Shown: positions 1 through 40,195 of the stretch, piece by piece
Numbering within the stretch: position 1 is the first letter of the stretch
Layout: every line of letters begins with the position of its first letter
From: a virus
IMG/VR virus record: IMGVR_UViG_3300020215_000041
Location: 1-40,195 of that record
Strand: one strand, 5' to 3'
Length of the DNA: 40,195 nucleotides
Notes under the pieces: generated by a model
Told to the model about the DNA's origin: nothing
What the model saw: only the letters and a program-made list of their open reading frames with translations
The model's database searches: none
Made by a program: the position numbers and the translations under genes

Positions 1-127
1 CCGGAAATGTTATCGATGATTTAATCAGTAAAACTCCCTCCGAAAACGTCAAGTTTTTGCTTTTTTCAGAGCTTGCCGATGTCCAACCGATCGCTTTATC
101 CGAAATGCCCGAAACCTATCTCCGTGC
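1..127. repeat. Terminal direct repeat, left copy
   Basis: Bases 1-127 are identical to 40069-40195. One open reading frame continues through the overlap without interruption, so this is a circular closure and not two genes. The length 127 equals a common largest k-mer in de Bruijn assemblers, so I infer an assembly overlap on a circular or circularly permuted molecule and not a biological terminal repeat. Confidence 0.95.
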
Positions 128-629
128 CGGAAATGGCAGGATCTTCTATATGCTCAAGACCTACACCATCAAGCAAATCGATGTGTTTAGGAACGAGGTA
201 TTTTTACAGATGAAGGATAACCCGGCCAAAGCTTTAGGTAACCTTGTAAGACTCTCTGCATTGCTCATTTTTGCTAATGCCACAGCTGACGTGATTAAGG
301 ACTTCCTGCTTGGGCGGCCTATGGATTCTGAAGACGAGGACTATTGGACTACCAAACTGGTAGACAACATCATCCGTTTATTTGGTATCAGCAAATATAG
401 CCTTTACCGATTCAAAAAGGATGGTGTCTCTGAGGGAATCTCAAGCATTGTACTGCCTCCGATATTCAATTTCGTAGCCCGCGGCGCCAAAGATATCGAC
501 AAGGCCATGAAGGATGACGGGGAATTTGAGGCACATCAGGCCGAGATTATTCAGAGCGTTCCGCTTCTCGGTAAGCTCTATTATTGGTGGTTCGGTGGCG
601 GCAGAAAAAAAATAGAGGACGAGGCTTAA
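1..629 (+). CDS. Giant internal virion (ejection) protein, C-terminal part
   Basis: This is the 3' end of the gene that starts at 36612 and crosses the circle junction. An ATG at 57 is internal and not a start. The segment carries a pattern I associate with the C-terminal part of LPD38-type large polyvalent virion proteins: a stretch containing QPIALSEMPETYL, then GRIFYMLKTYTIKQIDV, then a hydrophobic ALLIFANATADVIKDFLLGR segment. A second hydrophobic region (SIVLPPIFNFVARG) and a tryptophan-rich tail ending in GGGRKKIEDEA follow. By analogy with T7 gp16 it should be packaged in the capsid and ejected into the host with DNA. Its stop overlaps the stop of a convergent minus-strand ORF (626-766). 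Confidence 0.85.
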   Translation, partial: GNVIDDLISKTPSENVKFLLFSELADVQPIALSEMPETYLRAGNGRIFYMLKTYTIKQIDVFRNEVFLQMKDNPAKALGNLVRLSALLIFANATADVIKDFLLGRPMDSEDEDYWTTKLVDNIIRLFGISKYSLYRFKKDGVSEGISSIVLPPIFNFVARGAKDIDKAMKDDGEFEAHQAEIIQSVPLLGKLYYWWFGGGRKKIEDEA

Positions 630-766
630 CGATGTTCGATGTCTGGCTCGTAAGGATCGGGATGGTTCCATTTGTAATAAAAGGCAGCCCCAAGAACGCC
701 GATTATCATGGTCCAGGCGATAATCAACGCCAAGATCGATTTCCAGGTATGTTTTTCTTTTTGCAT
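626..766 (-). CDS. Small single-pass membrane protein (46 aa)
   Basis: Read on the minus strand from ATG at 766 to TAA at 626. It has a short basic N-terminus (MQKEKHTWK), one clear hydrophobic helix (about residues 10-31, SILALIIAWTMIIGVLGAAF) and a proline- and acid-rich hydrophilic tail. No family is recognised. The ATG directly abuts the T-run of the hairpin at 773-793, and no Shine-Dalgarno is visible, so how it would be expressed is unclear. Codon choice and the clean helix argue for a real gene. It would follow the secreted protein at 800-991 as a minus-strand pair converging on the late operon. Confidence 0.5.
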   Translation of the reverse strand: MQKEKHTWKSILALIIAWTMIIGVLGAAFYYKWNHPDPYEPDIEHR

Positions 767-793
767 AAAAAAGCGGGGGCATTTAGCCCCCGC
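767..793 (-). terminator. Intrinsic terminator of the minus-strand moron
   Basis: A perfect 8-bp stem GCGGGGGC/GCCCCCGC (773-780 with 786-793) has a 5-base loop. On the minus strand it is followed by six T (767-772). It lies just after the stop of the 800-991 gene. On the plus strand only a weak TTTT follows, so it may work weakly in both directions for the late operon too. Confidence 0.8.
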
Positions 794-799
794 AAGTTT

Positions 800-991
800 T
801 CAGTCGTTCCAACCGAGAGTGTTTGCGTTATTCCACGAATTTCCATCATTGGAAGTATCGCGGTAATGGCTCGATACATACGTTCCATTGCTGCGGGTAT
901 AGCCTTTGATGCGCTTGATCTGGGCATACGCAGGAGAGGCGAGGCTTGATACAAACGCGAACAGGGCGAACGCTAGAACTACTTTCTTCAT
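800..991 (-). CDS. Secreted small protein (63 aa), moron-type
   Basis: Minus-strand gene starting at ATG 991 behind a strong AGGAGG six bases upstream. Residues 1-23 are a textbook Sec signal peptide (MKKVVLAFALFAFVSSLASPAYA, cleavage after AYA is likely). The mature part of about 40 residues, with GYTRSNGTYVSSHYR followed by Asp/Asn-rich sequence, matches a small secreted domain of unknown function common in bacteria, and seen by me in other short exported proteins. It is opposite in strand to all surrounding late genes and has its own terminator, so it is probably expressed from the prophage independently of the lytic programme. Function unknown. Confidence 0.8.
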   Translation of the reverse strand: MKKVVLAFALFAFVSSLASPAYAQIKRIKGYTRSNGTYVSSHYRDTSNDGNSWNNANTLGWND

Positions 992-1073
992 GTTGTCCTC
1001 CTTTTATGTTGGGCATGAACAGAAATAGCGTACCACACAAAATTAAGCTTAGGGAAAAAGGAGTAAATTAAAG

Positions 1074-1442
1074 ATGTCAGGCCCGGATGGGGTAGACAGA
1101 AGGCGCTCGGACGACGAGTTCAAAATAAATCTATTAAGGAAGCTTGATGCCATTGAGTATGAAGGAAAGGCCATGAAGACCGAGCTTTTGAATCTTTCAA
1201 AAAGCGTCGAACACTCGAACGCCAATACAAAAGCCTTCAAGGTCTTGATCGACGAGGACATTCAGAACCTTCGTGTAGCGATCCAAGGCGACGAGGGGAA
1301 GGGAATCGTTGGTCTTGCCTCGCGCTTTTCAACGCTCATCCATGAGCTTTCCGAGCATATCATTCAGGATCGATGGGCTTATGGGATCATGATCACGCTT
1401 CTTATAACCACACTCGGATGGACGGTGTTTCATGCCAAATAA
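1074..1442 (+). CDS. Tail-anchored coiled-coil protein, lysis-cassette candidate (122 aa)
   Basis: A charged N-terminal half with heptad-like spacing (about residues 15-90) is followed by one C-terminal membrane segment (about residues 100-118, YGIMITLLITTLGWTVF) and three residues, FHAK at the end. This topology, cytosolic coil plus C-terminal anchor, fits a holin or holin-regulator partner. It lies at the end of the late region and overlaps the next ORFs. The start is behind GGAG with a 10-base gap, which is long. No specific family is recognised, so the lysis role is inferred from position and shape. Confidence 0.7.
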   Translation: MSGPDGVDRRRSDDEFKINLLRKLDAIEYEGKAMKTELLNLSKSVEHSNANTKAFKVLIDEDIQNLRVAIQGDEGKGIVGLASRFSTLIHELSEHIIQDRWAYGIMITLLITTLGWTVFHAK

Positions 1443-1459
1443 AGCAGGAGGACGCATAG

Positions 1460-1507
1460 ATGCAAAGCGGGTCCAAAAAAGGCCGCAAAGGCCGGAAGGG
1501 GTACTAA
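1460..1507 (+). CDS. Tiny basic peptide (15 aa)
   Basis: A 16-codon ORF encodes MQSGSKKGRKGRKGY. It sits behind a strong GGAGG (about 1448-1452), and its stop overlaps the ATG of the next gene (TAATG at 1505-1509). Lys/Gly-rich micro-ORFs of this kind occur in many phage late regions. The tight coupling suggests its translation delivers ribosomes to the holin candidate. It could instead be only a coupling leader. Confidence 0.5.
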   Translation: MQSGSKKGRKGRKGY

Positions 1508-1683
1508 TGCCTACGAATAGAACAACCTGGATGGTCATATTGGCGGCGATTTCCGCAGCCGCTATTTATGCTCAGACGGTCGTAACAAACGGATTTGATT
1601 TTGGTGAGTTCATCAAATTCGTTAATTCCGAGGCCGTGATCGCAGCTCTCGGATTCTTAAGGGCAGCCGTCGCAAAAAAGTAA
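1507..1683 (+). CDS. Small membrane protein, putative holin (58 aa), zero-frame product
   Basis: ATG 1507 follows GGAAGGGG by a few bases and is coupled to the 15-aa ORF. One clear membrane segment (residues 8-26, WMVILAAISAAAIYAQTVV) and a second weakly hydrophobic helix (about 40-54, EAVIAALGFLRAAV) give a class II-like holin shape. A longer ORF from ATG 1432 is open in this frame but lacks as good a ribosome binding site. The ORF ends GCA AAA AAG TAA, that is, a stop directly after an A AAA AAG slippery heptamer (see frameshift site). The short product therefore probably coexists with a longer one. The holin role is inferred. Confidence 0.65.
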   Translation: MPTNRTTWMVILAAISAAAIYAQTVVTNGFDFGEFIKFVNSEAVIAALGFLRAAVAKK

Positions 1684-1740
1684 CGCCGCGGACTCTCCAC
1701 CAGTTAGATGCGCTACTTCTCGCGCTAAAACTGGTGGGGA
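1659..1740 (+). promoter_or_regulatory. Candidate programmed -1 ribosomal frameshift signal (dnaX-like)
   Basis: Four parts line up. An SD-like AAGGG (1659-1663) lies 10 bases upstream of a perfect A AAA AAG slippery heptamer in the correct phase (1674-1680). The zero-frame stop TAA follows immediately (1681-1683). Thirteen bases after the heptamer a 12-bp stem begins (1694-1705 with 1729-1740, eleven Watson-Crick pairs and one G-U). The -1 frame is open through this point to 1961. E. coli dnaX uses the same heptamer, also preceded by GC, with an upstream SD and a downstream hairpin. The 13-base spacer is longer than usual. Confidence 0.7.
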
Positions 1741-1961
1741 ATGTCCGCATTGAAACCGGCCGCCTATACACTCCTGACGGCACCCCTTACGCCGGCTTCA
1801 AGGTGACTATCGGATCGGTGCTAGACCCCTCCTCAGTCAAACGCACCTACACCGATATAGAGGCTATTTTCCAAAAGAATAAGACTCCCTATAAGATTCA
1901 CGAAGAATTTAGGGAGGGTAGCAAGTTCAAGTCTTATACGATCGAAACCGGCCCAATATAA
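1680..1961 (+). CDS. Trans-frame extension of the putative holin (93 aa after the -1 shift)
   Basis: The frame opens at 1626 after a stop and contains no ATG, GTG or TTG until GTG 1734, which lacks a ribosome binding site and would cut off a coding-looking stretch (VTPRTLHQLDALLLALKL). A -1 shift at 1674-1680 joins it to the 58-aa membrane protein and gives a 151-residue protein. The soluble domain is small and beta-rich in appearance, ending YTIETGPI; no family is recognised. As a membrane-anchored version of the same protein it could regulate hole formation or reach the periplasm, depending on topology. If frameshifting is wrong, the ORF is a 75-aa hypothetical protein from GTG 1734. Confidence 0.6.
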   Translation, partial: VTPRTLHQLDALLLALKLVGNVRIETGRLYTPDGTPYAGFKVTIGSVLDPSSVKRTYTDIEAIFQKNKTPYKIHEEFREGSKFKSYTIETGPI

Positions 1962-1963
1962 CC

Positions 1964-1992
1964 TTGACAGACAATTAAAATTTCTTAATAAT
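1964..1992 (+). promoter_or_regulatory. Sigma70-type promoter for integrase
   Basis: A perfect -35 TTGACA (1964-1969) and an AT-rich -10 region TAATAAT (1986-1992), 16-17 bases apart, directly follow the lysis cassette and precede the integrase. The -10 is imperfect. Confidence 0.5.
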
Positions 1993-2137
1993 CACCCCTT
2001 CGTAATTTAGCCCATTTATACGCTTTTAAGGCCAGTTCAGCACTTTTGAACCCCTAGCTTTGGCCTCGCCTGGGAATCGCCATCGGATTGCCCACAGGCC
2101 GCCCCTTTGATGGTAAAAAAGACCCTCAAGGGAAGCC
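1993..2137 (+). other. Integrase leader with nested inverted repeats
   Basis: No ORF is seen here. Inverted repeats are AGGCCA/TGGCCT (2029-2034 with 2061-2066) enclosing GTTCA/TGAAC (2035-2039 with 2047-2051), and TGGGAATC/GATTGCCCA (2071-2094) enclosed by GGCCT/AGGCC (2062-2066 with 2096-2100). The GGCCT arm is shared, so the two folds compete. Being next to the integrase, the region could hold attP arm or core sites, or a leader that controls integrase translation. No tRNA-like core was identified. Confidence 0.35.
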
Positions 2138-3085
2138 ATGCCACCAATCAATAACCGATTTAAAAAGCCAACATTATCCGAAGATCTTTTAGCGGATTAT
2201 CTGACATACCTTTCAGACCTTGCTCAGATGACCCCCGATTCCATCCGGCATAACCGGCGCTGGATCGAACGAATTGAGGAGGCCTATGGAGGATCTATTC
2301 TGGGTGCCCAGACGGCCTCTCAAGTGAATGCTGCCATCCTTGAGGTGGCAAAGACCCGAAAAGTCGCCTATAACGGATCTCCTCAATCAGAGGATACTGG
2401 CCAATTGAAGTTTAGGCTTGGCCGGGCGGTCGTCGGATATATGCGTTGGGCCTATTCTGAAAACTTTATCCAAAAGAATATCTACCAAAAAAATCCATTT
2501 AGAAGACCTCATAGCCCTGAGGCAAATTGGCATGATGAGGAGAGGACCATGGCTTTATATAAGGATGAGAGTTTTTCTTTATATGATCGCGCTCTGATTC
2601 GCTTTCTTATAGATACCGGCTGCCGGGTGGGGGAGATGTGCCAAATCAAGCTTGAGGATGTTGATCTTGATAATGGACACGCGAGGATCTTTATGCCAAA
2701 GGTCAAACGCCTTAAAGATGTCCCGTTATCAGAGCATACCTGTAAAACCTTGAAGGCTCTAATAAAACGTAGGCGGCACACTCCGTTTTTATTCCACAGT
2801 AGGCAAAGTGCCACCATAAGCCCTAACGCAGTGAGGATTCGCCTAAGAAAGTTGGGTCAGAAATTGGGCTATAGGATCAACCCTCATTCCTTCCGACACG
2901 CGGCCGGAACATTATGGGTAAAACACCATGGCGAGATACAAGCTCAAAAGCTTTTAGGCCATGTGGACCATGCGGCCACCGCAAGATACACGCATTATCT
3001 CTTGAAGGACCTCAAAGAAATGCAAAGTGCAATTTACGAGGGAAGGCTGGCGCCCAGAGAGTTAGTATCCGCGTCCAAAAAATAA
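2138..3085 (+). CDS. int: Tyrosine-recombinase integrase
   Basis: A 315-residue protein of typical phage integrase length. An N-terminal SAM-like core-binding domain (about residues 10-110) precedes the catalytic domain. The catalytic set is complete: R163 (TGCRVGEM), a lysine near 188-190 in the beta-hairpin, H250 and R253 (HSFRH), H275 (LGHVDH) and nucleophile Y284 (ARYTHY). It should carry out site-specific integration and excision between attP and a host attB. Start ATG follows AAGGGA. No excisionase is recognised nearby; the small ORFs just downstream are candidates. Confidence 0.95.
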   Translation: MPPINNRFKKPTLSEDLLADYLTYLSDLAQMTPDSIRHNRRWIERIEEAYGGSILGAQTASQVNAAILEVAKTRKVAYNGSPQSEDTGQLKFRLGRAVVGYMRWAYSENFIQKNIYQKNPFRRPHSPEANWHDEERTMALYKDESFSLYDRALIRFLIDTGCRVGEMCQIKLEDVDLDNGHARIFMPKVKRLKDVPLSEHTCKTLKALIKRRRHTPFLFHSRQSATISPNAVRIRLRKLGQKLGYRINPHSFRHAAGTLWVKHHGEIQAQKLLGHVDHAATARYTHYLLKDLKEMQSAIYEGRLAPRELVSASKK

Positions 3086-3098
3086 TTTCATTTTGTGC

Positions 3099-3127
3099 TT
3101 GATATCGGCTAACCGTTAGCGTATAAT
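3099..3127 (+). promoter_or_regulatory. Early promoter P1 with palindromic operator
   Basis: TTGATA (3099-3104), a 17-base spacer and perfect TATAAT (3122-3127). The spacer holds the palindrome GCTAACCGTTAGC (3108-3120, 6-bp arms around one base), which overlaps the space RNA polymerase occupies. GTTAGC also abuts the -10 of the second early promoter at 4145-4173. Further half-sites lie at 3163-3170 (GCTAACGG) and 3524-3529. I infer control by one repressor. Confidence 0.85.
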
Positions 3128-3154
3128 TTGGGTGTAAGAGAAAAGGAGGTAGAA

Positions 3155-3301
3155 ATGAGAAAGCTAACGGCGAAGGAAAAACTGGACCTTCTCTTGAAGG
3201 CTCAGGAGAAGTTAAACGATCAATCCGTCATTGACGATCTGACGCTTGGTGGGATCCTTCCACTTGGCGAGGTCTTCGTGACCGAAACGGAGGCTGCATG
3301 A
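3155..3301 (+). CDS. Small early protein (48 aa)
   Basis: First gene after promoter P1, starting at ATG 3155 behind AAGGAGG. It begins MRKLTAKEKLDLLLKAQEKL, a charged amphipathic helix, and continues with a more hydrophobic acidic tail. No family recognised. The second to fourth codons contain a copy of the operator half-site GCTAACGG. The stop overlaps the next start (ATGA). Candidates for the role are excisionase-like or regulatory peptide, but nothing in the sequence decides this. Confidence 0.65.
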   Translation: MRKLTAKEKLDLLLKAQEKLNDQSVIDDLTLGGILPLGEVFVTETEAA

Positions 3302-3522
3302 AGGACGGAATAGTGAACGGCAAGAACGGCCTGGTCTGCGCGTTCTGCGGCGCCACCAAGAACGAGGTTTCGTTCTTCATCGGCGCCACCAGGGAGCCTG
3401 ACTGGTGCATGATCTACGGCACAGGCAAGATGGCGTGCCCCGCGTGTTACCCGAAGGCGGCCATAGAGGGTGTGAAGGCCGTGGACAAGGCAATCGAGAG
3501 ATACAACAAGGAGGTCGCGTGA
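3298..3522 (+). CDS. ClpX-type zinc-binding domain protein (74 aa)
   Basis: Residues 14-30 (CAFCGATKNEVSFFIGA) closely follow the start of the ClpX N-terminal zinc-binding domain, whose pattern is C-x-F-C-G-(K)-x-x-x-E-V-x-x-(L)-I-A. The second pair is C47-P-A-C50, giving C-x2-C-x29-C-x2-C; in ClpX the middle gap is about 18, so this one has a longer loop. No AAA+ ATPase follows; the protein ends in a helix (about 53-72). In ClpX this domain dimerises and binds adaptors and substrates. A free-standing version could dock on ClpX or its adaptors. It could also be an unrelated zinc ribbon. Coupled ATGA to the preceding gene. Confidence 0.7.
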   Translation: MKDGIVNGKNGLVCAFCGATKNEVSFFIGATREPDWCMIYGTGKMACPACYPKAAIEGVKAVDKAIERYNKEVA

Positions 3523-3770
3523 CGCTAACTAAGGAAGACGGCTTAAAGGTGGCGATCAAGCAGATTGCTTTCTACGCCGCGAACTGGTTCACCGAATACG
3601 CCAAGAGAGAGACGTTCATCGAGGAAGCCACGACCGCGGTGATCGAATCGTACCTCGCAGCCAAGGATGGCTACGGGGTTAAGAGAGGCGTCGAGCTTGA
3701 ACGGATCGCCTACAAAGCCAACGGGAAGACCGAGGCAGAGTTCAGAGCCTACCTCGTCTCCCAAGACTAA
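3519..3770 (+). CDS. Hypothetical early protein (83 aa)
   Basis: GTG start at 3519, four bases after AAGGAGGT and overlapping the previous stop; this start is clearly marked. The protein is helical and charged, with a central segment AIKQIAFYAANWFTEYAKRE and an acidic C-terminal half. No domain recognised. It belongs to the P1 operon. Confidence 0.65.
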   Translation: MTLTKEDGLKVAIKQIAFYAANWFTEYAKRETFIEEATTAVIESYLAAKDGYGVKRGVELERIAYKANGKTEAEFRAYLVSQD

Positions 3771-3780
3771 GGAGAGTTGC

Positions 3781-4038
3781 ATGACTAAGCACACGAAGGG
3801 GCCGTGGAGATGGGAGAAATCACGTTCGCTCCATCATTTGCAAGGGCCGAGAGGTTCGCTCGGTATTAGCACCGGAAAAGAACTAGACGCCAACGCCGCC
3901 CTCATCGCCGCCGCGCCGGAGCTTTTGGAGGCGTTGAAAGGATTGATTGACTGCAACCTGATGCGGAATCTCGTCGGCGGCTATCAATTTCAGATCGAGC
4001 AAGCCGAGAAGGCCATCGCCAAAGCGGAGGGGCGGTAA
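3781..4038 (+). CDS. Phage hypothetical protein of the common HTxGPW family (85 aa)
   Basis: Starts MTKHTKGPWRWE and contains ANAALIAAAPELLEALKGL, followed by a helix ending AIAKAEGR. This combination (an HT-GPW start, then a DA-x-LIAAAPELLEAL motif) marks a widespread small phage protein of unknown function. Start ATG follows GGAGAG. Its stop overlaps the next ATG (TAATG). Confidence 0.8.
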   Translation: MTKHTKGPWRWEKSRSLHHLQGPRGSLGISTGKELDANAALIAAAPELLEALKGLIDCNLMRNLVGGYQFQIEQAEKAIAKAEGR

Positions 4039-4148
4039 TGGATCAAGCAATGCTGCTCCGTTCGCTATACGAAGACTTCAACGGTGATCAAAATGCGTGG
4101 TACGAATACTACGGCGCGGAGATTGATTATGCCTTCGGGCTTGCTTGA
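4038..4148 (+). CDS. Tiny acidic protein (36 aa)
   Basis: ATG 4038 overlaps the previous stop, with GGGGCGG upstream. The product is acidic and aromatic (EDFNGDQNAWYEYYGAEIDY). No family recognised. Its stop codon lies inside the -35 box of the next promoter. Confidence 0.5.
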   Translation: MDQAMLLRSLYEDFNGDQNAWYEYYGAEIDYAFGLA

Positions 4149-4173
4149 CAATCCGTTAGCCGTTAGCTATAAT
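4145..4173 (+). promoter_or_regulatory. Early promoter P2 with GTTAGC operator repeats
   Basis: A full consensus sigma70 promoter: TTGACA (4145-4150), 17 bases, TATAAT (4168-4173). The spacer carries CCGTTAGC twice in direct orientation, overlapping by one base (4153-4160 and 4160-4167), the second abutting the -10. The same octamer is the right half of the P1 palindrome. Transcription should start near 4180, right at the next ATG. Confidence 0.85.
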
Positions 4174-4182
4174 ACCCTCACC

Positions 4183-4323
4183 ATGAAACGTGAAATCATT
4201 TGTGAGGTATGCAGCAAGAAGAAGTCGGTATCAAGATCCGACGCAAAGTATTGTTCGGCCCGATGCAAAAATATCGGGTGGGCATTGAAGAAGGCAAGTA
4301 AGTTGACAAACAAAAAGAAGTAG
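4183..4323 (+). CDS. Small Cys4 zinc-finger protein, probably leaderless (46 aa)
   Basis: Starts at ATG 4183, ten bases after the -10 box, so the mRNA should begin within about three bases of the start codon. There is no Shine-Dalgarno. Cysteines at 7, 10, 24 and 28 (ICEVC and AKYCSARC) form a short treble-clef-like zinc finger of a type common in phage and bacterial small proteins. The C-terminus is strongly basic (KKASKLTNKKK), compatible with nucleic-acid binding. A longer ORF from 4084 is open but has no support. It may be a regulator of the early region; function not shown by sequence. Confidence 0.7.
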   Translation: MKREIICEVCSKKKSVSRSDAKYCSARCKNIGWALKKASKLTNKKK

Positions 4324-4339
4324 TATAGGGTGAATGCGC

Positions 4340-4516
4340 TTACATGACGACACTCAAATCCGCTAAACCAATTTTCAAGTTGAATGCCCCGGAGGCAAGC
4401 GATTCCTTCCTGGGATGCGGATCCCGAGTGTCGTCCTCCGTGGGCGCTTTTACCTCGCCTGGGCCTATCTCTATCGTTTCGTAGTACCAGTTGTCGAATC
4501 CCTTTGGCCTCGCCAT
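4340..4516 (-). CDS. Possible minus-strand small protein (58 aa)
   Basis: On the minus strand ATG 4516 opens an ORF beginning MARPKGFDNWYYETIEIG, with a charged middle (DDTRDPHPRKES) and a hydrophobic end. Composition looks protein-like, better than the plus-strand ORF through the same bases. There is no Shine-Dalgarno and no clear minus-strand promoter, so support is weak. It would be divergent to the tandem terminators. Confidence 0.3.
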   Translation of the reverse strand: MARPKGFDNWYYETIEIGPGEVKAPTEDDTRDPHPRKESLASGAFNLKIGLADLSVVM

Positions 4517-4563
4517 TTGAGGTAAGGTAAGACAAAAGGTAGTTAACGAAAGATAAGAGATAG

Positions 4564-4598
4564 GCCCAGAGCCGAAAGGTTCTGGGCTTTTGTTTTTT
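4564..4598 (+). terminator. Intrinsic terminator 1 of the early region
   Basis: A 10-bp stem (4564-4573 with 4578-4587, one G-U pair) is capped by a GAAA tetraloop and followed by TTTTGTTTTTT. Confidence 0.9.
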
Positions 4599-4634
4599 GG
4601 CCCCGGTCGCTTTCGGCGATACGGGGCCTTTTTT
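4599..4634 (+). terminator. Intrinsic terminator 2 of the early region
   Basis: Stem GGCCCCG/CGGGGCC (4599-4605 with 4622-4628) with an inner TCGC/GCGA stem, followed by TTTTTT. It starts directly at the end of terminator 1, making a tandem stop between the operator-controlled genes and the recombination genes. Confidence 0.9.
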
Positions 4635-4661
4635 ATTGGGCCCTCTTAAAAGGGGGAAGCG

Positions 4662-5243
4662 ATGGGAAGACAGATGGACCTAAGAAGCGAAGTCGAGGAA
4701 CAGCTTGTGGAAGCTACCGCCTCGCTCCTGAAATCGTTGGAAACCAAGGATCTAAGACCCGTGGCAAAGGCCGTCCAAACGCTGAAGTTCGCCCAGATGG
4801 TGAACCAGGGCAAAGCCAGGGATCGCCGGAAGGCCGCGGCGATCTGGGATGGCAAGGAACGCCGGGCGGCTCTATTGATCGAGGCTCTTTTGGCCGGGGT
4901 GCTGCTATTTGTGGCCGTCCCCGTCTCCGCGGCCGAAGGCTTTGCCACCTATTACACGACCGCCTCATGCAAGGCCGAGGGCACAAGCGGGATTTGGACC
5001 GCCTCCAAGGAACGCTTCAATGAAAAGGCGCTGACGTGCGCCCTTCGTAGACATGACTTCGGCAAAGAATACCTCGTCTACTCCCCTGACACCAATAGAT
5101 CGATTGTCGTTAAGCACAACGATTTTGGGCCTAGCGAGGTGAGCTATTACCAACACGGGAACATCATCGACCTCACACCTGCCGCCATGAAGGCTCTTGG
5201 AATCAAAGGCCGGGGGCGGGTATTCGTGCAGGAGGTCAAATGA
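4662..5243 (+). CDS. RlpA-like cell-wall protein with N-terminal cytosolic helix and signal anchor (193 aa)
   Basis: Residues 1-68 are charged and helical. Residues 69-90 are a hydrophobic segment ending PVSAA, compatible with a signal anchor or late-cleaved signal. Residues 92-193 form an RlpA-type double-psi beta-barrel: GFATYYTT at the start, then KHNDFGP with D154, and HGNIIDLTPAAMKALGI with D170, which match the conserved RlpA aspartate motifs. RlpA of Pseudomonas is a septal lytic transglycosylase acting on stem-less glycan. Start follows AGGGGGAA. No other endolysin is recognised in the genome, so this may be the lysis enzyme, but it lies with early genes. It could instead act in entry or host-wall remodelling. 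Confidence 0.8.
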   Translation: MGRQMDLRSEVEEQLVEATASLLKSLETKDLRPVAKAVQTLKFAQMVNQGKARDRRKAAAIWDGKERRAALLIEALLAGVLLFVAVPVSAAEGFATYYTTASCKAEGTSGIWTASKERFNEKALTCALRRHDFGKEYLVYSPDTNRSIVVKHNDFGPSEVSYYQHGNIIDLTPAAMKALGIKGRGRVFVQEVK

Positions 5244-5377
5244 CCCCTCTCGATTACAGGACGCAAGAAGCTGCCGCCAAATACGAATATGACCGTGGCC
5301 TTATCTCGTTTATCGAAATGAAAAACCGCATTCAAGAGATCCAAGAAAGAGAACAGCTTTCAAGGGAGGCTTGCTAA
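5240..5377 (+). CDS. Small hypothetical protein (45 aa)
   Basis: ATG 5240 overlaps the previous stop (ATGA) behind GGAGG. The product is helical and charged (AAAKYEYDRGLISFIEMKNR, then IQEIQEREQL). No family recognised. It is translationally coupled on both sides. Confidence 0.6.
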   Translation: MTPLDYRTQEAAAKYEYDRGLISFIEMKNRIQEIQEREQLSREAC

Positions 5378-5520
5378 TGACCCTCTCAAAGAAGCGCGTT
5401 CTCAAGCACAAGCCTTGGAAGAAAAATGAGAACTCTCCATGGAGAAAGGGCCTTCTTAAGAATGGCGAAAGGCCGTCAAAGAAAGGGCTTCCGTTCAATA
5501 AGGAGGGTTACAACATATGA
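5377..5520 (+). CDS. Small strongly basic protein (47 aa)
   Basis: Starts at ATG 5377 sharing one base with the previous stop. It is about one-third Lys/Arg (for example KKRVLKHKPWKK) with no acidic cluster. No family recognised; nucleic-acid binding is possible from charge only. Stop overlaps the next ATG. Confidence 0.55.
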   Translation: MTLSKKRVLKHKPWKKNENSPWRKGLLKNGERPSKKGLPFNKEGYNI

Positions 5521-5762
5521 AGAATAACCGCGGTGCTATCGAAATTCTAGGCCTTTTGATCTTTACGACGCTGCAGATCTTGGTGCTCAAAGGCGCCGAG
5601 TATTACGACCTGAACCGGCCCAAGAACATGCTGAAGATCCAGACCGGCGACATCCATACCGCCCGGATGAACTTCGCATCCAAGGACGAGGTCGAAAAGC
5701 TCGAGCGTGAATCAGGCAAGAAGCTGTCCGAAATGGACTTCCTGGATATCAGCGAAAAATGA
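5517..5762 (+). CDS. Small N-terminally anchored membrane protein (81 aa)
   Basis: Start ATG behind AAGGAGGG. A hydrophobic segment (about residues 7-25, AIEILGLLIFTTLQILVLKG) is followed by a charged soluble part with KDEVEKLERESGKKL. No family recognised. It is coupled to neighbours by ATGA overlaps on both sides, in the operon leading to exonuclease and RecT. Confidence 0.65.
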   Translation: MKNNRGAIEILGLLIFTTLQILVLKGAEYYDLNRPKNMLKIQTGDIHTARMNFASKDEVEKLERESGKKLSEMDFLDISEK

Positions 5763-5938
5763 ACATCCCAACCCTGCAAGGAATCGTGGGCAAAATAGAC
5801 ACCCTGCTTGAAGAACGAGGAATCACGCTTCCGGTTTGTGAGCATGGCCCCCTGAACCGCCGAAAGATGAATGGCGGTGGCGAGGTCTGCGATTGTGGCG
5901 AGGAATTTCTACCAGATGGAGACGGCGACAATGACTAA
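5759..5938 (+). CDS. Small cysteine-containing protein (59 aa)
   Basis: ATG 5759 overlaps the previous stop. An N-terminal helix (LQGIVGKIDTLLEERGI) is followed by three cysteines (CEHG and VCDCG) and an acidic tail (PDGDGDND). It may bind a metal. No family recognised. The next start lies within its last codons. Confidence 0.55.
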   Translation: MNIPTLQGIVGKIDTLLEERGITLPVCEHGPLNRRKMNGGGEVCDCGEEFLPDGDGDND

Positions 5939-6809
5939 AACCATCGACCGGACACAATTCCTAGGATCGTCCGAAATGGGCATCCTCTTGGGCCTCGATC
6001 AGTATAGGTCGCCTCTTAAGCTCTGGGCTATCAAGACCGGGCGCCTGACCAATGAGATCACCTCCGAGGCCGCCGAATGGGGTACCCGCCTTGAGGGTGT
6101 CGTGGCTCAGAAGTTCGCCGAAAAGAATGGCTGCAAGCTCATGGCCTATAAAAAGCGGTTCGTCCACCCGGTATATCCATTCATTTCCTGCGAGCTTGAC
6201 CGGATCATCGTTGGAACCGATGAGATCGTCGAGGTCAAGACTTGCCATGACCGGCTTATCAAGAATTGGTCAGGCGAGGATATGCCACAGAATTACTGTG
6301 TGCAGCTAAATACCGCCCTTGGTCTTTCAGGCCGAAAAAAAGGCCACATCGCCCTCTTGGCCGGCGGCCAGAAATACATCGAAAAGCACATGGATTTCGA
6401 CCAAGAGCTATACGACATGGTTATCGAAAAGGCGGTCGCTTTCTGGAATAACCACGTTCTGGCCGACCTCGCGCCAGTCGCCATCGCCATGGATAACGAC
6501 GAGCCGGCCGACACCCTTGACCTTCTTTACCCCGCCTCTAATTCCCAGGCCATCGAGTTTTGCGGGGACGTTGCCAAAGAAATTGATGTTTTAGTCGATG
6601 ACCGTTTAGGGGCCTTGGAATCCATGAGCCACCTAAAGGAAGAACTAAACAAGATCGAGGCCAGGATAAAGCAGCTTATGGGCGAGAACGAGGAAGGGAC
6701 TACCGCCAATAGCCGCATTTCATGGAAGACGGTGAACAGGAAAGAATACACCGTCAAGGCCTCGAGCTATCGACAAATACGGACGACTAAAACAGGAGAA
6801 GCAAAATGA
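5931..6809 (+). CDS. YqaJ-family alkaline exonuclease
   Basis: 292 residues from ATG 5931, which follows GGAGA; an ATG at 5871 is further upstream but would overlap the preceding gene fully. The lambda-exonuclease-like nuclease motifs are present: R7-T-x-F-L-G-SSE start, E55 in WGTRLEGVVA, D90 in CELDRI, and E101-V-K103 in EIVEVKTC, followed by Q125 region (QLNTAL) typical of YqaJ. It should resect double-stranded DNA 5'-3' to give single strands for RecT, whose gene overlaps its stop. Confidence 0.93.
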   Translation: MTKTIDRTQFLGSSEMGILLGLDQYRSPLKLWAIKTGRLTNEITSEAAEWGTRLEGVVAQKFAEKNGCKLMAYKKRFVHPVYPFISCELDRIIVGTDEIVEVKTCHDRLIKNWSGEDMPQNYCVQLNTALGLSGRKKGHIALLAGGQKYIEKHMDFDQELYDMVIEKAVAFWNNHVLADLAPVAIAMDNDEPADTLDLLYPASNSQAIEFCGDVAKEIDVLVDDRLGALESMSHLKEELNKIEARIKQLMGENEEGTTANSRISWKTVNRKEYTVKASSYRQIRTTKTGEAK

Positions 6810-7768
6810 CCACCGCCATCGAAAACACAAAAAAGAGCATCCAGAACGGGTCTCTTACAGGAATCGAGCCCATCGAAAAGCTCTTGAAGAAAGACGAGAT
6901 TAAGAGCCGCTTTTCGGAGGTCTTGGGTCAGAAGGCCGCGGCGTTCATGTCCTCGGTGCTGGCGGCGACCAATATCAACACGCAGCTTAAGGCTTGTGAC
7001 CCCATGACGGTCTTATCGTCTGCCATGGTGGCGGCAACCCTGGATCTTCCTATCAATCAATCCCTGGGTTTTGCCCACCTTGTTCCTTATTCCGGCCGCT
7101 GCCAGTTCCAGATCGGCTGGAAGGGCCTAGTTCAGCTTGCCCACAGAACAGGAAGCTACAAGACCATCACCGTCGCCGAGATCTATGACGGCGAGCTCGT
7201 CGAGTATAACCGCATCACGGAAGAAATCGAGTTCAATACCAACAATAAGAAGTCGGATAAGGTGATCGGCTATTACGCCCGGTTCGTACTTATCAACGGC
7301 TTCGAGAAGTCGCTTTATATGACCCGCGCAGAAGTTGAAGCCCACGGGAAGAAATACTCGAAGTCCTATTCCTCCGGCCAATGGACGAAGGACTTTGACA
7401 GCATGGCCAGGAAAACCCTGATAAAGCTCCTTCTGGGCAAGTGGGGGCCTATGTCCACCGAGCTTCGCCGGGCGATCGTTGCCGATCAATCGGTGTCTAG
7501 CACCATCACGGTCGAGCCTGAGAACGCAACCTTGGACTACCCGGATGGTAATACCGATGAAGAAAAGCCCCAGGAGGGCTCTCAATCCGTCAAAAAGACG
7601 GCCTTGGACATCAAGATCCATGAAGCCAAGGAAAAGGTCGGTAAGGACCGTTATTACGCGATCCTTGGGGATATGGGCCATGAGCATATGACGACCCTCT
7701 CAAACCTCGAAAAAGAGGTGTTTCTGGGCAAGCTGAAGGATGCCATCAAAGAAAGACAGGCAGCTTAA
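6806..7768 (+). CDS. recT: RecT single-strand annealing protein
   Basis: 320 residues. The RecT core is visible at about residues 35-230, with LDLPINQSLGFAHLVPYSGR, CQFQIGWKGLVQLAHRTG and the later DSMARKTLIKLLLGKWGP segment, all typical of the family. A variable C-terminal tail follows (acidic NTDEEKPQEGSQS and a helical end). It anneals complementary strands made by the exonuclease encoded just upstream, with an ATGA overlap. The pair replaces RecA-dependent recombination during phage replication. Confidence 0.95.
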   Translation: MTTAIENTKKSIQNGSLTGIEPIEKLLKKDEIKSRFSEVLGQKAAAFMSSVLAATNINTQLKACDPMTVLSSAMVAATLDLPINQSLGFAHLVPYSGRCQFQIGWKGLVQLAHRTGSYKTITVAEIYDGELVEYNRITEEIEFNTNNKKSDKVIGYYARFVLINGFEKSLYMTRAEVEAHGKKYSKSYSSGQWTKDFDSMARKTLIKLLLGKWGPMSTELRRAIVADQSVSSTITVEPENATLDYPDGNTDEEKPQEGSQSVKKTALDIKIHEAKEKVGKDRYYAILGDMGHEHMTTLSNLEKEVFLGKLKDAIKERQAA

Positions 7769-7798
7769 TAGCTCTTTAAATTTGTTGTGATTAGTAAT

Positions 7799-7898
7799 GT
7801 CTTCAAAGCCAAGCGCGGCAATGAAGACAGAAGACCTACGGCGAGCGAATTACCTTTTCGGGGTCGGTTCTGCGAAGACCCGTAGGCAAAATTTTTTT
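7799..7898 (+). ncRNA. Structured intergenic element ending in a T-run
   Basis: Between recT and the initiator gene lies a perfect 7-bp inverted repeat GTCTTCA/TGAAGAC (7799-7805 with 7822-7828) enclosing GCC/GGC. A second fold follows: CCTACGG/CCGTAGG (7835-7841 with 7880-7886) around GGGTC/GACCC (7861-7865 with 7877-7881); the two stems compete for one or two bases. CAAAATTTTTTT follows. It may be a terminator or attenuator, an antitermination RNA, or a small RNA. No family recognised. Confidence 0.5.
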
Positions 7899-7949
7899 GG
7901 TCAAAGTTTTTAAAAAAATGGTTAAAGAAAAATTAATCGAAAGGTCCAA

Positions 7950-8396
7950 GTGGCAAAGCGTTTCACAGATACGGAGAAATGGGGCGATCCTTGGTTTAGG
8001 AATCTTCTTCGTGAGTATCAAATCTTTTGGATCTATTTGTTAGATCAATGTGATGCTGCGGGTGTCTGGAAGGTTGATTTTGAGCAAGCGGAATTTTTCT
8101 TAAAACAGAATTTAAATGACAAAGAGCTAATCACCGTTTTTAAAGATCGGATCATTATTTTTGACGAAGGAAATCGTTGGTTTATCCCAAAGTTCATTAC
8201 CTTCCAATACGGTCATTTAGACGCTAATTGTCGTCCTCATAAGTCTGTTCTAAATCTTTTGTCTACTTACAAACTTGAAAGGTATTTAAAGGGTATGGAT
8301 ACCCTTAAAGACAAAGACAAGACAAAGACTATACAAGACAAGACAAAGACAACAGGGCACTTTTCGGGATGTGTTTGTGCGAGGTGCCGCAAATGA
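7950..8396 (+). CDS. DnaD-like phage replication initiator, N-terminal type (148 aa)
   Basis: GTG start behind AAGG. The sequence begins MAKRFTDTEKWGDPWFRNL and continues IFWIYLLDQCDAAGVWKVDF, the pattern of the winged-helix N-domain of phage replisome organisers. The usual C-terminal DnaD-like helicase-loader domain is missing; the protein ends in a Lys/Thr/Asp-rich repeat and a CVCARC motif. The gene is clearly richer in A+T than its neighbours, which suggests separate acquisition. Iteron-like repeats lie inside its 3' part (8316-8350), as lambda O carries its origin. Likely binds the phage origin. Confidence 0.8.
   Translation: MAKRFTDTEKWGDPWFRNLLREYQIFWIYLLDQCDAAGVWKVDFEQAEFFLKQNLNDKELITVFKDRIIIFDEGNRWFIPKFITFQYGHLDANCRPHKSVLNLLSTYKLERYLKGMDTLKDKDKTKTIQDKTKTTGHFSGCVCARCRK
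8291..8350 (+). repeat. Iteron-like repeats inside the initiator gene, candidate replication origin
   Basis: GACAAGACAAAGAC occurs at 8316-8329 and 8337-8350, 21 bp apart start to start, or about two helix turns. A perfect inverted repeat GGGTATGGATACCC (8291-8304) lies just before. Placement in the 3' part of the initiator gene mirrors lambda. The repeat could instead only reflect the Lys/Thr/Asp repeat it encodes. Confidence 0.45.
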
Positions 8397-8452
8397 TGGC
8401 GCGTTGCCGGTGGTGCGATCAACAACCGAAGAATTGTAGGTGTTCAAAATGA
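8393..8452 (+). CDS. Possible 19-aa cysteine-rich peptide
   Basis: A short ORF between two overlapping genes encodes MMARCRWCDQQPKNCRCSK, with two CxxC/CxC pairs. It is coupled by ATGA to the initiator gene, and its stop overlaps the next ATG. The exact interlocking argues for translation. It is too short to classify. Confidence 0.35.
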   Translation: MMARCRWCDQQPKNCRCSK

Positions 8453-8691
8453 TCCACGGCATGTCGAACCGAGAATTTGTCCTATCCATTCTCCGTGATG
8501 GGAAGCCTCATTTTTCCAGGGAGTTTGTAAGATCTGCCGATGGAGAAGATCTCCTTCTCGATTACCGCAAAAGGATCTCCGAGCTTCGGGAAGAAAAGCA
8601 CGGCGGTTACGACATAAGACCCGTGACGATTAATGGTCGCCCGGGTTATCAGCTTTTCTACAAGACAGACTTATTTGGACACGCGGCATGA
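8449..8691 (+). CDS. Winged-helix-type small protein (80 aa)
   Basis: The preferred start is ATG 8449, six bases after TAGG; GTG 8440 in the same frame is possible. Its sequence NREFVLSILRDGKPHFSREF reads as the first helices of a winged-helix domain used by phages to regulate or replicate DNA, followed by RKRISELREE and a beta-wing (GYDIRPVTINGRPGYQLFY). No cofactor motif. It lies between the initiator and NinG, so a DNA-binding role in replication is inferred. Confidence 0.6.
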   Translation: MIHGMSNREFVLSILRDGKPHFSREFVRSADGEDLLLDYRKRISELREEKHGGYDIRPVTINGRPGYQLFYKTDLFGHAA

Positions 8692-9074
8692 CCTGGGGAG
8701 CGATTAAACGCAACCTCACCGACAAGCTTTTCTCGGACTATATCCGAATCAAAGCCAAGTGGATTTGCGAGCTTTGCAAGCGTGATTTTTCCACACGCCA
8801 ATCTAAATTCGATTGCTCCCATTTTTACACCCGCGGAAACAAAGCTGTTCGCTTTGCCGAAGAAAACTGCTCCGCACTTTGCCGCGGATGCCATGACTAT
8901 TTCGGAAAGAACCCAAAAGAACACACTCTCTGGATGGAAAGAAAGCTTGGGATGGAAGGTTTTGCAAAGCTTACGATTCGAGCCCACCAAACGAAACCCT
9001 CCTGGGAGATCAAATTTGACGAACAGACGATGAGGGTTTGGCTTAAACAACAACTGGCGAGGATGGGGGCATGA
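8688..9074 (+). CDS. ninG: NinG/Rap-like recombination nuclease
   Basis: 128 residues, with a zinc-binding arrangement of C27-x2-C30, C43-S-H45, then C65-x2-C68-H69 in LCRGCHDYFG, which resembles lambda NinG (Rap) and related HNH-like proteins. Lambda Rap is a Holliday-junction and D-loop endonuclease in the Red pathway, in keeping with the exonuclease/RecT pair here. It overlaps the preceding gene (ATGA), and its own stop overlaps the first glycan gene, so the glycan operon is directly joined to the replication genes. A general HNH endonuclease is the alternative. Confidence 0.82.
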   Translation: MTWGAIKRNLTDKLFSDYIRIKAKWICELCKRDFSTRQSKFDCSHFYTRGNKAVRFAEENCSALCRGCHDYFGKNPKEHTLWMERKLGMEGFAKLTIRAHQTKPSWEIKFDEQTMRVWLKQQLARMGA

Positions 9075-9475
9075 CCCAAATAGCGATCGGCGAAGAAGTA
9101 TATGCCATAAAAGCCTCCGCAGAACATGTGAAAGAGGAGTCGGAATGGTTCGGAAGTCAGATTGAATCTCTCCAAGCTTCCCGCATGAAATATCCGGTTG
9201 GCAAGGAGTTCAAGGTCCACCATCACATTCTCAATCCTCGGACCATCAAAAGAACCCAGGAAGCTTTTATCGTCATAAAAGGCAGGGTCGCCGTGGATAT
9301 CTACGACATGAAGGGTGCCATCATCGGAAGTTTAGAAGCGGGTCCAGGTGAAGCGATCTTTGTCTACCGGGGCGGCCACGGCATACGGGTCCTTGAGGAC
9401 TTTATCGGGTACGAGATCAAAGCCGGCAGCTATTCATACGTTTCAGAAGACAAGGTCTTTCTCGAAGATGTATGA
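9071..9475 (+). CDS. Cupin protein of sugar-modification type (134 aa)
   Basis: A one-domain cupin: the metal-site signature KVHHHILNPRTIKRTQEAFIVIKG (in short, HHH then E) is followed by RVAVDIYD and, later, EAIFVYRGGHGIRVLEDF, which gives a second His. This layout matches WxcM/WbuC-like cupins that sit next to DegT aminotransferases in glycan clusters, where members isomerise keto-sugars bound to nucleotide. It is the first gene of the glycan block and overlaps both neighbours. The substrate cannot be read from sequence. Confidence 0.75.
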   Translation: MTQIAIGEEVYAIKASAEHVKEESEWFGSQIESLQASRMKYPVGKEFKVHHHILNPRTIKRTQEAFIVIKGRVAVDIYDMKGAIIGSLEAGPGEAIFVYRGGHGIRVLEDFIGYEIKAGSYSYVSEDKVFLEDV

Positions 9476-10055
9476 ACGAAACGATGTGATCAGGCAGTTT
9501 GAAAAGACCATCGCCGAGCATTGCGGTGCGCCTTATGGCGTTGCCGTTGAAAGCTGCACCGCAGCCCTTCTTCTGTGTTGCATTTATCTCAAGGTCAAAG
9601 AGGTAACGATTCCCAAAAAAACTTATTATAGCGTCCCTTTCAGCATCCTTCATGCCGGAGGCACGGTCAATTTTGAAAGCTTGAAATGGCGCGGGGCGTA
9701 CCAACTAAAGCCTTATCCGATCATCGACAGCGCCATGAGATTTAAAAAAGCCATGTTCGAGCCGGGCAAATTAATGTGCCTATCGTTCCATTATGCAAAG
9801 CATATCCCAATCGGCCGGGGCGGGATGATCCTAACCGACAACAAGAAAGCCGCCGAATGGTTCCGCGTCATGCGTAACGATGGCCGGCGAGAAGTACCGA
9901 AGGAAATGGACAAAGTAAGGCTTGCCGGCTGGAACTTTTACATGAATCCCGAACAAGCGGCGAGAGGTTTGTCTTTGTACTATTGGCGCATTTTCAATCA
10001 AAAGGATCCTCAAGACCTTCCCATGACCCACGGAGATATTTCAAGTGTTCTCTAG
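9468..10055 (+). CDS. Compact DegT/DnrJ/EryC1-type PLP aminotransferase (195 aa)
   Basis: From ATG 9468 the fold of the DegT large domain can be followed: GVAVESCTAALLL (phosphate site), VTIPKKTYY, PIIDSAMRF (aspartate for the PLP ring) and SFHYAKHIPIGRGGMI with the Schiff-base lysine. Usual DegT enzymes have about 370 residues. Here the loop before the aspartate is shortened and the C-terminal domain is mostly missing, ending after MNPEQAARGLSLYYWRIF. The product should transfer an amino group to a keto-sugar nucleotide, fitting the cupin upstream, if the short form is active. Confidence 0.8.
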   Translation: MYERNDVIRQFEKTIAEHCGAPYGVAVESCTAALLLCCIYLKVKEVTIPKKTYYSVPFSILHAGGTVNFESLKWRGAYQLKPYPIIDSAMRFKKAMFEPGKLMCLSFHYAKHIPIGRGGMILTDNKKAAEWFRVMRNDGRREVPKEMDKVRLAGWNFYMNPEQAARGLSLYYWRIFNQKDPQDLPMTHGDISSVL

Positions 10056-10692
10056 AAACTACGCCGAATTTTACGATTTGTTCAATTCGGACAAGCCTTA
10101 CAAAAAAGAAGTGGCCTTTGTCTACCGTTGGGCGGGGCGGCCTCATTCGATATTCGATATTGGCTGCGGGACAGGGAACTACTGGAGGCACTTTCCAAAA
10201 TCGACCCATATTGTCGGCATCGACAGGTCGCAAGCGATGGTCGACAACGGCTATAGGATCATCCATGCCGACGCCATGACGTTTAAAACCAATGTCCGGT
10301 TCGACTGTGCGACGGCCCTATTTGATGTCCTGAACTACATGCCGCGGAATGACTGGTGGGCCAATATCCCGGTGAAGAAGGGCGGGTATTTCATCTTCGA
10401 TATTTGGGACAAAAAAAAAGTTATGCGCGACGGTTTCAAGGAAACATTCAAGAACATCGGCCGGTATTGCCGGAAGATCACGCCTGTCCGGTGGAAGGAA
10501 AACGCCATTGATCTTAAGGTCGAGGTTATCTACATCGGCGACGATCATCACGAAACCGCCGCGAGCGAGATTCATACGATGTATCTCTATGGACAGAAGG
10601 ACATCAAGAAATTTTGCGGTAAGGAATTTGAGATCGTCGATGTGAAGCCCACTAGCCGTTGGCAGACTTGGTATAAATGCAAAAAAAAATAG
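10045..10692 (+). CDS. Class I SAM-dependent methyltransferase (215 aa)
   Basis: GTG start overlapping the aminotransferase end. The SAM-binding motif is FDIGCGTGNY (residues 37-46), followed by VVGID-like IVGIDRSQAMVDN (acidic ribose contact) and HADAMTF, then FDCATALFDVLNYM. This is the core of small-molecule and sugar methyltransferases. In a glycan operon it probably O- or N-methylates a sugar. It ends in a lysine run with A9 TAG, which overlaps the next start. Confidence 0.85.
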   Translation: MFSRNYAEFYDLFNSDKPYKKEVAFVYRWAGRPHSIFDIGCGTGNYWRHFPKSTHIVGIDRSQAMVDNGYRIIHADAMTFKTNVRFDCATALFDVLNYMPRNDWWANIPVKKGGYFIFDIWDKKKVMRDGFKETFKNIGRYCRKITPVRWKENAIDLKVEVIYIGDDHHETAASEIHTMYLYGQKDIKKFCGKEFEIVDVKPTSRWQTWYKCKKK

Positions 10693-11717
10693 CACTCCTT
10701 CACCGCTACCCGGCCGATCAAATTAAATCCACCAATGCAGCGTTTCCGTATCTTGTTCAAAATCGATTCAGGGAGCCATTAGATTATCGCCCAGGGGCAG
10801 TAAATTATTATGGCCCAGGCATGGACGTTTTAACCTTCAAATCCTTCGACCGCCTTTCCAAGTGGAAAAAGTTTTGGAAAAGCCTGGCCTGGATCTTCTA
10901 TGCGCCTTACCTTGTCGCGGGAAAAGGCTATGACGTGATTTATTGCGACGATTCATACCCTTTTTATGGGGCAATCGTCAAAGCCGTATGCCCGAGGGCG
11001 AAGGTTGTTTTAAGAATCGGCGACCTTCACCTCATGTATTACTATTCCGGCCTCGTATACAAGGTGCTGCACTTCCTTGAGCGTATCGCCTGGCTCATGG
11101 CCGACGAGATAATCGTTATATCTGAGGCGATGGCCGAATATTTTCATGCCGAAATTGGTCGCCGGCCGAAGGTCGTTTTAGACCCGGTCGATCCGGCAGA
11201 CTTCCCGCCGATCCGGTCCTATCCCACCGAAACGATCATGTTTCACGGAACGCTTACCAAAAATAAGAACGTCGACATCATGCTCGAGGCCGCAAAATGG
11301 CTGCCGTATTACGACTTTGTAATTCTTGGCGACGGACCGGATTATGCAAGGCTCAAGAAAATCGCCACGAAAAACGTTCATTTCCAAGGATGGGTGCCGT
11401 TCAAGGATATCTACCAACATATCGCCTCATGCTCGATCGGGGTCGCTTTAAGAAGCGATAACCCGGGTAATGAGTATGTCGTCACCTCGCCCTTCATCCA
11501 GTACGGGATCATGGGAAAGCCCTGCCTTGTCACCCGCCGGAAGGTCTTTGGCGACTATAAATGGCAGTTCTCCAACGTCGCCGAAATGGTGGAGAAGATA
11601 CATATCCTCATGGTCCGGCCCGAGGAAGGAAAGAAACTCAAAGAGCATGTCTTGAAAAACCACGATGCTAAAAAGATCGCCGAGGAGATATGGACGATCC
11701 TATCGTCACTATCGTAA
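10677..11717 (+). CDS. GT4-type glycosyltransferase (346 aa)
   Basis: A GT-B glycosyltransferase. The N-terminal acceptor domain has VLRIGDLHL and ADEIIVISEAMAEY; the C-terminal domain has TIMFHGTLTKNKNVDIMLEAA, FVILGDGPDYARLKKIA and VHFQGWVPFKDIYQHIASC, typical of GT family 4. In the final motif, RSDNPGNEYVVTSPFIQYG, the glutamate takes the place of the usual nucleotide-sugar contact. It should transfer a sugar at the cytoplasmic face. It overlaps the methyltransferase by 16 bases and the next gene by 28. Confidence 0.88.
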   Translation: MQKKIALLHRYPADQIKSTNAAFPYLVQNRFREPLDYRPGAVNYYGPGMDVLTFKSFDRLSKWKKFWKSLAWIFYAPYLVAGKGYDVIYCDDSYPFYGAIVKAVCPRAKVVLRIGDLHLMYYYSGLVYKVLHFLERIAWLMADEIIVISEAMAEYFHAEIGRRPKVVLDPVDPADFPPIRSYPTETIMFHGTLTKNKNVDIMLEAAKWLPYYDFVILGDGPDYARLKKIATKNVHFQGWVPFKDIYQHIASCSIGVALRSDNPGNEYVVTSPFIQYGIMGKPCLVTRRKVFGDYKWQFSNVAEMVEKIHILMVRPEEGKKLKEHVLKNHDAKKIAEEIWTILSSLS

Positions 11718-12493
11718 TCCTCACGATGGGGGAAGCAAAAGAAGTTATAGAGTGCCTTGAAAACCAGACCTACAGAAGCTTCGAGATCATCATTGCCAAA
11801 GAAAAGGGCATCGTAAACGCCATGAATAAGGCATTGGAGAAGGCCCGCGGCGAGATATTCGTCCGAGTCGATGATGATGTCGAGATCCCGGAAAGGTGGC
11901 TTGAGTCGCTTCTTTTCCCGTTTTCAGATCCCAACGTGGCCGGCGCCACAGGGCCTACATTCGTACCAGGCTACAGAAGGAAGAACAGGGACAGCATACG
12001 GATCTGGGAGAGGCCGAATTGGTTTTTAAGGTGGTTGCAGGATAACCGAGCTTTCGCGCCGGCGGCCATTTACAAATGCGGCATGGTTTCCTACGACTCC
12101 AATTACCGGGAAAGGTTTGGAAAAGGCTGCCATCTATTCACACCGGACCATCTGGAAGGGACAAATTGGGCCATGAGGACCGAGCTAATCCGAAGGGTGG
12201 GCGGCTTTGACCCTGCCTTTGATGGGGTCGCAGAGTGGTTTGATACCGATGTCGAACAAAAGATAAAAAAGCTTGGTTACACGCTTCGCTATAGCACCGC
12301 AGCCTATCTATGGCACCTGGTAGAAAAGGGTGAGCATTTTGACGAGAGGTTCGCGGCATGGGGAAGGATCAAGAATTGGCTTAGGTATCACTTAAGACAC
12401 TCAAAACTTCATTGGAAGATGGCGGTCTATTTATTGGTTTGGATGGGTTACTTCATGCAAAAAAGGATCCAGCGATGCCTAAAGTTTCGGTAA
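11690..12493 (+). CDS. GT2 glycosyltransferase (267 aa)
   Basis: GT-A fold: VTIVILTMGE start, ARGEIFVRVDDDVEIPERW with the DDD metal site, then LEGTNWAMRTELIRRVGGFDPAFDG and EWFDTDVEQKIKKLGY, the usual acceptor loop and downstream acidic base region of GT2. A hydrophobic C-terminal helix (MAVYLLVWMGYFM) may touch the membrane. It is one of four GT2 genes in the block. Confidence 0.9.
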   Translation: MDDPIVTIVILTMGEAKEVIECLENQTYRSFEIIIAKEKGIVNAMNKALEKARGEIFVRVDDDVEIPERWLESLLFPFSDPNVAGATGPTFVPGYRRKNRDSIRIWERPNWFLRWLQDNRAFAPAAIYKCGMVSYDSNYRERFGKGCHLFTPDHLEGTNWAMRTELIRRVGGFDPAFDGVAEWFDTDVEQKIKKLGYTLRYSTAAYLWHLVEKGEHFDERFAAWGRIKNWLRYHLRHSKLHWKMAVYLLVWMGYFMQKRIQRCLKFR

Positions 12494-13293
12494 TCATCCC
12501 CACAATGAAAGGCCGCAAGGCACTTTTGGAGAAGCTTCTTTCAACAATTCCATCCTATTGTGAAACGATCATTGTTGACGATGAGGACATTCTTCTTGCT
12601 GCCAAAAGAAACAAAGGAGCTAAGAAGGCTACGGGAGAATACTTCCTTTTCATCGATGACGATAACTACTTAGCCCCAGGCGCTATCGCTGCTGCAATGA
12701 CCTTGGCCGAAGATGATGGGGTGGGGGTGGTTGGCTTCATGGCTTGTTATGACGACAAGAAAAACCTTATTGCGGATGGCGGCTCATACAGGAATTACAC
12801 GACCGGCTTTACCGATGGGCTTATGACGAATCACCGTTATTCGGAAATCGAAAAAGAGCCATATGAGGTTGACGAGGTTGCCAATGCCTTTTTAATGCAC
12901 TCGGAGCTTTTCTTTGAGTTGCAAGGATTCGACGAAGAAAATTTCCCGATCGACTTGGACGAGGCCGACTTTTGTAAAAGAGCCAAGGAAAAGGGATACA
13001 AAATTATGATGTGTCCAAAGGCAAGGTGTTACCACAAATCACAAACATATAGTCCGATCCCGGACTTTAGGAGGCCAAGGAATGCGTACTTTATGGGTAG
13101 GAATAGAATTATTTATCAGAGAAAGTTTAATCATCCTCTACGTTTTGGCGTGTACCTTTGCTTTTTCATGCCTGTATTTGTTGGTTTTTATTCGGCTTCG
13201 CTTATTTGGCGCCGGAAGCCGTTAATGATAGTGCATTTTTTAAAGGGGGTCTTTGATGGAATACTCGGTCGTCGAAAAAATACATATCAATAG
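12475..13293 (+). CDS. GT2 glycosyltransferase (272 aa)
   Basis: Start ATG 12475 after AAGGAT; an upstream ATG at 12412 lies within the previous gene. It begins PKVSVIIPTMKGRK, has FLFIDDDNYLAPG as the metal site, and FELQGFDEENFPIDLDEADFCKRAKEKGY as the acceptor/base region. The C-terminus has a hydrophobic segment (VYLCFFMPVFVGFYSASLIW), which suggests membrane association as in rhamnosyl- and polyprenyl-linked GT2 enzymes. Confidence 0.9.
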   Translation: MPKVSVIIPTMKGRKALLEKLLSTIPSYCETIIVDDEDILLAAKRNKGAKKATGEYFLFIDDDNYLAPGAIAAAMTLAEDDGVGVVGFMACYDDKKNLIADGGSYRNYTTGFTDGLMTNHRYSEIEKEPYEVDEVANAFLMHSELFFELQGFDEENFPIDLDEADFCKRAKEKGYKIMMCPKARCYHKSQTYSPIPDFRRPRNAYFMGRNRIIYQRKFNHPLRFGVYLCFFMPVFVGFYSASLIWRRKPLMIVHFLKGVFDGILGRRKNTYQ

Positions 13294-14059
13294 GGCGCGA
13301 GCAAAGAAGATCGGGGCGTTTCTTTACGACCCCAAGATCGACGGCCTTTACCTTGAAAGCCCATGGCCTTTCCCTGTGCAAATAGGAATGACGAATCGCC
13401 TTTCAAAGTGCGAGGTGACCCCCATGTTCTTGAGGCTTCCTTTCATCATGAAGGGTTGGCTCAATCAGGACATCCTTCTTCGCATGGTGGATCTGCTTAG
13501 GCTTGTCGGTGAGGGAAAGATCTTGATGCACGGCTCTTGCGTTGGCGACACCCTCATCGTCGGGCTGCCGAATGCCGGAAAGACCTATCAGACCTATCGC
13601 ATGGTCTCAAGTGGCGGCAAGCTTATTTCCGAAGAATACACCGTTCTATATGACGGCAAGGCCCACCCATATAGCGACGTTATGCGGACCTGTTTTTCCG
13701 CACGGACAATGAAGGATTGCGGAATCGATATGACCCTCTGGGAGAAGATCTGGCTTTTCTTTGCCACCATCCGGGCCAAGCTTTTTCCTTTCATGTACGA
13801 AGCGGTCATCTGGAAGGAGATCAAGGCAAGCGGAGAGGAGTCCAAAATCAAGCGTATTATCTACGGCTCGACCGGCCAAGAGGTGAAGGATTGGAAGCAT
13901 TTTGCCATCCTCTGCGAGAACGAATTTCCTTTCATGTCGAGCGAGTTTTTACAGGCTTATGCCCTGGCCTCCGGCTTGGACCTCATCGCCATTCAGAACA
14001 AACAACGAGAATTGATAAGGAGATTTGTCCTTCATGTCTATCCTGATCACCGGAAATAG
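13256..14059 (+). CDS. HPr-kinase-like P-loop protein of glycan clusters (267 aa)
   Basis: ATG 13256 after AGGGGGT; TTG 13253 is an alternative. A Walker A GLPNAGKT at residues 103-110 is preceded by ILMHGSCVGD, an arrangement like the HprK C-terminal kinase domain, where a His follows strand 1, and followed by GGKLISEEYTVLYDGKAHPYSDVM, similar to HprK regions. HprK-like proteins without HPr context occur in polysaccharide gene clusters, with unknown substrate. The N-terminal 90 residues are unrecognised. Phosphorylation of a sugar or protein is inferred, not shown. Confidence 0.7.
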   Translation: MEYSVVEKIHINRARAKKIGAFLYDPKIDGLYLESPWPFPVQIGMTNRLSKCEVTPMFLRLPFIMKGWLNQDILLRMVDLLRLVGEGKILMHGSCVGDTLIVGLPNAGKTYQTYRMVSSGGKLISEEYTVLYDGKAHPYSDVMRTCFSARTMKDCGIDMTLWEKIWLFFATIRAKLFPFMYEAVIWKEIKASGEESKIKRIIYGSTGQEVKDWKHFAILCENEFPFMSSEFLQAYALASGLDLIAIQNKQRELIRRFVLHVYPDHRK

Positions 14060-14732
14060 GGGCTTTATCGGGTCCGGCCTTAAAGGCGACGGGATCGACC
14101 TAAAGGACGGCGTCGATATCCTGACCTACCGGGCGACAAAAAGATATGACGTCGTTATCCATACCGCGGCCTTGGTGAGTGTGACCGAATCGATGAAAGA
14201 CCTTGCTGGGTACTGGCGAACGAATGTCGACGGAACGGTCAACATGCTAAGGCAGCACCCGGAGGCCCATTTTATATACCTCTCGACAGCGGCCGCTTAT
14301 GGACCCGGAGAAGATCATAAAGTTGGCGACCATCTTTACCCGACGTCGCCATATGCCAAATCAAAGATCGTCGGCGAGTTGGCGGTTAAATACTTCGCCA
14401 AGACCTACTGCATTCTGCGCCTGACAAACGTGGTAGGGGATGGGGAAAGGGGCGAGCCTAACGTATTCCAGGTATTCAAGAAAGCCGACATCCTTCCGAT
14501 TTATGGTGACGGGCTACAGACTCGGGATTTTATCTCAGTCGATGATGTAAGGGCCGTCATTATGGAAATGGCCCATCTTAAGACCCAAGGCACATACAAC
14601 GTCGGCTCTGGAAAATCCAAAACCATCCTTGAGGTCGCAAGGACCTTTGACAAGCCGGTCAGATTTTTTCCTGAAAGAGAAGGCGAGATCAGACGTTTCG
14701 GAGTGGCCGATGCTATCCATCCTCATTCCTGA
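14034..14732 (+). CDS. NAD-dependent sugar epimerase/dehydratase, C-terminally short (232 aa)
   Basis: Start ATG 14034, 11 bases after AAGGAG. Rossmann motif GNRGFIGSG (residues 7-15), YLSTAAAYG (active-site Ser/Thr) and Y107-A-K-S-K111 (YxxxK) form an extended SDR. The family usually has 300 or more residues; here it ends shortly after GEIRRFGVADAI, where 60-80 further residues of the substrate-binding domain are expected. The next GT2 gene begins inside its 3' end, which suggests truncation by rearrangement. Acts on a nucleotide sugar if active. Confidence 0.85.
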   Translation: MSILITGNRGFIGSGLKGDGIDLKDGVDILTYRATKRYDVVIHTAALVSVTESMKDLAGYWRTNVDGTVNMLRQHPEAHFIYLSTAAAYGPGEDHKVGDHLYPTSPYAKSKIVGELAVKYFAKTYCILRLTNVVGDGERGEPNVFQVFKKADILPIYGDGLQTRDFISVDDVRAVIMEMAHLKTQGTYNVGSGKSKTILEVARTFDKPVRFFPEREGEIRRFGVADAIHPHS

Positions 14733-15303
14733 CCATAACGAGGAACGGATAAAGGAGTTCGTCGAGGAGGTCGAATCCCTTGGGATCGCCCATGAAATCG
14801 TCGTTTCCAAGGACTCGGAAAGTAGGGGCAAAGGATGGGCGCTGCGGGAGGCTTTTAAGGCGTCCCGTGGCGATTTGATCGCCTTCATCGATGGGGACGG
14901 GGATATAAAGCCAAGGATGTTTTACCGGATGCTTCCATTCCTTGAAGATTTCGATGTGGTCGTGGGGTCCAAAAGGATTACGCGATCCCCAATGCGGCGA
15001 AAGGTCATGACCCGCCTTACCCGGTTATGGTTCAAGCTTCTTTTCGGGGTGCGAGTCGACACGCAAACAGGGATCAAGATTTTCCGACGTGAGACATTCG
15101 ACGTCTTCGCAAACTATTGGGAATCGAACGGCTTTATCTTTGACGTCGAGATCCTATCGGCGATGCAAGCCAACGGCGCAAGGATGATCGAGGTTCCAAT
15201 AGAGGCAGAGATAAGGAAGCAATTAGCGTTTAAAACCATATTCAGAATATTCGGAGAAAGCCTATGGCTAAAGTATCGGTTATTATCCCCACAAAAAAAA
15301 TAG
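14710..15303 (+). CDS. GT2 glycosyltransferase, DPM1-like (197 aa)
   Basis: ATG 14710 lies 23 bases before the previous stop. Motifs are LSILIPDHNEE, GKGWALREAFKASRGDLIAFIDGDGDIKP (DGDGD metal site), and VGSKRITRSPMRRKVMTRL with DTQTGIKIFRRE, matching dolichyl-phosphate mannosyltransferase-type GT2, which make polyprenyl-phosphate sugars. It lacks long C-terminal membrane helices. Such a lipid-linked sugar donor would suit the GT-C protein at the end of the cluster. Ends in a CAAAAAAAATAG run. Confidence 0.9.
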   Translation: MLSILIPDHNEERIKEFVEEVESLGIAHEIVVSKDSESRGKGWALREAFKASRGDLIAFIDGDGDIKPRMFYRMLPFLEDFDVVVGSKRITRSPMRRKVMTRLTRLWFKLLFGVRVDTQTGIKIFRRETFDVFANYWESNGFIFDVEILSAMQANGARMIEVPIEAEIRKQLAFKTIFRIFGESLWLKYRLLSPQKK

Positions 15304-15941
15304 ATTATTACGTTGAGCGGTGCTTAAGGCACTTGAAGAAGCTGCCGGAAGTTCATGAAATCCTTGTGATTCCTGACTCCGAATGCCCTGGGCTGCCGGC
15401 GACTAAGCGAAACTACGCCATGGCTAAGGCCACAGGTGACGTGTTCGCTTTCATCGATTCCGATGCCTACCCACACCCTAAATGGCTCAAGAACTCGCTC
15501 TACTGGCTCCAAACGTTCGACGCCGTATGCGGGCCTGGGGTTTTACCACCTGACGCTCCGTACGAAGAAAGGGTCGCAGATCAGGTTCATAAATGGCTTT
15601 TCTGCCCGTATAGGGTCACGCCTAAGGCCCCCAGGATCGTTCCATGGCACCCAACCTTCAATTTGGTTGTGAAGAAGGCTGTGGCGACCGATTTCGAGGG
15701 TTATTTGACCGGCGAGGACGACAAGTTCGGGTTAAACATCAAGGGCGGGGTGTTTTACCACCCAGAGATCCTTGTCTATCACAACCGACGCGGAGCCTTT
15801 AAGCCTTTATGGAAGCAGTTTGGGACGTATGCAAGGCATAAGGGGTGCTTTGCCGGCCTGGCTTTCGTGGCATGGGTTACGACGATATGGACGTATGCGA
15901 TCAATTACGTCAAAGGATTCATGAAAAGGAGCCCCAAATGA
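15264..15941 (+). CDS. GT2 glycosyltransferase (225 aa)
   Basis: Starts inside the previous gene (40-base overlap) after GGAGAAAG. Motifs: AKVSVIIPTKK, FAFIDSDAYPHPKWLKN as the metal site, and FNLVVKKAVATDFEGYLTGEDDKFGL for the acceptor/base region. A C-terminal hydrophobic part (GLAFVAWVTTIWTYAINYV) may bind the membrane. A typical glycan GT2. Confidence 0.88.
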   Translation: MAKVSVIIPTKKIDYYVERCLRHLKKLPEVHEILVIPDSECPGLPATKRNYAMAKATGDVFAFIDSDAYPHPKWLKNSLYWLQTFDAVCGPGVLPPDAPYEERVADQVHKWLFCPYRVTPKAPRIVPWHPTFNLVVKKAVATDFEGYLTGEDDKFGLNIKGGVFYHPEILVYHNRRGAFKPLWKQFGTYARHKGCFAGLAFVAWVTTIWTYAINYVKGFMKRSPK

Positions 15942-16969
15942 AAGTTCTAATCACCGGCTCCCTGGGTCTTGTAGGTTCGGCCGCCGTCCGATATTACCTC
16001 AACGAAGCTTGCGAGGTAATCGGCGTCGACAATGACATGCGAAAGCACTTCTTTGGCCCGGAGGCATCGGTCCTAAAGAACATGATCGACCACGGAAACT
16101 ACCGCCACCACGGGATAGATATATCTAAGATCGAGCCAATTATCGAAGCAGAGAAGCCGGACGCCATCATTCATTGCGCTGCGCAGCCAAGCCACGACTA
16201 CTCGGCCCAAAACCCTCTTTTAGACTTTGGTATCAACGCCTATTCGACCCTCATGCTTCTTGAAATGACCCGAAAGCATATCCCAGAAGCGGTCTTTGTT
16301 TATCTTTCGACGAATAAAGTTTATGGGGATACGCCAAACTATTTCAGGACCATGAAAGAAGAAGAAACTCGTTATGAAGCTTACAACACAGTTACCGTTG
16401 GTATGGATTTAGTTACAGAGTTTTCGGACTTAAGCAATGGCATTTCAGAGGGGATGCCAGTCGACATGACCACCCACTCCCCCTTCGGGGTATCCAAGCT
16501 CGCCGGTGATCTCTACGTCCAGGAATACGCCCGGTACTTCGGATTAAAAACAGGCGTCTTTCGTTGTGGCTGCATCACAGGGGCCGCCCATGCCGGCGCC
16601 GAGCTTCACGGCTTTTTGTCCTACATGGTCCGCTGCAAGAAAGAAAACAGGAGGTACAAGGTCTATGGGTATAAGGGCAAACAGGTACGCGACAATATCC
16701 ACGCTTCTGACTTGGTTCGTGCTATCGATGCTTTTGTCCAGGATCCCAGCCCTGGTGAAGTCTATAACATTGGTGGTGGACGCCATTCAAACATATCCGT
16801 CCTCGAAGCCCTGAACTGGCTCAAAATTAAGGATTGGGAATACGTCGACCAGGCAAGGAAGGGGGATCATATTTGGTATATCTCTGACGTGTCCAAGTTC
16901 AAGGCGCATTATCCCGGGTGGGATTATAAATACAATATGTGGGCGATTATGGAGGATTTGATGAGATGA
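15938..16969 (+). CDS. Extended SDR sugar-nucleotide epimerase, CDP-paratose-epimerase-like (343 aa)
   Basis: ATG 15938 overlaps the previous stop (ATGA). Rossmann motif TGSLGLVGSAA (residues 6-16), IHCAAQPSHDYSAQNP, FVYLSTNKVYGDTPN and SPFGVSKLAGDLYVQEY, followed by GGGRHSNISVLEAL, which resemble CDP-paratose 2-epimerase (tyvelose pathway). The position of the catalytic tyrosine in YxxxK is phenylalanine (F183, K187). I recall that a subgroup of this family shows SPFGxSK, so this may be a natural variant with altered chemistry, but it is worth noting. Full length. Confidence 0.85.
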   Translation: MKVLITGSLGLVGSAAVRYYLNEACEVIGVDNDMRKHFFGPEASVLKNMIDHGNYRHHGIDISKIEPIIEAEKPDAIIHCAAQPSHDYSAQNPLLDFGINAYSTLMLLEMTRKHIPEAVFVYLSTNKVYGDTPNYFRTMKEEETRYEAYNTVTVGMDLVTEFSDLSNGISEGMPVDMTTHSPFGVSKLAGDLYVQEYARYFGLKTGVFRCGCITGAAHAGAELHGFLSYMVRCKKENRRYKVYGYKGKQVRDNIHASDLVRAIDAFVQDPSPGEVYNIGGGRHSNISVLEALNWLKIKDWEYVDQARKGDHIWYISDVSKFKAHYPGWDYKYNMWAIMEDLMR

Positions 16970-17100
16970 CAATCGTTTTCATCGATAATGGTAAGAAAGT
17001 ATCTTACGAGTTGCTTTACGAATTTGATAGCTACTTAGGTTTTCTTTTAGACGAAGCCAAAAAGGAATTGAGGGGATGCGATGAGAAGAAAAAGATATAA
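16966..17100 (+). CDS. Small hypothetical protein (44 aa)
   Basis: ATG 16966 overlaps the epimerase stop (ATGA). Begins MTIVFIDNGKKVSYELLYEF, then a helix and a basic end (CDEKKKI). No family recognised. Overlaps the next ORF by 20 bases. Confidence 0.5.
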   Translation: MTIVFIDNGKKVSYELLYEFDSYLGFLLDEAKKELRGCDEKKKI

Positions 17101-17329
17101 ACTTTTCAATGAGGATAGAGTTGTAATCGAAGAATTTCCTAAAATGAAAAAATGTGGCAATTCAAAGGTGACTGAAAAAGTTCAAAACCAAAGGTGCATT
17201 CAAACAAACAAATGCAAATTTTGTGGGGATAAAATTATTTGGCAAAAAACATCTGGTGGACGATGGCTCCCGTTCAATATTGATTCACATATTCCTCATC
17301 CATATTTGTGTAAAGAAATAAACAAATGA
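17081..17329 (+). CDS. Small zinc-ribbon-like protein (82 aa)
   Basis: It has a basic N-terminal half, then CKFCGDKIIWQKTSGGRWLP and later HIPHPYLCK, a C-x2-C ... H-x6-C arrangement found in small zinc-binding phage and bacterial proteins of unknown role. It is lower in G+C than the flanking glycan genes. Its stop overlaps the radical SAM gene start. Confidence 0.6.
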   Translation: MRRKRYKLFNEDRVVIEEFPKMKKCGNSKVTEKVQNQRCIQTNKCKFCGDKIIWQKTSGGRWLPFNIDSHIPHPYLCKEINK

Positions 17330-18366
17330 GATACCTTTTCCCGCTTAATCCGTACAACCAACAGCGCCAATTCCAAAAGCCGGTATGGGTATACCCCGCC
17401 CACCTTGCGATGTATGCCACGCATTTGAGGAATGAGGGGCATGAGGTTAGATGGGGGCATGCGACTACTCCAATAATGAAAGAGGATATTTCAATAAGGG
17501 CAGATGATATTTTAATAATGAACGACTTTCAAATCGACGTGCCGTTCGATCAGCTGCCTTTCCCGGACCGTGAATTTACCGACGCCAAGCATCCCAGGTG
17601 GCAATCCTATGGAAACTATAAGCTTCACCCGGCAACGCATTACATGTCCTCCAATCTTTGTTGGTGGGGGAAGTGTACGTTTTGCATCGACACCGCGAAG
17701 CTCGAGGCCGGCGAAAAAAGAGGCGTCCGGCCGGTCGACCATGTCCTTGAGGAAATAGACGATTGTATCCGGCTTGGCTTTAGGGAAATGTTCGACGATG
17801 CCGGGACGATCCCCATAGGAGATTGGCTTGAGGAGTTATGCAAAAAAATGATAGAAAGCGGCCGGAACAAAAAGATCATGCTCGGCTGCAACTTAAAGCC
17901 TATATCCAAAAAGGTCGTGCCTTTTAAGCTCATGAAAGAGGCCGGGTTTCGCTTTATTCTTGTCGGCATCGAATCGGCCAATCAAAAAACGATCGACCTG
18001 ATCAAGAAAGGCCAGGACTCGGCCAAGGTCATTGAGAACATGAAAGCCATGAACGACGCGGGGCTTGAGGTCCATTTGACCTCAATGTTCGGCTATCCGT
18101 GGGAAACTCACGAAGACGCCATGCGGACGGTAAGCGAGATCCATTACCTTCTTCGGAAAGGCTATGTGAAGACCGCCCAAGCCTCGGTGTATATGCCGCC
18201 CAGGACCGCGCCGGACCCATGCTCCCCGTCGCAGCAGTATATCCAAAAGGTCTATGACATCTACAAAGACCCCCGGTATTGGGTAAGGAAGGCCTTAGAT
18301 ATCAAGCGAATTGAGGACATCACATATTTACTCAAAAGGATTGGACACGTTAAACATGCCGAGTGA
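17326..18366 (+). CDS. Radical SAM protein (346 aa)
   Basis: The cluster motif is C112-WWGK-C117-TF-C120, that is C-x4-C-x2-C with a preceding NLC, one residue longer than the usual C-x3-C-x2-C; tryptophan-glycine variants of this kind occur in some B12-type radical SAM groups. Then DDAGTIPIGDWLEELCKK, KIMLGCNLKP, FILVGIESANQKTIDLIKKG and EVHLTSMFGYPWE follow the radical SAM TIM barrel (GIESG, GxPxET motifs). The N-terminal 100 residues resemble a reduced cobalamin-binding region. Likely C-methylation or rearrangement of a sugar or lipid; substrate unknown. Confidence 0.85.
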   Translation: MRYLFPLNPYNQQRQFQKPVWVYPAHLAMYATHLRNEGHEVRWGHATTPIMKEDISIRADDILIMNDFQIDVPFDQLPFPDREFTDAKHPRWQSYGNYKLHPATHYMSSNLCWWGKCTFCIDTAKLEAGEKRGVRPVDHVLEEIDDCIRLGFREMFDDAGTIPIGDWLEELCKKMIESGRNKKIMLGCNLKPISKKVVPFKLMKEAGFRFILVGIESANQKTIDLIKKGQDSAKVIENMKAMNDAGLEVHLTSMFGYPWETHEDAMRTVSEIHYLLRKGYVKTAQASVYMPPRTAPDPCSPSQQYIQKVYDIYKDPRYWVRKALDIKRIEDITYLLKRIGHVKHAE

Positions 18367-19726
18367 AATAGGATGGATCATAGTCGTCAATCTTGCCCTT
18401 TATTTCAAGACCCTACGCTTTAAATTCGTATCGGATGATTTCACGGTCTGGAAGAACCCACCCGTCCCAAAAAGCCCCATTCATAAGCTGTGGCTGCAGT
18501 TGTCAGGCCAGATGAAGATCTACGCCAAGTCGATCAGGTTTGTCCGGCATAACGGTAAGCTTTTTATTGCGATAGTCCGGGCCGAGGAAATGGAGCATTT
18601 ACTAGCTCTTCTTCTCCATATCGGGATCTGTATCTCGATTTATTTTGCATTCGGGGCCTCATGGGTGTCCTTTGTGGCAGCCCTTCTATACTCGACCAAT
18701 CCGGTCAATAACCAGGGAACGATATGGCCCTCCGGCCGCGGGTACGTCTTTCCAATCCTTGGGATCCTATTGGCAATGGCTATGCCTTTGGCCTCGCCGC
18801 TATTTCTATACGCCGGGACGTGGTACACCGCCGGCTTTTTGGCCCCCCTGGCCCTTATAGGCTCGTCCAAAGCCTATCTTTTATGGCTTATGCCGATCAT
18901 CTGGTGGCTGCACTCAAAGAAATTCACCAAGGCCGTCAAGAATAAGCAGAACACCGAGTGCTTCACCGAGGATAGGCTAGTCCACCCCAAAAAGCTCATT
19001 TTGGGGGTCAAATCCTTCGGGTTTTACCTATTTCTGTGCCTTATCCCGTTCAGGATCACGTTCTATCATAACTTCCTTCAATCGTCGGCGGGGTCTATGA
19101 GGCATAAGAATTACACGCTTTGCCGGTACTTTTGGCTCGGCCTTGGCGCGATTGGGGCATGGATGTACTTTGCCCTCACCCAACCGTGGAACCCGCTTCT
19201 TTGGGCTTCTTTGGCCTTCTTTATCACGATCGTCCCTTTTTGCAACATCGTCAGGGCCAATCAAGAGATCGCCGAGCGCTTTGCAGCCCTCCCAAACGTC
19301 TTTTTGATGTATGCCTTGGCCCAAATTATTGCATGGAACCCAATTCTAATAGCGGCTATTGTGTCGTTTTACGCATGCCGTACATTCTATACGCTCAACC
19401 TCTACAAAGACGAATATTGGATCACAGAACTCGCGGTAGCAGAAGATCCCCATGCTTGGTGGGCTTGGCATTGCCGGGCGATGAAGCGGTGGGACACCCA
19501 AAGCTACAAGGAAGCTTTAATCCTATGGGTCATGGCCAAGATCATTTCTCCGAAGGAATTTAAGATCCTAATGAATATCGCCACCTGTCTTCGGCTTTTA
19601 CAGAACCACAAGGAAGCCGATGAATACTTGAAGCTCGCCCAAGAGAACATCGTTCCGGGGCAGGAAGAAACGGCCGCACAGTTTATCGCAGAGCATCGCA
19701 AAGGGAAGCTCCTCATCTTGCTGTAA
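18356..19726 (+). CDS. Polytopic GT-C-like membrane glycosyltransferase with TPR-like tail (456 aa)
   Basis: ATG 18356 overlaps the previous stop. About eight to ten hydrophobic segments cover residues 5-360. The first loop has FVSDDFTVW, the Asp-Asp pair characteristic of GT-C enzymes that take polyprenyl-phosphate sugars, and the last third has ERFAALPNVFLM, like the ERYLYLPS motif of TMTC-type transferases. A soluble end (about 370-456, WAWHCRAMKRWDTQSYKEAL and KEADEYLKLAQENI) is TPR-like, as in TMTC. It should glycosylate a surface molecule outside the cytoplasm, using a donor such as that made by the DPM1-like enzyme. Smaller than typical TMTC. Confidence 0.75.
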   Translation: MPSEIGWIIVVNLALYFKTLRFKFVSDDFTVWKNPPVPKSPIHKLWLQLSGQMKIYAKSIRFVRHNGKLFIAIVRAEEMEHLLALLLHIGICISIYFAFGASWVSFVAALLYSTNPVNNQGTIWPSGRGYVFPILGILLAMAMPLASPLFLYAGTWYTAGFLAPLALIGSSKAYLLWLMPIIWWLHSKKFTKAVKNKQNTECFTEDRLVHPKKLILGVKSFGFYLFLCLIPFRITFYHNFLQSSAGSMRHKNYTLCRYFWLGLGAIGAWMYFALTQPWNPLLWASLAFFITIVPFCNIVRANQEIAERFAALPNVFLMYALAQIIAWNPILIAAIVSFYACRTFYTLNLYKDEYWITELAVAEDPHAWWAWHCRAMKRWDTQSYKEALILWVMAKIISPKEFKILMNIATCLRLLQNHKEADEYLKLAQENIVPGQEETAAQFIAEHRKGKLLILL

Positions 19727-19797
19727 GGCGTACTAAAAGAAAGAGTTGGGATTTTAATATTGATCTGTGGTCAACCAAAGCCAGTTAGGGGGAAGTC

Positions 19798-20070
19798 GTG
19801 AACCTCGAGAACGAAGCTCGGAGATTAGCCTTTCATCCAATAATCCTAAGCGAGACGATGGCTGCAAATAAGAGATGTAATTGGCTTAAATTGGAATTAA
19901 TTGACCTCCTCAAGCGTGTAGAAGCCCAGGCCATAGAGAGGGCGGCGAAGGTTGCGGAGCGAGTTCACACCACGAACGAGTATGGGCAGAACAAGGGCGA
20001 AGGCTCGATGAAGATCGAGATCGCCCAGGCCATCCGAAACTTAAACAAGGAGGGGGAGTGCCAAGTATAG
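19798..20070 (+). CDS. Hypothetical helical protein (90 aa)
   Basis: GTG start behind AGGGGGAA after a 71-base gap that separates it from the glycan operon. It is helical with charged residues throughout (LIDLLKRVEAQAIERAAKVAERV). No domain recognised. First gene of a block of small ORFs before the terminase. Confidence 0.6.
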   Translation: MNLENEARRLAFHPIILSETMAANKRCNWLKLELIDLLKRVEAQAIERAAKVAERVHTTNEYGQNKGEGSMKIEIAQAIRNLNKEGECQV

Positions 20071-20264
20071 ACGTTGAAGTTGAAATTTATTGCGGCGGAT
20101 GCGGCGCTGGACTCTGCAATCAATCCGAGCCTGGCAGAACTCGTGGCCGTGGTCAGAATTTTATTACCGTAAATCCTTGCGATAAGTGCATTGAACAAGC
20201 CAAGAAAGAAGCGCATAGCGAAGGTTACGACGCTGGCTACGCAGATAAGGAAAAGGAGCTTTGA
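20058..20264 (+). CDS. Small zinc-ribbon-like protein (68 aa)
   Basis: GTG start behind AAGGAGGGGG. Cysteines in IYCGGCGAGLC and PCDKCIEQAKKEAH form a two-knuckle zinc ribbon, followed by a helix. This layout is frequent among phage proteins of unknown role. Confidence 0.6.
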   Translation: MPSIDVEVEIYCGGCGAGLCNQSEPGRTRGRGQNFITVNPCDKCIEQAKKEAHSEGYDAGYADKEKEL

Positions 20265-20268
20265 TTCG

Positions 20269-20430
20269 ATGAGCGAGAAGTGTAGGTGTGGTCATTCAAA
20301 AGATTGGCACGTTATCAAGCCCCAATTTGGGCCAGGTTGTTATTTCCAGAAGGATGGGAGAGTTCTGGTCTGCGATTGTCTGGAGTATCGAAGAAAGTAT
20401 AAAGATAAGACTTCAACCACCAAAACCTAA
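20269..20430 (+). CDS. Small Cys/His-rich phage protein (53 aa)
   Basis: ATG 20269 behind AAAAGGAG. It starts MSEKCRCGHSKDWHV and has GPGCYFQ and CDCLEYR, a C-x-C-G-H ... H ... C ... C-x-C pattern seen in many small phage proteins. No function known. Confidence 0.65.
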   Translation: MSEKCRCGHSKDWHVIKPQFGPGCYFQKDGRVLVCDCLEYRRKYKDKTSTTKT

Positions 20431-20444
20431 AGTGAGGGGGAGAG

Positions 20445-20612
20445 ATGAAGCTTGGTGAAATGATCGACGCATACGGATGGAAACATAAAAAGAGTTTGCG
20501 AACCATTGCTAAAGAAATCGGAATTAGTCCAGCCACTATGTCTAGGATTCAAACCGGGAATGATTGCGATATAAAGACTCTTATGCTGCTAATCAACTGG
20601 ATAATGAAATGA
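20445..20612 (+). CDS. Cro/CI-type HTH protein (55 aa)
   Basis: The helix-turn-helix is clear: SLRTIAKEIGISPATMSRIQTG (about residues 17-38), a Cro/C1-type arrangement with nothing beyond a short helix (KTLMLLINWIMK). It starts ATG behind GGGGGAG. Its small size fits a Cro-like repressor or a late-gene regulator. It is the best DNA-binding regulator candidate in the genome, though it lies 16 kb from the early promoters. Overlaps the next gene (ATGA). Confidence 0.8.
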   Translation: MKLGEMIDAYGWKHKKSLRTIAKEIGISPATMSRIQTGNDCDIKTLMLLINWIMK

Positions 20613-21145
20613 CCCCTCAACAACAACGGACGACGAATGAAATTACATTCGAGGTGCTAAAAAACCGTCTTGGGTATATCTCAACGGAAGCATATGACGG
20701 TTTATTTTCCGCCATCAAATCCGCACTCGACGGCGAGCGCTCAAAGATCGCCGCCTTGGAGGAGAGGGTCCGTGAGTTGGAATCTCTTGTTCTCGCCAAA
20801 GAACCCATTCTAACGGTCGATGGGAGCGCTATCGATATTCTCGAACTCAAGAAAGAGAACGAGTCTCTTAAGAGAGATTTGCAGAGCGTCACCAATGCCA
20901 CGCAGGGAATCGTGACGGAGAACGCCATTCTCAAAGCCAAGGTGGAAGAGGTGGAGGCCGAACTAAAAGAAACTTTGGAAACGGCTGGTAACCGGCTCAA
21001 GAAAATCTCCCAAACCTCCGCACAGCTTGAGAAAGCGAAGGTGTTTATTCGATATATTTCCGTCGCATCTTCGGATACTGGACAAAAAGCGATACAACGA
21101 TACGCCAAAGAAGCCTTGGCTCAACTAGACGGGGTGGAGGATTAG
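20609..21145 (+). CDS. Coiled-coil protein (178 aa)
   Basis: ATG 20609 overlaps the HTH gene stop. A long coiled coil spans about residues 40-150, with repeated leucine and glutamate heptads (ERVRELESLVLAKE, LKKENESLKRDLQSV, AKVEEVEAELKETL), followed by SAQLEKAKVFIRYISVASS. No enzymatic domain. It may be a structural or scaffolding factor; function unknown. Confidence 0.65.
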   Translation: MTPQQQRTTNEITFEVLKNRLGYISTEAYDGLFSAIKSALDGERSKIAALEERVRELESLVLAKEPILTVDGSAIDILELKKENESLKRDLQSVTNATQGIVTENAILKAKVEEVEAELKETLETAGNRLKKISQTSAQLEKAKVFIRYISVASSDTGQKAIQRYAKEALAQLDGVED

Positions 21146-21155
21146 AAGCGTTAAT

Positions 21156-21184
21156 TTGCTTTAACTTTTGTCAAGTGTTATCAT
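21156..21184 (+). promoter_or_regulatory. Possible sigma70 promoter before the packaging genes
   Basis: TTGCTT (21156-21161), 17 bases, TATCAT (21179-21184). Matches are partial, but spacing is ideal and the site precedes the packaging and structural operon. Confidence 0.4.
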
Positions 21185-21202
21185 TAAACCAAAGGAACAT
21201 AA

Positions 21203-21382
21203 ATGCCTGATCCTAAAAGATTATCTGCATTCAACATTTTTAGCGTTTCCCAAGACGTGAGTTTTAACCGTATTGGCAAGAAGGTCTTTGTCAAAGGCAT
21301 CGACGGCACTAATCAGGAGTCGGATTCGGTCGAGGCCAATCTATTGTTTGAGATCCTTAAAGTCCTAAAGGCGAAGAAATAA
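21203..21382 (+). CDS. Small hypothetical protein (59 aa)
   Basis: ATG 21203 behind AAAGGAA. A short beta-rich start (LSAFNIFSVSQDVSFNRIGKKVFVKG) is followed by an acidic helix. No family recognised. Its stop overlaps the small terminase start, so it leads the packaging operon. Confidence 0.55.
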   Translation: MPDPKRLSAFNIFSVSQDVSFNRIGKKVFVKGIDGTNQESDSVEANLLFEILKVLKAKK

Positions 21383-21696
21383 TGGCCGGGGTTGCTGGCA
21401 AGAGCGGACGCAAATCGAACGTCGAAGAGGAATTTCGCTTTAAGACCGTCTCCAAGGCCTGGAAGCTCATCGACCAGCATCTAGAGAATCCAGCCCTTGA
21501 TCTCAAATTCCGTTTGGAGCTTGCAGCCAAGCTTTGCGTGAAATCCATTCCTCAGGAGATAAACGGTGACCTGAGGCACCAAGTAACAGAAATGCCCGCG
21601 ATCCAGAAGGAATATCCTGGTGAGGCAATGAACGCTCCGGTAAACCGCATTGCGGAGTATATCATTGGCTCACCTCACTCTCCCCAAGATACTTGA
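21382..21696 (+). CDS. Putative terminase small subunit (104 aa)
   Basis: It begins AGKSGRKSNVEEEFRFKTVSKAWKLIDQHLE, followed by a helix LKFRLELAAKLCVKSIP, which resembles small terminase DNA-binding helices, and lies directly before the large subunit. The C-terminal end overlaps the start of the large subunit. Recognition of pac or cos DNA is inferred from position and size; sequence similarity is limited. Confidence 0.7.
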   Translation: MAGVAGKSGRKSNVEEEFRFKTVSKAWKLIDQHLENPALDLKFRLELAAKLCVKSIPQEINGDLRHQVTEMPAIQKEYPGEAMNAPVNRIAEYIIGSPHSPQDT

Positions 21697-23026
21697 CGTC
21701 CCCGACAAGTTACTTCCCTTAGTCGACCCGGACGCATTCAACAAGTATCAGTATTTCATAATCAAGGGCGGCCGTGGCGGCGGGAAGTCTCAATCCGTCG
21801 GACGGTTCATTCTTTACCTTTGCGACAAATATAAGCTTCGCGTGGTCTGTGGCCGTGAAACGCAGAACTCGATCGCCGAATCGGTTTACTCCCTCCATGC
21901 GGACCTGATCCGTGAATACAATCTAAACTTCGATATCCAAGCCTCAAAGATCACATCCCGCAACACAGATAGCGTTATCAATTACCGCGGTTTTAGGGAC
22001 CAGGGGGCGTTCAACACCCAAGGCCTTGAGGGTGTGGATCTCGTTCATATCGACGAGGCCCAAGCTATTACCAAGCTCACCCTTGACGTTCTGATACCCA
22101 CCATCCGTAAGCCAAATTCAAAGATCATCTTTACGATGAACCCGCATGTCTTCAACGATCCGGTCGTGGTGATGCTATCCAAGCGCGAGGATTGCTTGGT
22201 GATCAATATCAATTACGACGAGAACCCGCATTGCCCGGCAAAGCTTGTCAACGAAGCAATCGAGTGCAAAAAGCTTTCCGAGAAAGACTACCGGCATATC
22301 TGGCTTGGGGAACCCATGGATCAATCCGAGGATTCAGTCTTCTCGATGGAGGACATCCTAAACGGCCAAAGAAGCGCCCATGTTCTCTCGCCTGGTTATG
22401 GTCTTAGGATCGGCGGCTTTGATATCGCAAGGTTTGGCGATGATAAATGCTCGGACTTCATCCTTCAGCAGATGGGCGCCCTTCATTGGGAGGAGTACCA
22501 CGTCGATGAATGGGGTGAGCGTGACCTGAATTACTCGACCGGCCGGATACTCCAGATCACCAATGAGCAAAAAGTCGAGGAAGCCGTTGTTGATGAGGAT
22601 GGTTTGGGGTCAGGGCCCCTTGATACGCTTCGCGCCGGCCGCGGGCTTGATCATTTCCACGGCTTTAGAAACCTCCCTTACGGCTTTCAGGATGATAAGT
22701 ATTTCGGCAATGTAAGGACAAAGAACGCCTATAAGGTCAAGGACATGCTCACCAAGGGTCATTTGTGCATCCGTGACCCAAAGACGATCGAAGAACTTTT
22801 GACCGCGTTCAAATACACCTTTGACCATTACCAGAGAAAGATACTCATCTCGAAGGACCAAATGAAGACCAAATACAAGGTCAAGTCCCCTAACCGGGCC
22901 GATGCTCTTATCATGGCCGTGTCACGGATAGGCGAGATCAAATATAAGCAGGACAGGCAATACGAGCCGAATATCCAGACGTACTCAAAAGAAGAAAACC
23001 TATTTCAAATAGCGGGGGTGAGGTGA
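21665..23026 (+). CDS. terL: Terminase large subunit (453 aa)
   Basis: Start is TTG 21665, seven bases after GGAG; there is no ATG or GTG in frame (stops at 21629 and 21641), so a TTG start is required. TTG 21650 is an alternative. Walker A GGRGGGKS (residues 35-42), Walker B with LVHIDEAQAI, and nuclease-domain motifs GGFDIARFGDDKCSD, VVDEDGLGSGPLDTL and NRADALIMAVSR are visible. It drives DNA translocation into the prohead and cleaves the concatemer. Confidence 0.95.
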   Translation: MAHLTLPKILDVPDKLLPLVDPDAFNKYQYFIIKGGRGGGKSQSVGRFILYLCDKYKLRVVCGRETQNSIAESVYSLHADLIREYNLNFDIQASKITSRNTDSVINYRGFRDQGAFNTQGLEGVDLVHIDEAQAITKLTLDVLIPTIRKPNSKIIFTMNPHVFNDPVVVMLSKREDCLVININYDENPHCPAKLVNEAIECKKLSEKDYRHIWLGEPMDQSEDSVFSMEDILNGQRSAHVLSPGYGLRIGGFDIARFGDDKCSDFILQQMGALHWEEYHVDEWGERDLNYSTGRILQITNEQKVEEAVVDEDGLGSGPLDTLRAGRGLDHFHGFRNLPYGFQDDKYFGNVRTKNAYKVKDMLTKGHLCIRDPKTIEELLTAFKYTFDHYQRKILISKDQMKTKYKVKSPNRADALIMAVSRIGEIKYKQDRQYEPNIQTYSKEENLFQIAGVR

Positions 23027-23295
23027 TGGCATTAACAACAGCAGCATCGATAGCACTTGGGTTATTTGTCGGCGGTGCGGGTATTATGGCGGCAAACAAA
23101 GGTCTAATGGGTTCATCCAAACAAACGGCGCAACCAACGCCTTTACCACAACCCCCAAACCCGGTCGACGCAGCAGCCAAGGCGGGTGAGGCGATTAGAA
23201 AGAAGAAGGCCGCGGTCACTCAAACTGTTTATACCTCACCCCTCGGAGTCAAGGGCGAGGCCGATGTCGCCCGGAAGGTATTGCTCGGTCAATGA
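23026..23295 (+). CDS. Small head-region protein (89 aa)
   Basis: ATG 23026 shares a base with the terminase stop, behind GGGGGTGAGG; GTG 23023 is also possible. N-terminal hydrophobic glycine-rich segment (AASIALGLFVGGAGIMAA), a proline-rich stretch (QPTPLPQPPNPV), a helix and VYTSPLGVKGEADVARKVLLGQ. Proteins of this shape, ending TSPLGV..., recur between terminase and portal in podophages; role unknown. Confidence 0.65.
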   Translation: MALTTAASIALGLFVGGAGIMAANKGLMGSSKQTAQPTPLPQPPNPVDAAAKAGEAIRKKKAAVTQTVYTSPLGVKGEADVARKVLLGQ

Positions 23296-23729
23296 CCGTC
23301 GAGCTTTATTCGGATAAGCATTTTTTTTCAGTGGCTCGTCTCATTGAGAATTTCCACGCGGAGGCGGTGGCCGAATATGACGACACGATCACGCCCGAGG
23401 CTGTGACCCAGACGATAGAGGCGGCCGATAAAAATAACCTCTTTCTTCTCATCGTAGACGGCATATGCCAAGGGATCCTTTACGGGATCCGGTCCACTTC
23501 GCCGGTCAGCGGTAAGGAGATCTTTCAAGAGATCATATGGTACGTCAACAAGCCCTTCCGTAAATATGGCGTAAGGTTGCTTAAGGATGTAGAAAAGATA
23601 TTGAAATCCAATGGCGTTAGTATTATGATAATGGTAGCCTTAGAGAACTCGAAGGCCGATAAGCTCAAGAGCTTTTATCCGCGGCTCGGCTATCGTGCAA
23701 TGGAAACGCATTTTGTGAGATCGCTTTAA
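23292..23729 (+). CDS. GNAT-like acetyltransferase (145 aa)
   Basis: A GNAT-type fold: NLFLLIVDGICQGILYGI, EIIWYVNKPFRKYGVRLLKDVEKIL (the acetyl-CoA-binding helix with R/Q-x-x-G/A replaced by RKYGVR), IMIMVALENSKADKLKSFYPRLGYRAMETHFVR. Such proteins often sit before the portal gene in podophages of this kind. The substrate is unknown, and a structural role is possible. ATGA overlaps on both sides. Confidence 0.75.
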   Translation: MTVELYSDKHFFSVARLIENFHAEAVAEYDDTITPEAVTQTIEAADKNNLFLLIVDGICQGILYGIRSTSPVSGKEIFQEIIWYVNKPFRKYGVRLLKDVEKILKSNGVSIMIMVALENSKADKLKSFYPRLGYRAMETHFVRSL

Positions 23730-23983
23730 TGGGATGGGGCGCTCGGTCAAATCCGAATAGCAAGTGGAACAAAGCCCGCAAAGGCAATATAGTTTCGCCT
23801 GATGCTGTCTCGACGGCTTCGCCCATCTCAAATTCTTCAAATGTAGTGAAGGTGACGACTCCGACCAGATCGGATGAGCCTGTAGTCATAGAAATAACCC
23901 CAAAGAGCATATACGCGCTCTTTAAGGAGTTACTATGCAGGCTCAAAACGTCGCGCCCTCAAAACCCCGCGCCGACCAGTTAA
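23729..23983 (+). CDS. Hypothetical head-region protein (84 aa)
   Basis: A low-complexity Ser/Thr/Pro/Asn-rich protein (for example DAVSTASPISNSSNVVKV) with a more ordered end (ALFKELLCRLKTS). Its last 49 bases overlap the portal gene in another frame. No family recognised. Confidence 0.5.
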   Translation: MGWGARSNPNSKWNKARKGNIVSPDAVSTASPISNSSNVVKVTTPTRSDEPVVIEITPKSIYALFKELLCRLKTSRPQNPAPTS

Positions 23984-25599
23984 TACAAGAGCAGCAACAA
24001 GAACTATCGCGCCGCCGTAACTTTGAAAGTTACTGGCAGACGCTACACGACTATTTCTACGTCGAATCACCTGACCTGAATAAGTCGTACTCCGCTGGAA
24101 ACGAGCTGGACTCGTCCTACCTTTGGGACTCGACGACCCTGGAATGCGCGGACGTATTCGCCTCGGGGTTCATGAATTACCTGACCCCGCCCACCGCCAA
24201 ATGGTCCCGTCTTCGCCACAGAAATCCAGAGCATGCCTCCAATAAGCGCGTCAACGGCTTCTTTGAGGACGTGATGGCCGAGGTCAATTACGCTCTAAAT
24301 AGGTCGAACTTCTACGATCAGATGTTCCCCTCCTACAAGGCTTCCGGCGTCTATGGCAGCGCCCCTCTTTTTGAGGAAGAAGACATTGAGGACGATATCC
24401 GTTTCTCCAATATTCCGTTGAAACAGGTAGTGATCCTGGAAGATGCCCGCCAAAGAGTGTGCAAGTATTTCATCGAGTTTGAGTATACGGCCAACCAAGC
24501 CGCCTCGAGGTGGGGCGAGGAGAACCTTCAGGGCTATCTCAAGGAGGAGATCAAGGAGGGCAAGGGCGACTCAAAAAAGCACAAGTTCTTGCTTTACATC
24601 GCCGAGAGACATGCCAGGGACATCAGAAAAACCGATAAGCGGAATATGCCTATCGAAGCCTCATGGATCGATGTTGAAGGTAGAACGATCATCGAAGAAT
24701 CGGGATACAATGAATGGCCCGCTTTCTGTCATAGGTTTGATAAGCGGCCCTCTTTAGCTTGGGGCTTTTCTCCTGCCATGAAAGCTCTGCCTTTTGCAAG
24801 GCTTCTCAATGCCATCGCAAAAACTAACCTTAGCACGATGATGCAGCAGAACTCGCCGGCGGTCGCAGTCCCTCACAATGCCTTTATTTCTCCACTCAAC
24901 CGAAACCCGAGGGCGATCAATTACTACAAAAAAGAGATCATGACCAACGCCCAACATGACATCTTCCCGTTCGTCAATAACGGAAATCCAGAAGTCGGCC
25001 TGACGGCGATCGAATACTATTCAAGCAAGGTCAAGACTCTCATGTATCACGACACCTTCCTTGCCTTCTCGAACATCACCAAGGACATGAATAACCCCGA
25101 GATCATGGAGAGGATCAACGAGAAGATGACGATGCTCGGGCCCGCCGTGGGTCGTTATCTTGACGAGGTATTAAGCCCCATCATCAAGCGCACGATCGGG
25201 ATCCTTGCCCGCCGCGGAAAGCTCCCTGAGCCCCCAATGGAGCTTATAGAAGATCCTGGGTATGAGATTGACTTTGTGGGCGTTCTTGCCATGTCCCAAA
25301 GAAGGGCTGAACTGAATAACCTCATCACGGGCCTTTCGATGATAGGCCAAGTGGCTCAATACTCGCCCGAGGTCTTGGACAAGATCAACGCCGATAAGAT
25401 CGTTGACGAGACATGGGCTATTACGGGCGCCCCCATCAAGGTCCTTCGTGATGATGATGAGGTTCGAGAGATCAGGGAAGGCCGGGCCGAGGCCGCTATG
25501 CAGCAACAGCAGCTAGGAGAAATGGCCGCGGGCGCACAGATCGCCAAAGACGCCGGCGCTGCTGAGGCCGCATTCGCAAAGAGTAAGGAAAGGAAGTGA
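23935..25599 (+). CDS. Portal protein (head-tail connector, 554 aa)
   Basis: Length and sequence fit the T7/BPP-1-type podovirus portal: an N-terminal helix with RRRNFESYWQTLHDYFYV, DSTTLECADVFASGFMNYLTPPTAKWSRL, then ERHARDIRKTDKRNMP and FCHRFDKRPSLAWGFSPAMKAL, typical of head-tail connector proteins. It forms the dodecameric ring at the portal vertex. The C-terminus is helical and Gln/Ala-rich. Start ATG follows AAGGAG. Confidence 0.9.
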   Translation: MQAQNVAPSKPRADQLIQEQQQELSRRRNFESYWQTLHDYFYVESPDLNKSYSAGNELDSSYLWDSTTLECADVFASGFMNYLTPPTAKWSRLRHRNPEHASNKRVNGFFEDVMAEVNYALNRSNFYDQMFPSYKASGVYGSAPLFEEEDIEDDIRFSNIPLKQVVILEDARQRVCKYFIEFEYTANQAASRWGEENLQGYLKEEIKEGKGDSKKHKFLLYIAERHARDIRKTDKRNMPIEASWIDVEGRTIIEESGYNEWPAFCHRFDKRPSLAWGFSPAMKALPFARLLNAIAKTNLSTMMQQNSPAVAVPHNAFISPLNRNPRAINYYKKEIMTNAQHDIFPFVNNGNPEVGLTAIEYYSSKVKTLMYHDTFLAFSNITKDMNNPEIMERINEKMTMLGPAVGRYLDEVLSPIIKRTIGILARRGKLPEPPMELIEDPGYEIDFVGVLAMSQRRAELNNLITGLSMIGQVAQYSPEVLDKINADKIVDETWAITGAPIKVLRDDDEVREIREGRAEAAMQQQQLGEMAAGAQIAKDAGAAEAAFAKSKERK

Positions 25600-25844
25600 C
25601 CGATCTTTCAAAGCTGCAAGACGTTTTGGCCCTTCAATCGAATCTCCGGGCCTCTCTCGGCACTCCGGCCGGCCAAGAGGTCATGAAGTATCTAGAGGAG
25701 CTTTGCGGGTGGTATGACATTGGCGACACCGACCCGAACATCATTTTGATAAAACACGGGAAGCGTCAAGTGCTTGCGACGATCAAGACGCTTCTCGAGC
25801 ATAAACCAGAGATCATCGTCGCATTAAACCTAAAGGAGCAGTAA
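25596..25844 (+). CDS. Bbp19-like head-region protein (82 aa)
   Basis: GTG start behind AAGGAAAGGA. Sequence GTPAGQEVMKYLEELCGW and KHGKRQVLATIKTLLEHKP matches the pattern of the Bbp19 family of BPP-1-like podophages (small protein between portal and scaffold). Exact role unknown. Confidence 0.75.
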   Translation: MTDLSKLQDVLALQSNLRASLGTPAGQEVMKYLEELCGWYDIGDTDPNIILIKHGKRQVLATIKTLLEHKPEIIVALNLKEQ

Positions 25845-26714
25845 ATGGACAATCTTGCGCCCCCCGTGGAGAACGCAGACCCGACAGCACCACCCGCACC
25901 GCCGACACCGCCTCCAGCGCCGGCCCCACAGGCTTTTAGCTGGAAAGCGCATATCCCCCAGGACTTCGCTCAAAGCCCGACCATGCAGAAGTTCCCGGAC
26001 ACCAAGGAAGGCTTTGCCGAGGCCGTCCGAAGCCATTTGGAACTCGAAAAGCTCCTAGGCTATCAAAAGGTCCCTATCCCCAAAGGCAAGGACGACGCTG
26101 CGGCCTGGGCGGTGTTCTCAAAGGCCATGGGCATCCCCGAGAAGCCAGACGGATACGGTCTTCCAGACGTCGAGATCCCAGAATCTATGAAGGGCTTGAC
26201 CTTCGACAAGGCCAAGTTCGCCGAGATCGCCCATAAGCATAAATTGACGGGCGAGGCGGCAAAAGGCGCTTGGGCCGACTACGTCCAGATGGGTAAGGAC
26301 GCCTATGCCAAAGCCGTTCAGGCCCACCAGGAACAGGTCACGGCTGCGATCAATCAGATGCGCGGGGAATGGGGGGATGCCTATCAGTCCAAGGTAGAAC
26401 TCGGGCAGATGGTGATTAATAAGTTCTCCGATAATAAAGAGGTCAATGATTACATCACCGCCGTTCTAGCCAAGGATCCGAACGGTATTCGTTTCTTGGC
26501 AAAGATAGGCGAGCAGTTTGCCGAGAATAAGATCGGCGACTTCAAGTACCAAAGGCAAGCCATGACCCCCGAGGAGGCCCAGGCCGAGGTCGATTCGATC
26601 AAGCGGGACATGAGCCATCCGTACAACGATCCCAAGGCTACGGAGGCCGAGCATAATCGGGCGGTTGATTATGTGAACAGTTTGATAGGTGTTGCAAGAA
26701 GGTCCAAAGGATAA
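25845..26714 (+). CDS. Capsid scaffolding protein (289 aa)
   Basis: Proline-rich N-terminus (PTAPPAPPTPPPAPAP), a middle domain with MQKFPDTKEGFAEAVRSH and YQKVPIPKGKDDAAAWAVF, and a highly charged helical C-terminus. This architecture is that of T7-like capsid assembly (scaffold) proteins. It lies directly before the major capsid gene. Start ATG behind AAAGGAG. It is likely lost from the mature capsid. Confidence 0.85.
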   Translation: MDNLAPPVENADPTAPPAPPTPPPAPAPQAFSWKAHIPQDFAQSPTMQKFPDTKEGFAEAVRSHLELEKLLGYQKVPIPKGKDDAAAWAVFSKAMGIPEKPDGYGLPDVEIPESMKGLTFDKAKFAEIAHKHKLTGEAAKGAWADYVQMGKDAYAKAVQAHQEQVTAAINQMRGEWGDAYQSKVELGQMVINKFSDNKEVNDYITAVLAKDPNGIRFLAKIGEQFAENKIGDFKYQRQAMTPEEAQAEVDSIKRDMSHPYNDPKATEAEHNRAVDYVNSLIGVARRSKG

Positions 26715-26748
26715 GCGTTAAGCCCTAGAGGATCTTTGTAGGTGTCTG

Positions 26749-26813
26749 GCCGGGGAATCTGAAACGATCCGGCAAAGGCGTTCGCTGAAGGAAGCGACCC
26801 TCACTCGTTGAGG
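26749..26813 (+). promoter_or_regulatory. Three-hairpin leader of the major capsid gene
   Basis: In the 158-base gap before the capsid gene there are three small hairpins in a row: GCCGG/CCGGC (26749-26773), TCGCT/AGCGA (26782-26797) and CCTCA/TGAGG (26799-26813). No ORF is seen. This is probably an mRNA processing or stability leader, since there is no T-run. Confidence 0.45.
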
Positions 26814-26872
26814 ACAATCAAATCCCAAGCTAGTTAAGGCAGTTGGTTTGAAACTCAACAAGGAGGGGCAAA

Positions 26873-27760
26873 ATGCCCGACACTCAAAATATCGTATACG
26901 CCCAGGCGTATGCGCAGAACATCATGCAGTTGGCACAGAGCAAGTATTCCAAGCTCATGCCGATTGTGTACATGAAGCCGAACGTCAAGGCAAAGACCTT
27001 CTTCCAGGATCAGATCGGGAAGTGGTCGATGTCCACCAAGGGCGGTCGTAACGTCCAGACCCCCAATAACGACCCGAATCTCGGGCGCCGCATGGGTACG
27101 CTTGTCGATTACCACGACAACCGTATGCTCGACCGCGGTGACGAGCTTCGTATGATCTCCGACCCCCGCTCCGCTTACACGATCGCGGCCGCTCAGTCTC
27201 TTGGCAGACAGATCGATACTGTCATCGCCAATAAGATCCTGGCCGCTGCCAATCACGGCGAAACGGGTTCTTCGACGATCACCCTGGGCACGACCTCTAT
27301 CGCCGCCCACGTCAATCCTACTGGCACCGCAACGGGTACGCCCGCGACGCTTACTTTCGCTCGCGTTCGTAACGTGAAACGAGTGCTGGACCTGGAAGAC
27401 GTGGAAATGGAAGACCGCGTTTTCGTGGTCAGCCCGCATGCGATGGACCACCTCTTGAACACCACCCAAGCGACTAGCTCGGACTATGCGGCTGTCAAAG
27501 CCCTTGTCCGCGGTGAGATCGATACCTGGATGGGCTTCAAGTGGATCGTCTCGACCAACCTCTCAAGCTCGGGAACCATCACCAGCTGCTTTGCGATGCA
27601 GCGTTATGGCCTGTGCCTTGCGATGGGTTCGGAGCCGATTGTCCGCACGGATGAGAGGGCAGACTTGTCCTACTCTTGGCAGGTCTACTACGAGCTGAAC
27701 ATCGGGGCGGTGCGTCTCGAGGAAGCTCGTGTCGTTCAGGTGGATTGCACAAGCGAGTAA
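26873..27760 (+). CDS. Major capsid protein (295 aa)
   Basis: It fits podovirus coat proteins of HK97 fold by length and place after the scaffold. Segments such as GTLVDYHDNRMLDRGDELRMI, QSLGRQIDTVIANKILAAA and VFVVSPHAMDHLLN are typical of BPP-1-like capsid proteins. Start ATG behind AAGGAGGGG, the strongest ribosome binding site in the head genes, as expected of the most abundant protein. Alternating beta strands and helices. Confidence 0.9.
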   Translation: MPDTQNIVYAQAYAQNIMQLAQSKYSKLMPIVYMKPNVKAKTFFQDQIGKWSMSTKGGRNVQTPNNDPNLGRRMGTLVDYHDNRMLDRGDELRMISDPRSAYTIAAAQSLGRQIDTVIANKILAAANHGETGSSTITLGTTSIAAHVNPTGTATGTPATLTFARVRNVKRVLDLEDVEMEDRVFVVSPHAMDHLLNTTQATSSDYAAVKALVRGEIDTWMGFKWIVSTNLSSSGTITSCFAMQRYGLCLAMGSEPIVRTDERADLSYSWQVYYELNIGAVRLEEARVVQVDCTSE

Positions 27761-27766
27761 CAAATT

Positions 27767-27808
27767 GCCCGGGGGCCTATAGGGTACCCCGGGCATTCGC
27801 CCTATAGG
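27767..27808 (+). promoter_or_regulatory. Alternative-hairpin switch between capsid and decoration genes
   Basis: A perfect 8-bp stem GCCCGGGG/CCCCGGGC (27767-27774 with 27787-27794) contains in its loop CCTATAGGG (27776-27784), which can instead pair with CCCTATAGG (27800-27808). The two pairings exclude each other. No T-run follows, so it may be a processing or stability element. Confidence 0.55.
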
Positions 27809-27825
27809 GGCAAAGGAGAAATAAA

Positions 27826-28323
27826 ATGGCTAGTGCTTATTTTGCAAGCAATGTAACGAAGCTCAATGCGGGCGGCTCCGGCGATAACTACATCTCCGAT
27901 GGCCAGATCAAATCCGTCGAAAAGATATGGCTTGATAGCTACTCTTTCGTAGCTGGCAATCCTACCAAGACGACGATTGATATTGCCCAACTGCCTGCCG
28001 GCAGGAAGTTAGTCGGGGTCGATGTCATGATCGCGACAACGACTTCCCAGACCAACGGAACGTTGTCGCTTGGATGGTCCGAGGATGCATCGTTCGGGAC
28101 GATCATGGCACCCGTCACGATCACGCATAACGGGACCTTATCCACGATCTCGCTTCCGACCGGCGGGATCCTTGGCAACGTCGTTACGATTGGCGGCCCC
28201 GATGCGTTCAAGATCGGTGCTTTCCAAGAGGAAGCGACCGGCACCAAGACGACCATCGCGCTCCAGATCAACAACTGGACGATGACCAACGGAACGATCA
28301 AGACCAAAGTCCGTTACGTCTAA
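27826..28323 (+). CDS. Putative capsid decoration or head protein (165 aa)
   Basis: Start ATG behind AAGGAG. Beta-rich protein with repeated Thr/Gly/Asn strands (IATTTSQTNGTLSLGW, TITHNGTLSTISLPTGG, KTTIALQINNWTM), directly downstream of the major capsid gene. Head decoration is inferred from position and fold type only. Confidence 0.6.
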   Translation: MASAYFASNVTKLNAGGSGDNYISDGQIKSVEKIWLDSYSFVAGNPTKTTIDIAQLPAGRKLVGVDVMIATTTSQTNGTLSLGWSEDASFGTIMAPVTITHNGTLSTISLPTGGILGNVVTIGGPDAFKIGAFQEEATGTKTTIALQINNWTMTNGTIKTKVRYV

Positions 28324-28331
28324 AAGAAAGA

Positions 28332-28366
28332 CCGGGTAGGGGGTTTTATGAGAGCCCTCTACCCGG
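28332..28366 (+). promoter_or_regulatory. Stable intercistronic hairpin
   Basis: A 12-bp stem with one G-T pair (28332-28343 with 28355-28366, loop TTTTATGAGAG) lies between the decoration and tail genes. It lacks a T-run and resembles a 3'-end stabiliser or processing site. Confidence 0.6.
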
Positions 28367-28383
28367 ACTCTTAAAGGGGAAAC

Positions 28384-28992
28384 ATGGCAACCTATACGAC
28401 CGTCGGGCTCTGTAACCACGCGCTTTTATTGTGCGGCGCCTCGCCTATTACGGCCCTGACCGATGATACCGCCAACGCCAGGTCGCTAAATGCCGTATTC
28501 GAGAACGCCAGGAAGGGCTTTTTGACCGAATGTCGGTGGACCTTTGCTTTGACCCGTTCAAGCCTCGCTACGAGCGCGACCACGATGGCCTGGCTTCACG
28601 ACGAGGAATCCTATGTTTACAGCCTTCCTTCCGATGCATTAAGGATTTGGGAGATGTCGGACATCGAGGCGATATGGCGCCAGGAGGGAAGCTATATCAT
28701 CTCGAACACCGCAAGCCTGGGGACGCTTTACACCAGGGATCATTCGGAAGTCGGGCTTTGGGGTCCAAAAGCCACGATCGCTTTCATCGATAAGCTCTGC
28801 TCGGATATCTGCTTCATGATCCTAAACTCCGGTACCAAGGCCCAAGCCTTCCTTGAGAAGTACCAAAAAGTGTCCCTTCCCGCGGCCATGGCCGAGGAAT
28901 CCCAGACCGGCACCCATCAACAGGTCATAGATGACGCCTGGCCTCGGGCCAAATACGGAAATGGCGGTAGTCCTTCAAGGTCTTATAGCTAA
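28384..28992 (+). CDS. Tail adaptor, T7 gp11-like (202 aa)
   Basis: It starts MATYTTVGLCNHALLLCGASPITALTDDTANARSLNAVFENARKGFL, the standard start of the gp11/tail-tubular-A adaptor family (N-LCNxALxxLGxxxI and R-x-x-N-x-x-x-x-x-A-R). It ends in an acidic/glycine tail. It connects the portal to the tail nozzle. ATG after AAAGGGG. Its stop overlaps the next start. Confidence 0.88.
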   Translation: MATYTTVGLCNHALLLCGASPITALTDDTANARSLNAVFENARKGFLTECRWTFALTRSSLATSATTMAWLHDEESYVYSLPSDALRIWEMSDIEAIWRQEGSYIISNTASLGTLYTRDHSEVGLWGPKATIAFIDKLCSDICFMILNSGTKAQAFLEKYQKVSLPAAMAEESQTGTHQQVIDDAWPRAKYGNGGSPSRSYS

Positions 28993-29168
28993 TGAAGCGG
29001 ATCGTCTTGGGATTCTTCATGGGCTTTATCTTTGCGAGTGCCCCGGCGCTATTGGCAAAGACAGAATTTGAATCACGCGATGCAGAATCCGTTGTCGGAT
29101 ATGGGTATAACGGCAGCACTCTTGTCGCAATAAAGGTGGATGCTAATGGTGTTGTCCAGACAAGCTAA
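28992..29168 (+). CDS. Short secreted protein, half of a duplicated tail-fibre head (58 aa)
   Basis: ATG 28992 overlaps the adaptor stop (TAATG). A Sec signal peptide (MKRIVLGFFMGFIFASAPALLA) is followed by KTEFESRDAESVVGYG and LVAIKVDANGVVQTS. The mature part parallels residues about 24-57 of the next, longer protein: KTE-x-x-SRDA-x-SVV, then IKVDA-x-GV. It is therefore a duplicated or truncated copy of that N-terminal domain. Ends within the next gene's start region. Confidence 0.7.
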   Translation: MKRIVLGFFMGFIFASAPALLAKTEFESRDAESVVGYGYNGSTLVAIKVDANGVVQTS

Positions 29169-30702
29169 CTGCATTCTTCTTATAGGGATCCTTTTCACCA
29201 CACCCGTCTATGCCAAAACGGAATCAGACTCCCGCGATGCTAAATCGGTCGTTCTCTACGGAAACAATAACGGCACGATAGTCCCGATCAAGGTCGATGC
29301 AGATGGCGTGATCGATACGGCTGGCGGCGCCGGCGACGTCGTAGGCCCATCCTCCTCCACCGACAACGCCATCGTCCGGTTTGATGGGACGACTGGAAAG
29401 CTTGTTCAAAACTCCGGTGTGACGATTGATGACTCGAATAATATCGTCACTACTGGAGCATTATCCGCTGGTGGAGCAAATCCTGCTTCTGGCGGGGCTA
29501 TTCGACTTCCCCACGGAATTGCGTATGACATCCGGGCCAGAAACAATGCCAATGATTCAGACATGATTCTTCTTCGCACAGCAGCGGGGGACGATACGAT
29601 TTATATCGGCGCCGGGGCGAATGTCGCTATTGCAGGAAACGTAAGTCTCAATAATTCTGGCAAATTACATGGTGCCACAGCACTAGGTGTTAATTCTGCC
29701 GCTACAGCTTACCAATTAGACGTAGTTGGCTCTGGCTCGAATATATGGACGGCGCACATCCAAAAAGGGGCAAGTAACACCGCTGGATTATTTATAGACT
29801 CCAGCGCTGGCACGAGTCCAACCTCATCAGCACTAGCTATCTATTCCGACGCCGGAAACGCTGCTCACATTACTCTTGCTTACAACGGCGCAGCAGTATT
29901 TAACGAAGCAGGCAACGACGCGGATTTCAGGGTCGAGGGAGATACCGACGCAAACCTACTTTTTATCGATGCTTCAACCGATAGGATTGGCATAGGCTCG
30001 GCGACACCAGCTACCAAGCTTGATGTGACAGGAACTGGGACGTTCTCGACGAGTATTTCCACCCCACTTCTCGACCTCTCCGGCACCGGAACCATCAACG
30101 GCCTGGATGCGATTGACGCCACGGGTGAAGCGACCCTTGAATCGACCCTGGATATCGGAGGTGAGGTCGCAAGCACAGGCATGGCCTCGACTGTGATTGC
30201 TGATAGCGTGACAGTGACAGGTTGGGTCATGGGAGCATCCACAGCCACCACCCCATCTGCGGACGATAACGATACCTCTCTTGCCACGACAGCCTATGTC
30301 CAGACAGAGATAAATGCGATGGGTGGAAGGAGCCTCACCGCCGCTAGTGGAAGTATGGACGCCGATGCAGAGCTTTACACGGATACCAAATGCATTTGGA
30401 TCGAAAACCCCACCTCATCCGATGACCTCAAATCGATCTGGTTCGCCAAGCAGGCCGCCACGCTCACCTCAATCTGGGCTGAATCAGACCAAACCGTCAC
30501 CTTTATGCTGCAAGTCGATGATGGAAGCCCGGCCGATGTGGATAGCGTTGACCTGGCGCCTGCCGCCGGAACAGCGGAGGATACGTCGCTCAACGGTGAT
30601 ACCACGATGGCCGCAGGAGATAGGCTTGATATTGACGTTGCTTCAACCTCTGGAACGCCAACATGGTGCTCAATCTGCTGGACATTTACCTATGACGACT
30701 AA
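29146..30702 (+). CDS. Putative tail fibre/spike with signal peptide (518 aa)
   Basis: Start ATG 29146, eight bases after AAGG; ATG 29140 is also in frame. A signal peptide (VLSRQANCILLIGILFTTPVYA) precedes the SRDA-x-SVV domain. The rest has fibre-type sequence: DNAIVRFDGTTGKLVQNSG, AGGNPASGG-type repeats, many Gly/Ala/Thr/Asp strands and DNDTSLATTAYVQTEI, a sequence typical of phage fibres. The C-terminal domain (from about residue 400) is separate, beta-rich, with TFMLQVDDGSPADVDSVDLAP. A Sec signal on a fibre is unusual. Receptor binding is inferred. Confidence 0.8.
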   Translation: MVLSRQANCILLIGILFTTPVYAKTESDSRDAKSVVLYGNNNGTIVPIKVDADGVIDTAGGAGDVVGPSSSTDNAIVRFDGTTGKLVQNSGVTIDDSNNIVTTGALSAGGANPASGGAIRLPHGIAYDIRARNNANDSDMILLRTAAGDDTIYIGAGANVAIAGNVSLNNSGKLHGATALGVNSAATAYQLDVVGSGSNIWTAHIQKGASNTAGLFIDSSAGTSPTSSALAIYSDAGNAAHITLAYNGAAVFNEAGNDADFRVEGDTDANLLFIDASTDRIGIGSATPATKLDVTGTGTFSTSISTPLLDLSGTGTINGLDAIDATGEATLESTLDIGGEVASTGMASTVIADSVTVTGWVMGASTATTPSADDNDTSLATTAYVQTEINAMGGRSLTAASGSMDADAELYTDTKCIWIENPTSSDDLKSIWFAKQAATLTSIWAESDQTVTFMLQVDDGSPADVDSVDLAPAAGTAEDTSLNGDTTMAAGDRLDIDVASTSGTPTWCSICWTFTYDD

Positions 30703-30718
30703 ACCAAGGAGAACGTAT

Positions 30719-31033
30719 ATGAAAAAAACATTATTCATCATCACTATTCTGTCCATGTCTTACGGGATCGCCCAGGCAGATATCCGAAAGACCGCCGGAG
30801 AAAAGAATATCCACGACCTTATTTATCAGGTCAGGCAGACCGCTTTAAACTCCAGAGAGCGTTTTACCGAAGCCAAAGTGAAGCTCGCTGATTATCAAAC
30901 CGTTTATTCGGCCTCATTGGATGCGACTGATAAGACCAAGCTCAGCACATATCAATCTGGACTTCAAACGGCCATCGATCACATGAATGTAATCATCAAC
31001 AAAATAGATACGGACTTCCCAGCGGTCCAATGA
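30719..31033 (+). CDS. Secreted helical protein (104 aa)
   Basis: Start ATG behind AAGGAGAAC. A Sec signal peptide (MKKTLFIITILSMSYGIAQA) is followed by a mostly helical domain (KNIHDLIYQVRQTALNSRERFTE, YQTVYSASLDATDKTKLSTY). No family recognised. Overlaps the LamG protein by 4 bases. Confidence 0.7.
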   Translation: MKKTLFIITILSMSYGIAQADIRKTAGEKNIHDLIYQVRQTALNSRERFTEAKVKLADYQTVYSASLDATDKTKLSTYQSGLQTAIDHMNVIINKIDTDFPAVQ

Positions 31034-31758
31034 AACACCGCGTATTAAGCGCTTTACTTGCGTTACTTCTAATCCAAAGCACCGCTTTTGGAGCATGTGA
31101 CTCTTTTACAAAGCTCATGCTTCACAAGAACGGTGCGGATGCCTCCACCACCTTCACGGATAGCTCGACCTCCGCGCATACGGTCACGGCAGTAGGAAAC
31201 GCGCAGATCGATACGGCTCAATCTAAATTCGGTGGGGCGTCCGGGCTATTCGATGGGGCGGGAGATTATCTAACCGTCCCAGACCATGCTGATTTTGACT
31301 TTGGAACTGGTGATTTTACCGTAGACGCGTGGGTTAGGTTTAGTGGCAGTGTATCAAACGACACACTCGTCACCAGGGGTAACGATGACTTTCTTATAAA
31401 AATCTCGAATGATGAGATTGAAGTCAAGTTGGTGTCTACCACTGCCATTGTGCGGGCCACAACCATTGCACAGAACACTTGGTATCACATTGCAGTTTCT
31501 CGTAGTGGAACAGACGTCAGAATATTTCTTAATGGTACTCAAGTAGGAGCTACAGCCACATCCTCTGCGAATGTTAATTACACAACCCCGCTTGCGATTG
31601 GGGCAAATGATGTAGGTGGAACACCATTCCAGTTCTTTTCAGGTTGGATCGATGAGTTTAGGGTTTCAAAGGGTGTTGCTCGCTGGACAGCTGATTTTAC
31701 GCCGCCAACTTCGGAATATTGTGCAAGTAGCGCACGACGAATTTTCATGGTGAGCTAA
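31030..31758 (+). CDS. Secreted LamG (concanavalin-A-like) domain protein (242 aa)
   Basis: Signal peptide (MKHRVLSALLALLLIQSTAFGA) and one LamG domain over about residues 25-230: AQSKFGGASGLFDGAGDYLTVPDHADFDFGTGDFTVDAWVRF, NTWYHIAVSRSGTDVRIFLNGTQVGA and GWIDEFRVSKGVARW. LamG domains bind glycans or proteins. It lies between fibre and nozzle genes, so it may be part of the host-binding apparatus or a secreted adhesin. Confidence 0.85.
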   Translation: MKHRVLSALLALLLIQSTAFGACDSFTKLMLHKNGADASTTFTDSSTSAHTVTAVGNAQIDTAQSKFGGASGLFDGAGDYLTVPDHADFDFGTGDFTVDAWVRFSGSVSNDTLVTRGNDDFLIKISNDEIEVKLVSTTAIVRATTIAQNTWYHIAVSRSGTDVRIFLNGTQVGATATSSANVNYTTPLAIGANDVGGTPFQFFSGWIDEFRVSKGVARWTADFTPPTSEYCASSARRIFMVS

Positions 31759-34724
31759 TGAAAGTAGATATCATCCAAACCTCATTTGCCGCCGGCGAGA
31801 TAGGCTCTCCGCTCCATGGCCGGTCGGATCTTGCGCAATGGAATAACGCCTGTCAGATCGTCGAGAACATGATCCCGCGCTCCTATGGCCCGGTCCTCTC
31901 TATGCCGGGTACCCGGTACGTCGCCACGGTAAGCTCATCTACACTTCGGACCCGCCTCATTCCTTTTGTCTTCAATAGGACAGACGCCTATATCCTCGAA
32001 ATGGGCGATTTATATATGCGCTTTTATACCAATCGGGGCCAGGTGGCTGCATCGTCCGGCGCCGGCACGGAGAATTTATCGGGCATCTCGGACCTAATTG
32101 CGCATTGGAAATGTAATGATAATACCAATTCCACGACCGTCTTAGACGCCCAAGGAACACATAACGGGACAATATCAACGGGCGTCAATACCGCCACAAT
32201 TAGCACAACTGGCGTCGTATCGACCGGCTTTAACCTAAACGGCATCTATTCGGTTGCCGTGGCCGATCATAATAATTTCACCCGTACGGCCTCGAGCCAA
32301 CCCATGTCGATCGTTGGATGGTTCTACTATGTGGCAAGTGGTGGCATTCAAGCGCTTGTCGGTAAAGGGGACACAGGCCAAGAAGAATACAGATTGGATA
32401 TGGATAACGGCGGGCTTGGATTTCGCGTATTCGACAATAATCAGCCGACAAGCCATAGATTTACATCGTCCATTTCTCTAAATGAAGGGTGGAATTTTGT
32501 CGCGTTAGTTTTCGCCGGTGACGGAACCCAAGCTTCTGATTGCAAATTTTATGTAAACAAAGTTCTTGCCGTTACCTCTATTGGTGATATTGGAAGCTAT
32601 GTCGCCATGAGAAACACGACTGGCCGCTTCTTTATCGGCCGATTTGGATCGCCGGAATATCTATGGCAGGGGAAAGTCGATAACGTCGCCTTCTTTCATA
32701 AAGCTCTGTCCTCGGCCGAGGTAAGTTCTTTATACAACATAAGCGCCTATCAGATCACGACCGTTTTTCGGGAAAACGAGATATTCGATGTCCATTATGC
32801 GCAGCTAAATGACGTGGTATGGCTGACCCACCCCAATCACCCTCCGCAAAAACTGATAAGAACCTCATCGAATGAATGGGCTATATCGAATGCGCCAATC
32901 ACCGGTGGGCCGTTTCTTGACACAAATACCAATACCTCAACAACGCTTTCTGTCTCGGCGACCCAAGGAACGATCAATGTAACGGCCGGAACTGGCAAGG
33001 TCGTCTTTACCCTATCGGGAAGCACCCTAGGCCATCACAATGCCTTCTTTGCGATCGGCGGTCTTACGGCTGAAACCAGCGGCACAACCGGGCTAAAAGA
33101 GGTCGCTTACGTCAAAATCACCCATGTTATCAATAGCTATACCGCGACCGCGACGGTAATTAAGAACATTCCGGTCACCACGGCCACCTCTAATTGGGCC
33201 GAGGGGGCGTGGAGCGCGGTAAGGGGCTATCCTGCCCGCGTCGCTATCCAGGAGCGCCGCCTATGGTTTGCCAGGACCAATCACGAACCGCAGAAGGAAT
33301 GGGGTTCTAAGGTTTTTGAATACGAGAACTTTGCCCTGGATACCCAGGCCGATGATGATGGCCTAAACCTAGGCCTAGCCTCGAATGAGTCAAACGAGAT
33401 CCAATGGCTTGCGCCGGGCAAATCCCTCATTGCCGGAACCTTTGGCGGTGGCTTTGTGACCAATTCAGGCTCCACCGAGCCGATTACGCCGGATAACGCC
33501 AATGCCTCCGAGGAAATAGGTGTCGGATCCGAGCCCATCATGCCGAAGAAGATAGGAAACTTTATCTATTTTGTCCAAAGGTTCGGAAAGAAGCTCCGAG
33601 AAATGTTCTTTAATTGGGAGTTAGACGCCTATAAGGCTGCCGATCGAACGATCCTCGCCCCTCACATATTGGGCGATGGGGTAATTGACATGGACGTGCA
33701 GCGTAACCCCGAGACGATTCTTTATTGCGTTTTAACGTCGGGAACCCTGGCAACCATGACCCGGGAGGTCGATCAAGAGGTGACAGGATGGGCTAGGCAC
33801 ACGACAAGCGGGACCTATACCTCAGTCGCCGTGATCCCATCCCAAAGCGAGAATTACGACGAGGCGTGGGTCATCGTCGAGCGATGGATCAACGGCTCTC
33901 AAAAGAAGTATATCGAGTATTTTGACAATCTCGAGGTGCCATCCAGGCAGGACAAGTGTAACTACCTTCACTCGGCCCTTACCTTTGACGCTTATGAGGC
34001 GACAAGCACTTCGGCCGTCACGATATCGCTCTCCGCTTCCTCGGGGTCTGTCACCCTTACCTCGTCGAGTGCTTATTTTAATGGTGGGATGATAGGAAAA
34101 AGGCTAAGGGCGATCAATTCCGCTGGCACGACCATCGGCGAGGGAACAATCACGGCAACGGGGTCCACAACCTCGATTACCTTAAGCATCACGACGACCT
34201 TTAATGCCTTGAGTTACGCCCGCGGGCTTTGGGGGGTGTCGGTGGCAAGTGTATCAGGACTGACACACCTTGAAGCAAAGACGGTCGGGATCCTTGCTGA
34301 CGGGAAAACCGAGTCTTTGACGCGCTCCGTGGCCTCCGGGGTCGTTACTTTGGGGAGCAATTACTTTGTTATCACCGTCGGGCTTTCCTATGATCAGATC
34401 CTTTTTACGCTTCCCAAGGAGGCCGGAACCAATAGAGGCACCGCCCAGGGCAAGATGCAGCGGTATAACGAGATCGCCTTTAAGGTCAACCGTTCGACCC
34501 AAGGCTTTAAGTATGGGCCGGATTCAAGCAATCTTGATGATGTAAATCTCGCTTTTACACCAACCGTTACGACACTTTATACGGGTATCCTACCGCCACA
34601 GGCCGGCGGCATATCTATGCGAGGGGGATATGCCAGGGGCGCTCAAATTTATATTAAAAACTCGAATCCGCTACCGATCGAAATATTAAACATCATTGGC
34701 TCTTTGGACACCGAGGAAAAATAA
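31758..34724 (+). CDS. Tail nozzle protein, T7 gp12-like, with inserted LamG domain (988 aa)
   Basis: Starts VDIIQTSFAAGEIGSPLHGRSDLAQWNNACQIVENMIP, the conserved start of gp12/tail-tubular-B proteins, and continues RLIPFVFNRTDAYILEMGDLYMRFY. A LamG domain is inserted at about residues 108-325 (IAHWKCNDNTNSTTVLDAQG to FHKALSSAEVSSLYN), after which the nozzle resumes with YQITTVFRENEIFDVHYAQL and WLTHPNHPPQKLIR. The rest includes KSLIAGTFGGGFVTNSGSTEPITPDNANASEEIGVG, typical of this family. Forms the distal tail nozzle; the insert may bind host glycan. It exceeds the usual size (about 800) by the insert. Confidence 0.9.
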   Translation: MKVDIIQTSFAAGEIGSPLHGRSDLAQWNNACQIVENMIPRSYGPVLSMPGTRYVATVSSSTLRTRLIPFVFNRTDAYILEMGDLYMRFYTNRGQVAASSGAGTENLSGISDLIAHWKCNDNTNSTTVLDAQGTHNGTISTGVNTATISTTGVVSTGFNLNGIYSVAVADHNNFTRTASSQPMSIVGWFYYVASGGIQALVGKGDTGQEEYRLDMDNGGLGFRVFDNNQPTSHRFTSSISLNEGWNFVALVFAGDGTQASDCKFYVNKVLAVTSIGDIGSYVAMRNTTGRFFIGRFGSPEYLWQGKVDNVAFFHKALSSAEVSSLYNISAYQITTVFRENEIFDVHYAQLNDVVWLTHPNHPPQKLIRTSSNEWAISNAPITGGPFLDTNTNTSTTLSVSATQGTINVTAGTGKVVFTLSGSTLGHHNAFFAIGGLTAETSGTTGLKEVAYVKITHVINSYTATATVIKNIPVTTATSNWAEGAWSAVRGYPARVAIQERRLWFARTNHEPQKEWGSKVFEYENFALDTQADDDGLNLGLASNESNEIQWLAPGKSLIAGTFGGGFVTNSGSTEPITPDNANASEEIGVGSEPIMPKKIGNFIYFVQRFGKKLREMFFNWELDAYKAADRTILAPHILGDGVIDMDVQRNPETILYCVLTSGTLATMTREVDQEVTGWARHTTSGTYTSVAVIPSQSENYDEAWVIVERWINGSQKKYIEYFDNLEVPSRQDKCNYLHSALTFDAYEATSTSAVTISLSASSGSVTLTSSSAYFNGGMIGKRLRAINSAGTTIGEGTITATGSTTSITLSITTTFNALSYARGLWGVSVASVSGLTHLEAKTVGILADGKTESLTRSVASGVVTLGSNYFVITVGLSYDQILFTLPKEAGTNRGTAQGKMQRYNEIAFKVNRSTQGFKYGPDSSNLDDVNLAFTPTVTTLYTGILPPQAGGISMRGGYARGAQIYIKNSNPLPIEILNIIGSLDTEEK

Positions 34725-35288
34725 ATGGCTATAGGAACAACCACAGCGATCTTATTAGGGGTAGGGGCGGCATCGGCCGGGCTTCAAGTAGGCGCTGGAA
34801 ACGCTCAAGCAAAGAACATCGAGCGCCAAGCCAAGTATAACGCCGAAATTTACGACCAACAGGCCGGGATGATCCAGGAGAAAAAGAGGATTCAGGATCA
34901 ACAATTCAACAGGCAAGCCGCCAGGGTGAGGGGGTCCATCGTCTCAAGAACAGCCGGCAAGGGACTTTTATTGTCCGGCTCCCCGGCCGCGATCCTAGCC
35001 GACACCGAAAGCGAAATGTTATTCGATAAAGCCATCGCCGACTATAACCTCGACGTTGAAAGAAATTACGCTGCCTCTGGGGCTGGGTATATGAGAGATG
35101 AAGGGGCCTCACAAAGCCGGCTTGCAAGATTTACAGGCTATAGTAACGCCTTCTCAACGCTTCTTAATACCGGCTTGATGGCGGCCCCGTCAATGGCCAA
35201 AGCCCCGACATCTGGAAGCACGATCTACAGACCATCGAACACAGGAAGGACCTATAAATCGCCCTATGGAAACACTTACAAATACTGA
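34725..35288 (+). CDS. Internal virion protein, T7 gp14-like (187 aa)
   Basis: N-terminal hydrophobic Gly/Ala stretch (AILLGVGAASAGLQVGAGNAQA), then helical sequence with RQAKYNAEIYDQQAGMIQEKKRIQDQQ and GLLLSGSPAAILADTESEMLFDKAIADYNLDVERNYAASGA, a pattern common to gp14-like ejection proteins. Ends in a Tyr/Gly-rich tail. It should be ejected and form the outer-membrane pore of the ejectosome. ATG follows the nozzle stop directly. Confidence 0.82.
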   Translation: MAIGTTTAILLGVGAASAGLQVGAGNAQAKNIERQAKYNAEIYDQQAGMIQEKKRIQDQQFNRQAARVRGSIVSRTAGKGLLLSGSPAAILADTESEMLFDKAIADYNLDVERNYAASGAGYMRDEGASQSRLARFTGYSNAFSTLLNTGLMAAPSMAKAPTSGSTIYRPSNTGRTYKSPYGNTYKY

Positions 35289-35296
35289 GGTGAAAG

Positions 35297-36628
35297 GTGC
35301 CTGATTTCCCGCGCTACCAATCCAAAGGTCAAATAACCACCCAGCAGCCCGCCGTACAGGCCGCAGACGACACTACAGGCGAAATGCTGGGCCAGGTCGC
35401 CAAGGTAGGCCAGAACGTCCAGGAAGCGGCCTTTAAATGGTCCAATACCGTCGATACGGTACAAAAGACGGCCGCCACGGCAAATTTCAAATCAGGGCTA
35501 TTGGACATCACCCAAAGGGCCCAAGACGACCCCGATTACAATAACTCCGACCAGTATTTCAAAGAGATCGAGAAACTACGAACCCAAAGCCTGAAGGGCT
35601 TCTCATCTAAAGCCGCCGAGGCGCAAGCCGCCGTCGAGCTTGGGTATGATGCGAAAGTTGCCCAGATCCAGATCCAGAATCTTTACAAGAAGAAGATGAT
35701 CGATGTGGGACAGGCGAGCATGCTTAAACTAATCGATACCGAAATCAATAACCCTAGTGAATCCAGCCTGTCAAATATTCAAAATATTCTTAATACACAG
35801 GTGGCCTCTGGAATCGTAGACCATAAGGATGCCTATAAGCTTTATCAGGACTCGGAGCAAAAGGTCAAATTTAACACATTTCTTAGAGATTTCCGAAACG
35901 ACCCGGTCGCTGCCGAGAAAGCATTCACTAAAAATACATACGGGCTAGATATCGAGACCTCCGAAAAGGCCCGCATCAAACTAAAAGAGCTTAAGGCCAT
36001 GCAACGAGAACAAGAGGGTAATTTGTATGGCGATATGAGTTTGAGGGTAACGACCGGAGAGATTACAGAGGATGAGATAAATGAAGCTATCGCCGCCAAT
36101 AAAGCCAATCCCAACGAAGGAATAACAGAGGCGCACGGAAAGCAGCTCATTAATGCTTATTACAAGGACGTGACAAAAAGAATCGGAGCCAAAGAGTTTA
36201 AGAAGCATAGACAAGCCATCGATTTCGTTTTTGCTGATTCTTACCAGGACAGAATCAAAGGATATGACGCGATCCTGGAAGCCTACACAGACGGGCTTAC
36301 CAAAGAGGAGAGCCAGTTTTTAAAGAAGATATTGGATACAAAAAAGGACGTCCAATTCGCTAATAAAGCGGCCGCTGGCAAGAAGATGCTAGAAACCCTG
36401 CTCGGGGCGAGGCCAAAGGATATCCAGAGAGAAACACAATCCCTTCTTTCCTATGCTCAAAGAATAGCTGAGGGCATGACACCCGAAGCCGCGGCACAAT
36501 CGACAGCGCTCGACATCATACACAAAGACCACCCGGCGACCGTTGCAGATCCCGATCTTCTTGTCGCATTCACTCCCATGAAAGGCTTGAGGAACATCCC
36601 AAAGGTAAAACGTGAAAATTCTGCTTGA
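35297..36628 (+). CDS. Internal virion protein, gp15-like (443 aa)
   Basis: GTG start behind GAGG. Almost entirely helical with charged repeats (FKWSNTVDTVQKTAATANFKSGL, AEAQAAVELGYDAKVAQIQIQNLYKKKMID, EQEGNLYGDMSLRVTTGEITEDEINEAI). By place and helical architecture it corresponds to the T7 gp15 ejection protein. No enzymatic motif. Overlaps the next gene by 17 bases. Confidence 0.75.
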   Translation: MPDFPRYQSKGQITTQQPAVQAADDTTGEMLGQVAKVGQNVQEAAFKWSNTVDTVQKTAATANFKSGLLDITQRAQDDPDYNNSDQYFKEIEKLRTQSLKGFSSKAAEAQAAVELGYDAKVAQIQIQNLYKKKMIDVGQASMLKLIDTEINNPSESSLSNIQNILNTQVASGIVDHKDAYKLYQDSEQKVKFNTFLRDFRNDPVAAEKAFTKNTYGLDIETSEKARIKLKELKAMQREQEGNLYGDMSLRVTTGEITEDEINEAIAANKANPNEGITEAHGKQLINAYYKDVTKRIGAKEFKKHRQAIDFVFADSYQDRIKGYDAILEAYTDGLTKEESQFLKKILDTKKDVQFANKAAAGKKMLETLLGARPKDIQRETQSLLSYAQRIAEGMTPEAAAQSTALDIIHKDHPATVADPDLLVAFTPMKGLRNIPKVKRENSA

Positions 36629-39600
36629 AGACAAGAATAAGGTAGTCGATATACCCGAGGGCTTGCAGCCTAATGAGATCGAGGCCGAGCTGCGAAAGTT
36701 CTACTCCCCGGAAGAACTGCATGGCTCTACGACCTTTGAGGAAAGAGAGGGATATCGCATCCGCAGGGGCCGGGCTTCCGTAGACGACGGCAATGCTTGG
36801 TATAAGGCCATGGTAGGCGAGATATCAATGGACGATGCCAGAAAGCAATCGGAATCAATAATGGCCGAGTTTACCCCAGACAACGATGAGAAACATCAAG
36901 CCTATAACTGGCCTGAGCGGTTCGCGGGTGCCGCAACGGAAATCCTGCCTTACATGATGGATTCGGCTATAACTGGCGCCGTTTACGGGGAGGCGATGGG
37001 GGCGACATTTGCCGGCGGCGCCATGCTGGCCGGCCAGGCCGGACCACAAGCTTTTATCCCTGAGGAAATAGTCACGGTTCCAGGGGCGTATATCGCCGGC
37101 AGATCGGTGGGACAGGTTTGGGGCACATGGATGAATGCGACCAAGGTAGAGGGCGGCAATGCCTATAAAACCATGGTTGAGGGAGGTATTGACCCGGCAA
37201 CGGCCCGAAACTTTGCGCTACCGGCGGGGTATCTCATAGGGGCGCTTGAGCTTTTACAGGTGGAGCGTCTTATCCCTTCTTTTGGCCGGCAGGGCATAAC
37301 GGAGTTTTTGAAGAAAGCGGCGGTTAATAAAGGCTCCAAGGCTTACCAAACTTTAAGCAAGGCTTCGGCGCAGATGGCGAAGAATTTAGCCGCAACCACC
37401 GCCATTGAAACTGGCCAAGAGATGACGCAGGAGATCGTCAACCTGACCGCAGAGGTAGGAGCCGGCATTTATAACGATATGGCCGAGGAGGAAGGTTATA
37501 TCGGTCCCGGCGAAGAAGATATCAAAGAGCGCCTACAAAATACCCTGACAAACTCCCTTCTTGGATTTCCATTATTGGGCCTTCCAAGGGCAATCCATTC
37601 AACGGTATCACTTAATGGCAGGGATCGTTTCGCAGAAAGACCCCTGACCAAGCAAGCCAAAGAATCGTTAAGTGGTGATTTAACAGAACTGATCCAGGAC
37701 GTAAGCAAGGTCGAGGAATTTAAGGAATTTCAAGATAGCCTTGGTGAAGAATTTGGCGATAAAGAAGCCGCTGAGTATGGCTTCGATAACCGCGTTCTTT
37801 TTGAAGAAGCAATCTGGAATGCCTCGCGCAATGTGAAAGAGGGCGATATGTACGCCGAAAATCTACAAATGCGCCAAAAGGACAAGGCAAACCTAATGGG
37901 GCCTATAGGCAACGCTTATCAGACCGCCGCCGAATCTGTCTCAAGGATCGCCGAACCAATATCCACCCGCCTCAATACAATCAATCCCAAGCTTAAGAAT
38001 AGGATGCGGAGGTATGAGTTTGACCTAAAGCAGCGAACCTTACAGGACGAAAAAGCCGTTTTTCCTTTCCTTCAAAAGTACGACAAGCTTTCTGAAAAAG
38101 ACCAAGCCGACCTGGACTTGGCCTTCAAAAACAATGACGACGCCAGGATCAAAGAAATCATCGAACGAAATAGCATGGCCGCGGAGTATAAGGCCGTCCG
38201 GCACACGCTGGATGCCCTATATGAGAGGGCTACGAAGACCGGCGTGAATATCGGCTACATTCCAGAGTATTACCCAAGGCAGATCAAGGACGCCAAGGGG
38301 ATGCTCAAGCTCTTTAAGCAACAGGACGAATGGCCGGAAATGCAAAAGGCCATCAATGAAAAAGAGGAAAAGCTAGGGCGCAAGCTTACCGATAACGAGA
38401 AGGCCGAGCTGCTTAATTCCATGCTACGGGGCTATAGGGGCAAGAATAGGACGCCCGGCAACATCAAAAAGCGTGAGATATCCGTCGTTACGCCCGAGTT
38501 AAACAAGTTCTACCACCAGGCCCCCCAAGCTCTTTTGAATTACATCTACGGCGTCAATGATTACGTCGAGGCCCGCCGCTTCTTTGGTAAGTCGGTTAAG
38601 GGATCCGAAATGAGCGAGGAAGCAACCAAAGCGAGCATTGGGAATTTTGTCTTAAACCTTCTTGAATCCGGTGAGATTGAAGGCAAAGACGCCCAAAGCG
38701 TGTCCGATGTTCTTTTGGCCCGGTTCTCCACGAAAGGCCCAGGGGAGATAACCCGGGCCGTTAAAAATATTTCCTATATGGAAACGATGGGTAGCGTGAC
38801 ATCTGCCATTACCCAGATCGGTGACATCGCCTTCTCTCTTTATAAGAATGGCTTTTATAACACCGGAAAGGCCCTCGCCAAGCGCCTAGGCGGCCAGGCT
38901 GAGATCACCCGAGAAGATATAGGAATTGAGAGGATTGCCGAGGAGTTCGCAGACAAATCAAAGACGGGTGCCGCTCTCGATAAAGTCTTTAAGATGGTCG
39001 GGCTTAACTGGATGGATCGACTAGGAAAAGAAACGCATATTAATGCGGCGCTCGAGAAGTTTCACAAATTGGCAAAGAACGAGCCGGCAGCTCAAAACGA
39101 AAGACAAGCAAAATTTGCCTCTTTAATAAACAATAAAGACCTTATCTCCGAACAAAGCCGAAAAGAGGCTGAGTTTATAGGCAATAATCTTGAGGAATTT
39201 GACGAAGCTTACAGGGCCAAGCTCAAAAAAGAGTATAAGACAGACAACCCCAATATTATCTCGTCTGATGTTGCCCGGACCGCTGAAATGGAGGGCCGAG
39301 GAAAATTTACTGATCAAGCTTCCGCTGATCGCCATGCTGGGGTATCCGCATACAGCAAAATGCTTTATGAGGAAATGCTTTCTGATCAGACGCTTTGGGA
39401 TAAAAACGTCATGGTCATGGCTGGCGTTTCCGGCGCCGGCAAGACAGGAGCGGTAAGAAAACTAGCTCCCAAAGATTTGAATGACGATATAGTTTACGAT
39501 ACGAATGTTGCTTCTCTTGAATCCGGGGTACGAATTATCGAACAAGCCCTAGCCTCCAATCCCGAAAGGGAAGTTCAGGTTTTTTATGTAGATCGGGATC

Positions 39601-40195
39601 CAATAAAGGCATTTGAAGAAGGCGTTATACCGCGTTATTTGGACCCCGAGGGAGATCACCGCGTACTGCCAATAAAAGCACATTTAAATAACATAAAATC
39701 AAGAGAAGCAATTAAGCAACTATATGAGCGTTACAAGGATAACCCAAGAGTTCGGTTTGAATTTATTGGAAACTACGGTGAGAAGGGGGCTTATACCGAG
39801 ACCTCTATTGAAAATATAGCTTCTAAGGTGTATAATATTGATGAAATAGGAGCAATCCTTGAAAAAGGAATCAAAGAAAAACTCAACGCCGGAATCCTCA
39901 CCAAAGAAGCCGCAGACGCCTTCCGCGGAAAGACATCTTCGATTCACGGAGATATGCGCCCGTCGGGTGCAGACTCTAACCAAGAACACAGCCTCAAATT
40001 AAGATCCAAACCAAAAACCCCTTCTAAGTTTTATAATCAACTTGTAGATATTTTCGGTGATAAAGAAGCCGGAAATGTTATCGATGATTTAATCAGTAAA
40101 ACTCCCTCCGAAAACGTCAAGTTTTTGCTTTTTTCAGAGCTTGCCGATGTCCAACCGATCGCTTTATCCGAAATGCCCGAAACCTATCTCCGTGC
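36612..40195 (+). CDS. Giant ejection protein, 5' part, with inserted zeta-toxin-like P-loop domain
   Basis: The start is GTG 36612, eight bases after AAAGG and in frame with bases 1-629 across the circle; the full product is 1,361 residues. Residues 1-250 are helical with Gly/Ala-rich hydrophobic stretches. The 850 region has MDRLGKETHINAALEKFHKL, typical of LPD38-like polyvalent phage proteins. A P-loop follows at 938-945 (GVSGAGKT), then VYDTNVAS and VFYVDRDPIKAFEEGVIPR, which is like zeta-toxin kinases. The LPD38-type part resumes near 1172. By analogy with T7 gp16 it enters the host with DNA; the kinase domain might act on cell-wall precursor or proteins. No transglycosylase motif is seen. 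Confidence 0.85.
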   Translation, partial: MKILLEDKNKVVDIPEGLQPNEIEAELRKFYSPEELHGSTTFEEREGYRIRRGRASVDDGNAWYKAMVGEISMDDARKQSESIMAEFTPDNDEKHQAYNWPERFAGAATEILPYMMDSAITGAVYGEAMGATFAGGAMLAGQAGPQAFIPEEIVTVPGAYIAGRSVGQVWGTWMNATKVEGGNAYKTMVEGGIDPATARNFALPAGYLIGALELLQVERLIPSFGRQGITEFLKKAAVNKGSKAYQTLSKASAQMAKNLAATTAIETGQEMTQEIVNLTAEVGAGIYNDMAEEEGYIGPGEEDIKERLQNTLTNSLLGFPLLGLPRAIHSTVSLNGRDRFAERPLTKQAKESLSGDLTELIQDVSKVEEFKEFQDSLGEEFGDKEAAEYGFDNRVLFEEAIWNASRNVKEGDMYAENLQMRQKDKANLMGPIGNAYQTAAESVSRIAEPISTRLNTINPKLKNRMRRYEFDLKQRTLQDEKAVFPFLQKYDKLSEKDQADLDLAFKNNDDARIKEIIERNSMAAEYKAVRHTLDALYERATKTGVNIGYIPEYYPRQIKDAKGMLKLFKQQDEWPEMQKAINEKEEKLGRKLTDNEKAELLNSMLRGYRGKNRTPGNIKKREISVVTPELNKFYHQAPQALLNYIYGVNDYVEARRFFGKSVKGSEMSEEATKASIGNFVLNLLESGEIEGKDAQSVSDVLLARFSTKGPGEITRAVKNISYMETMGSVTSAITQIGDIAFSLYKNGFYNTGKALAKRLGGQAEITREDIGIERIAEEFADKSKTGAALDKVFKMVGLNWMDRLGKETHINAALEKFHKLAKNEPAAQNERQAKFASLINNKDLISEQSRKEAEFIGNNLEEFDEAYRAKLKKEYKTDNPNIISSDVARTAEMEGRGKFTDQASADRHAGVSAYSKMLYEEMLSDQTLWDKNVMVMAGVSGAGKTGAVRKLAPKDLNDDIVYDTNVASLESGVRIIEQALASNPEREVQVFYVDRDPIKAFEEGVIPRYLDPEGDHRVLPIKAHLNNIKSREAIKQLYERYKDNPRVRFEFIGNYGEKGAYTETSIENIASKVYNIDEIGAILEKGIKEKLNAGILTKEAADAFRGKTSSIHGDMRPSGADSNQEHSLKLRSKPKTPSKFYNQLVDIFGDKEAGNVIDDLISKTPSENVKFLLFSELADVQPIALSEMPETYLR
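40069..40195. repeat. Terminal direct repeat, right copy
   Basis: Second copy of the 127-base sequence that opens the window. Removing one copy gives a 40,068 bp circle. Confidence 0.95.

Follow-up and report, generated by a model that had tools for sequence, protein, structure and literature searches.

The window analysed here, a stretch of viral DNA of 40,195 nucleotides (IMG/VR record IMGVR_UViG_3300020215_000041), contains a gene that is best explained, with a probability of about 0.85, as one from which a temperate phage makes two products by recoding: a short membrane protein and a frameshift-extended form carrying a conserved domain. Programmed frameshifting at this gene is in itself very likely, judging from the slip signal at the end of the membrane ORF and from four homologues. 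The features of the gene are listed in Table 1.

Table 1 Features of the frameshift gene and its upstream neighbour in the window.
Feature	Position	Strand	Basis
Upstream neighbour, 122-aa coiled-coil protein with one C-terminal TM segment	1074–1442	+	ORF reading
Shine–Dalgarno sequence AAGGGG of the membrane ORF, 5 nt 5′ of ATG 1507	1496–1501	+	Read directly
Zero-frame ORF, 58-aa small membrane (holin-like) protein	1507–1683	+	ORF reading, hydropathy profile
Internal SD-like AAGGG, 10 nt 5′ of the heptamer	1659–1663	+	Sequence
Slippery heptamer A AAA AAG, in phase; UAA 1681–1683 directly 3′	1674–1680	+	Sequence
−1 frame coding the 93-aa downstream domain (codons 1680–1958, stop 1959–1961)	1680–1961	+	Frame analysis
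Putative stimulatory hairpin, 18-bp stem, 7-nt spacer after the heptamer	1688–1748	+	Folding

The zero-frame ORF encodes a protein of sequence MPTNRTTWMVILAAISAAAIYAQTVVTNGFDFGEFIKFVNSEAVIAALGFLRAAVAKK. Its hydropathy profile peaks at 2.0 over 17 residues from near residue 10, with a second, weaker maximum of about 1.3–1.6, and the protein combines the small size, transmembrane (TM) segment(s) and basic C terminus that characterize holins. The ORF ends GCA AAA AAG TAA, with the heptamer in phase as the original prediction had it. Equally borne out were the Shine–Dalgarno (SD)-like AAGGG, at a spacing of exactly 10 nt, and a −1 frame (open over 1626–1958) in which no ATG, GTG or TTG precedes GTG 1734, itself lacking an SD. 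The expected product lengths of 58 and 151 residues also agree with the frame arithmetic for the predicted fusion (58 + 93 aa). The predicted stem had to be redrawn: the 12-bp inverted repeat (1694–1705/1729–1740) is present, but it is the inner part of an 18-bp stem that begins 7 nt, not 13 nt, after the heptamer and pairs 1688–1705 with 1729–1740 and 1743–1748, leaving a 2-nt bulge. The hairpin has a folding energy of −39 kcal/mol (z about −7), and an equally stable one was found in none of 300 shuffles and none of 300 random windows of the contig. A transcription terminator or a known RNA family at this position was checked and rejected. Bacterial −1 frameshifting typically involves stimulators 5–8 nt downstream and SD-like elements upstream of the site, and at prokaryotic frameshift sites stimulators are sometimes absent (PMC4066793).

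Homologues of the downstream domain were reached by two routes. Related phages, followed through the C-terminal end of the large virion protein, led to contig L003, whose version of the domain is 57% identical over 79 residues; DNA-motif and alignment scans added L061/L101, L100/L105 and L102/L113. The resulting set comprises five independent genes (window, L003, L061, L102 and L105), all on uncultured phage contigs, the four homologues of the domain showing 48–58% identity. L058 was not counted as independent because its sequence is identical to that of L003 in this region. A direct search of viral contigs with the fusion protein gave no match, genome contigs gave no homologue of the domain, and plasmid and phage records gave no credible relative, the best phage hit being to Erwinia phage AH06 (E 0.05, part of the domain). 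A profile search of 24 related contigs matched L003 only, and weak matches in L044, L045, L049 and L054 were judged to be non-relatives.

The five domains align with 28 invariant columns, and in all ten pairwise comparisons of the domain frame it is the third codon positions that differ most (differences at positions 1/2/3: 37/30/58 for window–L003 and 24/23/57 for L003–L061). This third-position excess across ten pairs marks the downstream −1 frame as a conserved coding sequence that is under selection as a protein, and not a frame open by chance. AlphaFold2, run on the five sequences, predicted a helix-strand-strand-helix-strand-strand fold (pLDDT 82, pTM 0.71). Foldseek with this predicted fold returned no confident relative. 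A LAGLIDADG half-domain was rejected, the likeness to I-DmoI being at the level of topology only (E about 0.04, TM about 0.5, no sequence match), as was a ribosomal S6-like fold, alike only in topology. Sequence searches of Pfam, NCBIfam, PHROGs and the PDB, including a domain profile against the PDB, found no match for the domain.

The contig carries an exact 127-bp direct terminal repeat (1–127 = 40069–40195), so it is probably a complete circularised (or circularly permuted) phage genome of about 40,068 bp. The frameshift gene lies 3′ of virion/tail-fibre genes, beside small membrane genes, and is adjoined by an integrase (2138–3085). The large virion protein ORF (36612–40193) contains, relative to L003, an in-frame insertion of about 305 aa at 39081–39995; within it is a kinase-like domain with a P-loop (GVSGAGKT), which scores E 0.05 with Pfam Zeta_toxin and resembles a phage 'thymidylate kinase' (E 7e-6). 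Two small minus-strand genes, 626–766 (−) and 800–991 (−), sit between the virion gene and the membrane genes; one encodes a TM protein and the other a signal-peptide protein matching phrog_29674, and relatives of one or other occur in L002, L003 and L044. A second slip candidate, A AAA AAA at window position 605 at the end of the virion gene, was discarded: its heptamer is absent in L003 and its −1 frame crosses the minus-strand genes. At 4662–5243, about 2.7 kb from the frameshift gene, lies a candidate lysis enzyme, an RlpA-like protein of the double-psi beta-barrel (lytic transglycosylase) type, which has a single TM segment and relatives in L041 and L044.

On the N-terminal side, comparison of the proteins indicates that the membrane modules divide into at least two types that are not related to each other. 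One, a two-TM module with a WLxGKKT motif, is common to L003 and L061; over 20 residues it is weakly similar to L002, from a phage closely related to that of the window (virion protein, 73%) and with no match to the domain on its contig. L102 and L105 carry a second type, phrog_9685 (E 1.4e-5 and 0.025), which is also found alone, without the domain, as a 55-aa protein in podovirus MW202485, where a spanin-like gene follows immediately and an annotated hemolysin gene, xhlA, lies about 1.8 kb upstream. Each of the two types is thus also met in a phage lacking the domain (L002 and MW202485). The membrane module of the window matches neither type.

A role of the gene in lysis, as a holin or otherwise, stands at even odds on this evidence. 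It is suggested by the small size and TM segments of the protein, by a small one-TM coiled-coil gene located 5′ of the frameshift gene in all five contigs, and by the neighbourhood of the stand-alone podovirus relative. Pfam and PHROG holin models gave no significant match for the window protein, the best holin-profile score being to a PHROG holin (E 0.07, with the fusion as query), and no endolysin gene was recognised close to the gene. It is quite conceivable, if not our preferred reading, that the frameshift is real but serves another purpose, the long form being a membrane-tethered effector (of superinfection exclusion, say, or of virion/host interaction) with the short form as its by-product or partner. 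This would fit the lack of a holin or lysis profile match, the conservation of the domain behind interchangeable membrane modules, and the position next to an integrase, where accessory genes are common; it sits less well with the coiled-coil gene retained in every contig and with the occurrence of the L102/L105-type module alone near xhlA and a spanin-like gene.

The two-product reading is supported by the frame relation in the homologues. In all five genes the domain frame lacks a plausible start and overlaps the end of the small membrane ORF, out of frame. Among the four homologues, three have the −1 relation with an in-phase heptamer, and L105 requires a +1 or −2 shift. L003 resembles the window most closely: its ORF (6436–6645) ends GAA AAA AAG TAA with the heptamer at 6636–6642, a GGAG (6622–6625) lies at the same spacing of 10, and 9 nt after the heptamer there begins a stem with a folding energy of −21 to −22 kcal/mol (z about −3). 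The two stems are wholly different in sequence, whereas A AAA AAG UAA, the SD spacing of 10 and a strong stem are kept, so that in both genes an SD and a downstream structure are clear and properly spaced. L061 has A AAA AAC AAA UAG in phase with a modest hairpin; in L102 both U UUA AAC and C CCA AAC are in phase, with U UUA AAA further up, and no hairpin is better than those of shuffles. In L105 (2960–3050) the sequence reads AAG TTT TTT CGT AAA GGG CAG TAA TAA, and two hairpins come after it (z −3.2 over 55 nt). The TTT TTT C in this stretch is a possible +1 site, and the sole in-phase −1 heptamer, G GGA AAG, runs into a stop at once. Conservation in homologues, which the original prediction had proposed as its check, thus holds for the heptamer in four of the five genes but is not universal, because L105 keeps the arrangement in a +1/−2 relation; for the SD and stem it is clear in the window and L003, but not in L061 or L102.

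In single genes an in-phase heptamer is not surprising: A AAA AAG is fairly likely by synonymous choice (0.11–0.34) because of the Lys-Lys end. The probability of at least one in-phase heptamer per overlap was 0.11 (window), 0.34, 0.14 and 0.31 under a synonymous-codon model and 0.019, 0.090, 0.059 and 0.037 under nucleotide shuffling. The joint chance, taken as the product of the per-gene values over the four −1 genes (window, L003, L061 and L102), was 0.0016 and 3.7e-6, respectively.

These sites also bear on whether the shift is ribosomal. The fusion could arise by transcriptional slippage on the A-run, and homopolymers are indeed present in the window (A6), L003 (A7) and L105 (T6). Runs of 6–7 are short for transcriptional slippage, however, L102 has no run longer than 5 near U UUA AAC and C CCA AAC, and the placement of SD and stem fits ribosomal frameshifting; we consider slippage of the polymerase improbable. 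Still less probable is a separate gene for the domain, begun at a weak or non-standard start (GTG 1734 or CTG 1731) by coupling of termination and reinitiation. Potential starts do exist, since in the window, L003 and L105 the first ATG, GTG or TTG coincides with the beginning of the conserved core or slightly precedes it; but GTG 1734 in the window and TTG 6663 in L003 lack an SD and are located within or next to the hairpin, and two invariant positions, L16 and L18, fall in the helix upstream of GTG 1734. Independent initiation in L061 and L102 would truncate the core, because there the first such codon falls inside it. A homologue whose domain had its own ATG and SD had been named as what would refute the frameshift; none has a plausible start, with the qualification that in L105 alone the domain may be initiated separately at GTG 3040, which has AGAAGGA close upstream. 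That the split reflects gene decay or a fault of sequencing or assembly, as the differing frame relation of the single contig L105 might suggest, is a negligible prospect given that the split recurs in five distinct genes with coding constraint and that homopolymer error does not explain L102.

Together, these comparisons strongly support the predicted fusion of a membrane protein to a downstream domain by programmed −1 frameshifting, while the labels 'holin-like' and 'lysis-type' that came with it are best read as provisional. They also indicate that the domain stays behind the frameshift while the membrane module and the slip signal change. That the out-of-frame fusion is kept despite such changes suggests that the ratio of short to long product is a selected property.

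From the sequence elements we infer slippage itself, its ratio, the membrane topology, the lysis role and an antiholin-like regulation, as follows. Most ribosomes would stop at UAA 1681 and release the 58-aa small holin-type membrane protein. Pairing of AAGGG to 16S rRNA and the 18-bp hairpin at the ribosome entry would cause a pause, in which a fraction of ribosomes would slip by −1 on A AAA AAG, bypass the UAA and produce the 151-aa protein, with the same membrane anchor followed by the conserved domain of about 75–90 residues. By the positive-inside rule this domain would probably be cytoplasmic. The ratio of short to long form, fixed by the site, would be the property likely to be selected, and the long form would enter the membrane assemblies of the short form and adjust their action, lysis timing being one example; an antiholin-like or timing role of the long form is a further step that presupposes the lysis role. 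More tentatively, a holin-type gene might set the ratio of a pore-former to its C-terminally extended regulator by frameshifting, with the domain passed between unrelated membrane modules and re-acquiring a recoding signal (−1 or +1/−2) each time. If the two-product reading is true, the gene would set two isoforms of a small membrane protein at a fixed ratio from a single start, and its domain would seem to be retained downstream of a recoding site even as the partner module is exchanged. Why some proteins arise solely by frameshifting would then be a question accessible to experiment in a gene only a few hundred bases long.

In phages, programmed frameshifting is well documented for tail chaperones and for a small number of virion genes, T7 capsid 10A/10B among them. 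The checked open-access literature describes none in a holin-type membrane gene. The likeness to E. coli dnaX drawn in the original prediction holds for the layout of the signal (A AAA AAG, an SD-like element about 10 nt upstream and a stable hairpin a few nucleotides downstream) but not for the outcome: the dnaX shift gives a shorter product (gamma), whereas the window gene would give a longer one with an added domain and has a stop codon directly 3′ of the heptamer. The OrfA/OrfAB genes of IS3/IS911 type likewise combine A AAA AAG with an SD-like GGAG and a downstream structure and extend an ORF into a second frame, but the window gene is a phage late-type membrane-protein gene with no transposase or helix-turn-helix. 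The lambda G/GT tail assembly chaperones offer a parallel, in that one phage gene gives a short product and another lengthened by a frameshift, and among their relatives the arrangement is kept while slip sites and even the direction of shift vary. Tail chaperones have a soluble N-terminal part and a gene just before the tape measure; the window gene has a hydrophobic N-terminal part that is a membrane protein and not a soluble chaperone, small membrane genes and an integrase nearby, and a domain without similarity to known families. The lambda S105/S107 holin/antiholin pair, by analogy only, provides two isoforms of one small membrane gene in a set ratio; there they come from dual starts and differ by a 2-aa N-terminal extension, whereas in the window gene they would differ by a C-terminal domain of about 93 aa added by recoding.
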